Assembly: GCA_018303505.1 (NCBI GenBank)
Contig: JAGVYA010000017.1
Coordinates: 1-38,535, forward strand
From: Candidatus Woesearchaeota archaeon
GTDB lineage: Archaea > Nanobdellota > Nanobdellia > Woesearchaeales > GW2011-AR4
Length of the DNA: 38,535 nt
Direction: 5' to 3'
The notes under the pieces: model-generated
Database searches by the model: none
Seen by the model: the letters and a program-made list of their open reading frames with translations, nothing else
Told to the model about the DNA's origin: nothing
Part shown: in pieces, positions 1-38,535 of the stretch
How the letters are laid out: every line of letters begins with the position of its first letter
How positions within the stretch are numbered: the stretch's first letter is position 1
Program-made: the position numbers and the translations under genes

Positions 1-49
1 GCTGAATATTGTGCCTAAGCCAAAATTCCATCTTTTTTGAAAAAGCATT

Positions 50-433
50 TTACTTTGCAAAATTTTGCTCTATGAAAGAAGACATCTGCTTGTTATCAGC
101 TGCCTCATAAGCTTTTGCCGCCAGATTGTATTTTTTTGATTGAATGCACAGGACAGCAGCATTATTAAGCCTTTGCTTGTCTTTTGTTGGAATAAAGCAA
201 AGAGTTGCCAATTCCACTCTGCTTTCACTCAAAAATAAATCACCTAACTTCAACAGTTTTTCAGTGTCATGCATTTTTGCCATGATTTCAATCGCTTCCA
301 CAAACTTGCTTTGCTTGTACAGCTTTTCTGCGACATCGCTTAAAATTCTTTTTCTTGCTTCCTCATCAAGCATTGAAAGATTTACAGAATTAATGCCTTC
401 TTTCAGTATTTTTTCGACAATAGGATGCTCCAT
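50..433 (-). CDS. Small TPR-like helical repeat protein, unknown function
   Basis: A 127-residue soluble protein that I cannot assign to a named family. It is strongly helical and has alanine-rich helix pairs (LAAKAYEAADN, LYKQSKFVEAIEIMAKM) resembling degenerate tetratricopeptide repeats, so a scaffold or protein-binding role is the most that can be inferred. There is no signal peptide or membrane segment. The ATG start is supported by a TATA-like TTTAAATAAT about 25 bases upstream on the minus strand, suggesting a leaderless transcript. The stop lies close to the window edge, with no gene visible beyond it. The plus-strand ORF track entry over it is an antisense shadow in its first part. 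Confidence 0.65.
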   Translation of the reverse strand: MEHPIVEKILKEGINSVNLSMLDEEARKRILSDVAEKLYKQSKFVEAIEIMAKMHDTEKLLKLGDLFLSESRVELATLCFIPTKDKQRLNNAAVLCIQSKKYNLAAKAYEAADNKQMSSFIEQNFAK

Positions 434-479
434 AATTGTTTTATTAGAACTGGATTATTTAAAGGTTTTTGAAAAAATA

Positions 480-839
480 GGAAGCATATTTCAAATTATC
501 AAAGGTAATAAAGCATTATTTGGCGCTTATCCTGCTGGGCTAATTGATGGTGATGGGTGCATAAAGATTAAGAACAATATCAAAGATAGAGTTATTCCAC
601 AATGTGTTGTAAAAATTGCAAGTGGTCGTCCTTTAGAAGACGTTAAAAATTTGATAGAGTTTCACATAAACTATAAAGTGCATTTTGAATTTAAAAATAT
701 AGGTAAAGGAGTAAATACTTGTTTTTATGTATCAAAAAAGAATATTGAATTTTTTAAAAATTACATTTATCCAAACATGGTAATGCCTTATAAGCTAAGT
801 AAGCTTGAGCATTTTTTCCAATTAAGCAGAAAAACGGGC
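480..839 (+). pseudogene. LAGLIDADG homing endonuclease remnant
   Basis: The second half of the plus-strand ORF reads as one LAGLIDADG half-domain: YPAGLIDGDGCIKIK at about 528-572, then roughly 85 residues including VKNLIEFHINYKVHFEF, KKNIEFFKNYIYPN and a final LSKLEHFFQLSRK. One motif and about 100 residues is the size of a single homodimeric-type unit. No ATG, GTG or TTG occurs in frame between the antisense of the upstream gene and the middle of the domain. Downstream, the frame runs into tRNA-Arg on the other strand. I infer a 5'-truncated or start-less relic. Archaeal LAGLIDADG genes usually live in tRNA or rRNA introns, so lying against an intron-bearing tRNA fits that history, although here it is outside the intron and antisense. 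Confidence 0.6.
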
Positions 840-934
840 CTGCAGGGATTCGAACCCCGATTTCGGCTCTTATCATGAAATGACAAGATCAACCGGTCCG
901 AAGCCGATTGCACTGTCCATTATGCTACAGGCCC
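835..934 (-). tRNA. tRNA-Arg(UCG) with an intron in the variable region
   Basis: On the minus strand the acceptor GGGCCTG/CAGGCCC, D-stem GCAT/GTGC, anticodon stem ATCGG/CCGGT with loop CTTCGGA (anticodon TCG) and T-arm CGGGG-TTCGAAT-CCCTG all form. Between the anticodon stem and T-stem are about 32 bases instead of 5. They fold as a bulge-helix-bulge: 4-bp helix GGTT/AGCC, 3-base bulges GAT and GAA, and an 8-bp hairpin CTTGTCAT/ATGATAAG. Cutting at the usual bulge positions removes 26 bases (863-888) and leaves a 6-base variable loop, one longer than usual. A canonical 37/38 intron was considered but leaves a variable loop that is too short. The discriminator base is G. Confidence 0.85.
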
Positions 935-1019
935 AATTTATATATTTTCTTATTGATTATTAAACGTTTCTAAAGAATAGTCAGAGACATAAGTAATTGG
1001 ACACTAAGTTTCATTAATA

Positions 1020-1186
1020 AATCTAATCCAATACGCTTCGCAAATCTTGTGCTCGGCTTCGTTCTTCTACCATTGAACTCAGCCTCGCCTATTTATTGCA
1101 ATATATTCGAGGCGAAAAAATAATGGCAGAAAATTTTTCGCCGAGTGTAAATATTGTCGCCCCAAAGGCGACGGATTGGATTTTGT
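1020..1186. repeat. Family A dispersed structured repeat, copy A1
   Basis: This copy accounts for most of the gap between tRNA-Arg and the next gene. It opens with AATCCAATACGCTTCGC and closes with GGCGACGGATTGGATT, so the outermost bases are complementary. Inside are TTGTGCTCGGCTT, CAGCCTCGCC and CGAGGCG...CGCCGAG segments that can pair with each other. Similar GTGCTCGGC / GAGCCTCGCC cores recur at 4971, 13421, 14458, 18050, 21825 and 27351, always between genes. It is noncoding and its function is unknown. Confidence 0.65.
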
Positions 1187-1235
1187 CCTAAAATTAATGT
1201 CATCTACTAGAATATAGTCAGCAATGCAAGAATTT

Positions 1236-2681
1236 TTATCCACCAACACTTACCCTGTTAGAGTTGCTTATAATAACTTTATTGCCAACTTGGGTTCTTG
1301 CGCTTGCAGCTGGCAGGTTAAATTCTCCTAAAATCGGAAGCCTCGATTTCATTCTATATGATAATACTCTTTCATCACCTGCTTCCAAGGTTTCTATAGC
1401 CCATTTTATCATAATCCCTTTTTTTGGATGATTCAATACAGCATGAGGCTGCATAGAGCCGATTGAAAGCTCTTTTTCAACATGAGCAATATGGGGCAGA
1501 TTATCCATAACTTCTATGTTAGTTATTTGCTTTGCGCTCCTGTTCTTAACCCTCACAACAATCTTTGCCTCTGAAATACCACCTTCGCTCATTCCAATAT
1601 TTCCTATGGCTTTCCTCACTACAATTGGGCTCCTAAACAGGAAGTAAAGAACTATGGCAGCGATTACCAATACAACAATAACAACAATTGGCCTATAATT
1701 TTCAGTTGTGTAGACCGAAATTGTTCTGGACGGGCCAACTTCAACCTGCCAAACTAAATATTGTTTTCCATTCTCCTTTACTATCTCAGCCCTTGGAGAT
1801 GTTGTCATGAACAAATTTTTGATTGGTGTTGTTCCAATTTTCACAATGCCATTGTAATCAGGATTATTTGATACAATTTTAATCCCCTTTCTTATCTTCA
1901 AAAAAGATTGCTCTTTTGGAAGATCTTCCTGAATCATATATTCAATAACCTCAAATTCTTTTACAATAGGGCTGACTATTAATCTTTCGTCCTTGAATAT
2001 TGCAATAACCAGCCTATCTTCCTGAGGCGTGGTCATAGCATCCAATTCTTTTGTCACTTCAATTGTCTTGTCTTCTTTTGGGCCAAGAGGCACAAACAAC
2101 TCATCCTTAAAGAGGTTGCTTTCAATCCTGATTGTAAGATTTGGATAGTCCAAAACATTTTGGTTATTCAAAACAATCCTTATTGTAAATTCACCTCTCG
2201 GGTCAATTTTCTCAGGAGAAATGCTTGTGCTAGTCAAAACAGTTGGTATGTAGCCTCCGATTAAAGGCTCTGTTGATTTTATTCCAACTGTGATAGGCGC
2301 TTTCTGCTCTTCGCCTGTGCGCCCAAGAACAATGCCAACATCAAGAGTATAAGTATCAACTGAGGTGATATACAATGGATCAACAAAAAGCTTTATAGAG
2401 CGTGTGCTTTGGGCAGGCACTTTTAAGGTAATGGGATTCTGCAAGGGCTTTGCGTACATATCCCAAAATGGGTAACCTGCCTTTTTTATTGTGTACTCTT
2501 CATCTGTATCGAGATTGTTTTGAACAGCTATATCAAACTCCGCAACTTCATCTACTACAATCTTGTCGTTTACAGGCGTGACTTTAACATCAAAAGATGC
2601 GGCATAAGCAATATTAAGCAGCATAAGTAACACAGTCATAGGAATAAAGAATTTACTAATTTTGCCCATTGAAAGCGCCAT
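1236..2681 (-). CDS. Membrane-anchored extracytoplasmic protein with CARDB/DUF11-like domains
   Basis: The 481-residue protein has an N-terminal signal peptide (FFIPMTVLLMLLNIAYAAS). About 300 residues of beta-rich sequence follow, with NEW3/CARDB-like phrases such as VDEVAEFDIAVQNNLDTDEEY and FTIRIVLNNQN. A single transmembrane helix (PIVVIVVLVIAAIVLYFLF, about 335-353) precedes a roughly 120-residue C-terminal segment resembling a DUF11-type repeat (AKIVVRVKNRSAKQITNIEVMDNLP). If the signal peptide is cleaved, the large domain faces outside. Proteins of this plan are usually cell-surface or envelope proteins, but the actual role is unknown. An upstream in-frame start is possible because MALS precedes MGKI; either fits the signal peptide. 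It is a single gene with no operon partner. Confidence 0.7.
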   Translation of the reverse strand: MALSMGKISKFFIPMTVLLMLLNIAYAASFDVKVTPVNDKIVVDEVAEFDIAVQNNLDTDEEYTIKKAGYPFWDMYAKPLQNPITLKVPAQSTRSIKLFVDPLYITSVDTYTLDVGIVLGRTGEEQKAPITVGIKSTEPLIGGYIPTVLTSTSISPEKIDPRGEFTIRIVLNNQNVLDYPNLTIRIESNLFKDELFVPLGPKEDKTIEVTKELDAMTTPQEDRLVIAIFKDERLIVSPIVKEFEVIEYMIQEDLPKEQSFLKIRKGIKIVSNNPDYNGIVKIGTTPIKNLFMTTSPRAEIVKENGKQYLVWQVEVGPSRTISVYTTENYRPIVVIVVLVIAAIVLYFLFRSPIVVRKAIGNIGMSEGGISEAKIVVRVKNRSAKQITNIEVMDNLPHIAHVEKELSIGSMQPHAVLNHPKKGIMIKWAIETLEAGDERVLSYRMKSRLPILGEFNLPAASARTQVGNKVIISNSNRVSVGG

Positions 2682-2737
2682 TTTTTACAAAATTTTTATT
2701 CAATTACTTATATATAAATCTTTCCTATCAAATTTTA

Positions 2738-2903
2738 GGCATAGAAACCAGCGCAAAACAGTGAGATGCTAATGTGCTTCGTTTCTAAGCTAACTCGCCC
2801 ACATTTGTCTGTTTTGCTGGGCTTTGGAATTAAAAATTCCAAAACCATCGAAAAAATAAAATTTTTTCGGGTTTCCGAAAATCGAAGCTTTTCGAAACCT
2901 TTA
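2738..2903. repeat. Cluster of four intergenic hairpins
   Basis: Consecutive hairpins fill the divergent intergenic region: CCAGCGCAAAACAG/CTGTTTTGCTGG, TTTGGAATT/AATTCCAAA, CGAAAAAAT/ATTTTTTCG and CGAAAA/TTTTCG. The ORF track call here (2735..2953, minus) is palindrome-derived and not a gene. A similar AT-rich hairpin pair occurs at 25392-25438. Confidence 0.55.
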
Positions 2904-2929
2904 TATATTATTATCCTCAAGGAAAATTT

Positions 2930-3493
2930 ATGAAGCCAGAGGACTTTATACATCTTCCAGAAATACCTGCAACTCCGGTATACATCCAGTACAAGGGAAT
3001 TTTTGATATGCAGGACCTTTATGAGTCAATTGCAGATTTCTTCAGGCAGAAAAAGTTCAAATTTTATGAAAAGCAGCAAAGGCTCAGAAAACCCGGCCCA
3101 TTCGGAGCTGAGATTCTATATCAATTTGAAGCAAGAAGGAAGGCTGAGGATTATTATGAGTTCATTGTTAACGTAACTATTGAGACATTCGATATGCATG
3201 ACATCGAGGTTGTTCTAAAAGATGGGACAAAGAAAAAGATGACAAAAGGAAGGATATGGATACAGATTTTAGGCAACTGCGTGACAGACTATGAAAAAAT
3301 ATGGGAAAAGAGCGCCTTTTTAGCGCATCTCAAGAGCTTTTATAACAAATATATAGTAAAGAAAAAGTTTGAAGGCGTGTGGTGGGATGAGCTGCAGTAC
3401 AAAATCGTATTAAGGCTTCATGCCATGATAAAGGAAAGATTGAAGATGGCATCTGAAGGCTCTGAGTTCAGGCACATGGCTGGCGTGCATTAA
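2930..3493 (+). CDS. Unknown protein, first of three tandem paralogues
   Basis: A 187-residue protein of a family I do not recognise. It shares a layout with the two following genes: an N-terminal Y-x-G-(I/P) segment (IQYKGIFDMQDLYESIADFF), a central beta-rich region with a Lys-rich turn followed by GRIWIQILGN, and a helical C-terminus starting FLAHLKSFYNKYIV. There is no signal peptide or membrane helix, so it is probably cytoplasmic. It is the most diverged of the three and has extra aromatic and basic residues (KKKFEGVWWDELQYK). It starts at ATG after a TTTATATATTATTAT promoter-like stretch about 25 bases upstream. Its stop is 14 bases before the next start, consistent with an operon. Confidence 0.7.
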   Translation: MKPEDFIHLPEIPATPVYIQYKGIFDMQDLYESIADFFRQKKFKFYEKQQRLRKPGPFGAEILYQFEARRKAEDYYEFIVNVTIETFDMHDIEVVLKDGTKKKMTKGRIWIQILGNCVTDYEKIWEKSAFLAHLKSFYNKYIVKKKFEGVWWDELQYKIVLRLHAMIKERLKMASEGSEFRHMAGVH

Positions 3494-3507
3494 GAAAAGA
3501 GGTTATT

Positions 3508-4035
3508 ATGGGACACATAAAAATAATTGTAGATCATGATAAAATAGACTATAGCGGGCCTCTTAATGTAACAGAATTGTTTAAGATAATTGAAAATTTT
3601 ATATTTCATATGGGCTTTGATAAAAGGCAGGACAAGGATTTTGAGCAAAACACAGCTAATGGAAAATTCATAGAATGGCAGATATCGCCATGGAAATGGA
3701 TAACTGACTACGCAAGGTACATCATAAAGGTAAGGGTGCTTGGCTATGACATACTGAAGACAGATGCCCTAGTTCATAACAAGAAAACTAAGATTGATAA
3801 TGGAAGAATAATAATTGTAATTGACGGATTTGTTGAGTACGATCTCCAAAGCAAATGGGAGCAAAATCCCCTTTTGCATTTTTTGAGGGCTATATACGAC
3901 AATTTCATATACAAGGCATACACAGAAAGGTTTGAGCAAAGGCTCGTTCATGATATAAATCATCTTCATGACGAGATTGAGAAATTTTTTAACCTTTGCA
4001 GGCATTATTCAGTTATATCAAAGCAAGGCCCGTAG
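3508..4035 (+). CDS. Unknown protein, second of three tandem paralogues
   Basis: A 175-residue protein whose start is preceded by GAGGTT, a plausible Shine-Dalgarno site. It aligns by eye with its neighbours through IDYSGPLNVTELFKIIENF, the GRIIIVIDGFVEYD strand pair after a KKTKIDN turn, and a C-terminal helix FLRAIYDNFIYKAY followed by EKFFNL. Tryptophans are abundant in the middle. No enzyme motif, metal ligand cluster or targeting signal is visible. The end of the gene runs into the family C repeat. Confidence 0.7.
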   Translation: MGHIKIIVDHDKIDYSGPLNVTELFKIIENFIFHMGFDKRQDKDFEQNTANGKFIEWQISPWKWITDYARYIIKVRVLGYDILKTDALVHNKKTKIDNGRIIIVIDGFVEYDLQSKWEQNPLLHFLRAIYDNFIYKAYTERFEQRLVHDINHLHDEIEKFFNLCRHYSVISKQGP

Positions 4036-4215
4036 TTGCTTGCGAGAGTGGAATGCAAAAGCTTGAGCTGCACGCGATTGAGATGGTGAGCGAGTTTCGG
4101 TAGATAAGCGAGCGAAAGCGAGCTTTCGCATCTCACTCGAACCTCGCATGTCACCGCGTACTCGCGAACAACTCTTTCGCTCGCTTATCTCACTCGCAAG
4201 CTCGCGTTCATATAG
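4034..4215. repeat. Family C GCGAG-rich structured repeat, copy C1
   Basis: This segment between the second and third paralogues is much more GC-rich than its surroundings. It contains an inverted repeat, GATAAGCGAGCGAAAG near 4105 against CTTTCGCTCGCTTATC near 4170, with a nested GCGAAAGCGAGCTTTCGC hairpin. Closely related GAGAT(A/G)AGCGAGCG segments occur near 23690 and 27555. The ORF track extends the downstream gene through this repeat from 4148; I treat that part as non-genic. Confidence 0.65.
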
Positions 4216-4222
4216 GTGCTTT

Positions 4223-4735
4223 ATGGTAGAAAAAAAACAAGTGCTTTATGACTTGAGGACAACTTACAATGGCCCTTTTGTGGTTGAGGATTTCTATGCT
4301 GAGGTTGATAACTGGATAAAAGAAAAGGGCTTTGAAAAAGAGCCCAAAAAGAAGATGGAGCATGTTACAAAGAACGGCAAAAAAATAGAATGGGTAATTG
4401 AAGCGCATCACAAGCTTGACGATTTGCATCACGGCATTGTTGTATTGAGGGCATTGCTTGACAATGTCAAGGAATCTGTGATTAAAAAAGATGGCAAAAA
4501 AATAAGGGTCAACAATGGCGATGTTCTTATAAACATAGACGGCTTTATACAATCACATATACATGGCAGCTTTTATCAAACCAAACCGATTTATTACTTC
4601 ATAAGAACTTTGATTGACAAGTTTGTTTATATGTTCTGGTCGGATAAGTGGGATGGGGCAGTTAATGCAGATGGGCGTGAATTGTTTAAGAGAATTACAT
4701 CATTCTTTAATCTGCAGAAATACAAGTATGGGTAA
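4223..4735 (+). CDS. Unknown protein, third of three tandem paralogues
   Basis: I place the start at ATG 4223, giving 170 residues, because a GGTG site sits just upstream and the preceding 75 bases of the longer ORF lie in a repeat. The protein follows the family layout: TTYNGPFVVEDFYAEVDNWI, a Lys-rich KKDGKKIRVNNGDVLINIDGFI segment, then YFIRTLIDKFVYMFW and a final FKRITSFFNL that matches the end of the second paralogue. It is soluble with no recognised motif. Three adjacent diverged copies suggest local duplication followed by specialisation. Confidence 0.7.
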   Translation: MVEKKQVLYDLRTTYNGPFVVEDFYAEVDNWIKEKGFEKEPKKKMEHVTKNGKKIEWVIEAHHKLDDLHHGIVVLRALLDNVKESVIKKDGKKIRVNNGDVLINIDGFIQSHIHGSFYQTKPIYYFIRTLIDKFVYMFWSDKWDGAVNADGRELFKRITSFFNLQKYKYG

Positions 4736-4785
4736 AACATTGACAATAAGATTTAAATACAATTCTTTAACTCGGATTATTCAAT

Positions 4786-4931
4786 GCGGGGGTAGCGAAG
4801 TCTGGCCAAACGCGCAGGACTTAAGACTCCATAATGGAACACCCATGCTAAATGGGATAAGTTATCCTGTTCCTTAGTGGATCCGAGATTTAGTCAAGCT
4901 AAACGGAAAGGTTCAAATCCCTTCCCCCGCA
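4786..4931 (+). tRNA. tRNA-Leu(UAA) with two introns
   Basis: Acceptor GCGGGGG/CCCCCGC, anticodon stem CAGGA/TCCTG, anticodon TAA (4822-4824), long class II variable arm, discriminator A. Intron 1 (4826-4863, 38 bases) lies at the canonical 37/38 site in a perfect bulge-helix-bulge: helix CTTA/TAAG, bulges AGA and TTA. A second bulge-helix-bulge lies between variable arm and T-loop: helix TCCG/CGGA, bulges AGA and AAG, hairpin TTTAG/CTAAA. Removing 22 bases (4888-4909) gives the T-arm GAGGG-TTCAAAT-CCCTT, which pairs fully. Without that splice the T-stem has an A-C mismatch and the variable arm is far too long. Confidence 0.9.
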
Positions 4932-4970
4932 CTTAAATTTAATATTTCTAAATAAGTCTATTAAACATTA

Positions 4971-5069
4971 AATCCGTGCTTCGCACAGAATCTTGTGCTC
5001 GGCTCTCGCTGTCTGTCAGGCGCTCGAGCCTCGCCTAACATTCATTAACAAATAAATCTAAAGCGGATT
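4971..5069. repeat. Family A structured repeat, copy A2
   Basis: This copy lies between tRNA-Leu and tRNA-Thr. It begins AATCCGTGCTTCGCAC (itself a hairpin), carries the core TTGTGCTCGGCT and GAGCCTCGCC, and ends GCGGATT complementary to its first bases. Nothing coding is seen in the rest of the 4932-5217 gap. Confidence 0.65.
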
Positions 5070-5217
5070 ACTTTCTGCACTAGTAGTTTCAAAAGTCGCT
5101 CTCGTATTTTTGAATTGATTTATTTTTTGAAAGTGTTTTTATTGGATTTATTTTAATGAATTCAATGTTTTGTTTTTCATAACTTTTATATACAAAACTT
5201 CTTTCCGAATTTCTAAC

Positions 5218-5302
5218 GCCTCTGTAGCATAGCAGCTATTGCGTTGCCTTGGTATAGTGTATAAAAAGGCAAAGGTCGGGGGTGCAATTCCCCTCAGAGG
5301 CT
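5218..5302 (+). tRNA. tRNA-Thr(GGU) with a 12-nt intron and atypical D/T loops
   Basis: Acceptor GCCTCTG/CAGAGGC, anticodon stem TTGCC/GGCAA, T-stem GGGGG/CCCCT and discriminator T are all consistent with archaeal threonine tRNA. The anticodon is GGT (5251-5253). The gene is 85 bases long. Removing 12 bases after A37 (5255-5266) leaves a 7-base loop and exactly 73 bases, so a minimal canonical intron is likely, although the bulge-helix-bulge is poor. The D-loop has no GG pair, and the T-loop is TGCAATT rather than TTCRAAT. The D-loop GC and T-loop GC could replace the usual G18-U55 and G19-C56 contacts. A degenerate or pseudo-tRNA cannot be excluded. Confidence 0.75.
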
Positions 5303-5360
5303 TACTTTAAAAATCAAAATTTTTAAATACTTTAATTAAAATCATTTAAAAGTGGAATTG

Positions 5361-6029
5361 ATGTCTAACAAAATTTTAGTTTCTTGTTTAATATTTATTA
5401 TCGCAGTTCTAGGCTGTTCCAAAACGCCCACAGGACAAGCTGTAGCCTCTGAAGCTAATATTTATGAAGATGCTCCGGCAATTGAACAGCAAGCTGGAAA
5501 CCAAACCATCGAAGAAATTACAGAGGAAAACCAAACAGAGGAGCAGGAGATACAAATCAAAACAGGAGAGGAATATTATGACGAGCTGGTGAATGACGAG
5601 TCGCCCAAAGAAAATATAAATATAGAAGAATTTAAGTTTAATCCCGAGAGCATTGTAAGCACTCAAAATAATATATCGCTTTCAATCGATAATATCAAGC
5701 ACGAAATAAAAAGTGAGTACTGGGGCAAGATAATTGAGATAACTGCTACAATACTGAATAATGGCAATAGAACTTTTAAGCCAAAACTTCTTGTTTTGCT
5801 TTACGATGAGAAAGACTTCAAAGAAGAATGGCTAAAGCCAAAAGCGGAAATACAGTTTGATATTGAGCAACTAAACGCAGGAGAGCATACAACAAGGCAG
5901 GCAATTGTAAGCATATCGTTTGATGATCTTTATCTGACTAAAAATTTCAAATTAGTGTTAGTTGATGCTGCAGATCCTGCAAATAAGCCCTTGGTAGTTG
6001 CTGAAACAAACTTTGAGCCGTTAAAGTAA
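5361..6029 (+). CDS. Secreted lipoprotein, unknown function
   Basis: From ATG 5361 the protein has 222 residues. A hydrophobic signal (ILVSCLIFIIAVLGC) ends in a lipobox-like VLGC, followed by SKTPTGQAV and a long Glu/Gln-rich linker. The C-terminal 120 residues form a beta-rich domain of the kind that holds extracytoplasmic proteins together (IEITATILNNGNRTFKPKLLVLLYD), resembling a FxLYD/CARDB-like immunoglobulin fold. The ORF track starts at GTG 5352, but ATG is preferred because it begins directly at the signal sequence. It is monocistronic, between tRNA-Thr and repeat B2. Function is unknown; anchoring in the outer face of the membrane is inferred. Confidence 0.7.
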   Translation: MSNKILVSCLIFIIAVLGCSKTPTGQAVASEANIYEDAPAIEQQAGNQTIEEITEENQTEEQEIQIKTGEEYYDELVNDESPKENINIEEFKFNPESIVSTQNNISLSIDNIKHEIKSEYWGKIIEITATILNNGNRTFKPKLLVLLYDEKDFKEEWLKPKAEIQFDIEQLNAGEHTTRQAIVSISFDDLYLTKNFKLVLVDAADPANKPLVVAETNFEPLK

Positions 6030-6030
6030 A

Positions 6031-6234
6031 ATGTCAGAAATTTTCCACCAGTTTCTAACTGATGGCTGAAAGCCACTCTCTTTGGCACATATGGAAAATT
6101 TATGAGCATGCTCAAGAACCACGAATCACGTTTGCGATAAGCAACATGTCGGTAAATGCTTTGCATTTCCGATCATGCTCGCAAATCTTCGATTTGCGAC
6201 ATTCCACCAATCTTTGACTGGTGGTTCTTGACAT
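6031..6234. repeat. Family B two-arm palindromic element B2
   Basis: The element begins ATGTC directly after the lipoprotein stop. Arm 1 closes as AAATTTTCCA/TGGAAAATTT. The junction is TGAGCATGCTCA. Arm 2 closes as TCAAGAACCAC/GTGGTTCTTGA and ends GACAT, two bases before the stop codon of the opposite-strand gene. Arm 2 contains GTTTGCGATAAGCAAC, also found in elements B3 and B6, and an inserted second unit (6146-6202). It is noncoding and makes up the whole intergenic region. Confidence 0.75.
6146..6202. repeat. Nested 57-bp family B unit inside B2
   Basis: A complete small copy of the same architecture: ATGTCGGTAAATGC / GCATTTCCGAT arm, TCATGCTC junction, CGCAAATC-TT-CGATTTGCG arm, GACAT end. 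Its right half matches the unit at 27369-27425 almost base for base over about 26 bases. It lies in the inner loop of arm 2 of B2, immediately after GATAAGCAAC. Confidence 0.75.
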
Positions 6235-6235
6235 A

Positions 6236-6904
6236 TTAAGAAGGAACAACATCTGCGTCTGTTACACTATTGACAGCTAATTGCTCAAATTTATACGTTT
6301 TGCCTCCAGACTCTATCTTTAATGGAATTCCATAAAAGGTATCAACCCACAATATTCCTTTATTTGTTTCAATTTTCCAAGTGTTTCTGCTGTTAATTAC
6401 TTCTTCACCAACCTTCTCAGCTGAAGTAACATCTATCCAGTCAAATACAGTTGATATGTAGGCAGTTGCATAGCTCAAATCTGCTTTCTTTCCCTTATAG
6501 GCGCAATATGCTGCCGTACAGTAAGATTGTGCTGTTTTAGCAACCTTATCAATAAAAATAGCATCATAAGAGCCTGGCTGGTCCAAGGTTTTTATTTCAA
6601 GCGATGGCTTGTACTTTATTTTATTCCCCTTGATATAAAACTCATGAAAGTTACTTCCAGTTTCAGGCCCTCTGTATTTATAGTAAATGCTGCTTACCTT
6701 GGTCTTGTGCTTGTTTAGTAATTCCTTGACATCTGCTGAAATCTCTGCTGTTGATTGGGTTGTTTCTGCCTGTGTTTTAGTTGATGTGCTAGATTCAGTC
6801 TTTGGCGTAATAGTTGTTTTTGGCGCTTCTTGTATAGGTGAGCAGGATAAGATAAAAATTAATGCAACTGTAAACAACAAAAATGTTAAGTATCTTTTAT
6901 TCAT
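6236..6904 (-). CDS. Secreted lipoprotein, LolA-like fold possible
   Basis: A 222-residue protein with signal sequence YLTFLLFTVALIFILSC (lipobox LSC) and a Thr/Ser-rich linker to about residue 55. Its C-terminal domain reads like the LolA/LppX or DUF4412 class of outer-surface beta-sheet proteins (YYKYRGPETGSNFHEFYIKGNKIKY; WKIETNKGILWVDTFYGIPLKIES). Two nearby cysteines (SYCTAAYCAYKG) may form a disulfide. The family assignment rests only on the alternating pattern of strands and is tentative. The gene stands alone, convergent with the preceding lipoprotein, with element B2 between their stops. Confidence 0.65.
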   Translation of the reverse strand: MNKRYLTFLLFTVALIFILSCSPIQEAPKTTITPKTESSTSTKTQAETTQSTAEISADVKELLNKHKTKVSSIYYKYRGPETGSNFHEFYIKGNKIKYKPSLEIKTLDQPGSYDAIFIDKVAKTAQSYCTAAYCAYKGKKADLSYATAYISTVFDWIDVTSAEKVGEEVINSRNTWKIETNKGILWVDTFYGIPLKIESGGKTYKFEQLAVNSVTDADVVPS

Positions 6905-6973
6905 TATGCTTACCTATTCGCAAGAATGCCATTAATATTTAAAAATTTTTCGAAATACAAACTTATGCGAAAA

Positions 6974-6984
6974 CTTTTTATATA
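6974..6984 (+). promoter_or_regulatory. TATA box of the first CBS gene
   Basis: CTTTTTATATA is centred about 27 bases before ATG 7006, which has no Shine-Dalgarno site. The spacing implies transcription starting at or next to the start codon (leaderless mRNA). Confidence 0.55.
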
Positions 6985-7005
6985 ACCAGCCTAATAAAAT
7001 CGTTG

Positions 7006-7491
7006 ATGGCAAGAGTTAATAAGGTGATGTTAACTGATGTGCCAACATTGAAAAAAGAGGCAAAAATAGGAGAAGCAGCAAAATTGCTGGCCCAAAATCA
7101 AGTTGGCTGCGCGGTAATAACTGAAGATAACAAACCAATAGGCATTGTAACAGAGCTTGATTTTGTAAGAAATTTAGCCTCTAAAGGCAAGAGCTTAAAA
7201 GAAAATGTAAGCAAAATAATGACTTCTCCGGTTACGCTTATGACACCAGCCATGAAGCTTGACGAAGCGCTAAAGATTATTGACACAAAAAAATTCAGGA
7301 GATACCCTGTTGTTGAGAACGAAACATTAGTTGGATTAGTCACAAAAAAAGATGTTGTAAATGCCATAAGCGATAACTTGAGGCTCCATAGGAATATACA
7401 AAATGTTGTATTAATACTTTTTGTTTTATTCGAGTTTTTTGTTTTTGTGATTTACAGATACATCTATCAATATTTGCCTTTTGGTTTTTAA
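7006..7491 (+). CDS. CBS-domain protein with C-terminal membrane anchor (copy 1)
   Basis: The 161-residue protein has two tandem CBS motifs (about 8-60 and 70-125). Typical phrases are GCAVITEDNKPIGIVTELDFVRNL and FRRYPVVENETLVGLVTKKDVVNAI, followed by one hydrophobic helix (NVVLILFVLFEFFVFVIY). CBS pairs bind adenosine nucleotides or similar ligands and usually regulate a partner; here the module would be tethered to the inner face of the membrane. ATG 7006 is chosen over TTG 7003 because the TATA box predicts a leaderless start there. The next gene is a paralogue with the same plan, separated by a family B element. Confidence 0.85.
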   Translation: MARVNKVMLTDVPTLKKEAKIGEAAKLLAQNQVGCAVITEDNKPIGIVTELDFVRNLASKGKSLKENVSKIMTSPVTLMTPAMKLDEALKIIDTKKFRRYPVVENETLVGLVTKKDVVNAISDNLRLHRNIQNVVLILFVLFEFFVFVIYRYIYQYLPFGF

Positions 7492-7494
7492 AAC

Positions 7495-7634
7495 ATCAGA
7501 ATTCCACCATTCAGAAAGAATGGCGGTTTAATACTCAAAGCATGACTCAGTGGAATTCTGAGTGTGCTCAAAAATCACTGGATAACTTTGCGTAAGCAAC
7601 ATGTTCCAGTGATTGCAAAGGTGATTTTTGACAT
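7495..7634. repeat. Family B two-arm palindromic element B3
   Basis: Arm 1 is CAGAATTCCAC/GTGGAATTCTG, the junction is AGTGTGCTC, and arm 2 is AAAAATCAC/GTGATTTTT ending GACAT. An inner hairpin CACTGG/CCAGTG encloses TTTGCGTAAGCAAC, the motif shared with B2 and B6. The terminal GACAT overlaps the ATG of the second CBS gene, so the element supplies the start codon context. Confidence 0.75.
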
Positions 7635-8100
7635 GATAAAAGCGAAGAACATCATGACAAGGGATGTTATTACAATATCCAAAGACTCAACCATAATGGA
7701 AGCTGTAAAACTGATGGTGTCCAAGTCGGTAAGCGGCTTGGTGGTTGTTGAAAGAAACAAGCCTATTGCAATAGTAAGCGAGAATGACATTATCAAGGGC
7801 ATTGTCTCTAAAAAAACAAATGTTCAGGATGTAATGGATAATGAATTTATGATTGTTTCTCCATTGACAACCTTTTCCGAGATAAACAAGTCTTTAAAAG
7901 AGAAAAAAATCAAAAGGTTTCCTGTTGTGGAAAATGACAAGTTAATAGGCTTAATAACAGAAACAGACATAATAGAAGCTACAAGAGACTTCACAAGATT
8001 CCACCAGATAGTGCAAGAGGCGATACTGGCTATTTTTGGATTTGCAACAGCTTTCTTTTTATTTTATTTCAGCCCTGTTGGAGCATCGGTTTTTGGATGA
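7633..8100 (+). CDS. CBS-domain protein with C-terminal membrane anchor (copy 2)
   Basis: From ATG 7633 the protein has 155 residues with two CBS motifs (VSGLVVVERNKPIAIVSENDIIKG and IKRFPVVENDKLIGLITETDIIEA) and a terminal hydrophobic helix (ILAIFGFATAFFLFYF). The longer ORF in the track reads back through element B3 and is rejected for its first 23 residues. The gene is a tandem paralogue of the preceding one, so the two may form a heteromeric sensor. ATG lies inside the GACATG end of element B3 and has no separate ribosome binding site. Translation may therefore depend on the folded RNA upstream, which is inference. Confidence 0.8.
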   Translation: MIKAKNIMTRDVITISKDSTIMEAVKLMVSKSVSGLVVVERNKPIAIVSENDIIKGIVSKKTNVQDVMDNEFMIVSPLTTFSEINKSLKEKKIKRFPVVENDKLIGLITETDIIEATRDFTRFHQIVQEAILAIFGFATAFFLFYFSPVGASVFG

Positions 8101-8150
8101 TAAATTTATTAGAAAGATATAAATACAGCCAAAAATTAAATATTTTCCAA

Positions 8151-8248
8151 GGGCCTGTGGTCTAGCGGTTATGACATCGCCTCGACACAACGGCAAAAAA
8201 CCATTTTCGATGCGGCGAAGATCACCAGTTCGAATCTGGTCAGGCCCA
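8151..8248 (+). tRNA. tRNA-Val(GAC) with a 25-nt canonical intron and C33
   Basis: Acceptor GGGCCTG/CAGGCCC, anticodon stem TCGCC/GGCGA, T-arm ACCAG-TTCGAAT-CTGGT, discriminator A, D-arm GGTCTAGCGGTTATGAC as in archaeal valine tRNAs. A bulge-helix-bulge with helix TCGA/TCGA and bulges CAC and TGC places the intron at 8188-8212. The spliced tRNA is 73 bases with loop TCGACAC and anticodon GAC. Position 33 is C instead of the near-invariant U, and no alternative splice position changes that. Confidence 0.88.
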
Positions 8249-8279
8249 TTTAATATAACTATATAAATCCAAAAAACAG

Positions 8280-9371
8280 GTGATAAAAATCAAGTCAAGA
8301 TTTTATCCTAAATTATTCTTTTCTGCACTATTTTTGGCAATTTTATTGCTGGTGTTTTACATAACAAGGCCATTTTTGCCAGCGCTTCTTACAGGAGCAG
8401 TAATGGCTTATTTGTCGTACCCATTGTACAAAAAAATAATTAGGCGCATCAAAAACAAGGATTTTGCGTCATTAATTGTTGTGGTATTCATTGTTTTGCT
8501 TTTTACAGTGCCGTTTGTAATTGTGCTTGGTATTGTTTCAAAGGAAGCTTATAGCACATATACGACATTAAGCGAACAAAGCTTAGGAACAAATTTTTTA
8601 AAAATAATCTGCAAGGATGAAAACTGGCTGTCTTGCAGAACCATAAGATCATTTGTCGGCTTTTTGCCTGAAAGCGATTTGGATTATTATTTGAAGATTA
8701 CAATTGAAAAAATCACAGTCTTCATAATCAATAATGCTTCAAAATTTCTTGCTTCAATCCCTTTAATTTTTTTGAATTTCTTCGTCATGATGTTTGTCGT
8801 TTATTACATGCTTAAGGATGGAGAGTCCATAGCAAAAAGAATTAAGGGCATACTTCCTTTAAAAGAATCGCACAAGGAGCATGTAATGGAAAGATTTCAT
8901 GATGTTGCTTATGCAGTCTTCTATGGCAATATTTCAATAGCAATTCTTCAGGGCATCTTGGGCGGCATAGGATTTTTAATACTGGGTGTTCCATCTCCAG
9001 TTTTATGGGGATTTGTTATGGTAATCTTTGCATTGATTCCATACTTTGGAACAGCTATAATATGGCTGCCTGCAGCTTTGAATTTCATATTTATAGGCTA
9101 CCTTCAAAATGACAACTCATCCACTATTCGCGGCATAGTCCTTATTATTTACGGCATATTTGTTATAAGCAGCATAGACAATATTTTGAAGCCAAAAATG
9201 ATTGGCGCAAAAGCAAAAGTGCATCCTATTCTAGTACTTCTAGGTGTTTTGGGAGGCTTGAGCTTGTTCGGATTCATAGGCTTGATTTTAGGACCCATTA
9301 TGCTTGCCTTGCTTATGACATTTGTTGACATATATGAAGAGGAAAAAGCCGAACTTGAAAAATATTTTTGA
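8280..9371 (+). CDS. AI-2E family transporter (PerM/YdiK-like membrane protein)
   Basis: A 363-residue polytopic protein with about eight hydrophobic helices. A long central soluble segment (about 100-160) carries LPESDLDYYLKITIEKI. The family signature is in the C-terminal half: FVVYYMLKDGE, VMERFHDVAYAVFYGN, GVPSPVLWGFVMVIFALIPYFG and DNILKPKMIGAKAKVHPILVLLGVLGG. These match the AI-2E/DUF20 exporter family, whose members move autoinducer-2, ions or unknown solutes; the substrate here cannot be told. The start is GTG within AGGTGATAAAA. The gene follows tRNA-Val and is closely followed by AMP phosphorylase, 5 bases later. Confidence 0.9.
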   Translation: MIKIKSRFYPKLFFSALFLAILLLVFYITRPFLPALLTGAVMAYLSYPLYKKIIRRIKNKDFASLIVVVFIVLLFTVPFVIVLGIVSKEAYSTYTTLSEQSLGTNFLKIICKDENWLSCRTIRSFVGFLPESDLDYYLKITIEKITVFIINNASKFLASIPLIFLNFFVMMFVVYYMLKDGESIAKRIKGILPLKESHKEHVMERFHDVAYAVFYGNISIAILQGILGGIGFLILGVPSPVLWGFVMVIFALIPYFGTAIIWLPAALNFIFIGYLQNDNSSTIRGIVLIIYGIFVISSIDNILKPKMIGAKAKVHPILVLLGVLGGLSLFGFIGLILGPIMLALLMTFVDIYEEEKAELEKYF

Positions 9372-9376
9372 TTAAA

Positions 9377-10861
9377 ATGAAGCTTAAAGTTAAGGATATA
9401 GACATTGCAAGCGGCGGCCCTCTGATTGCCGTCATGAATCATGAAGACGCGGCAATGCTCGACTTGCATGTTATGGACAGGATAAAAATAAAAAAAGGAG
9501 AGAAAATCGAGACTGTTGTTGTTGACATAGCGCAAAGCAAAAAAATAGTCCCAAAAGGCAGGCTTGGAGTTTTTGAAGAGGTTATCAGTTCTTTAAAGCT
9601 TAAGAATAATGACAATGTTGAAATTTCAATTGCCCGCAAGCCGTTGTCTCTTGAGTACATCAAGAAAAAACTAGACGGGCAAAAATTAGCCAAGGAAGAA
9701 ATTGACCAGATAGTATGGGACATTGTCCACAACAAATTAAGCGCAGTTGAGCTTGCATATTTTGTTGCAGCATGCTACACAAATGTTATGACAACTGAAG
9801 AGACTATCCTGCTGACCAAAGCAATGGTCAAGCATGGAGATGTATTGAAATTAAATAAGCATCCTATTATTGACAAGCACTCCATTGGCGGGATTCCTGG
9901 AAACAGGACCACTCTTGTTATTGTGCCAATAATAGCAGCCGCTGGTTACTTTATACCAAAAACCAGCTCACGCTCAATAACAAGCCCTGCAGGCACAGCA
10001 GACACAATGGAAGTCTTAGCCAATGTGGCATTTCCATTAAAGAAAATGAAGCAAATCGTGCTTAAGACAAATGGATGCATAGTGTGGGGAGGCGCCTTGA
10101 ATCTCGCGCCTGCTGATGACAAAATCATAGCCGTTGAAAGGCCGCTTGAGATAGATGCTGAAAGCCAATTGCTTGCTTCAATCATGGCAAAAAAGCATTC
10201 TGTTTCAAGCACGCACATTTTGATTGATGTTCCAATCGGCAAGGATGCAAAAGTAAAGAATAAGTTTGAAGCTTTGAAGCTAAAAAATGAGTTTGAGAAA
10301 ATAGGCAGAAGGCTGAAGAAGCATATCAAAGTGCTGATTACCGATGGTCGACAGCCAATCGGCAATGGCATAGGGCCTGCTTTGGAAGCAAGAGATGTTT
10401 TGTGGGTGCTTAAGAGAGACCCTAGAAGACCTATTGATTTGGAAAAAAAATGCATGATGATGTGCGCTAATATATTTAGCATGGCTGGATTAAAAGATGG
10501 GTATAAGAAGGCTTTAGAGATTTTGAACTCTGGCAAAGCTTACTCTAAAATGGTTGAAATCATTAAAGCCCAAAATGGCAATGAAATTGCTGCAGAAGAC
10601 ATAAAAATCGGGAAATATTCTCATGATGTTTTATCATCAAAAAGCGGCAGGGTTATTGCAATAGACAACATGCTAATTTCAAGAATAGCAAGAATTGCAG
10701 GCGCTCCTAAAGACAAAGGGGCAGGGATTTACTTGTATAAGCATGTTGGCTACAAAGTAAAAAGAGGAGAGAGGTTATTCACCATTTATTCTGAAAGTAA
10801 GCATGAGTTTGAGTATGTGAAGGATGTGGCAAAGAGTTGTAAGGTTTTTGCGGTGAGATAA
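9377..10861 (+). CDS. deoA: AMP phosphorylase (archaeal DeoA-type)
   Basis: The 494-residue enzyme belongs to the nucleoside phosphorylase II family. It has the archaeal N-terminal domain of about 80 residues (MKLKVKDIDIASGGPLIAV) before the helical domain, the phosphate-binding KHSIGGIPGNRTT and the KTSSRSITSPAGTADTMEVL segment. Its length matches archaeal AMP phosphorylases (about 500) rather than bacterial thymidine phosphorylases (about 440). The known reaction converts AMP and phosphate to adenine and ribose-1,5-bisphosphate, which ribose-1,5-bisphosphate isomerase and form III RuBisCO then process. Neither partner is in this window. ATG 9377 is preferred over the TTG at 9368 used by the ORF track. 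Confidence 0.93.
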   Translation: MKLKVKDIDIASGGPLIAVMNHEDAAMLDLHVMDRIKIKKGEKIETVVVDIAQSKKIVPKGRLGVFEEVISSLKLKNNDNVEISIARKPLSLEYIKKKLDGQKLAKEEIDQIVWDIVHNKLSAVELAYFVAACYTNVMTTEETILLTKAMVKHGDVLKLNKHPIIDKHSIGGIPGNRTTLVIVPIIAAAGYFIPKTSSRSITSPAGTADTMEVLANVAFPLKKMKQIVLKTNGCIVWGGALNLAPADDKIIAVERPLEIDAESQLLASIMAKKHSVSSTHILIDVPIGKDAKVKNKFEALKLKNEFEKIGRRLKKHIKVLITDGRQPIGNGIGPALEARDVLWVLKRDPRRPIDLEKKCMMMCANIFSMAGLKDGYKKALEILNSGKAYSKMVEIIKAQNGNEIAAEDIKIGKYSHDVLSSKSGRVIAIDNMLISRIARIAGAPKDKGAGIYLYKHVGYKVKRGERLFTIYSESKHEFEYVKDVAKSCKVFAVR

Positions 10862-10950
10862 ATTTTTTAATACTTGTTTAATCTTCACGTTGTAGATATG
10901 CCATATCCTCGGTTAATATAACATGAAGAGATAATTTTTGTTAAACTCAA

Positions 10951-10991
10951 TAAAATTTCCATTTCTTTAATAATCGGGCAGGGCGTCTCTG
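10951..10991. repeat. Left inverted-repeat block flanking the vWA gene
   Basis: TAAAATTTCCATTTCTTTA followed by GGGCAGGGCGTCTCTG. The same two blocks occur in reverse complement and reversed order downstream of the gene (13176-13239). GTTAAACTC just to the left also has a partner, GAGTTTAAC, near 13281. The rest of the 10862-11063 gap holds a short TGACTT/AAGTCA hairpin and a TATTTAAATA promoter-like site. Confidence 0.6.
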
Positions 10992-11063
10992 ATTTTTCTT
11001 GACTTCAAGTCAGTCTGAACTTATCAGTATATTTAAATAGAAGCTAGATTATAATAAAAAATA

Positions 11064-13169
11064 ATGGGCATTTCGAATTTTCAAAATAAAAAATTCTTGC
11101 TTTTTGTTTTTATCACTATTTTGTTAGCAATTAATGTATCTGCAAAAGCTGATGATTGGAAGTACAAATACACCCCAATGGATAATTCTTACAATTACCG
11201 TACCTCATTCCTAGAAAAATATATTCCTCATCTTCTAGTATTTACTGTAGTACTTTTAGTTTTATGGTTAGTCATATCAATTTATTTTATAGTAAAAGGA
11301 AAACCAGATGATAAAGGTATTAATGCGAAGCGTAAGTTAGGAATATTATTACTAGTTGGTCCAATTGCTTTGATATTATTGTCAGTTCTAACTTTTTTTA
11401 TTGCTGTTAATACTGATGCGGAAATGCTGTTGTTGATAATACCAATTTTTATTCTCGCCTACATAATTTGGTTAATTGTTTATTCTGTAAAGAATAGGAT
11501 GAAAGTAGCGGCTATAGTTATTCCTGTTGCAGTGATTGTAATTATAGTTGTAGGCGGATTTATTGGTCTGAGTTTAATTAGAGGTCAATTTAGTAACATA
11601 TCTGCACTCTCCTCAAAATCAATGATGGCTGAATCTGTAGCTGGTGATAGAATTGGTCTTGCTGTTGGTGGAGCAAAAGACATAAACAATTTCAGAAAAA
11701 ATATTGAAAATAATTTTTTACCACTTCCAACAGACATTACTTATGGGGGCTTATTCTATGATTATTATTTTGACACAGGAGAACAAGAAATTTGCCAAAA
11801 ATTATTCTGCCCATCATACAGTTATGCAATTTCCAAAGATCCTTTTTCGAAGGAAGATGAATACTACTTGTCTGTTGGATTAAACTCTGGCGTAAAAGAA
11901 ACTGGCTTTAAGCGGAAAAAATTAAATTTAGTAATTGTTTTGGATATTTCCGGCTCAATGAGTTCTCAATTCAATAGATATTATTATGACCAGTTTGGAA
12001 GAACAACACCAATTGAAGGCACTGAAGATGATGCTGACTACCAAAAAAGTAAGATGGAAGTTGCAAGAGAAGCTGTTGTAGGTCTTCTTGACCATCTAAA
12101 TCCCGATGATAGATTTGGCATGGTTCTTTTCGATAATGTTGCTTATTTAGGAAAACCATTAAGCCTTGTAAGTGGTAATGACGTGAATGCCATTAAAGGA
12201 CACATTTTAGAGCTTCAGCCAAGAGGTGGGACATATTTTGAAGCAGGGTATAAAGATGGCACTAAACTATTTGATGAATACCCCAATACTGACCAGTCGG
12301 AATATGAAAATAGGATAATTTTTATTACTGATGCCATGCCAAACATAGGTCAGATTAGCGAAGAAGGCTTATTTGGTCTAACAAAGAAGAACGCTGATAA
12401 CAAAATTTATACTACTTTTATTGGTGTTGGAGTTGATTTTAATACAGAACTCATTGAATATATAACAAAAATAAGGGGGGCGAATTATTATTCCGTCCAT
12501 TCTGGAAAAGAATTCAAACAGAGAATGGATGATGAATTTGAATACATGGTTACTCCGTTGGTATTCAATTTAAATTTAAACCTAGATGCTGAAGGATACA
12601 AAATTGAAAAAGTATACGGCTCACCTGAAGCAAACGAAGCTACGGGAGAAATTATGAAAGTGAATACTCTTTTCCCATCAAAAAGAGAAGAACAAGAAAC
12701 TAGAGGGGGGATTGTTATACTTAAATTAAAGAAAATATCACCAAATGCAATTTTAAAACTAAAAGTAAGTTATGAAGACAGACTTGGGAAAGTTGATACA
12801 AATGAAGTCGAAGTCAAATTAGAAACTAAAACTCCAGATTTCTATGAAAACACAGGCATAAGAAAAGGAATAATTTTATCAAGATATGCAGATCTTATGA
12901 AAAACTGGATTAATGATGAAAGAGAAAGCTATACAAAACAGCAGCCAATAAAACCAGCTGTCAACAAAATAAAAGGAATTGTGATACCGCCAGATTTTGA
13001 AGGGTCACAATTAGGAAGATGGGAAAGGCAATCAGTTCCATTAAGAGTTTCTCAGGAATATAAGGATTTAATAAAAGAATTCAAAATATATTTTGAAAGT
13101 GAAATGAATGTAATCAGAGATACTACCCTTTCTAAAGAAATTACTGTAATGAATAAATTAACAGAATGA
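11064..13169 (+). CDS. Multi-pass membrane protein with von Willebrand A domain
   Basis: A 701-residue protein with a signal peptide (FLLFVFITILLAINVSA) and four hydrophobic helices between about 55 and 175. A large domain carries a vWA fold at about 290-490 with an intact MIDAS motif DISGSMSS, the downstream metal-site Thr in RGGTYFEAG and IIFITDAMPN. The region after 500 resembles the beta-sandwich found in inter-alpha-trypsin-inhibitor-like vWA proteins. It probably acts in metal-dependent adhesion or assembly at the membrane. Codon use (many GGT, GTT, ATT) looks different from the GGC-rich neighbours. With the inverted repeats on both sides, this suggests a separately acquired gene; that is inference. 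Confidence 0.8.
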   Translation: MGISNFQNKKFLLFVFITILLAINVSAKADDWKYKYTPMDNSYNYRTSFLEKYIPHLLVFTVVLLVLWLVISIYFIVKGKPDDKGINAKRKLGILLLVGPIALILLSVLTFFIAVNTDAEMLLLIIPIFILAYIIWLIVYSVKNRMKVAAIVIPVAVIVIIVVGGFIGLSLIRGQFSNISALSSKSMMAESVAGDRIGLAVGGAKDINNFRKNIENNFLPLPTDITYGGLFYDYYFDTGEQEICQKLFCPSYSYAISKDPFSKEDEYYLSVGLNSGVKETGFKRKKLNLVIVLDISGSMSSQFNRYYYDQFGRTTPIEGTEDDADYQKSKMEVAREAVVGLLDHLNPDDRFGMVLFDNVAYLGKPLSLVSGNDVNAIKGHILELQPRGGTYFEAGYKDGTKLFDEYPNTDQSEYENRIIFITDAMPNIGQISEEGLFGLTKKNADNKIYTTFIGVGVDFNTELIEYITKIRGANYYSVHSGKEFKQRMDDEFEYMVTPLVFNLNLNLDAEGYKIEKVYGSPEANEATGEIMKVNTLFPSKREEQETRGGIVILKLKKISPNAILKLKVSYEDRLGKVDTNEVEVKLETKTPDFYENTGIRKGIILSRYADLMKNWINDERESYTKQQPIKPAVNKIKGIVIPPDFEGSQLGRWERQSVPLRVSQEYKDLIKEFKIYFESEMNVIRDTTLSKEITVMNKLTE

Positions 13170-13175
13170 TTTTAA

Positions 13176-13239
13176 CAGACGCTCTGCCCTAAAACTATAG
13201 TCTGCTAACGCAGAAATTCATTGAGAAATGGAAATTTTA
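13176..13239. repeat. Right inverted-repeat block flanking the vWA gene
   Basis: CAGACGCTCTGCCC and, 33 bases on, GAGAAATGGAAATTTTA. These are imperfect reverse complements of the left block at 10951-10991, with one interruption. The repeat is imperfect but long, and the order is mirrored as expected for ends of a cassette. Confidence 0.6.
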
Positions 13240-13252
13240 CTTTTCGGACGAA

Positions 13253-13279
13253 ATTTTCCAGAACTACGTAGCTGGGGAA
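13253..13279. repeat. TTTTCC/GGGGAA hairpin (family D)
   Basis: TTTTCCAG/CTGGGGAA with loop AACTACGTAG. A reverse-oriented relative with stem TTTTCCCG/CGGGAAAA and loop containing CTACGCAG lies at 38369-38394, also just outside an inverted-repeat-flanked gene. Confidence 0.4.
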
Positions 13280-13420
13280 GAGTTTAACAGCGATCGCATA
13301 TGTTACACGCAGTTTTTAGAATGCTAAAAGGATAACTTTTTAAATGAAATAATAATCCTTTTTACTGTTGCTAACACAAGTTAGCTGCTCTAACACCGCA
13401 AGGTGTGAAAATAAAATGTA

Positions 13421-13530
13421 TAGGCGAGGCTTGAGCGCGTAGCTGGCGAGTGAGTCTCTCACGAGCCTCACAACTCACTGGCAACAAGCGAAAGCCGAGC
13501 ACAAAATATTGTCGCAAAGCGACGGATTGA
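13421..13530. repeat. Family A structured repeat, copy A3
   Basis: Reverse orientation: GGCGAGGCTTGAGCGC, a GGCGAGTGAGTCTCTCAC insert, then AAGCGAAAGCCGAGCAC and a final GTCGCAAAGCGACGGATT. It lies directly upstream of the eS19 gene. The remaining part of the 13240-13569 gap has a family D hairpin and no convincing gene; the minus-strand ORF over it is an artefact of the repeat and of eS19. Confidence 0.65.
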
Positions 13531-13569
13531 ATCATTAAAAAGTCGAAGATATAAAAATTATAAAATAAA

Positions 13570-14097
13570 ATGACAACAATGTATGATGTGGATCCGCAGG
13601 AATTAATTTTAAAAACAGCAGAAGATCTGAAGAAAATTCCTGAAATCAAAGCACCATTGTGGGCTGCTTTTGTAAAAACAGGAATGCACAAGGAAAGGCC
13701 TCCTGTTGATGAAGATTGGTGGTATTTTAGAAGCGCATCTGTTTTAAGGAATATTTACCGTTTCGGGCCAGTTGGAGTTTCTAAATTGAGGACAAAGTAC
13801 GGCGGCAAAAAAAATCGAGGAGTAAAGAAAGAGCATTTCTACAAGGGCTCTGGCAGCATCTTGAGAAAATCACTGCAGCAATTGGAAAAAGCTGGTTTTG
13901 TCAAGTTTGCAGAAAAAGGAGTGCATAAGGGAAGAATCATAACCCCAAAAGGAAAATCATTTTTAGACAAGATAGCAACCCAGCTTTATGGTTTGAAGCC
14001 AAAACACGAAATCAAAGCAGAAGAGAAGAAAGAGATAGTTGAGGTAAAACAGGAACAAAAAGCTGCAAAGAAAACAGACGAAACCAAATCACAATAA
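13570..14097 (+). CDS. rps19e: Ribosomal protein eS19
   Basis: A 175-residue protein. Residues 1-145 match small-subunit protein eS19: [61 protein letters not shown] and the winged-helix-like [10 protein letters not shown]. It is needed for small-subunit assembly in archaea and eukaryotes. The last 30 residues are a Lys/Glu-rich tail that ordinary family members lack. A second in-frame ATG (MYDVDP) is only three codons in, so the exact start is uncertain by three residues. The PDCD5 gene starts 8 bases after the stop, the usual archaeal arrangement. Confidence 0.95.
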
Positions 14098-14105
14098 AAA
14101 TCCAA

Positions 14106-14429
14106 ATGCCAACTTTAGATGATATCAGGAAAAGGAAGCTTGAGGAGCTTATGCATTTGCAGCAGGAAAAATCGCAGGAGCAGGCTCAGATACATCAGCA
14201 GATTGAGCAAATGGAAAATATTGTCAAACAATTTATGACAAAGGACGCTTTGGCAAGGTATGGAAATCTAAAGACAGCCCATCACGAAAAAGCACTGCAA
14301 TTGCTTTTAATTTTATTCCAGGCAATACAAAAGGGCCAAATCCAAGACAAAATTAATGACTCAACATTAAAAAAGGTTTTAGAGCAGTTGACGCCAAAGA
14401 AAAAAGATATCAAGATAAAGAGAGTTTAA
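14106..14429 (+). CDS. PDCD5/TFAR19-family DNA-binding protein
   Basis: A 107-residue protein with the family's helical core: DDIRKRKLEELMHLQQEK, MENIVKQFMTKDALARYGNLKTAHHEKALQLL, and a basic C-terminus KKKDIKIKRV. Archaeal PDCD5 homologues are small DNA-binding proteins typically encoded next to eS19 and the eL39-eL31 pair, as here. The first half is a charged amphipathic helix that is often disordered in homologues. Length is normal for the family. The function in archaea is poorly defined. Confidence 0.93.
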   Translation: MPTLDDIRKRKLEELMHLQQEKSQEQAQIHQQIEQMENIVKQFMTKDALARYGNLKTAHHEKALQLLLILFQAIQKGQIQDKINDSTLKKVLEQLTPKKKDIKIKRV

Positions 14430-14457
14430 AATAAATTCAAGATATAATAAATAAGTC

Positions 14458-14608
14458 AATCCGTCGCTTCGCGACAAATGTTACACTCGGCAAAAATTTC
14501 GCTGCCAATAAATTTTTGCCTCGAAGAACATTGTAACAATATTTGGTGAGGCTTGAGCGCAATGGCAACAAGCGAAAGCCGAGCACTAACATTTGCCGAA
14601 GGCGGATT
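14458..14608. repeat. Family A structured repeat, copy A4
   Basis: Opens AATCCGTCGCTTCGCGAC and closes GCCGAAGGCGGATT. The middle has CTCGGCAAAAATTT / AAATTTTTGCCTCG and GAGGCTTGAGCGC ... AAGCGAAAGCCGAGCAC. It separates PDCD5 from eL39 and contains no ORF. Confidence 0.65.
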
Positions 14609-14642
14609 AAAAATTAAAGAAATTAAAATTTAAATTCAAAAA

Positions 14643-14816
14643 ATGGCGCGATACAAGCATCCAAGCAGGAAAAAGAGACTAGCAAGCCTTAGAAAGCAGA
14701 CCAGATGGGCGCCATTCTGGACAGTGCCAAAGATATACGGCAAGACAAGAAGAATTCATCCAGGCAGGCACACAAAGCTAAAAAGAAGCTGGAGAAGGAC
14801 AAAGACAAAGGCGTAA
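14643..14816 (+). CDS. rpl39e: Ribosomal protein eL39
   Basis: A 57-residue very basic protein missed by the ORF track because of its length. It begins MARYKHPSRKKRLASLRKQT and ends TKLKRSWRRTKTKA; the conserved RWAPFWTVPKIYGK segment matches eL39, which lines the exit tunnel of the large ribosomal subunit. The length is close to the usual 50-51 residues plus a few. The stop is followed one base later by the next start, so it is first in a tight three-gene operon ending with eL31. Confidence 0.93.
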   Translation: MARYKHPSRKKRLASLRKQTRWAPFWTVPKIYGKTRRIHPGRHTKLKRSWRRTKTKA

Positions 14817-14817
14817 A

Positions 14818-15081
14818 ATGGTACCTGCTGTTTATGACAAGATAAATGGAAAACCTCAGTCATTAACAGTAATTTATAACGGAAGGCATCAACAATTTAA
14901 GGGAGAAGAATTTAACGTTACAATTTTTGGCGGCTTAGAACTGACTGCAATATTACTCGCTCCGAAACCAAATTCGAAGCTGAATGGATCAGTTCCAGAT
15001 GAAATAAGACCAGAAATTGAAGCCGAATTAAGGATTTTAGGCTACACTAAAAAACCAATCTATCCGTCTTTACAAGATTAA
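14818..15081 (+). CDS. Small unknown protein between eL39 and eL31
   Basis: An 87-residue protein I do not recognise. It reads as a small beta-rich domain (SLTVIYNGRHQQFKGEEFNVTIFGGLELTAILLAP) followed by a helix with an acidic face (IRPEIEAELRILGY). There is no signal peptide, metal site or basic RNA-binding stretch. The gene begins one base after the eL39 stop and ends one base before the eL31 start, so it is almost certainly expressed with the ribosomal proteins. In most archaea eL39 and eL31 are directly adjacent, so an intervening gene is unusual. Confidence 0.7.
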   Translation: MVPAVYDKINGKPQSLTVIYNGRHQQFKGEEFNVTIFGGLELTAILLAPKPNSKLNGSVPDEIRPEIEAELRILGYTKKPIYPSLQD

Positions 15082-15082
15082 C

Positions 15083-15610
15083 ATGGCCAAAAAAGAAGAA
15101 ACATCAAAAATAATTTTGGAAAGAGTTTACAATATTCCGCTTAGAAGGGAAACTTTGAAAGTTCCTCCTTTCAAAAAAGCGAATAAAGCTGTAAAAACAG
15201 TCAGGCAATTCATCTCAAAGCACATGAAATCAGAGAATGTTGTGATTGGAAAATATCTTAATCTGAAGATTTGGGATCATGGAGCTAAAAATCCCCCTCA
15301 TCATGTTAAGGTAAATGCAGCAAAAGACGACAAAGGCAAGGTTTTTGTTGAATTAGTTGATGCTCCAAAAGAAGCGCCAAAAGTTGAGGAAAAGAAAAAG
15401 GAAATAAAGAAAGAAACAAAAGCTGAAAAGCCTGAAGAGAAGCTTGAAAAAGAGATTGAAGAGATAAGAGAAGAGAAGGCAGAGGAAGCAAAAAAGATTG
15501 AGAAGGAAGAAATAAAGGAGCTGCAGAAAGAGCATCCAAAGCACGCTCCTAAAATGCCTGCAAAGCCAAAAATGCAGGAATCGCATCCTACAGCCCCTAG
15601 AAGTGTTTAG
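15083..15610 (+). CDS. rpl31e: Ribosomal protein eL31 with long charged C-terminal tail
   Basis: Residues 1-90 are a normal eL31: ERVYNIPLRRETLKVPPFKKANKAVKTVRQFI, HMKSENVVIGKYLN, IWDHGAKNPPHHVKVNAAKD. From about residue 95 comes an 80-residue Lys/Glu/Ala extension (EEKKKEIKKETKAEKPEEK and onward), predicted to be a long charged helix or disordered tail, ending in a Pro/His-rich segment. eL31 sits at the rim of the exit tunnel. A long tail could therefore contact nascent chains or partners, but this is speculation. The gene ends the eL39 operon; the eIF6 and LX genes that often follow in archaea are absent here. Confidence 0.93.
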   Translation: MAKKEETSKIILERVYNIPLRRETLKVPPFKKANKAVKTVRQFISKHMKSENVVIGKYLNLKIWDHGAKNPPHHVKVNAAKDDKGKVFVELVDAPKEAPKVEEKKKEIKKETKAEKPEEKLEKEIEEIREEKAEEAKKIEKEEIKELQKEHPKHAPKMPAKPKMQESHPTAPRSV

Positions 15611-15685
15611 TTTATTGATGCTTATAATGGAAAAATAGTAAGTAACTTTCCTGATTAGAAACAGTTTTAAAAAATCAAAAAATAC

Positions 15686-16612
15686 CTATCTCTTCTTCTT
15701 TTTCTTGGTTTTCTTGATGTCGTCTTCCAAGTCAAGCTCGTCAAGCAATTCCTTGTACCTGTTTCTGATTGTGACTTCTGTAACTCCAGCCACATCTGCA
15801 ACTTCCCTTTGCGTTCTTTTTTCGCCATGTATCAAGGCGCTTACATACAAAGCAGCAGCTGCAATGCCAGTTGGGCCTCTTCCGCTTGTTAATTCTGACT
15901 TTTGAGCCTGCTCAAGAATTTCAATTGATTTGCTTTGGGTTTCTGCGCTTAGCTTCAATGCAGATGCAAATCTTGCAATGTAATCAGCCGGATTTGAAGG
16001 CAGTATTGTAATTCCAAGCTCTCTTGTTATAAACCTGTAAGTTCTTCCAACTTCCTTCTTTTCAATTCCAGAAGCTTCGCTTAATTCATCAAGTGTCCTT
16101 GGAACATCATGCCTTCTGCAAGCAGCATATAAAGCGCCTGCTACAACAGATTCCATGCTTCTTCCTCTGACAAGCCCTCTTTGAACAGCTAAAGTGTAAA
16201 TTCTAGCGCTTTCCTCTTCAACTGATTTTGGCAACTTTAAGTATGAGCTAACCCTCTTTAGCTCTGCTAATGCTAATTTAAGGTTTCTTTCAATTGCTGT
16301 TGAAATCCTGTACTGCCATTTCCTTAACCTAAAGAACTTGTTTCTGTCTTTTCCGCCAAGCTTGAACAAATCAGCTTTTTGCCCAACTTCTGTGCCTAAA
16401 CCTTGGTCGTATTGAGTATAAGTCATTGGAGCGCCGCTTCTTCTTCTTTTCTCGCCTTCCTCGCTGTCAAATTCTCTCCATTCCTGAGAAAAATCAACCA
16501 TTTTTTCTTCTATAACTAATCCGCAGTCTCTGCAAATAATCTCGCCTCTATCTCTGTTCCAAGAAAGATTTATACCGCCGCATTCCGGGCATTTTTTGAC
16601 TAGTTCTGGCAT
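15686..16612 (-). CDS. tfb: Transcription initiation factor TFIIB
   Basis: A 308-residue TFB of standard archaeal length. An N-terminal zinc ribbon (CPECGGINLSWNRDRGEIICRDCG) is followed by the B-reader/linker (REFDSEEGEKRRRSGAPMTYTQYDQGLGTEV) and two cyclin folds (about 110-200 and 205-300). The second contains the GRGPTGIAAAALYVSALIHG repeat and the recognition helix region EVTIRNRYKELL, which contacts BRE DNA upstream of TATA boxes. It recruits RNA polymerase to TBP-bound promoters. It is monocistronic, with an Lys-rich tail at the C-terminus, and is divergent from the zinc-ribbon gene at 16779. Confidence 0.96.
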   Translation of the reverse strand: MPELVKKCPECGGINLSWNRDRGEIICRDCGLVIEEKMVDFSQEWREFDSEEGEKRRRSGAPMTYTQYDQGLGTEVGQKADLFKLGGKDRNKFFRLRKWQYRISTAIERNLKLALAELKRVSSYLKLPKSVEEESARIYTLAVQRGLVRGRSMESVVAGALYAACRRHDVPRTLDELSEASGIEKKEVGRTYRFITRELGITILPSNPADYIARFASALKLSAETQSKSIEILEQAQKSELTSGRGPTGIAAAALYVSALIHGEKRTQREVADVAGVTEVTIRNRYKELLDELDLEDDIKKTKKKKKR

Positions 16613-16778
16613 TTTAGCTCACCCATTAGTTTTGTTTCTAATTTATGATTATATGACAAAGCTTATTAACCCCCTTTACCCCCAATTAAAATAATGCTTA
16701 ATGTCGATAACTTTGATAAGATTTATAAAGGAGTAGCAAGAGGTTATATATAAAGGTTTTGGTTTTAAAGGTTGAAAA

Positions 16779-16970
16779 ATGCCCAAAAAACAACAAAAAA
16801 ACACTGAAGATCCTATCCCAAAAGACTTATTTGACATTCTGGCTTGTCCTCTCTGTAAAGCAGACTTGGAGTACACTAAAGACAAAAAAGGGCTTTTATG
16901 CTCAAAATGCGGCGAGAAGTATCCAATTAAAGGAGGGATTCCCGAGCTGCTCCCTCGCAAGATGAAGTAA
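16779..16970 (+). CDS. Trm112-like zinc-ribbon protein
   Basis: A 63-residue protein with the Trm112/UPF0434 signature: FDILACPLCKADLEYTKDKKGLLCSKCGEKYPIKGGIPELLP. The CxxC pairs would bind one zinc ion. Trm112 proteins activate several RNA- and protein-modifying methyltransferases in archaea and eukaryotes, whereas bacterial UPF0434 homologues are poorly known; this short form could be either. A TATA-like TTATATATAAA lies about 27 bases upstream. The overlapping ORF in another frame (16759..16965) is a shadow. Confidence 0.85.
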   Translation: MPKKQQKNTEDPIPKDLFDILACPLCKADLEYTKDKKGLLCSKCGEKYPIKGGIPELLPRKMK

Positions 16971-17021
16971 ACAACATAGATTAACAATAAATTTATATTA
17001 GTCAACAAAACTTTTTCTGAT

Positions 17022-17169
17022 GCCGCGATGGCACAATCTGGCACTGCGCTAGCCTTGAGCTGGAATTCGGGAGAATTCCCCGCAATGCGAAAGCTGGTTC
17101 CCGCAAGGGTTTCTCGGTTCAAATTGCAGAACGCGAGCGTGCGTTCGCATGCAAGTCCGAGTCGCGGCG
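17022..17169 (+). tRNA. tRNA-Ser(UGA) with anticodon-loop and T-loop introns
   Basis: Acceptor GCCGCGA/TCGCGGC, discriminator G, anticodon stem CTAGC/GCTGG with loop CTTGAG plus A38 (anticodon TGA, 17056-17058), class II variable arm TTCCCGCAAGGGTTT. Intron 1 spans about 17060-17091 (32 bases, hairpin GGAATTC/GAATTCC). The T-stem CTCGG/CCGAG is separated by about 32 extra bases: after TTCAA comes a TTGCA/TGCAA plus GAACGC/GCGTTC hairpin, and then GTCCGAG. Removing about 17123-17154 gives CTCGG-TTCAAGT-CCGAG and an 84-base class II tRNA. Neither intron shows a textbook bulge-helix-bulge, so exact ends are approximate. Confidence 0.82.
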
Positions 17170-17235
17170 TTTTTGATTTAACTGATAAATTTCATAAATC
17201 AAAAGATTTAAATATATGTTACCAAAAGGATTATC

Positions 17236-17952
17236 TTGATTTTTGCCAGGAAATCGCCTAGAGACGTGGCTAAAAAAGACATAGAAAACTATATAGTTTT
17301 TCTATATGATAGGAACAAGTCGTCTGCCACAAGGCACCTTGTATGCGCTGCGCTCAAATTCTATTATGAGGATGTGCTAAAGAGGAGATTTGGCCTGAAG
17401 TACCCGAAGAAATCAAGCAAACTGCCTATTGTTCTTGGCAAGGATGAGATATTGAGAATGATTAATTCAATAAAAAATCCAAAGCATAAATTGCTGCTTG
17501 AACTGATGTACGGCTCTGGGCTAAGGGTTGGAGAAGCAATCAAGGTAAAAATAGATGATTTTGATGTTAACAATAAAACCCTGCACATAAAAAATGGAAA
17601 AGGAGGCAAGGACAGGATTGTCAATTTGTCTGAAAGGTTTATTGCTGATTTTATACGCTTCATAAATGGCAAATCTTATGGTTATCTTTTTGAATCATCT
17701 CATAGAATTGGAAATTTCATAAGCAGCAGGACAGCAGAAAAAATTATAAAAATTGCATTAAGGAAAGCCAATATAACAAAAAATGCCCATCCACATACTT
17801 TAAGGACAAGCTTTGCAACACATCTGATAGAGAATGGCATTGATATTTCTTATGTGCAGAAGCTTTTGGGCCATTCAAGGATAAGCACAACGCAAACATA
17901 TTTGAGGCTAAGCAGCGAGTCGCTGAGGAATATCAAAAGCCCACTAGATTGA
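17236..17952 (+). CDS. Tyrosine recombinase, XerA/integrase family, short N-terminus
   Basis: A 238-residue recombinase with the full catalytic set. Arg is in YGSGLRVGEA, the beta-hairpin Lys in NGKGGKDRIV, His-x-x-Arg in HTLRTSFATHLI, His in LLGHSRISTTQ, and Tyr in TYLRLS. The N-terminal SAM-like DNA-binding domain is shorter than in XerA (about 280 residues). It begins with KSPRDVAKKDIENYIVFLY, so the first helix is missing. A TTTAAATATAT box centred about 25 bases before TTG 17236 supports this as a genuine leaderless start rather than a lost 5' end. It lies 66 bases after tRNA-Ser, the usual position of an integrase, but no downstream attachment copy of the tRNA is seen here. Confidence 0.88.
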   Translation: MIFARKSPRDVAKKDIENYIVFLYDRNKSSATRHLVCAALKFYYEDVLKRRFGLKYPKKSSKLPIVLGKDEILRMINSIKNPKHKLLLELMYGSGLRVGEAIKVKIDDFDVNNKTLHIKNGKGGKDRIVNLSERFIADFIRFINGKSYGYLFESSHRIGNFISSRTAEKIIKIALRKANITKNAHPHTLRTSFATHLIENGIDISYVQKLLGHSRISTTQTYLRLSSESLRNIKSPLD

Positions 17953-18049
17953 ACTTATAATACACCATTACATTTATAAATTTCTGCACACTATCATATA
18001 GTTAAATTTGAAGCATATTTATTTATTTTCAATATCGAAAATATATTAT

Positions 18050-18130
18050 GCCAATGTATTGGCGAGGTATCGCGATATGGTAAAAAAGCGACGCCGAGCT
18101 GTAAAGTTTGTTGCGAAGCAACCGATTGAA
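18050..18130. repeat. Family A-related structured repeat, copy A5
   Basis: TTGGCGAGGTATCGCGATATGGTAAAAAAGCGACGCCGAGC, then GTTGCGAAGCAACCGATT. The GGCGAGRTRTCGCGATATGG ... AAAGCGAC..CGAGC core is shared with copy A6. It lies just upstream of the Lhr gene. Confidence 0.55.
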
Positions 18131-18160
18131 TAATAAAAAAATAAAAAATTTAAAATCAAA

Positions 18161-20749
18161 ATGATAGAATACCTGGAAAAACCCTACAAGCCAGAGCAGA
18201 TAAGGCATATCTTGAATCCTATTGTTGATAAATGGTTCTTTACAAGATTCAAGGAGTTTTCACTGCCGCAGTTGTTTGGAGTTATGGAAATTCATTCAAG
18301 AAATAACATTTTGGTCAGCGCCCCAACAGGCGCAACAAAGACATTGACAGCTTTCCTGTCAATCTTAAACGAATTGATTGACTCAAGCGAAAAGGGAATT
18401 TTGGAAAACAGAGTTTACTGCGTTTATGTAAGCCCTTTAAGAGCGTTGTCTGAAGACATAAAAATAAATTTAGTTGAGCCATTGAAAGAAATGGAAAAGA
18501 TTGCTGGAAAAAAATTGAACATAAGAGTAGCTGTAAGAACAGGAGACACTTCAGCGTCAGAAAAGGCAAGGATGCTTAAGCAGCCGCCGCATATCTTAAT
18601 CACCACTCCGGAAAGCCTGGCTATAATGCTGACTTCAATAAAATTTCGCGAGTTATTGAAAAATGTGGAATGGTTTATTGCAGATGAAATTCATGCATTG
18701 GCTGAAAATAAAAGAGGAACTTATTTGTCATTATCAGTTGAAAGGCTGAATAGAATCTCTCCTTCAATGACTAGAATCGGGTTAAGCGCTACAATCGCTC
18801 CTTTGGAGGAGATTGCAAAATTTCTAGTCGGCTATGAAAACAGCAAGCTCAGAAACTGCAAGATTGTTGATGTCCAGTTCATAAAAAATATGGATTTGAA
18901 GGTTTTGTCTCCAGTCTCTGATTTGGTTGACATGGAGCATGCCCTGATGCACAATTCAATGTACAATCTGATTGATGATTTGATTCAAAGCCATCGAACA
19001 ACATTGATTTTCACAAACACAAGGTCTGCAACTGAAAGGGTTGTCCATCATTTGAAAGAAAAATTCCCAAAAAAATATGCAGAAAATATTGGCGCTCATC
19101 ATGGCTCTCTGTCAAAAAATTTAAGGCATAATATTGAAAACAGATTAAGAAAAGGGGAATTGAAGGTTATTGTTTCAAGCACTTCTCTTGAATTAGGCAT
19201 CGATATTGGCTACATTGATTTAGTCATATGCCTTGGCTCGCCAAAATCAGTTGCAAGGTTCCTGCAGCGGGCAGGCAGAAGCGGCCATAAGCTGCACGAC
19301 ACTGTAAAGGCAAGAATAATAGTTCTTGACAGGGATGATTTGGTTGAGTGCGCTGTTTTATTAAAATCCGCTATTGAGAAGAAGATTGACAAGATACACA
19401 TTCCAAAAAACTGCCTTGATGTTTTAGCCCAGCAGCTGCATGGCATTTCTATTGAGCAGAAATGGAAAGCGAAGGAATTGTTTAATTTGATAAAGCAAAG
19501 CTATTGCTACCATGAGCTTGAATTGAAGGATTTCATTGAGGTTATTGATTATCTCGCTGGAAAATACACTCCATTGGAAGACAGGCATATTTATGCGAAG
19601 ATATGGCATGATGAGGAGACTGGAGAGCTTGGAAGAAAAGGCAAGATGAGCAGGGTAATCTACATGACAAACATTGGCACGATTCCTGAAGAATCTTATA
19701 TAACTGTTAAAGTTGGAGAGCAGCCAATAGGGCATATTGACGAGGCATTTCTCGAAAGATTAAGAAGAGGAGATGTCTTTGTTCTTGGAGGAGAAAAATA
19801 CGAGTTTTTGTATGCAAAAGGCATGGTTGCTTATGTAAACGCTTCTGTTTACAGGCCTCCTACAATTCCATCATGGTTTTCTGAGATGCTGCCGTTGAGC
19901 TTTGACTTGGCTTTGGAGATTGGAAGATTTAGAAAGCTTATGAACGAGATGTTTTGCGCAAACAAATCAAAGAAGGATATTTTGGAGTTTATAAACAGTT
20001 ACTTGTATGTTGACAAAAATGCTGCTGAATCTATTTATGAATATTTTTACGAGCAGTTTAGTTACGCCGAAATTCCATCGCATTCAAGAATTATAGTTGA
20101 GCATTACACTGAGGATAAAAACAAAAGAAAATATATCCTATTCCATACCCTTTATGGAAGAAGGGTTAATGACTGCTTAAGCAGAGCTGTTGCATTTGCA
20201 ATTGGACGAACACAGCATCGAGATGTTGAAATAGGCATCAATGACAATGGGTTTTATGTTGCATCTGACAAAAGCGTTAATGTGATGCAGGCATTTAACT
20301 TGGTTAAATCAAAAGAGATGAGAAAGGTAATGGACATGGCAATTGAGCGCACAGAAGTTTTAAGGAGAAGGTTCAGGCATTGCGCCACTCGCGCTATGAT
20401 GATTTTGAGAAGCTATATGGGACATCAAAAAAGGGTTGGAAGGCAGCAGGTGAGCTCAATGATTTTGCTCAACGCTGTTAAAAGAATTGACCCAAATTTC
20501 TGCATTTTGAAAGAAGCAAGAAGGGAAGTTTTGGAGGATTTGATGGACATAGGGAATGCTGCAAAAGTAATTGAAGGCATTGAGCAGAAAAAGATTTTAA
20601 TCAAGGAAATAAGCACAAGCTTGCCTTCGCCATTTGCATTTAATCTGATATTGCAAGGATTTAGCGATATTATGAAAATTGAAGATAAAGTTGAATTTGT
20701 AAGGAGAATGCATGAGCAGATAATGGCAAAGATTAAGGTGGAGAAATGA
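18161..20749 (+). CDS. Lhr-family superfamily 2 ATP-dependent helicase
   Basis: An 862-residue helicase with two RecA domains (about 25-230 and 250-430) and the Lhr-type C-terminal winged-helix and bundle region. Motifs seen: VSAPTGATKTLTAFL (motif I), TTPESLAIML, ADEIHAL (DEIH, motif II), LSATIAP (motif III), SSTSLELGIDIG and FLQRAGRSGH (motif VI). Archaeal Lhr proteins unwind branched DNA and DNA-RNA hybrids in repair and recombination-associated processes. Motif I is odd: the usual TGSGKT reads TGATKT, with the Gly before the P-loop Lys replaced by Thr. The length is within the archaeal range. It is preceded by repeat A5 and has no clear operon partner. Confidence 0.92.
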   Translation: MIEYLEKPYKPEQIRHILNPIVDKWFFTRFKEFSLPQLFGVMEIHSRNNILVSAPTGATKTLTAFLSILNELIDSSEKGILENRVYCVYVSPLRALSEDIKINLVEPLKEMEKIAGKKLNIRVAVRTGDTSASEKARMLKQPPHILITTPESLAIMLTSIKFRELLKNVEWFIADEIHALAENKRGTYLSLSVERLNRISPSMTRIGLSATIAPLEEIAKFLVGYENSKLRNCKIVDVQFIKNMDLKVLSPVSDLVDMEHALMHNSMYNLIDDLIQSHRTTLIFTNTRSATERVVHHLKEKFPKKYAENIGAHHGSLSKNLRHNIENRLRKGELKVIVSSTSLELGIDIGYIDLVICLGSPKSVARFLQRAGRSGHKLHDTVKARIIVLDRDDLVECAVLLKSAIEKKIDKIHIPKNCLDVLAQQLHGISIEQKWKAKELFNLIKQSYCYHELELKDFIEVIDYLAGKYTPLEDRHIYAKIWHDEETGELGRKGKMSRVIYMTNIGTIPEESYITVKVGEQPIGHIDEAFLERLRRGDVFVLGGEKYEFLYAKGMVAYVNASVYRPPTIPSWFSEMLPLSFDLALEIGRFRKLMNEMFCANKSKKDILEFINSYLYVDKNAAESIYEYFYEQFSYAEIPSHSRIIVEHYTEDKNKRKYILFHTLYGRRVNDCLSRAVAFAIGRTQHRDVEIGINDNGFYVASDKSVNVMQAFNLVKSKEMRKVMDMAIERTEVLRRRFRHCATRAMMILRSYMGHQKRVGRQQVSSMILLNAVKRIDPNFCILKEARREVLEDLMDIGNAAKVIEGIEQKKILIKEISTSLPSPFAFNLILQGFSDIMKIEDKVEFVRRMHEQIMAKIKVEK

Positions 20750-20791
20750 ATTTCGATAGATTTTTAAATGTATACACTATTAAATGCAATT

Positions 20792-21001
20792 ATGACTAAA
20801 AAATTTACAGTAATTATTGAAAAAGGGGAAGACGGCTATATAATATCAGATGTGGTGGAACTACCGGGTTGCCATACGCAAGCTAAAACTCTTGACGAAT
20901 TATTAAAAAGGACAAAAGAAGCAATTTCTTTATATTTAAAATCAACAAAAGATAAGGAAACTTATTCTAAATTCTTGGGAGTGCAACAGATAGAGGTGTA
21001 G
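20792..21001 (+). CDS. hicB: HicB-family antitoxin (short form)
   Basis: From ATG 20792 the protein has 69 residues: KKFTVIIEKGEDGYIISDVVELPGCHTQAKTLDELLKRTKEAISLYL is the HicB partial RNase H-like fold. There is no C-terminal DNA-binding domain, as in short stand-alone HicB proteins. It would neutralise the HicA toxin encoded one base downstream. The track's longer start (20768) is possible, but the extra MYTLLNAI does not fit the family, and a TTTTAAATG promoter-like site lies in between. Gene order antitoxin-toxin is reversed relative to the classical hicAB locus but is common. Confidence 0.85.
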   Translation: MTKKFTVIIEKGEDGYIISDVVELPGCHTQAKTLDELLKRTKEAISLYLKSTKDKETYSKFLGVQQIEV

Positions 21002-21002
21002 A

Positions 21003-21236
21003 ATGGCTAAATTGCCTCTACTGACAGCCAAGGAATTAGCCAAAGTTCTAAACAAATTGAATTTTGAATTTAAAAGACAAGAAGGGAGCCATATGTTTTT
21101 TGAGCATCCTGATGGCAGAACAACAGTGATTCCAAACCATCCCGGCGAAGAAATTGATAGAGGACTCCTGAACAAAATAGTTAAACGTGATTTACAAATA
21201 AGCAGGGAAATTTTTTTGAGAGCATGTAAAAAATGA
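21003..21236 (+). CDS. hicA: HicA-family toxin (mRNA interferase)
   Basis: A 77-residue dsRBD-like HicA toxin. LTAKELAKVLNKLNFEFKRQEGSHMFFEHPDGRTTVIPNHPGEEIDRGLLNKIV contains the catalytic His in GSH and the conserved IP-NH segment. HicA cleaves mRNA and is inhibited by HicB. The pair looks intact. The toxin stop codon overlaps the coaE start (ATGA), so the toxin-antitoxin pair is translationally coupled to a CoA biosynthesis gene, an unusual arrangement. Confidence 0.87.
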   Translation: MAKLPLLTAKELAKVLNKLNFEFKRQEGSHMFFEHPDGRTTVIPNHPGEEIDRGLLNKIVKRDLQISREIFLRACKK

Positions 21237-21826
21237 TACTCGGCATCACAGGCTCAATCGGCTCCGGCAAAACAACTGTTGCAAAATTGTTCAGCAGGCA
21301 TTGGTACAATAGGATAGACGCTGATGAAATCGGGCATGAAATTATTAAAAAAAACTCATTTGCTTACAAAAAAATAATCAAAGAATTTGGAAATAAACTT
21401 CTAGATAAAAACAAGAACATTGACCGGGAAAAATTAGGCAACATTGTTTTTAATGATAATGCAAAATTAAAAAAATTAAACTCAATAACGCATCCAATCA
21501 TTATTAATGAAATAAAAAATAGAATAAAAAAAATAAAACAAAAATGCAAAGACAAAACAAAAATTGTCATAGATGCTCCGTTATTGCTGGAAACCAAGAC
21601 AAAAAACCTTATAGACAAGATTGTTGTTGTCAAATGCGATATAAAAAATATACTAAAACGATTAAACAAAAAATATCCAAAACAAAAAATAGAAAAGATT
21701 TTAAAGTCGCAGATGCCTCTTGGCGAGAAGCTTAAGCATGCGGATTTTGTGATTGACAATAACGGGGATTTGGAGCATTTGGAAAAGCAAGTTATGAATA
21801 TTATCAAAAAAGTAGAAGATAAATAG
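21233..21826 (+). CDS. coaE: Dephospho-CoA kinase, bacterial type
   Basis: A 197-residue P-loop kinase. It opens MILGITGSIGSGKTTVAKLF (Walker A GSIGSGKT) with DADEIGHEII, the lid-type INEIKNRIKKIKQ segment, VIDAPLLLET and a C-terminal DFVIDNNGDLEHLEKQV, all typical of CoaE. It phosphorylates dephospho-CoA to CoA with ATP. Most archaea use an unrelated GTP-dependent enzyme for this step, so a bacterial-type gene suggests horizontal acquisition. The start overlaps the hicA stop by four bases. It contains many AAA-Lys codons in an AT-rich stretch. Confidence 0.9.
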   Translation: MILGITGSIGSGKTTVAKLFSRHWYNRIDADEIGHEIIKKNSFAYKKIIKEFGNKLLDKNKNIDREKLGNIVFNDNAKLKKLNSITHPIIINEIKNRIKKIKQKCKDKTKIVIDAPLLLETKTKNLIDKIVVVKCDIKNILKRLNKKYPKQKIEKILKSQMPLGEKLKHADFVIDNNGDLEHLEKQVMNIIKKVEDK

Positions 21827-21892
21827 GCGAGATGTCGCGATATGGCAGGAAAGCGACATCGAGCACTAATATTGCGGAGCATATTGTAAATT
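21825..21892. repeat. Family A-related structured repeat, copy A6
   Basis: TAGGCGAGATGTCGCGATATGG, then AAAGCGACATCGAGCAC. The TAG of the coaE stop is the first base triplet of the repeat. It lies between coaE and coaD. Confidence 0.55.
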
Positions 21893-21926
21893 CAAATAAA
21901 AACAAATAAAAAATTCAAATAATCAA

Positions 21927-22409
21927 ATGAAAACAGCTGTTTATCCTGGAACATTTGACCCTGTCACAAACGGGCATATGGACATTATTGAAAGGGCATT
22001 GAAATTATTTGACAGGCTTTATGTTGTTGTTGGCGACAATCCGCAAAAAGCGCCAACATTCACAGCAAAAGAAAGAATTGGCATGCTAAAAGAGGCTCTT
22101 AAAAAACACAATAATCGCATTGAGGTTGAGAATTTTGATGGCTTGCTCCTGAACTATGTAAAAAAGAAAAAATCAAATGTCATAATAAGGGGCTTGAGGG
22201 CAATTACTGATTTTGAGTTTGAGTTTTCTAGGGCATTGCTCAACAGGGAACTTTCAAAAGACATAGAAACAATCTTTATCATGACAAAGGATGACTATGC
22301 ATTCTTAAGCTCAAGCATAATAAAGGAAATTGCAATGTTTCATGGCCCTGTAAAAGGCTTTGTGCCACAAATTGTTGAGAAAAAGTTGAAAGAAAAGTTC
22401 AGGAAATGA
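21927..22409 (+). CDS. coaD: Phosphopantetheine adenylyltransferase, bacterial type
   Basis: A 160-residue enzyme of the nucleotidyltransferase fold with all CoaD motifs: TAVYPGTFDPVTNGHMDII (HxGH variant NGHMD), VVVGDNPQKAPTFTAKERIGML, IIRGLRAITDFEFEF and DDYAFLSSSIIKEIAMF. It transfers AMP from ATP to 4'-phosphopantetheine. Length and motifs match bacterial CoaD rather than the archaeal/eukaryotic COG1019 type. The pairing with bacterial-type coaE points to joint acquisition of the two terminal CoA steps. It is the last gene of the plus-strand run and converges on rps17e. Confidence 0.93.
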   Translation: MKTAVYPGTFDPVTNGHMDIIERALKLFDRLYVVVGDNPQKAPTFTAKERIGMLKEALKKHNNRIEVENFDGLLLNYVKKKKSNVIIRGLRAITDFEFEFSRALLNRELSKDIETIFIMTKDDYAFLSSSIIKEIAMFHGPVKGFVPQIVEKKLKEKFRK

Positions 22410-22413
22410 TTTT

Positions 22414-22662
22414 TTATTCATAAAACTTGCTCAAATCCTCTTCATGCATTCTTCTTCTTGGCTGGCTTTCGCTTATCATCCTCTGCTTAACCAGTCTTGC
22501 TGTGTAGCCTGCTATGACATTCCTCATTTTTGTAGAAGATACATTGGTGTATTTCTCAACTAATTCCTTGTTCTTGTTGAATTCTGAAGTGAATTCCTGG
22601 CCATGCTCCTTGACAAGCTTATTTGCAATTCTTTTAACTAATAATGTTTTTATTCTTCCCAT
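22414..22662 (-). CDS. rps17e: Ribosomal protein eS17
   Basis: An 82-residue protein starting MGRIKTLLVKRIANKLVKEHGQEFTSEF and continuing VEKYTNVSSTKMRNVIAGYTARLV, the eS17 fold of the archaeal and eukaryotic small subunit. The ORF track extends three codons upstream to TTG 22671, but MGRIK is the conserved N-terminus. The length is slightly longer than the usual 60-70 residues because of a charged C-terminal tail (RRRMHEEDLSKFYE). It follows rpoK in the same direction after repeat B4. Confidence 0.93.
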   Translation of the reverse strand: MGRIKTLLVKRIANKLVKEHGQEFTSEFNKNKELVEKYTNVSSTKMRNVIAGYTARLVKQRMISESQPRRRMHEEDLSKFYE

Positions 22663-22753
22663 TGTTATCAAAAATCAATTTTAAATTGTGTTTGCTCATT
22701 CGCTTTTCGCATAGTTTCTCACTTGATTCATCGAAAATCTTCGATTTTCGGGT

Positions 22754-22816
22754 GTTCAAAAATGTAAAAGCATTTTTGACATTTGGAAATGCTCAAAAAT
22801 TCCAGATTTTTGACAT
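22754..22816. repeat. Partial family B element B4
   Basis: TCAAAAATG-TAAAA-GCATTTTTGA arm, ATTTGGAAATGCTC junction, AAAAAT-TCCAG-ATTTTT arm, GACAT end touching the rpoK stop codon. A CGAAAATC-TT-CGATTTTCG hairpin precedes it. It lies between rps17e and rpoK. Confidence 0.6.
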
Positions 22817-23064
22817 TACTCAAGCTTTGTCTGGTCAAATGGCTTTACTGGAGTGTCCTTGCTGGTTGAGCCTGGCATAGGCTTCTTTACTGTTATTGGT
22901 ATTAATCCTTGCTTGAACTCAAGCTTTGCTATCTCAACTGCATTATAGCCTATATTTTTAAGCTCTTCATCGCTTAGCTTGATCAAAAATGGAGCGCCCA
23001 TAGAAATCTGCAATGCCCTTGCTCCTATAATCCTGGCATGCTCGTATTTTGTGTATTCGTGCAT
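22816..23064 (-). CDS. rpoK: RNA polymerase subunit Rpo6 (RpoK)
   Basis: An 82-residue polypeptide containing the Rpo6/omega core YTKYEHARIIGARALQISMGAPFLI, then VEIAKLEFKQGLIPITVKKP. Rpo6 stabilises the polymerase clamp/foot and corresponds to eukaryotic Rpb6 and bacterial omega. GTG 23070 (GTG AAA ATG) is an alternative start two codons upstream. The gene follows a 21-codon acidic ORF and a 37-residue zinc ribbon in the same direction, together forming a probable operon. Confidence 0.93.
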   Translation of the reverse strand: MHEYTKYEHARIIGARALQISMGAPFLIKLSDEELKNIGYNAVEIAKLEFKQGLIPITVKKPMPGSTSKDTPVKPFDQTKLE

Positions 23065-23070
23065 TTTCAC

Positions 23071-23136
23071 TTAATTGTCATCGCCGTCTTCGTCATATCC
23101 ATTGCCATCATCGTCGTCGTCAAAAAAACTTTTCAT
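23071..23136 (-). CDS. 21-residue acidic microprotein upstream of rpoK
   Basis: MKSFFDDDDDGNGYDEDGDDN, in frame with an upstream GGGGTGAG Shine-Dalgarno site seven bases before its ATG. Its stop abuts the rpoK start region (TAA GTG AAA ATG). It is too short for the ORF track. A real translated leader or microprotein is suggested by the strong ribosome binding site; function unknown. It could be a translational-coupling leader for rpoK. Confidence 0.5.
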   Translation of the reverse strand: MKSFFDDDDDGNGYDEDGDDN

Positions 23137-23156
23137 TTAACTCACCCCATATAGTT

Positions 23157-23270
23157 TTAAAGCGGCTCGTCCTCGTCTATAAAGCTTTCTCCGCATGAAG
23201 GGCATTCAACTTCGCCTTCCTCAATGACTGTGCCACAACTTGGGCATTCCCTTTGGTCTTCTCCTTCCAT
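23157..23270 (-). CDS. 37-residue zinc-ribbon microprotein
   Basis: A 37-residue protein with two CPSCG knuckles (REC-PSC-GTVIEEGEVEC-PSC-GESF) and an acidic tail, preceded by AAGGTGAG five bases before ATG. It has the size of archaeal zinc-ribbon microproteins of the double-CxxC kind; no partner is known. It is first in the rpoK operon, with a TATAAAATA-like promoter element about 60 bases upstream. Confidence 0.7.
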   Translation of the reverse strand: MEGEDQRECPSCGTVIEEGEVECPSCGESFIDEDEPL

Positions 23271-23442
23271 TTTCTCACCTTAGACAGAATAAGCCTTTTA
23301 TTGTGATCATAAGCATGGCTCGGCTGGATATTTTATAGTGGTATTTAAATTTATCGGAAAACTAGTGCTTATACGTAATTTTTTTCTGCCCTTTTTTCGC
23401 TTCCAAAATTTCTCGATGATAATTTTCAAAACCATCAAAGGG

Positions 23443-23541
23443 TTGTCAAAAACCATCAAGATTTATTGTAAATTGTTATGGTTTTTGAGCATGCTCGGAA
23501 ATCGTTGTAATTTATTTCTGTAACTTGCGATTTCCGACATG
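23443..23541. repeat. Family B two-arm palindromic element B5
   Basis: TGTCAAAAACCAT / ATGGTTTTTGA arm, junction GAGCATGCTC, CGGAAATCG / CGATTTCCG arm, GACAT end. This is the cleanest copy of the terminal and junction consensus. It starts the long non-genic stretch before the next gene. Confidence 0.75.
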
Positions 23542-23545
23542 TGAA

Positions 23546-23757
23546 AACAAAAATTCCAACAACAACGCAGGGTTCGAACACGGGTTTTCTTGGTGAAAAC
23601 CCTATTCGCAAAGGATTTTTCCCCACTTCGTATGGAAAAATCCTCTGCACTCAATTCTCACCCAGACGAATGCGAGTGAGCTTTGAGATGAGCGAGCGAG
23701 AGACGAACTCTCGCATTTCACACGAACTCGCTCACATTTCGCTGTTGGAATTTTTGC
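23546..23757. repeat. Large nested cruciform with family C core (C2)
   Basis: The outer ends AAAAATTCCAAC and GTTGGAATTTTT pair over 12 bases. Inside are GGGTTTTC/GAAAACCC, GGATTTTTCC/GGAAAAATCC and a GCGAG-rich section around 23664-23745 with GCGAGAGACGAACTCTCGC, related to C1 and C3. The ORF 23541..23795 lies on this structure and is not accepted as a gene. Together with B5 this explains the gap from 23271 to 23881. Confidence 0.6.
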
Positions 23758-23881
23758 TGGAAGTTATCTTCGAGAAACTAAAGGGTTTAAAGTGAGAGAG
23801 TTTGGTCTGTATCTTGACGGAAAAGAGCTTAGAGACAAAACCAAAAAATTTATATACCACTATCGAATTATAACAACTAAA

Positions 23882-24361
23882 ATGCAGAGTGGAACACAAT
23901 TAAAATTATTTCCGGAACAAAAGAATTACTATAATTTTAGCTGGAAGAGGTCTGATGGAGCAGAATTTCATTTGGTTACCGAACTTTCTCCTGACACAAA
24001 ATTTTTTGAGCCTTTTATACAAGATAGAAGAAACCTTATCATTGGTGATTATAGGTTATTTAGAGAAAGAAGAGCAACCAGTCAAGCAACGCGAGATGTT
24101 ATGCAAGCGTTTAACGAAGTAGTTACAAATCATACCATAAAACGAATTGATTATGGCTGTGAATTGGAGTATTTATTAGGAGGTATACCTTATCCTTTTC
24201 ATGTTAAAACTGATGAAGGAGAAGTACCTTATGAAAGAGCAAGACAAGTAACACAAGAAATGATTAAACGTCTAAGTCAACTTACTCAAAAGGATGTTGC
24301 ATTAACTCTAATGCAAGAAGATGGTGAAGAGTTAGTGACTATTGATAGCAAAGTAAATTAA
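23882..24361 (+). CDS. Hypothetical soluble protein
   Basis: I take ATG 23882 as the start, giving 159 residues. A TTTATATACC box lies about 27 bases upstream, while the extra 30 codons in the track cross that promoter. I recognise no family. The sequence is mixed alpha/beta and charged, begins QLKLFPEQKNYYNFSWKRSD, and has a GCELEYLLGGIPYPFHV segment followed by helices (YERARQVTQEMIKRLSQL). There is no targeting signal. It sits alone in a repeat-rich zone, and its style (VTELSPDTKF, many GAA/AGA codons) resembles the isolated ORF at 25484. Confidence 0.55.
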   Translation: MQSGTQLKLFPEQKNYYNFSWKRSDGAEFHLVTELSPDTKFFEPFIQDRRNLIIGDYRLFRERRATSQATRDVMQAFNEVVTNHTIKRIDYGCELEYLLGGIPYPFHVKTDEGEVPYERARQVTQEMIKRLSQLTQKDVALTLMQEDGEELVTIDSKVN

Positions 24362-24477
24362 ATATTTAAACCTTTATACCAAACCCTTCTTTAAAAATTT
24401 AAACCGAAAACTTAGACTTCGTTCTTACGCATAATCTCTGTGGATTATACGTACTTTATTGCATAAAACCCAGAACT

Positions 24478-24594
24478 CGTCAAAAACCACAGGTCATAGA
24501 CATGGTGGCAGTTGCTTATCGCAAACTATCTGCATGGTTTTTGAGCGTGCTCGAAAATCGTAACTATTCACTATAAAATTTGCGATTTTCGACA
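24478..24594. repeat. Family B two-arm palindromic element B6
   Basis: CGTCAAAAACCAC / ATGGTTTTTGA arm with GTTGCTTATCGCAAAC inside (reverse complement of the motif in B2), junction GAGCGTGCTC, CGAAAATCG / CGATTTTCG arm, GACACAT end. Nothing else is seen in 24362-24670. Confidence 0.72.
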
Positions 24595-24670
24595 CATAAG
24601 TTTTCGGGCAGAAAAAAACTCCGCTCACCATCAAAGGTTCGCTACGTATAACACCGGTCCCGATATGCCT

Positions 24671-24970
24671 CTAACCAGCCTTCTTCTTCAAAGAATTCAA
24701 TCTGCTTCTTATCTTCTTCACAGCAGAGTCCCTGCCCCTAGAGCTTAACAGGTCATTTGCCAACTTATTGTCGCCAATTATGTCCTTAACCCAATTGCTG
24801 AAGTCGTTCTTTTCGCTGTTGACATGATGATTGAAAGTTTCATCATTCATATCGGGCAATGCATCTGCCAATTCCTCCAGGTTTTTCAATATAGGCCCAT
24901 TATTGACCCAGAAGCATTGCTCAGGAGAGGTATTGCATAAGTACCTTTTTGCTTCATCTTTTGTTGCCAT
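24671..24970 (-). CDS. DUF5752-family protein (second of pair)
   Basis: A 99-residue protein resembling the DUF5752 pattern: CFWVNNGPILKNLEELADALPDMNDETFNHHVNSEKNDFSNWVKDIIGDNKLANDLL, ending in a basic tail. The conserved KNDFSNWVKD motif is shared with the adjacent gene. The biochemical role of the family is unknown. My recollection is that members occur near GH57 and glycogen-type genes, which matches this location. It starts directly after the stop of its paralogue, so the two are cotranscribed. Confidence 0.7.
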   Translation of the reverse strand: MATKDEAKRYLCNTSPEQCFWVNNGPILKNLEELADALPDMNDETFNHHVNSEKNDFSNWVKDIIGDNKLANDLLSSRGRDSAVKKIRSRLNSLKKKAG

Positions 24971-25339
24971 CTACATCAACTCCTTTACTAATCTTCGCAA
25001 TATTGCAATCTGAGTTTCAAGCCTGTTCTTGGCTCTTGCAATATCCTCAGCCAGGCTGTGGTCGTAAAAAATATCTTTAACCCAATTGCTAAAATCATTC
25101 TTGGCCTCATTAACATGATGCCTAAAGATCTCTTCACTCATTGTCTCAAGAGCGTCTGCAAGCTCAATTATATTCTTTAATTTCCTTCCGTCTGCAACAA
25201 CAAAATGCTGCTCAACAGGAGCTTCCCCTAGAACTTTTTTTCTTATAATAACCTCAACAGTTTGCAGCGGCTTTTTAGGATTAGACTTAACAGCAGTCTC
25301 AAGGGTCTTTTTTGATGATTTGCCTCTTTTTTTACCCAT
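24971..25339 (-). CDS. DUF5752-family protein (first of pair)
   Basis: From ATG 25339 the protein has 122 residues, preceded by GGTGAT as ribosome binding site; the longer track start lies inside that site. It has a basic N-terminal stretch (KKRGKSSKKTLETAVKSNPKK), then the shared domain HFVVADGRKLKNIIELADAL, FRHHVNEAKNDFSNWVKDIF and a helical end. It probably forms heteromers or acts alongside the paralogue; this is inference from adjacency. Confidence 0.7.
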   Translation of the reverse strand: MGKKRGKSSKKTLETAVKSNPKKPLQTVEVIIRKKVLGEAPVEQHFVVADGRKLKNIIELADALETMSEEIFRHHVNEAKNDFSNWVKDIFYDHSLAEDIARAKNRLETQIAILRRLVKELM

Positions 25340-25391
25340 ACTATCTATCACCTTCTATATTTTTACTTTAAATATCTTGTTATTTTTATAG

Positions 25392-25438
25392 TTTTCGGAA
25401 TTTTAATTCCGAAAAGCCCCGAAAATTGTAAATTTTCG
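25392..25438. repeat. Pair of AT-rich hairpins
   Basis: TTTTCGGAAT/ATTCCGAAAA followed by CGAAAATT/AATTTTCG. The arrangement is similar to the hairpin cluster at 2738. It lies between convergent-style neighbours and could act as a transcription end for the minus-strand gene at 25484, but no T-tract is seen. Confidence 0.4.
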
Positions 25439-25483
25439 CTGGTTTGCGGTTTTTAAGAAGTTAGATAAACGCTATATCAGGAA

Positions 25484-26065
25484 CTACTCGCTTTGAGGCA
25501 CTACCAAACTGTCTAGTGTTCCTCTACCACGTGAATTCATTAATTTTATCGAATTTACATTACCAATATTGTGCCACATGTCAATGGTTGGCTTTAGATA
25601 ATCAGCAATTGCTTTGAGTCGCTCTAAATCTTTATTATTAATTTCTGCGTCTGTGTCAAAACTATACCTTCCTTCAGGATTATTACAGTGTAAGTGGACA
25701 TGGATAACCTTTCTGCGTTCTCCATCTCTTTCCTCAGGCTCTCTCTTTGAATAATTTATCGCAAAAGCAGGTCCCTGATTTCCACGTCTACGTTCATAAA
25801 AAGCAATACTTTGTTGGGGGAAATTAAGTCTTAGGTAGTATGATTGTTCATCACGAGTTACATATACGCCTGCGGGCCATGTTGCATGAAAGGGTTGTCC
25901 ATTTAATCTGCCGTCAATTGAGGTTATCATGCCGTCAGACACAACATTCGAAACATAAGTAGGGACCTTGCTTAAAAAATCTTCTGAAGTCATTGGTTTT
26001 GGTAATCTAAAAGAAACGGCAGGAATAATTAAAGATCTGCCCTCTGGCTTAGTAGTTTCATCCAT
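25484..26065 (-). CDS. Hypothetical soluble protein
   Basis: A 193-residue protein without a recognised family. It is beta-rich through the middle (YYLRLNFPQQSIAFYERR, IHVHLHCNNPEGRYSFD) and ends in a helix (DLERLKAIADYLKPTIDMW) and a Ser/Arg-rich tail. There is no signal peptide or membrane helix. It starts at ATG 26065 with a TATAAATAG-like element nearby. It follows the GH57 gene in the same direction but with 40 bases between, so cotranscription is uncertain. Confidence 0.6.
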   Translation of the reverse strand: MDETTKPEGRSLIIPAVSFRLPKPMTSEDFLSKVPTYVSNVVSDGMITSIDGRLNGQPFHATWPAGVYVTRDEQSYYLRLNFPQQSIAFYERRRGNQGPAFAINYSKREPEERDGERRKVIHVHLHCNNPEGRYSFDTDAEINNKDLERLKAIADYLKPTIDMWHNIGNVNSIKLMNSRGRGTLDSLVVPQSE

Positions 26066-26106
26066 AATTACTAAGGAGTAGATAACTATTTATAAATTTA
26101 TTCAGA

Positions 26107-27312
26107 TCATTCCACAACCTTAACCTCTCCCAACTTATTAGCCTTGATTCTGAAATCATTCAAAATATTCATGTATGTGATAAAAGCATCATAAGGGCTG
26201 TCGTAAGGATTGAAATATTTATGCACATCGCCGTCATTAAACCATTTAGTGCACATGTAATAGAAATGGTCGCTTGTCTGCAGTTTCCTCCATTCATCAA
26301 TCAAAGCAGGATTTCTTGAAAGTTTAACAGAAGGCTCTAAAAGATAAATTTCTTTTATAGCTTCCTGCTGCATCCTATTGCCGAGCCATGCGCTTAAGTC
26401 CCTTTCAATGTCAGCCCAGCTTACATAATGCGGGAAATCAAGCTCAGCAACTGCTTCATATCTTTTTATTGCCTCGCTTGGCGTGACAAAATCATTGTCA
26501 TTGTGCTTTAATATTTCAAACGGCAAATGCTTCAAAAATTCAAAAATGCCCTTGTCTTCCCATTGATGCTCTCCAAAAGTCTCGTAGTCCATGAACAGAT
26601 TGACAACATTGCCATTGCCATTAATCTGATTAATCCAATTGGCATATTTTGGAGCTGTTAATGGGAATTCCTTCCAGCCTTTCTCAGAAAACCTGAACGC
26701 AATATCATCAGACAATCTGTAATTTTTCAAAAGCAGTTTGATATTTTTCAGTCCTTTTGGCGTGTATACAAAATTAGGGCTTCTCCACTGCAGAATATGG
26801 TCTGCCCCTTCTGCCAGAATTCCTTTGTAGCCCATTTTTTCAATAAATGAAGCAATTTCATTGCTGTAAACAAGCTCTGTGTTCCTGAAAACCTTTGGCC
26901 TGAAGTTGAATAACTGCCTTATTTTTCTGCTGTGCAGCTCAACTTGCTCCTTGAACTCTTCTTTTGAGTATAAATAAGAAATTGTATGATGGTAAGTCTC
27001 GTCCAGAATCTCCACGCATCCAGTATTGACAAGCTCCTTGAAGCTGTCAATCACTTCTGGAGCGTATCTTTCCAATTGCTCGAGCACTATGCCTGTCATG
27101 CTGTATGCAACCTTAAACTTTCCGTCAGTCTTATTGATGATGTCAAGAATAATCTTGTTTGCTGGAAGATAGCATTTATGGGTTACTTTTTTTATTATTG
27201 ACTCGTTTTTGCGCTCGTCAAAATAACCTTTGTGATGCCCAATATCAAAGACAGAGTACTTTCCAAGCCGAATTGGCTGATGAATCTGGAAATAAAAGCA
27301 TACGCTTACCAT
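26107..27312 (-). CDS. Glycoside hydrolase family 57 (alpha-amylase/glucanotransferase type)
   Basis: A 401-residue GH57 enzyme. N-terminal VCFYFQIHQPIRLGKY carries the family's HQP motif. The catalytic nucleophile Glu lies in FRNTELVYSN and the acid/base Asp in FMDYETFGEH. The C-terminal helical part contains YVSWADIERDLSAWLGNRMQQEA and DHFYYMCTKWFNDGD. GH57 members hydrolyse or transfer alpha-1,4-glucans; the exact specificity cannot be read here. It is cytoplasmic (no signal peptide), consistent with turnover of internal glycogen. Repeats A7 and C3 separate it from the GT4 gene upstream. Confidence 0.92.
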   Translation of the reverse strand: MVSVCFYFQIHQPIRLGKYSVFDIGHHKGYFDERKNESIIKKVTHKCYLPANKIILDIINKTDGKFKVAYSMTGIVLEQLERYAPEVIDSFKELVNTGCVEILDETYHHTISYLYSKEEFKEQVELHSRKIRQLFNFRPKVFRNTELVYSNEIASFIEKMGYKGILAEGADHILQWRSPNFVYTPKGLKNIKLLLKNYRLSDDIAFRFSEKGWKEFPLTAPKYANWINQINGNGNVVNLFMDYETFGEHQWEDKGIFEFLKHLPFEILKHNDNDFVTPSEAIKRYEAVAELDFPHYVSWADIERDLSAWLGNRMQQEAIKEIYLLEPSVKLSRNPALIDEWRKLQTSDHFYYMCTKWFNDGDVHKYFNPYDSPYDAFITYMNILNDFRIKANKLGEVKVVE

Positions 27313-27350
27313 TTTTGTAGTTTATTTTTGATTCTTTATTTTTAATCTTC

Positions 27351-27530
27351 AATCCGTTGCTTCGCAACATGTCGATAAATTCCAAAGGAATTTTCGATCA
27401 CACTCGCAAATCTTCGATTTGCGATGAATTATTGTGCTCGTCGTTGCTCTTCTGCCATTGAGCAACTCCTCGCCCATTTATTCATTATTTCAATGAATAA
27501 TTTCGAGGCGAAAAATTATTGAGTTGCGTG
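27351..27530. repeat. Family A structured repeat, copy A7, interrupted by a B unit
   Basis: AATCCGTTGCTTCGCAAC, then a family B unit, then ATTGTGCTCGTCGTTGCTC, CTCCTCGCC and TTCGAGGCG. In other copies the opening hairpin is followed directly by the TTGTGCTCGGC core (compare 4971), so the B unit splits this copy. Confidence 0.6.
27369..27425. repeat. Family B unit B7 inserted in A7
   Basis: ATGTCGATAAATTCC / GGAATTTTCGAT arm, CACACTC junction, GCAAATC-TT-CGATTTGC arm, ending GAT. The right half (CTCGCAAATCTTCGATTTGC) is identical to the nested unit at 6146-6202, and both are 57 bases long. Confidence 0.7.
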
Positions 27531-27534
27531 CGAC

Positions 27535-27650
27535 CGACTTGTAAGCGAGTTCGGTGAGATAAGCGAGCGGGTGAATGAGCGAGCGAGAGGCGAGCTCTCG
27601 CATCTACCCGAGCTTTCGCATTCGACTGCTCACTCGCATCTCGACGGGTT
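27535..27650. repeat. Family C GCGAG-rich repeat, copy C3
   Basis: GAGATAAGCGAGCGGGT, GAGCGAGCGAGAGGCGAGCT, CTCTCGCATCTACCCGAGC and CACTCGCATCTCG form alternating inverted segments. It shares long words with C1 and C2. Together with A7 it fills the 27313-27724 gap. Confidence 0.6.
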
Positions 27651-27724
27651 GAATATTTATGTATTCAATTTTTTGTTTTATTGATTTATTCTATTGAAAT
27701 TTTTTATTGAATTTAACCTTATAT

Positions 27725-28921
27725 TTAATCTTTGCTGATCAGCTCATTATAAGTTTCAATGCATTTTTCTGCTGGAATATCCCAATTAAACTTTTTTACC
27801 TCGAAATAGGCGTTATCTTTCAGAGTTTCGTGCAGCGGCTTGTACCTCAAAAGCGAGATTATCTTGTTGCTTAGTTCATTAACATCCCAAAAGTCAACCT
27901 TAAGGCAATGCCTGATTACTTCTGAAACGCCGCTTTGCTTCGAAACAATAACAGGCGCTTTATTCTTCATAGCTTCCAAAGCCGTTATTCCAAATGGCTC
28001 TGAAACGCTGGGCATAACATATAAGTCTGCCATTTTATATGCTCTTTCAACATCATCTTGGTTTAGGAATCCTGCAAACAGCACTTTGTCTGCAATGCCA
28101 AGCTCTGCAGCTTTCTCAATAATGAATGGCTCCATGTCTCCAGAGCCGGCGATTACAAACTTTACATTTTTCTCATGCTCCAGCACTTTTTTTGCAGCAT
28201 AAACAAAATAGTCAGGCCCTTTCTGCAAAGTTACCCTGCCTAAAAACAGCACAACCTTGTCTGTTTTCTTGAGCTCAAAGTCCTCATCATAATAATGCTG
28301 CGAAAAGTCAACTGCATTATGCACAACTTTCACTTTTTCTGGTGGTATTCCATAATGAGTTACAATTTTATTTTTTGTGAAATTGCTTACAGCAATAACT
28401 TTGTCTGCCTTGTGCATTCCATGCCTTTCCAAATCATAGACATGCTGATTGACTTTATGGCCTCCAGTCCTATCAAGCTCTGTTGCATGGACATGCATCA
28501 CTAATGGCTTGTTCTTCTTCCTCTTGGCCCTTATTCCGGCTCCAAAAGTCATCCAGTCATGGCAGTGTATAACATCAAAGTCCTCTTCCTCGGCAATTTT
28601 TTCAGCTGCTAGAGTATACCTATGCACCTCATCGAACAATGTTGATCCATAAATTTTTTGGCTTGGCTTTTTTCCCATAGATTTTCTATATTCCTGCGAG
28701 CTCATATAAGGCTGCAAAGCAGAGGCTATTCTTTTTATTTTAACATTTGTTGCAGAAACTAATCTAAGAAAATCAGCATTATCAGCATCAAAGGAGTAAG
28801 GCAGTACAAAAGTTATCTCTACGCCTTTCCTGCTCAAACTCTTGGTTAACCCGTAGCATGCAGTTCCAAGTCCGCCAGTGCTCAAAGGCGGAAATTCCCA
28901 TCCAAACATTAAAACTTTCAT
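27725..28921 (-). CDS. GT4-family glycosyltransferase, glycogen/starch-synthase-like
   Basis: A 398-residue GT-B enzyme. The N-terminal domain opens VLMFGWEFPPLSTGGLGTACYGL and has FDVIHCHDWMT. The C-terminal domain has VVLFLGRVTLQKGPDYF, FVIAGSGDMEPFI, VLFAGFLNQDDVERAYKMAD and the E-x7-E motif EPFGITALE. It transfers an activated sugar to an acceptor; the starch-synthase-like start suggests an alpha-glucan, although trehalose- or glucosyl-transfer is possible. It begins three bases after the stop of a winged-helix gene, with the GGTGAG ribosome site inside that gene's last codons, so the two are coexpressed. Confidence 0.9.
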   Translation of the reverse strand: MKVLMFGWEFPPLSTGGLGTACYGLTKSLSRKGVEITFVLPYSFDADNADFLRLVSATNVKIKRIASALQPYMSSQEYRKSMGKKPSQKIYGSTLFDEVHRYTLAAEKIAEEEDFDVIHCHDWMTFGAGIRAKRKKNKPLVMHVHATELDRTGGHKVNQHVYDLERHGMHKADKVIAVSNFTKNKIVTHYGIPPEKVKVVHNAVDFSQHYYDEDFELKKTDKVVLFLGRVTLQKGPDYFVYAAKKVLEHEKNVKFVIAGSGDMEPFIIEKAAELGIADKVLFAGFLNQDDVERAYKMADLYVMPSVSEPFGITALEAMKNKAPVIVSKQSGVSEVIRHCLKVDFWDVNELSNKIISLLRYKPLHETLKDNAYFEVKKFNWDIPAEKCIETYNELISKD

Positions 28922-28923
28922 TG

Positions 28924-29238
28924 CTATTGCTCACCATTAATCTTTATTATTTTGTCATCCGATATACGAACAGTTTTTGAGATATTTTTTCTTAGATAGT
29001 CTTTGCCAAAAGCAGTCAATTCATAAATTCGCACATAAGCAGAACTAAAGACTTCGCGAACCCATCCCTTGCCGGTTAAATAAATGAGATGGCGCTCAAC
29101 AGTTTTCCAATTAACTTGGGCTTCGCTGGAAATCTGGTTTATTGTTTTCTGTCCAGAGGCAAGAGAAAGGAGAATAGAGTTTCTTATCTCAATAAAGGTT
29201 CTTTTTATAGAATAATCTTCTCTATTGATTAATACCAC
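28924..29238 (-). CDS. Winged helix-turn-helix transcriptional regulator
   Basis: A 104-residue protein with one winged helix (EIRNSILLSLASGQKTINQISSEAQVNWKTVERHLIYLTGKGWV), followed by a wing and a short acidic C-terminus. It resembles small archaeal MarR/ArsR-like single-domain regulators without a ligand domain. Its position as first gene in front of the GT4 glycosyltransferase suggests it regulates that gene or the polysaccharide island; that is inference. The ATG start gives a nearly leaderless transcript from an upstream AT-rich TATAATAC-like region. Confidence 0.78.
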   Translation of the reverse strand: MVLINREDYSIKRTFIEIRNSILLSLASGQKTINQISSEAQVNWKTVERHLIYLTGKGWVREVFSSAYVRIYELTAFGKDYLRKNISKTVRISDDKIIKINGEQ

Positions 29239-29311
29239 CCTTTTATTATAATACCTATATGTTATTCCTATTTTAGTTAGAACTTCAAAGTATAAAAAGT
29301 TATTGTTTAAC

Positions 29312-29441
29312 TCACTTATTTTTGTCTGAATTTGTTAGTAGCCATTTCCATATTGGCATAAAGTGAATGCCGTATTCTTTTTTCTCAGTATCCTCGGTCA
29401 AAAGAAGCAAATCTTTTGTTTTCTTAAATTCCTTCTTCATT
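29312..29441 (-). pseudogene. Possible frameshifted small ORF
   Basis: From ATG 29441 the frame reads MKKEFKKTKDLLLF and then stops. Deleting one base in the A5 run at about 29400-29404 would join it to LTEDTEKKEYGIHFMPIWKWLLTNSDKNK. This may be a broken gene or a homopolymer error. No family is recognised. The rest of 29239-29528 holds nothing else I can support. Confidence 0.3.
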
Positions 29442-29528
29442 GACTGAAGAAGAAAATAAGCAGGTAAAAATTGTAGAGATAAAAAATTAGAGAAAAATTC
29501 TTAAATGAAACTTTAGATATGTTTATTT

Positions 29529-29633
29529 GTGCCTGAAATAAAATGCAAACTTTGCGGAAAATTGATTTCTGTTGGTGATTCTAAAGAGAAATACATTCAA
29601 TGCCCTTATTGCGGAGAAATTTTTGAGAATTAA
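29529..29633 (+). CDS. 34-residue zinc-ribbon microprotein
   Basis: From GTG 29529: MPEIKCKLCGKLISVGDSKE then KYIQCPYCGEIFEN. Two CxxC pairs 18 residues apart would bind zinc, as in small rubredoxin-like/zinc-ribbon microproteins. A TTCTTAAATG promoter-like stretch about 27 bases upstream predicts a leaderless start. It is too short for the ORF track. The following 29634-29784 shows nothing convincing. Confidence 0.6.
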   Translation: MPEIKCKLCGKLISVGDSKEKYIQCPYCGEIFEN

Positions 29634-29784
29634 AAATTTCTTGAGCTGATGCGGCGTAGAGGTATTTTTGTTTGGAGCCTCACTAGCCGACAACCCAAGA
29701 TATAAGCATAAAAAATAATGAAATATTTAAACTTAACGCATAAATTTTGTTTTCGTTTAAACAATAAAAATAAAAAATCTAACT

Positions 29785-29950
29785 CTATTTCTTGTATTTT
29801 TTAAGTCTTTCCAATGCTTCCTTTCGGCTGAATTTTTCTGTAATGCTTTCAATTTCATTTACAGAATCTCCCTTGCTTATTCCTAGTCTCTGCAGAAATT
29901 TTATAGTTTCCATATGTCCAAGTTCTCTGTATAATACAACTATGCCCTGA
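29785..29950 (-). pseudogene. Decayed or start-less paralogue of the gene at 29966
   Basis: The minus frame ending at TAG 29785 reads FQGIVVLYRELGHMETIKFL then QRLGISKGDSVNEIESITEKF, clearly homologous to the adjacent upstream gene. No start codon precedes the homologous region; the first ATG (29913) would give only 42 residues. It overlaps near the stop of its neighbour in another frame. I infer a tandem duplicate that has lost its start, or one translated by a frameshift. Confidence 0.5.
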
Positions 29951-29965
29951 AAGGAAATTAATAAT

Positions 29966-30154
29966 CTATGCTCTTCTGGATTTCCTAATGCCTTTCATAA
30001 TGTCTTCTTTGCTCATCTTTTCAGTAATAGACTCAATCTCCTTTACGCTGTCTCCTTTGCTTAGACCCATGCTCTGAAAGAACTTTATAGCCTTCCCTGG
30101 ACCTAACCTCTTAAATACTGCTTCCACACCTTCCACAATTACCTTTTTTTCCAT
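29966..30154 (-). CDS. Small helical protein of unknown family
   Basis: From ATG 30154 it has 62 residues: EKKVIVEGVEAVFKRLGPGKAIKFFQS and LSKGDSVKEIESITEKMSKEDIMKGI. It is entirely helical and charged. The pattern resembles small archaeal antitoxin-sized proteins, but no toxin partner is adjacent. The ORF track start (30175) adds seven residues without a ribosome site. It lies in a run of tiny minus-strand ORFs upstream of the divergent glycogen synthase gene. Confidence 0.55.
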   Translation of the reverse strand: MEKKVIVEGVEAVFKRLGPGKAIKFFQSMGLSKGDSVKEIESITEKMSKEDIMKGIRKSRRA

Positions 30155-30184
30155 TTTCAAACAATAGTTTAGCATATTCTAGTA

Positions 30185-30301
30185 TTAAATTTTCCTTCCA
30201 ATCTCTTTCTCTTTTATCTCATTATTCATTTGCCTTCTTATGGCGTTCAGCTTCCTATTTAAGTCTCCAAGATACTGCTGTTTAAGGCTTGGAGTTTTCA
30301 T
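30185..30301 (-). CDS. 38-residue small ORF
   Basis: MKTPSLKQQYLGDLNRKLNA ... KEKEIGRKI, preceded by AAGAGGTG six bases before ATG. It is highly charged and helical, absent from the ORF track because of length. The good ribosome binding site and the short spacing to the previous ORF suggest translation in an operon. Function unknown. Confidence 0.45.
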   Translation of the reverse strand: MKTPSLKQQYLGDLNRKLNAIRRQMNNEIKEKEIGRKI

Positions 30302-30315
30302 GTTAACACCTCTTT

Positions 30316-30465
30316 TTAGTAAGGGTAAGTTTCCCTTTTGACTCTGATGCCAGTCCTCTCTAGCATGTCGATAATTGCATTTTCTTCTTCCTTAGGAAAA
30401 GCAATCCTTATAACCCTCTCATCTGGGTTTACAGAATTCAAGGCTATGCCGATTATATTGTTCAT
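30316..30465 (-). CDS. 49-residue small ORF with Rossmann-like edge
   Basis: From ATG 30465: MNNIIGIALNSVNPDERVIR then IAFPKEEENAIIDMLERTGIRVKRETYPY. A strand-helix-strand pattern is plausible. Its stop is 14 bases before the start of the 38-residue ORF. Family unknown. It is the first gene of the small minus-strand run, divergent from the GT3 synthase. Confidence 0.5.
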   Translation of the reverse strand: MNNIIGIALNSVNPDERVIRIAFPKEEENAIIDMLERTGIRVKRETYPY

Positions 30466-30531
30466 TTTGCTATTTGAATTACATAATAAAAAATTTCCTT
30501 AAAAATTATTTTTCCTTCTAAGTGGTGTCAA

Positions 30532-30543
30532 AAATTTATATAT
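30532..30543 (+). promoter_or_regulatory. TATA box of the glycogen synthase gene
   Basis: AAATTTATATAT is centred about 27 bases before ATG 30566, which fits a leaderless or nearly leaderless transcript. An AGGT lies eight bases before the ATG. Confidence 0.5.
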
Positions 30544-30565
30544 TGGGGAACAAAATAGGTAATCA

Positions 30566-32350
30566 ATGGAAAAAAAAGCAGATATTTTGTTTGAGGTTTC
30601 GTGGGAAGTGTGCAACAAGGTAGGGGGCATCTATACAGTTGTCAAGTCAAAAACAGCAAAAATGGCTGAGCAGTACGGAAGCAATTATTTCCTTATTGGG
30701 CCTTATTTTGCTTCGAAAGCAATTGCTGAATTTCAGGAAGAAGTGCCAAATGAATTTTGCAAGATGCCTTTTGAGGAATTAAAAAAATTGGGGATTATCT
30801 GCCATTTTGGAAGGTGGATTAGCGAAGGCAATCCATTTGTAATTCTTATAGACTTTGTAAATTACAAGCACAGGATTAATGATATAAAGCGCGAGCTTTG
30901 GGACTGGTACAAGATTGATTCCTTAAGGGCTCCAAATGACTATGACGAGCCTGTTGTCTGGGCATATGCAGTTGGAATGCTTATTGAAAAATTATCAAGC
31001 TGTTATAATGATAAGAGAATTGCTGCGCATTTTCATGAATGGCTTTCAGGAGCTGGGCTGCTTTATATTAAAAAAAAGAATGCTAAGGTTGCAACTGTAT
31101 TCACAACGCATGCTACTGTGCTAGGAAGGACACTGGCAAGCTCAAATGTTGACATTTACAATGTGTGGAGCAAAATAAACCCTGACCAGGAAGTTTACAA
31201 GTACAATATAGGGTCAAAGCACCTTGTTGAAAAAAATTCAGCTGCATTCGCTGATGTATTTACAACTGTAAGCGAGATAACTGGAATGGAGGCAGAGCAC
31301 TTATTGAAGAAAAAGCCAGACTTATTACTGCCAAATGGATTGGACATAAGCAAGTTTCCAACATTTGAGGAGGTTGCAATAAAGCACAGGCTCCAGCGCG
31401 ATAGGGTAAGGGAATTCATGCTTTACTATTTTTTTCCATATTATACATTTGACCTGAAAGACACTTTAGTTTATTTCATTGCAGGCCGCTACGAGTTTCA
31501 TGACAAGGGCATAGACATCTACATAAGAGCTCTGGGAAGATTAAATGAAAAATTAAAGCAATTAAAAAGCAAGATGACAATAATCGCATTTATATGGGTG
31601 CCTGCAAATTTCAGGAATATAAGGCCGGAACTGCTGGAAAATAAAACCCAATACCAAGATATAAAGGATGCGCTTGAAGAGGTCATAGATGATGTTGAGA
31701 AAAATATCATTTACTCATTTGTATCAAACAAAAAGGCTGCTAAAGAAGACTTATTTGACAGCGACTTTCTTACAGAAATGAAAATAAGGGTTGCAAGGTT
31801 TATCAAAAAGGGCAATCCTCCTTTATTGACGCATGACCTATATGACGAGAATGATATAATCTTAAAAACCATTGTATCAGCAGGGCTAAAAAATGAAGAG
31901 CAGGATCCTGTCAAGATTGTTTATTATCCAATTTATTTAAGCGGGGCAGATGGATTGCTGAATCTAAATTACTATGAAGCCATGCAAGGCTCTCATCTTG
32001 GAATTTTTCCAAGCTATTATGAGCCATGGGGATACACTCCCTTGGAAGCAGGGGCTTTAGGGGTTTCGTCTGTCACAACTGATTTAGCCGGATTTGGGAG
32101 ATACTTCTGCAGTGAGTGCCTGCAAAGCGAAACACCTGGAATTTTTGTGCTGAAAAGACTGAATAAAAGCGATGGCGATGTTGTAAACCAATTAGTTGAT
32201 GTTATGTTTAATTTTGCAAACCTTTCAAAGGAGGACAGAATTGCAAATAAGCTTCAGGCAAGAAAAACTGCATCGATGGCTGACTGGAAAATTTTTGTAA
32301 ATAATTACATCGAAGCCCATAATATGGCTGTTGATAAAGCATATAAATAG
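30566..32350 (+). CDS. Glycogen synthase, eukaryote-like GT3 family
   Basis: A 594-residue protein of the animal/fungal glycogen synthase family (GT3) rather than bacterial GT5. It opens DILFEVSWEVCNKVGGIYTVVKSK, has AAHFHEWLSGAGLLY, VFTTHATVLGRTLA, a long insert (about 270-440) with FIAGRYEFHDKGIDIY, and the E-x7-E motif in YYEPWGYTPLEAGALG. It elongates alpha-1,4-glucan from UDP- or ADP-glucose in the cytoplasm. The Arg-rich regulatory C-terminal tail of animal enzymes is absent. The debranching enzyme gene starts 10 bases after its stop, forming an operon. Confidence 0.94.
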   Translation: MEKKADILFEVSWEVCNKVGGIYTVVKSKTAKMAEQYGSNYFLIGPYFASKAIAEFQEEVPNEFCKMPFEELKKLGIICHFGRWISEGNPFVILIDFVNYKHRINDIKRELWDWYKIDSLRAPNDYDEPVVWAYAVGMLIEKLSSCYNDKRIAAHFHEWLSGAGLLYIKKKNAKVATVFTTHATVLGRTLASSNVDIYNVWSKINPDQEVYKYNIGSKHLVEKNSAAFADVFTTVSEITGMEAEHLLKKKPDLLLPNGLDISKFPTFEEVAIKHRLQRDRVREFMLYYFFPYYTFDLKDTLVYFIAGRYEFHDKGIDIYIRALGRLNEKLKQLKSKMTIIAFIWVPANFRNIRPELLENKTQYQDIKDALEEVIDDVEKNIIYSFVSNKKAAKEDLFDSDFLTEMKIRVARFIKKGNPPLLTHDLYDENDIILKTIVSAGLKNEEQDPVKIVYYPIYLSGADGLLNLNYYEAMQGSHLGIFPSYYEPWGYTPLEAGALGVSSVTTDLAGFGRYFCSECLQSETPGIFVLKRLNKSDGDVVNQLVDVMFNFANLSKEDRIANKLQARKTASMADWKIFVNNYIEAHNMAVDKAYK

Positions 32351-32360
32351 CTGGGGTCAC

Positions 32361-34325
32361 ATGGAAGTAGTTCACAGCTTGGGAATATTAAGCTTAAACA
32401 GGAATGTAGACGAGAATGTAGGATTTCTGCTGACAAACAAAAAGGGAAGTTATTGCAGTTTTTATAATGCGCCTTCTTCCAGATACCAAGGCTTGTTCTA
32501 TTTTGATGAAAAAACAATGGATATGTATAAATTTATCGAGAATATAGAGATTAATGGTAATAACAATGTTTTTAATTTAAAAAATGGTTTCTATTTTGCT
32601 GAAAGAAGAAAAGAGGATATTATTGAATCATTCACAATGCCAATGGGCTTTAACTCATTAATCTATGAATTAAACAGCGATAATGAAATTAACTTGTTTT
32701 TGGACTGCAAGGCATCTACTGGCAATAGGGAGTGGGGCAGGCATTATGATATTTTTGAGGAAAAAGGCCGTATAATTGTGAAATTTACAAAGAAAACAGA
32801 TAGAAGAGAAGATACAACTGATGATGCAGAAGAATTCATTTTGTATTTGGCAATTAAAAGCGATAAAAATGCATACAGCAAAATTGACAGGTGGATTGAA
32901 AGGCATTATTCATATGATGAGGAAAGAAAATCACCCCCATATAAAAGATATGTTTATTGCGCTTTAAGGCTGGCAGGCAGCAGATTTGTTTTTTCAATGT
33001 CAAAAAACAAGAATGACGCAATAAAAGAATGCGAACATGTATTTAATAACATTCATGAAATAAAAAACAAGGAAAAAGAGGATTTTTTAAATTTGTTAAA
33101 AAGTGAATCAATAAAAAAAATATCCAGCAATGGAAAAATAAGCAGGGAAATAAAGATTGCCTACATCAATGCCTTTAATTCTTTGAACAATTTAGTTGTA
33201 AATCAAAAAGCTAATTATGGGCTTTTTGCAGGATTGCCTTGGTTTTTCCAGTTCTGGGCAAGGGATACTTTAATTTCATTAAAGGCTATATCAAAAATTA
33301 ACAAGGAGTTAGCAGAGAAAATACTTTTTGATTACTTAAATAAGATAAACGATGATGGCAGATTGCAAAATCTTGTCGGACAGCAGAATTCAAAAAATCT
33401 AGGAAATGCTGATGCCCATGGATGGCTGTTTTTGAGGTGCAAAGAAGCTATAGAAAAAATAAATAAAAATAAGGACATTATAAATTTAATAAAAAAGTCA
33501 ATGAAGTCAATCAAACAAAACACTAACTTAAGAATAAAAGAATATATGAAAAAGTGCAATTTGATTGTGCGCAAAAAAGAAAATGAGTACCACAAAACAT
33601 TGTACGAAATAGAAAGCGCTCTTGAAAAATCCATGAATGGGCTGTTAAAACACCATACAAAAGCTGGTTTTGAGGTTAATGACAAGCTTGAAACATGGAT
33701 GGATACAGAGTTTGAAAATGACAGCAGAAGTGGAATTAGATTAGAGATACAAGCTTTAAGGTTGAGCATGTATAAGCTGATGTTTGAGATTACTCAAAAC
33801 CAGAAATACAAGGTGTTTGAAAATATTTTAAAAATGAAAGTTAAAGATAAATTCTGGAATGGAAAAATTCTTGCTGACGGGTTAAACGATTCTAAAATCA
33901 GGCCGAATATCTTCATAGCAGCTTACGCTTATCCAGAATTGCTGACAAATAAAGAATGGGAAACCTGCTTTGAAAATGCATTGAAAAAACTCTGGCTGGA
34001 TTTTGGAGGTTTGTCAACAATAGACAAAAATAATACCTTATTCACTGAAGCAAGCACTGGTGAAAATACAAAAAGCTATCACAGAGGCGATTCTTGGTTT
34101 TGGATAAATAATATAGGAGCATTAACTTTAAACCGCATTAATAAAAATAAATTTAAAAAACAAATTCAAAAAATAATTGATGCAAGCACTGAAGAAATCC
34201 TTTGGAAAGGATGCATTGGATGCCATGCAGAATTAAGCTCTGCTAAGCAATTAGAAAGCAAAGGCTGCTTCAATCAAGCATGGGGCAACGCAATGTACAT
34301 AGAATTAATAGATGAAGTACTTTAA
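32361..34325 (+). CDS. Glycogen debranching enzyme (amylo-alpha-1,6-glucosidase)
   Basis: From ATG 32361 (preceded by GGGGTCAC just after the synthase stop) the protein has 654 residues. The N-terminal beta-sandwich (LGILSLNRNVDENVGFLLTNKKGSY) is followed by an alpha/alpha-barrel of the GDE_C/GH133 type: GLPWFFQFWARDTLISL, NADAHGWLFLRCKEAI, KLETWMDTEFENDSRSGIRLEIQALRL, GDSWFWINNIGAL and AELSSAKQLESKGCFNQAWGNA. It removes alpha-1,6-linked glucose or stubs at glycogen branch points. The ORF track start at 32331 overlaps the synthase and adds ten residues without homology. Runs of Lys/Asn codons make it very AT-rich. Confidence 0.92.
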   Translation: MEVVHSLGILSLNRNVDENVGFLLTNKKGSYCSFYNAPSSRYQGLFYFDEKTMDMYKFIENIEINGNNNVFNLKNGFYFAERRKEDIIESFTMPMGFNSLIYELNSDNEINLFLDCKASTGNREWGRHYDIFEEKGRIIVKFTKKTDRREDTTDDAEEFILYLAIKSDKNAYSKIDRWIERHYSYDEERKSPPYKRYVYCALRLAGSRFVFSMSKNKNDAIKECEHVFNNIHEIKNKEKEDFLNLLKSESIKKISSNGKISREIKIAYINAFNSLNNLVVNQKANYGLFAGLPWFFQFWARDTLISLKAISKINKELAEKILFDYLNKINDDGRLQNLVGQQNSKNLGNADAHGWLFLRCKEAIEKINKNKDIINLIKKSMKSIKQNTNLRIKEYMKKCNLIVRKKENEYHKTLYEIESALEKSMNGLLKHHTKAGFEVNDKLETWMDTEFENDSRSGIRLEIQALRLSMYKLMFEITQNQKYKVFENILKMKVKDKFWNGKILADGLNDSKIRPNIFIAAYAYPELLTNKEWETCFENALKKLWLDFGGLSTIDKNNTLFTEASTGENTKSYHRGDSWFWINNIGALTLNRINKNKFKKQIQKIIDASTEEILWKGCIGCHAELSSAKQLESKGCFNQAWGNAMYIELIDEVL

Positions 34326-34353
34326 ATTTAAACCGAAAGATTTATATATAAGT

Positions 34354-34379
34354 GTTTACAATAAGTACTTATTGTAAAC
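34354..34379 (+). promoter_or_regulatory. 26-bp perfect palindrome, probable antitoxin operator
   Basis: GTTTACAATAAGT and its exact reverse complement ACTTATTGTAAAC meet at the centre. The palindrome begins four bases after the TTTATATATA promoter box and ends 12 bases before the antitoxin ATG. That is where an autorepressing ribbon-helix-helix dimer pair would block initiation. A GGTG ribosome site follows at 34382. Confidence 0.8.
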
Positions 34380-34391
34380 AAGGGTGAAAAA

Positions 34392-34694
34392 ATGGCAGAA
34401 GGAGTAATTGCGAGGGTACCAAATGAAATTAAGAAAGATATAGAATTTTTTGCTGAAGTTGAGCACACAGACAAATCAAATATAATAAGAAAATTGCTTG
34501 AATCAGCTGTAAAGCAGAAAAGATTAGAATATGCCCTAAATGAGTATGTCAAAAGAAACTTAAGCTTGGGCAAAGCTGCAGAATTAGCAAAAATGCAAAT
34601 ATCAGATTTTATGGAAGAAGCTGCACAGCGTCATATTCCGATAAACTACACAAAGGAAGATCTAAGGCGGGATTTCAAAGCAGTTTTTGGCTAA
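34392..34694 (+). CDS. UPF0175-type antitoxin with ribbon-helix-helix N-terminus
   Basis: A 100-residue protein. Residues 1-45 form a MetJ/Arc-like ribbon-helix-helix (GVIARVPNEIKKDIEFFAEVEHTDKSNIIRKLLESAV). Residues 55-100 match UPF0175 (LSLGKAAELAKMQISDFMEEAAQRHIPINYTKEDLRRDFKAVFG). This two-part layout is typical of antitoxins paired with DUF3368 PIN-like proteins. The gene overlaps the next one by eight bases and has a palindromic operator at its promoter, so autoregulation is likely. Confidence 0.85.
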   Translation: MAEGVIARVPNEIKKDIEFFAEVEHTDKSNIIRKLLESAVKQKRLEYALNEYVKRNLSLGKAAELAKMQISDFMEEAAQRHIPINYTKEDLRRDFKAVFG

Positions 34695-35181
34695 AGTGGT
34701 AGTTGTTAATTCTTCACCAATTATAGCGTTTGGTAAAATAGGCAGACTTGAGATTTTGAGCAAGTTATTTAGCAATATACACATTTCTGAGCAAGTTTAT
34801 AAAGAGATTATATTTAAACCAAATTATGCGGAAACAATAGCTGTAAAAAAAGCAGTAGAAGAAGACAATTGGGTTAAAGTTCATAAATCTCGTGAAGTAA
34901 CTAACTTATTGGGTGTTGGAGAATCAAGCTCATTGGGTTTAGCTTTAAAGCTTAAGCAACCATTGATAATTGATGATAAAAAAGCCGTGTTTATTGCTAA
35001 CACATTAGGAATAGAATGTCATGGGACATTGTATGTTATTTTATTAGCACTTAAAAAGAAGATAATAATGAATAAGAAAGAAGCTATTGATGTTGTAAAT
35101 CATTTAATAAGCAATAAATTATACTTAAGCAGTGATGTTCTATCAGAATTCTATGCAATGTTAGAAAAAATTAAAGTATAA
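34687..35181 (+). CDS. DUF3368 PIN-like toxin
   Basis: A 164-residue PIN-fold protein: VVVNSSPIIAFGKIGRLEIL (motif with N/S in place of the first Asp of classical VapC), EQVYKEI, GVGESSSLGLALKLKQPLIIDDKKAVFIANTLGIECHGTLYVIL and an acidic ESS/DD set that could bind metal. DUF3368 proteins are thought to be toxin-like nucleases; this is family knowledge, not seen directly. The TTG 34687 start overlaps the antitoxin stop; GTG 34696 is an alternative. No conserved residue is obviously lost. Confidence 0.85.
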   Translation: MAKVVVVNSSPIIAFGKIGRLEILSKLFSNIHISEQVYKEIIFKPNYAETIAVKKAVEEDNWVKVHKSREVTNLLGVGESSSLGLALKLKQPLIIDDKKAVFIANTLGIECHGTLYVILLALKKKIIMNKKEAIDVVNHLISNKLYLSSDVLSEFYAMLEKIKV

Positions 35182-35357
35182 AGCCTGCTATACTCACGGA
35201 CAAAAATTATTATACAAGGCATATGGACGTTCTTTGAGTTAAATGTACAAAAATGTCCAAAAATTTCACGCACTAAAAGCCTAATAACAAGTTTTTAAGC
35301 ATAAAAGAGTTAATTTCTCCATTTCTGCGGTTAATAAGATTATTTAACGGCTTTTTA

Positions 35358-35533
35358 TCAATTTAAAGCCTGAATTGTGCTTAATTTCCTTATATTAAGT
35401 TTTTTCTGGAAGAGTACTCTTCTTTGCGCAAAAGCAATTTGAGGCAATGACTTAACTGCTACTAAAGATCCTATACCACCTTTTAAAAGTTTTAAAATTC
35501 TCTCCTTGTCAATTTTCCTTCTAAACCTTCCAT
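35358..35533 (-). pseudogene. Remnant of a Tat-exported protein (signal peptide plus frameshift)
   Basis: ATG 35533 lies one base after the GH15 stop. The frame reads MEGLEGKLTRREF and then hits a stop. Inserting one base in the T run restores LKLLKGGIGSLVAVKSLPQIAFAQ, a textbook twin-arginine signal (TRREFLK, hydrophobic core, AFAQ cleavage site), and then RRVLFQKKLN and onward to a stop at 35358. No mature domain follows. I infer a decayed downstream gene of the GH15 operon. The rest of 35182-35357 shows no gene. Confidence 0.65.
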
Positions 35534-35534
35534 C

Positions 35535-36530
35535 TCAATCCTTCAACCCTACAACAAACAATGCTTGTGACCAAGCCAAAGGGCAGTTTTCATTGTGCTC
35601 TTGGCTATTTGCATAATACAATTCTGGCAACTCGCCTTTTTCATTCATTACTTGTATTGTCTTTCTCATATAGAAGGCATACTTATCAGGCTTGTTTATT
35701 TGTTTGTAGATAATTGCCAGCCAAGGCAATCCTTTTGTCCATTGTGCTTCACCGTTTCTATAATGGTATTTATCCCCAGTATACCTTATAACGCCCTTTT
35801 CCTTAACAAGTTTTCCCTCAATATTTTTCAAAATAGCATCTCTTTGCTCTTGGGTTGCAATATTGTATGGATATATTAAAGAAAGCAAAGCCAGGTCTAT
35901 TTCCTTTGTTTCTGATTCACGAGGCAGTAATTTGTTTAATGCCTCTTCTCCTTTCTTGATCAAGTTTTGTGGAACATCAACAAATTTGCTGATTTTCTTT
36001 AATCCAGCAACACATGCGCCTATAGAAGAAGCGTGCACTTCTTCATTCTCTTCCCACATGCCATTGTCCTTGTCATGCCAATACCCAATGCTTTGCAAGT
36101 AACAAACCAGCTTTTGCAGAATTCTCAAGTCATTTTCATCTCTTACAATTTTGACTCTTTTTTCTTCTAAATCGCCAATCCTAAACAAAAAGGCGCCTAT
36201 TGCGTCATTCTGCTTGTTGCCCCACTCTTCCCAAATCTCTTCCATTGTGATTGGGTCGTATCTTGCATGAATGTACTGGTAATGATGCTTTGGCTTTTCC
36301 CTTATTGCCCATTCTATCTTGTATTCATGCTTGAGAAGTATGTCAAGCAAAGCCCTCAATGTTTTTTTGACAATGCTGTATTTCTTGGCAGCTTCCAATC
36401 CAAGTGTTGTATATACATTGTCCCTTATCCATGCCAAATTATATCCTGTCTTGTCAGTCATCCTGCTAGCTGCAAAAAGCCCTGTCGGGTACTGCATTTG
36501 TTTTAGGATTTGAAGTGATTGGTTGAGCAT
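35535..36530 (-). CDS. GH15-family glucoamylase-like protein
   Basis: A 331-residue alpha/alpha-barrel hydrolase. Motifs include NLAWIRDNVYTTLGLEAAKK, NKQNDAIGAFLFRIGDL, GMWEENEEVHASSIGACVAGL (candidate catalytic acid Glu in WEENEE) and GEAQWTKGLPWLAIIY, ending SQEHNENCPLAWSQALFVVGLKD. It resembles GH15/phosphorylase-kinase-alpha-like proteins. Most GH15 glucoamylases are longer (about 600) because of an N-terminal beta-domain, which is absent here. It would release glucose from alpha-glucan ends. There is no signal peptide. The Tat remnant immediately follows its stop. Confidence 0.85.
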   Translation of the reverse strand: MLNQSLQILKQMQYPTGLFAASRMTDKTGYNLAWIRDNVYTTLGLEAAKKYSIVKKTLRALLDILLKHEYKIEWAIREKPKHHYQYIHARYDPITMEEIWEEWGNKQNDAIGAFLFRIGDLEEKRVKIVRDENDLRILQKLVCYLQSIGYWHDKDNGMWEENEEVHASSIGACVAGLKKISKFVDVPQNLIKKGEEALNKLLPRESETKEIDLALLSLIYPYNIATQEQRDAILKNIEGKLVKEKGVIRYTGDKYHYRNGEAQWTKGLPWLAIIYKQINKPDKYAFYMRKTIQVMNEKGELPELYYANSQEHNENCPLAWSQALFVVGLKD

Positions 36531-36570
36531 TTTGGTTTTTATTTAGTCATATTCAATTGTCGGTACTATT

Positions 36571-37650
36571 TTATCTTGGCATTTTCCTTGCAACGTAATT
36601 ACGTGGGAGAAATCTGGTTCCTAATACCCTTCCATCTAAAATAGAATCTAAGACATCATACTTTCTTTGTGAACCTCTTTTTCTTTCTTGATAAGGTGCA
36701 TCATGATTACAAAATTGTCCATTAGCTATAACTACATATACACCATCTGATGCTGCATCTCTTGCAGCCTCAATTTTTGATTTTCCACCCCCCTCCCTGC
36801 CTTTGGTAGATTTAGGTAATGCTCTCTCTTCTTCTTTTGTAAGTAATACTTGCTCTTCTAGCCCTAGTGTGTTCTTAACAACTCTTATTGGTGTATAATT
36901 TCCATTTCTAATAGATTCTGCAGTATAAATTCCATCTGTATTTGACAATATAACTAAAAGAGGGTTGTAACCAGTTCCCTTTAGAAACTGTGCGTGTAGG
37001 CTAGCTAAACTATCATTGTCTCTGAATGCTCTTTCTCCTTTTAGTAAAATATCTATTTCTTCCAAACTTCTTTTATCGTCTTCATTTATAACAGGTATTC
37101 TGCCTTCAGAAAGCAACTTTTGATATTTTCTTAGTAACTTCGCATTTTTTTGAGGGTCTCTAATGTCGTCATGCGTTACAAGAGACTCGCCCACCAATTG
37201 TGGAAAAAAATGGTGCCTCCACAATTCGTAAAGCAAAAATTGACCTTCTATAGCATCTAATCTTTTTTGTGCTGGTGTATCCTTTTCTTTTTCAGGTATT
37301 CTTTCATCTTTTCTTAACCTTGCTTTCCTTCCAAGTCCAATTGCGCCTGATGTAACTAAAAGTATATTCAAACCTCTTTCTTCTCTCAATCGAGTTAAAT
37401 CTTCTGAGATGCAGTTCATATTGTATATGGTTCTTTGATATTCATCATGAGCTATTATGCTAGTGCCTACTTTAACTACAAGCGTATCAATTCCAGAAAC
37501 ATCTGTGTACAAACCGTGATTTTCTGGTTCTTCCAAATGAAGTGAACCATCAAAAACCAAGAATGGAGAATTAGGACTATCTCTAAAATACTTCTCTAAA
37601 TCAGTTTGAAATTTTACTCTATCCACCTTTGGCTCTCTTGACATAAACAT
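36571..37650 (-). CDS. Glutamate 5-kinase-like amino acid kinase
   Basis: A 359-residue protein. After an N-terminal extension of about 55 residues comes the amino-acid-kinase fold: TLVVKVGTSIIAHDE, LLVTSGAIGLGRKARL, RIPVINEDD, RDNDSLASLHAQFL, LVILSNTDGIY, GGGKSKIEAARDAASDGVYVVIANG and LGTRFLP. These are glutamate 5-kinase (ProB) motifs, without the PUA domain. ProB makes gamma-glutamyl phosphate for proline. No proA or other proline gene is nearby, so the substrate is not certain. An alternative start is ATG 37644. TTTATAAG about 25 bases upstream is a likely TATA box. Confidence 0.85.
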   Translation of the reverse strand: MFMSREPKVDRVKFQTDLEKYFRDSPNSPFLVFDGSLHLEEPENHGLYTDVSGIDTLVVKVGTSIIAHDEYQRTIYNMNCISEDLTRLREERGLNILLVTSGAIGLGRKARLRKDERIPEKEKDTPAQKRLDAIEGQFLLYELWRHHFFPQLVGESLVTHDDIRDPQKNAKLLRKYQKLLSEGRIPVINEDDKRSLEEIDILLKGERAFRDNDSLASLHAQFLKGTGYNPLLVILSNTDGIYTAESIRNGNYTPIRVVKNTLGLEEQVLLTKEEERALPKSTKGREGGGKSKIEAARDAASDGVYVVIANGQFCNHDAPYQERKRGSQRKYDVLDSILDGRVLGTRFLPRNYVARKMPR

Positions 37651-37839
37651 ACATTATCCATCTACTACTTATAAATCTTTCTATTTTAGAGTACTAAATA
37701 GTAGTAACGTTAGTGAGTTAATCTCGCCCTATTCAAAAATAGCCTTTTTTCTCAATTTTGTATAATCGCTGTTAGTTGCCCACGAATACTTGGAGTGGTT
37801 GATTTTTAGTGCAACGATGCCGAAGGCAAAAAATCAAAG

Positions 37840-37852
37840 TTGGCGGGCGAGC
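37840..37852. repeat. Left 13-bp inverted repeat of the Cys-rich gene
   Basis: TTGGCGGGCGAGC. Its exact reverse complement lies at 38332-38344. A TTAGTTGC 60 bases further left matches GCAACTAA adjoining the right copy, so the left side is split by a TTGATTTTT/AAAAATCAA hairpin. Confidence 0.7.
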
Positions 37853-37855
37853 GGT

Positions 37856-38293
37856 TTATTCATAGTAACATGGTTCACAACGATTAGTATTCAAATTACA
37901 AATATGTGGAACTCTTTCTCCAGGAATAAATTGTGCACCTGTGAACGCACGACACCAACAATCATTATCAGAGTCACAGTATGTATCCATTCCTGTTTCT
38001 GCTGGTCCAGAGTTTATGCAAAAAATTATTGCTGCATCACAAGCAGGTCCACAAGCATATCTGGCAGAGGTAACCTTGCATGAATCAGGGTATTCAAGAC
38101 ATTTTTCCTTATCACAAGCTTCACAATTTGTCGATCCGCATTTATCTAGATCTACTTTGTTTTTTATATCAGTTACCCAGTTAGGTTCAGGATAAAATTT
38201 GGACTGTTGAGGCGTTTGCAAAAAGTAGGACAAGATAACAGTTCCTATGCCAATAACAAGTATTGTTATGATAATTAAATTTTGTTTCTTCAT
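37856..38293 (-). CDS. Secreted or membrane-anchored cysteine-rich protein
   Basis: A 145-residue protein with one N-terminal hydrophobic helix (LIIITILVIGIGTVILSYFL), acting as signal anchor or signal peptide. It is followed by about 110 residues with 14 cysteines (CGSTNCEACDKEKC, CGPACDAAIIFC, CDSDNDCWC, CNLNTNRCEPC). Even numbers and irregular spacing favour disulfides outside the cell over metal binding. I recognise no family; fold resemblance to small toxin- or EGF-like proteins is only superficial. The gene is enclosed by 13-bp inverted repeats, suggesting a cassette. Confidence 0.65.
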   Translation of the reverse strand: MKKQNLIIITILVIGIGTVILSYFLQTPQQSKFYPEPNWVTDIKNKVDLDKCGSTNCEACDKEKCLEYPDSCKVTSARYACGPACDAAIIFCINSGPAETGMDTYCDSDNDCWCRAFTGAQFIPGERVPHICNLNTNRCEPCYYE

Positions 38294-38331
38294 ATAGTTA
38301 GTTTATTGAGTTTATTATAAAAAACTTTCTA

Positions 38332-38344
38332 GCTCGCCCGCCAA
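38332..38344. repeat. Right 13-bp inverted repeat of the Cys-rich gene
   Basis: GCTCGCCCGCCAA followed directly by TTGCAACTAA. It is a perfect reverse complement of 37840-37852. Confidence 0.7.
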
Positions 38345-38368
38345 TTGCAACTAATTCTTGTTAAGTTC

Positions 38369-38394
38369 TTTTCCCGCTACGCAGTTCGGGAAAA
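38369..38394. repeat. TTTTCCCG/CGGGAAAA hairpin (family D)
   Basis: An 8-bp perfect stem with loop CTACGCAGTT, followed by the small hairpin TTGCG-AC-CGCAA. It is related in reverse orientation to 13253-13279. The rest of the window end (38395-38535) holds no gene that I can see. Confidence 0.45.
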
Positions 38395-38535
38395 TTGCGA
38401 CCGCAAAGTAATTTTTAGTGGCTTGTCGTTCAATCAAGCGAACAAAGTGAGCAATCAAGAACATAAATTAAGGGGGACATTTCGTTAAGTCATTCGTTTG
38501 GGGAGTTCTCGTAATTGCATTTTAAATTCCTTAAA

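What the first reader, a model, noticed from the sequence alone, without database searches (positions are those of the whole stretch)
4786..4931. tRNA-Leu(UAA) with a second intron in the T-stem
Two separate bulge-helix-bulge structures are visible, each with a 4-bp helix and two 3-base bulges: CTTA/TAAG at the anticodon, TCCG/CGGA at the T-arm. Removing 4888-4909 converts a T-stem with an A-C mismatch and an oversized variable arm into a perfect GAGGG/CCCTT T-stem. Multiple non-canonical tRNA introns are known mainly from Thermoproteales; in a DPANN-like genome this is unexpected.
Basis: partly seen in the sequence, partly recalled or inferred. Interest (0 to 1): 0.75.

Follow-up and report, generated by a model that had tools for sequence, protein, structure and literature searches.

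The report
Two-intron leucine tRNA gene in Woesearchaeota
This leucine tRNA gene from a tiny groundwater archaeon really is interrupted twice, once at the usual anticodon site and once inside the T-arm; its relatives interrupt the same gene up to four times, although they seem to carry only the simple form of the splicing enzyme that is thought unable to remove most such interruptions.

Summary
Window 4786-4931 is a tRNA-Leu(UAA) gene with a 38-nt intron at 37/38 (4826-4863) and a 22-nt intron at 51/52 in the T-stem (4888-4909). Only the doubly spliced sequence is recognised as tRNA-Leu(UAA). The decisive evidence is comparative: seven related genomes carry the same exons joined directly at 4887|4910, and two others carry a different intron at exactly that site.

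The T-arm motif is not a full bulge-helix-bulge but the relaxed HBh' form, because no outer helix forms. And the gene is one case of heavy tRNA disruption across the order: 43 tRNA-Leu(UAA) genes (this one and 42 relatives) hold 86 introns at nine sites, up to four per gene, and at least seven of 17 tRNA loci in this genome have non-canonical introns.

Nearly every order member with a hit encodes a single alpha-type splicing endonuclease, without the Crenarchaea-specific loop. A positive control in the same class shows that a beta subunit would have been seen. Reviews state that only (alpha-beta)2 and epsilon2 enzymes remove relaxed introns efficiently, so this clade looks like an exception. 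Splicing itself was not observed; no RNA data were available.

The parts
4786..4931 (+). tRNA-Leu(UAA) gene, two introns, no encoded CCA
   Evidence: Rfam RF00005 35.5 bits; ARAGORN Leu(taa) only after both introns are removed
4786..4825 (+). exon 1 (positions 1-37; anticodon TAA at 4822-4824)
   Evidence: spliced alignment to 42 other tRNA-Leu(UAA) loci
4826..4863 (+). intron 1, 38 nt, canonical site 37/38
   Evidence: core CTTA/TAAG, outer helix = anticodon stem; weak inner helix
4864..4887 (+). exon 2 (positions 38 to 51, with 15-nt variable arm)
4888..4909 (+). intron 2, 22 nt, T-stem site 51/52
   Evidence: flanks adjacent in 7 relatives; other introns at the same site in G025 and G046; single copy in the genome
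4910..4931 (+). exon 3 (positions 52-73)
4882..4885 (+). 5' strand of the T-arm core helix, TCCG (exon); pairs with 4904-4907
   Evidence: sequence; the unconstrained minimum-energy fold of the precursor forms it
4889..4903 (+). inner hairpin of intron 2, TTTAGT-CAA-GCTAAA
4904..4907 (+). 3' strand of the T-arm core helix, CGGA (intron); 3' cut after 4909
   Evidence: CGGAAA^GG shared with G025
4752..4759 (+). TTTAAATA, TATA/box A-like promoter element 27-34 nt upstream
   Evidence: similar elements upstream of most relatives' genes
862..889 (-). non-canonical intron (45/46, variable loop) in tRNA-Arg(UCG) 835-934(-), same window
   Evidence: core CGGT/GCCG, inner helix 9 bp, no outer helix; ARAGORN Arg(tcg) after removal

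Best explanation
The gene is a functional tRNA-Leu(UAA). Its transcript is spliced twice by the archaeal protein pathway: the splicing endonuclease cuts at both splice sites of each intron and RtcB joins the exons. Intron 1 is a canonical bulge-helix-bulge. Intron 2 uses the relaxed HBh' motif (exon TCCG with intron CGGA, bulge AG^A, inner hairpin, 3' cut AA^G) and must go before the T-arm can fold. The enzyme is most likely the single alpha-type endonuclease, as a homotetramer, which in this clade must tolerate substrates without an outer helix. Shown: gene structure, exact junctions by comparison, presence of endonuclease and RtcB genes, absence of a detectable second subunit. Inferred: splicing in the cell, the alpha4 assembly, its relaxed specificity, the order of events. 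The confidence given is for the two-intron reading; for alpha acting alone it is about 0.6-0.7.
For: Exact absence of the insert in seven relatives (flanks adjacent in G004, G005, G010, G012, G015, G017, G026). Different introns at the same site in G025 and G046. All 43 tRNA-Leu(UAA) loci are called Leu(taa) by ARAGORN once the predicted introns are removed, and leaving one in a multi-intron gene loses the call in 74 of 79 trials. Only one gene copy found in the genome, and TTA is 2.7% of codons in window genes. One PF01974 gene in the genome and one in nearly all of the 53 relatives with a hit; two adjacent genes in four class members of family f39, so the search can see a beta subunit. A PF02778 search down to E=10 shows no credible second gene. 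All 77 order sequences aligned lack the CSL insertion. RtcB present. Six other tRNAs of this genome have non-canonical introns, and an rtcB mRNA intron of the same relaxed type is found at one site in five genomes.
Against: No RNA data: splicing has not been seen. The genome is 88% complete, so a second tRNA-Leu(UAA) or a second endonuclease subunit could lie in the missing part, though nearly complete relatives agree. Known alpha4 enzymes are described as narrow, so the enzyme part rests on the absence of a second gene.
Confidence: 0.93

Rival explanations
1. There is no second intron: the tRNA simply has an oversized variable arm and an imperfect T-stem.
For: Class II tRNAs have long variable arms; Rfam scores the unspliced gene above threshold.
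Against: The arm would be 37 nt with an A-C mismatch in the T-stem; relatives have 15 nt and a paired T-stem with otherwise near-identical sequence; the insert is absent at exact boundaries; ARAGORN does not accept the form with the insert.
Confidence: 0.03
2. The gene is a decaying copy damaged by an insertion, with a working copy elsewhere.
For: The genome is a draft in 77 contigs, 88% complete.
Against: Only one copy found; all exon bases fit the relatives; the insert has a splice motif; UUA codons are common; introns in relatives' genes fall at repeated sites with preserved motifs.
Confidence: 0.03
3. The relaxed introns are cut by a heteromeric enzyme whose beta subunit is too divergent to detect, not by alpha alone.
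For: Every enzyme shown to cut relaxed motifs efficiently is (alpha-beta)2 or epsilon2; the closest solved alpha is that of Nanoarchaeum equitans, which has a beta partner.
Against: The same search finds two adjacent genes in four genomes of family f39; no credible second hit in genomes of 90-100% completeness.
Confidence: 0.25

Closest known systems
Non-canonical tRNA introns of Thermoproteales, e.g. tRNA-Pro(UGG) of Pyrobaculum islandicum with introns at 25/26, 37/38 and 56/57 (PMC4090602)
   Same: Short introns at sites other than 37/38, BHB or relaxed motifs, several introns per gene
   Different: Crenarchaea have (alpha-beta)2 endonucleases with a Crenarchaea-specific loop; the stated maximum is three introns per gene (PMC4033280, PMC8450103), whereas two relatives here have four
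ARMAN-2 (Micrarchaeota) tRNA introns and epsilon2 endonuclease (PMC12397907)
   Same: DPANN archaeon with relaxed introns at various tRNA positions
   Different: The three-unit enzyme with an ARMAN-specific loop is absent here; the gene encodes a plain alpha of about 200 aa
Multi-intron tRNAs of Atabeyarchaeia and Freyarchaeia (Asgard; PMC11291895)
   Same: Most tRNA genes with introns, often non-canonical, over half with several
   Different: Different phylum; the word endonuclease does not occur in that paper
Methanocaldococcus jannaschii alpha4 endonuclease (PDB 1A79)
   Same: Single alpha subunit, aligned without large insertions, no CSL
   Different: The M. jannaschii enzyme is listed as narrow (PMC6379350); this clade's genes carry relaxed introns

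Membership tests
Archaeal non-canonical tRNA intron | Insert at a site other than 37/38 whose removal restores a normal tRNA | tested here: met
Archaeal non-canonical tRNA intron | 4-bp core helix with 3-nt bulge at the splice sites (BHB or relaxed HBh'/hBH) | tested here: met
   TCCG/CGGA, AG^A, inner helix 6 bp; relaxed form, outer helix absent
Archaeal non-canonical tRNA intron | Absent at exact boundaries from homologues | tested here: met
   Seven relatives with adjacent flanks
Archaeal non-canonical tRNA intron | Excision in the cell | not testable with these tools
   No RNA data
Strict hBHBh' motif | Helices on both sides of the two bulges | tested here: not met
   No outer helix of more than 1 bp at 51/52 in G000, G025 or G046
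alpha4-type splicing endonuclease | One alpha gene with N- and C-terminal domains, no beta gene, no fusion | tested here: met
   PF02778 and PF01974 in one 201-aa protein; single gene
alpha4-type splicing endonuclease | Homotetramer in solution | not testable with these tools
   Needs purified protein
alpha4-type splicing endonuclease | Substrates limited to strict BHB | tested here: inconclusive
   Genomic substrates include relaxed introns; activity not measured
CSL/ASL-type broad-specificity endonuclease | Inserted loop next to the active site | tested here: not met
   77 order sequences lack the 10-residue CSL insertion; the short ASL was compared by alignment only

The most novel reading that the evidence does not exclude
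Woesearchaeales evolved broad-specificity RNA splicing with an alpha-only endonuclease that lacks the CSL/ASL loops. It removes up to four introns from one tRNA, including relaxed ones, and also an intron from the mRNA of RtcB, the ligase that completes splicing, so that ligase production depends on splicing.
Probability: 0.55. Interest if true: 0.75.

Novelty: new variant of a known kind. Interest (0 to 1): 0.62.

Why it matters
It is widely held that tRNA intron diversity co-evolved with endonuclease architecture: simple alpha4 enzymes for canonical introns, heteromeric or loop-bearing enzymes for relaxed ones. A large, poorly studied DPANN order appears to break that rule, and a single expressed protein plus short synthetic RNAs could test it. 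It also explains why standard finders see few tRNAs in this genome (14 Rfam hits over the cut-off), which makes it look more reduced than it is.

Tried and rejected
ARAGORN on the window finds no tRNA, and with -i it mis-places introns. A first spliced alignment merged the 30/31 and 37/38 introns into one at '35/36'; corrected. Idea that intron 2 is a transposed copy of another intron: no other match within 3 mismatches in the genome. Idea of a conserved outer helix for 51/52: TGGA/TTCA could pair in G000 with a 4-nt bulge, but not in G025 or G046, so dropped. Trans-splicing of relatives' genes was considered when their 5' ends looked missing, but the acceptor strand lies 39-40 nt upstream, as an 8/9 intron. 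Literature searches for Woesearchaeota tRNA introns found no report; only open-licence papers were searchable. Structure prediction was not run, since a monomer model would not decide specificity.

Full report
What is there. Window 4786-4931 holds a tRNA-Leu(UAA). Rfam finds it at 35.5 bits; ARAGORN does not. Intron 1 (4826-4863, 38 nt) is at 37/38 with core CTTA/TAAG and the anticodon stem as outer helix. Intron 2 (4888-4909, 22 nt) splits the T-stem at 51/52: core TCCG/CGGA, 5' bulge AG^A, hairpin TTTAGT-CAA-GCTAAA, 3' cut AA^G. The unconstrained fold of the precursor already forms this second hairpin. Only removal of both introns gives a sequence ARAGORN calls Leu(taa). A promoter-like TTTAAATA lies at 4752-4759.

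Is it more than chance. In 200,000 shuffles of the 22-nt insert none matched the observed core and inner helix together. Stronger is the comparison. A DNA search of 59 relatives gave alignments that break at query 102 and resume at 125, that is 4887|4910, and in seven genomes the two pieces are adjacent. A spliced alignment of 45 loci, 43 of them tRNA-Leu(UAA), shows near-identical exons and 86 introns at nine sites: 37/38 (36), 8/9 (19), 30/31 (14), 59/60 (8), 51/52 (3), and one or two cases each at 10/11, 21/22, 38/39 and 57/58. Two genes carry four introns: G001 (8/9, 30/31, 37/38, 59/60) and G025 (8/9, 21/22, 37/38, 51/52). All 43 are recognised as Leu(taa) once spliced; with one intron left in a multi-intron gene, recognition is lost in 74 of 79 trials. 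The papers read here give three introns as the maximum per archaeal tRNA gene.

Where it is. The nearest named endonuclease relatives (up to 88% identity) are groundwater Candidatus Woesearchaeota. The genome is 1.31 Mb, 88% complete, and only 14 Rfam tRNA hits pass the cut-off. Of 17 loci inspected at least seven have non-canonical introns: Leu(UAA) 51/52, Arg(UCG) 45/46 (in this window), Arg(CCU) 53/54, Ile(GAU) 45/46, Asn(GUU) and Arg(UCU) in the D-loop, Leu(CAA) 59/60. In each case removal leaves a tRNA that ARAGORN calls with the expected anticodon, Ile and Arg(UCU) keeping their anticodon-loop intron; for Leu(CAA) and Ile it was already callable before removal, so those two rest on the motif and the exon structure.

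Motif types. Sites 37/38, 59/60 and 8/9 can form a motif with an outer helix (at 37/38 not in the genes that also carry a 30/31 intron). Sites 51/52, 30/31, 21/22, 45/46, 53/54 and the D-loop sites have no outer helix beyond one base pair, so they are relaxed HBh'. Many relaxed introns end in AA.

The enzyme. This genome has one tRNA_int_endo gene, 201 aa, with N- and C-terminal domains. In 59 relatives the rule is one gene per genome, and so in 139 class members, except four genomes of family f39 that have two adjacent genes, the second detected only weakly; a few further double counts are fragments or weak hits. That is the positive control for detecting a beta subunit. A search with the N-terminal domain down to E=10 gives no credible second gene. 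All 77 order sequences aligned lack the CSL insertion of Sulfolobus and look as compact as M. jannaschii there. Reviews state that only (alpha-beta)2 and epsilon2 enzymes efficiently remove relaxed introns and that alpha4 is narrow (PMC6379350, PMC4090602). So either alpha alone does it here, or a partner escapes detection. I put the first at about 0.6-0.7. G025, one of the three 51/52 genomes, has no endonuclease hit at all in its 79%-complete assembly.

Independent support for relaxed splicing in this clade. rtcB of the same genome is interrupted by a 30-nt insert with an in-frame stop in the conserved GHWGYGFPIGG motif. Five genomes have an insert at the same place (30, 30, 33, 31 and 31 nt, so two shift the frame), all with GGGGAT^T...CCCTTG^AC, a 4-bp core, a 9-11-bp inner helix and no outer helix; the predicted junction restores GHWGYGFPIG each time. 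Ten relatives examined are uninterrupted there. A conserved ligase gene in such a state suggests the introns are spliced.

A related regularity. All 17 examined genes with an 8/9 intron have, upstream of the gene, a 7-nt element (GCCAGGC, ACCAGAC, GCCGGGC and others) complementary to their own D-loop, with matching changes, and in most a more distant TATA-like box. Genes without that intron, including the window's, lack a comparable element, apart from possible remnants in G009 and G048. The leader thus seems to supply the outer helix for the 8/9 intron. This is an inference from pairing only.

Verdict. The intron is real with high confidence. As a kind it is a known one, a non-canonical archaeal tRNA intron. 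The unusual part is its setting: a DPANN order with up to four introns per gene and an apparently alpha-only endonuclease. RNA evidence and enzyme assays are missing.

Noticed in passing
L148:1498-2970 (-), i.e. G000:C64 rtcB: 30-nt predicted relaxed BHB intron with an in-frame TGA inside rtcB (GHWG-Y-GFPIGG); same-site introns of 30-33 nt in G001, G003, G012 and G024, absent in ten relatives. The ligase's own mRNA would need splicing.
   Followed up: partly
5' leaders of tRNA-Leu(UAA) in L017-L019, L021, L023-L025, L027, L028, L036, L043, L089-L093, L100: Genes with an 8/9 intron carry a 7-nt leader element complementary to the D-loop, with co-varying bases; it probably forms the outer helix of the splice motif, so splicing would precede 5' trimming.
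   Followed up: partly
window 5218-5302 and L019, L021, L023, L025, L028, L031: tRNA-Thr(GGU) of this family has T-loop TGCAA instead of TTCGA together with D-loop AGC instead of GG(T); both elbow motifs changed, standard in order-level relatives L037 and L041.
   Followed up: partly
L019, L023, L028 (tRNA-Leu and neighbouring tRNA-Thr T-loops): T-loop introns of the two different tRNAs look alike in L023 (shared GCGAGCA...GCA-TGCAAG), suggesting movement of introns between tRNA genes.
   Followed up: partly
window 144-878 (+): ORF with a weak LAGLIDADG_3 match (E 4.8e-4, below cut-off) whose end overlaps the intron-bearing tRNA-Arg(UCG) on the other strand; possible homing endonuclease relic.
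   Followed up: no
G019:C18 and G025:C23 rtcB: rtcB domain match split within open frames of 992 and 1021 aa, probably inteins.
   Followed up: no
L015:1474-2079 (-): The endonuclease has a Lys/Glu-rich N-terminal tail of about 30 residues ahead of the conserved domains; it could replace the loops that other enzymes use.
   Followed up: no
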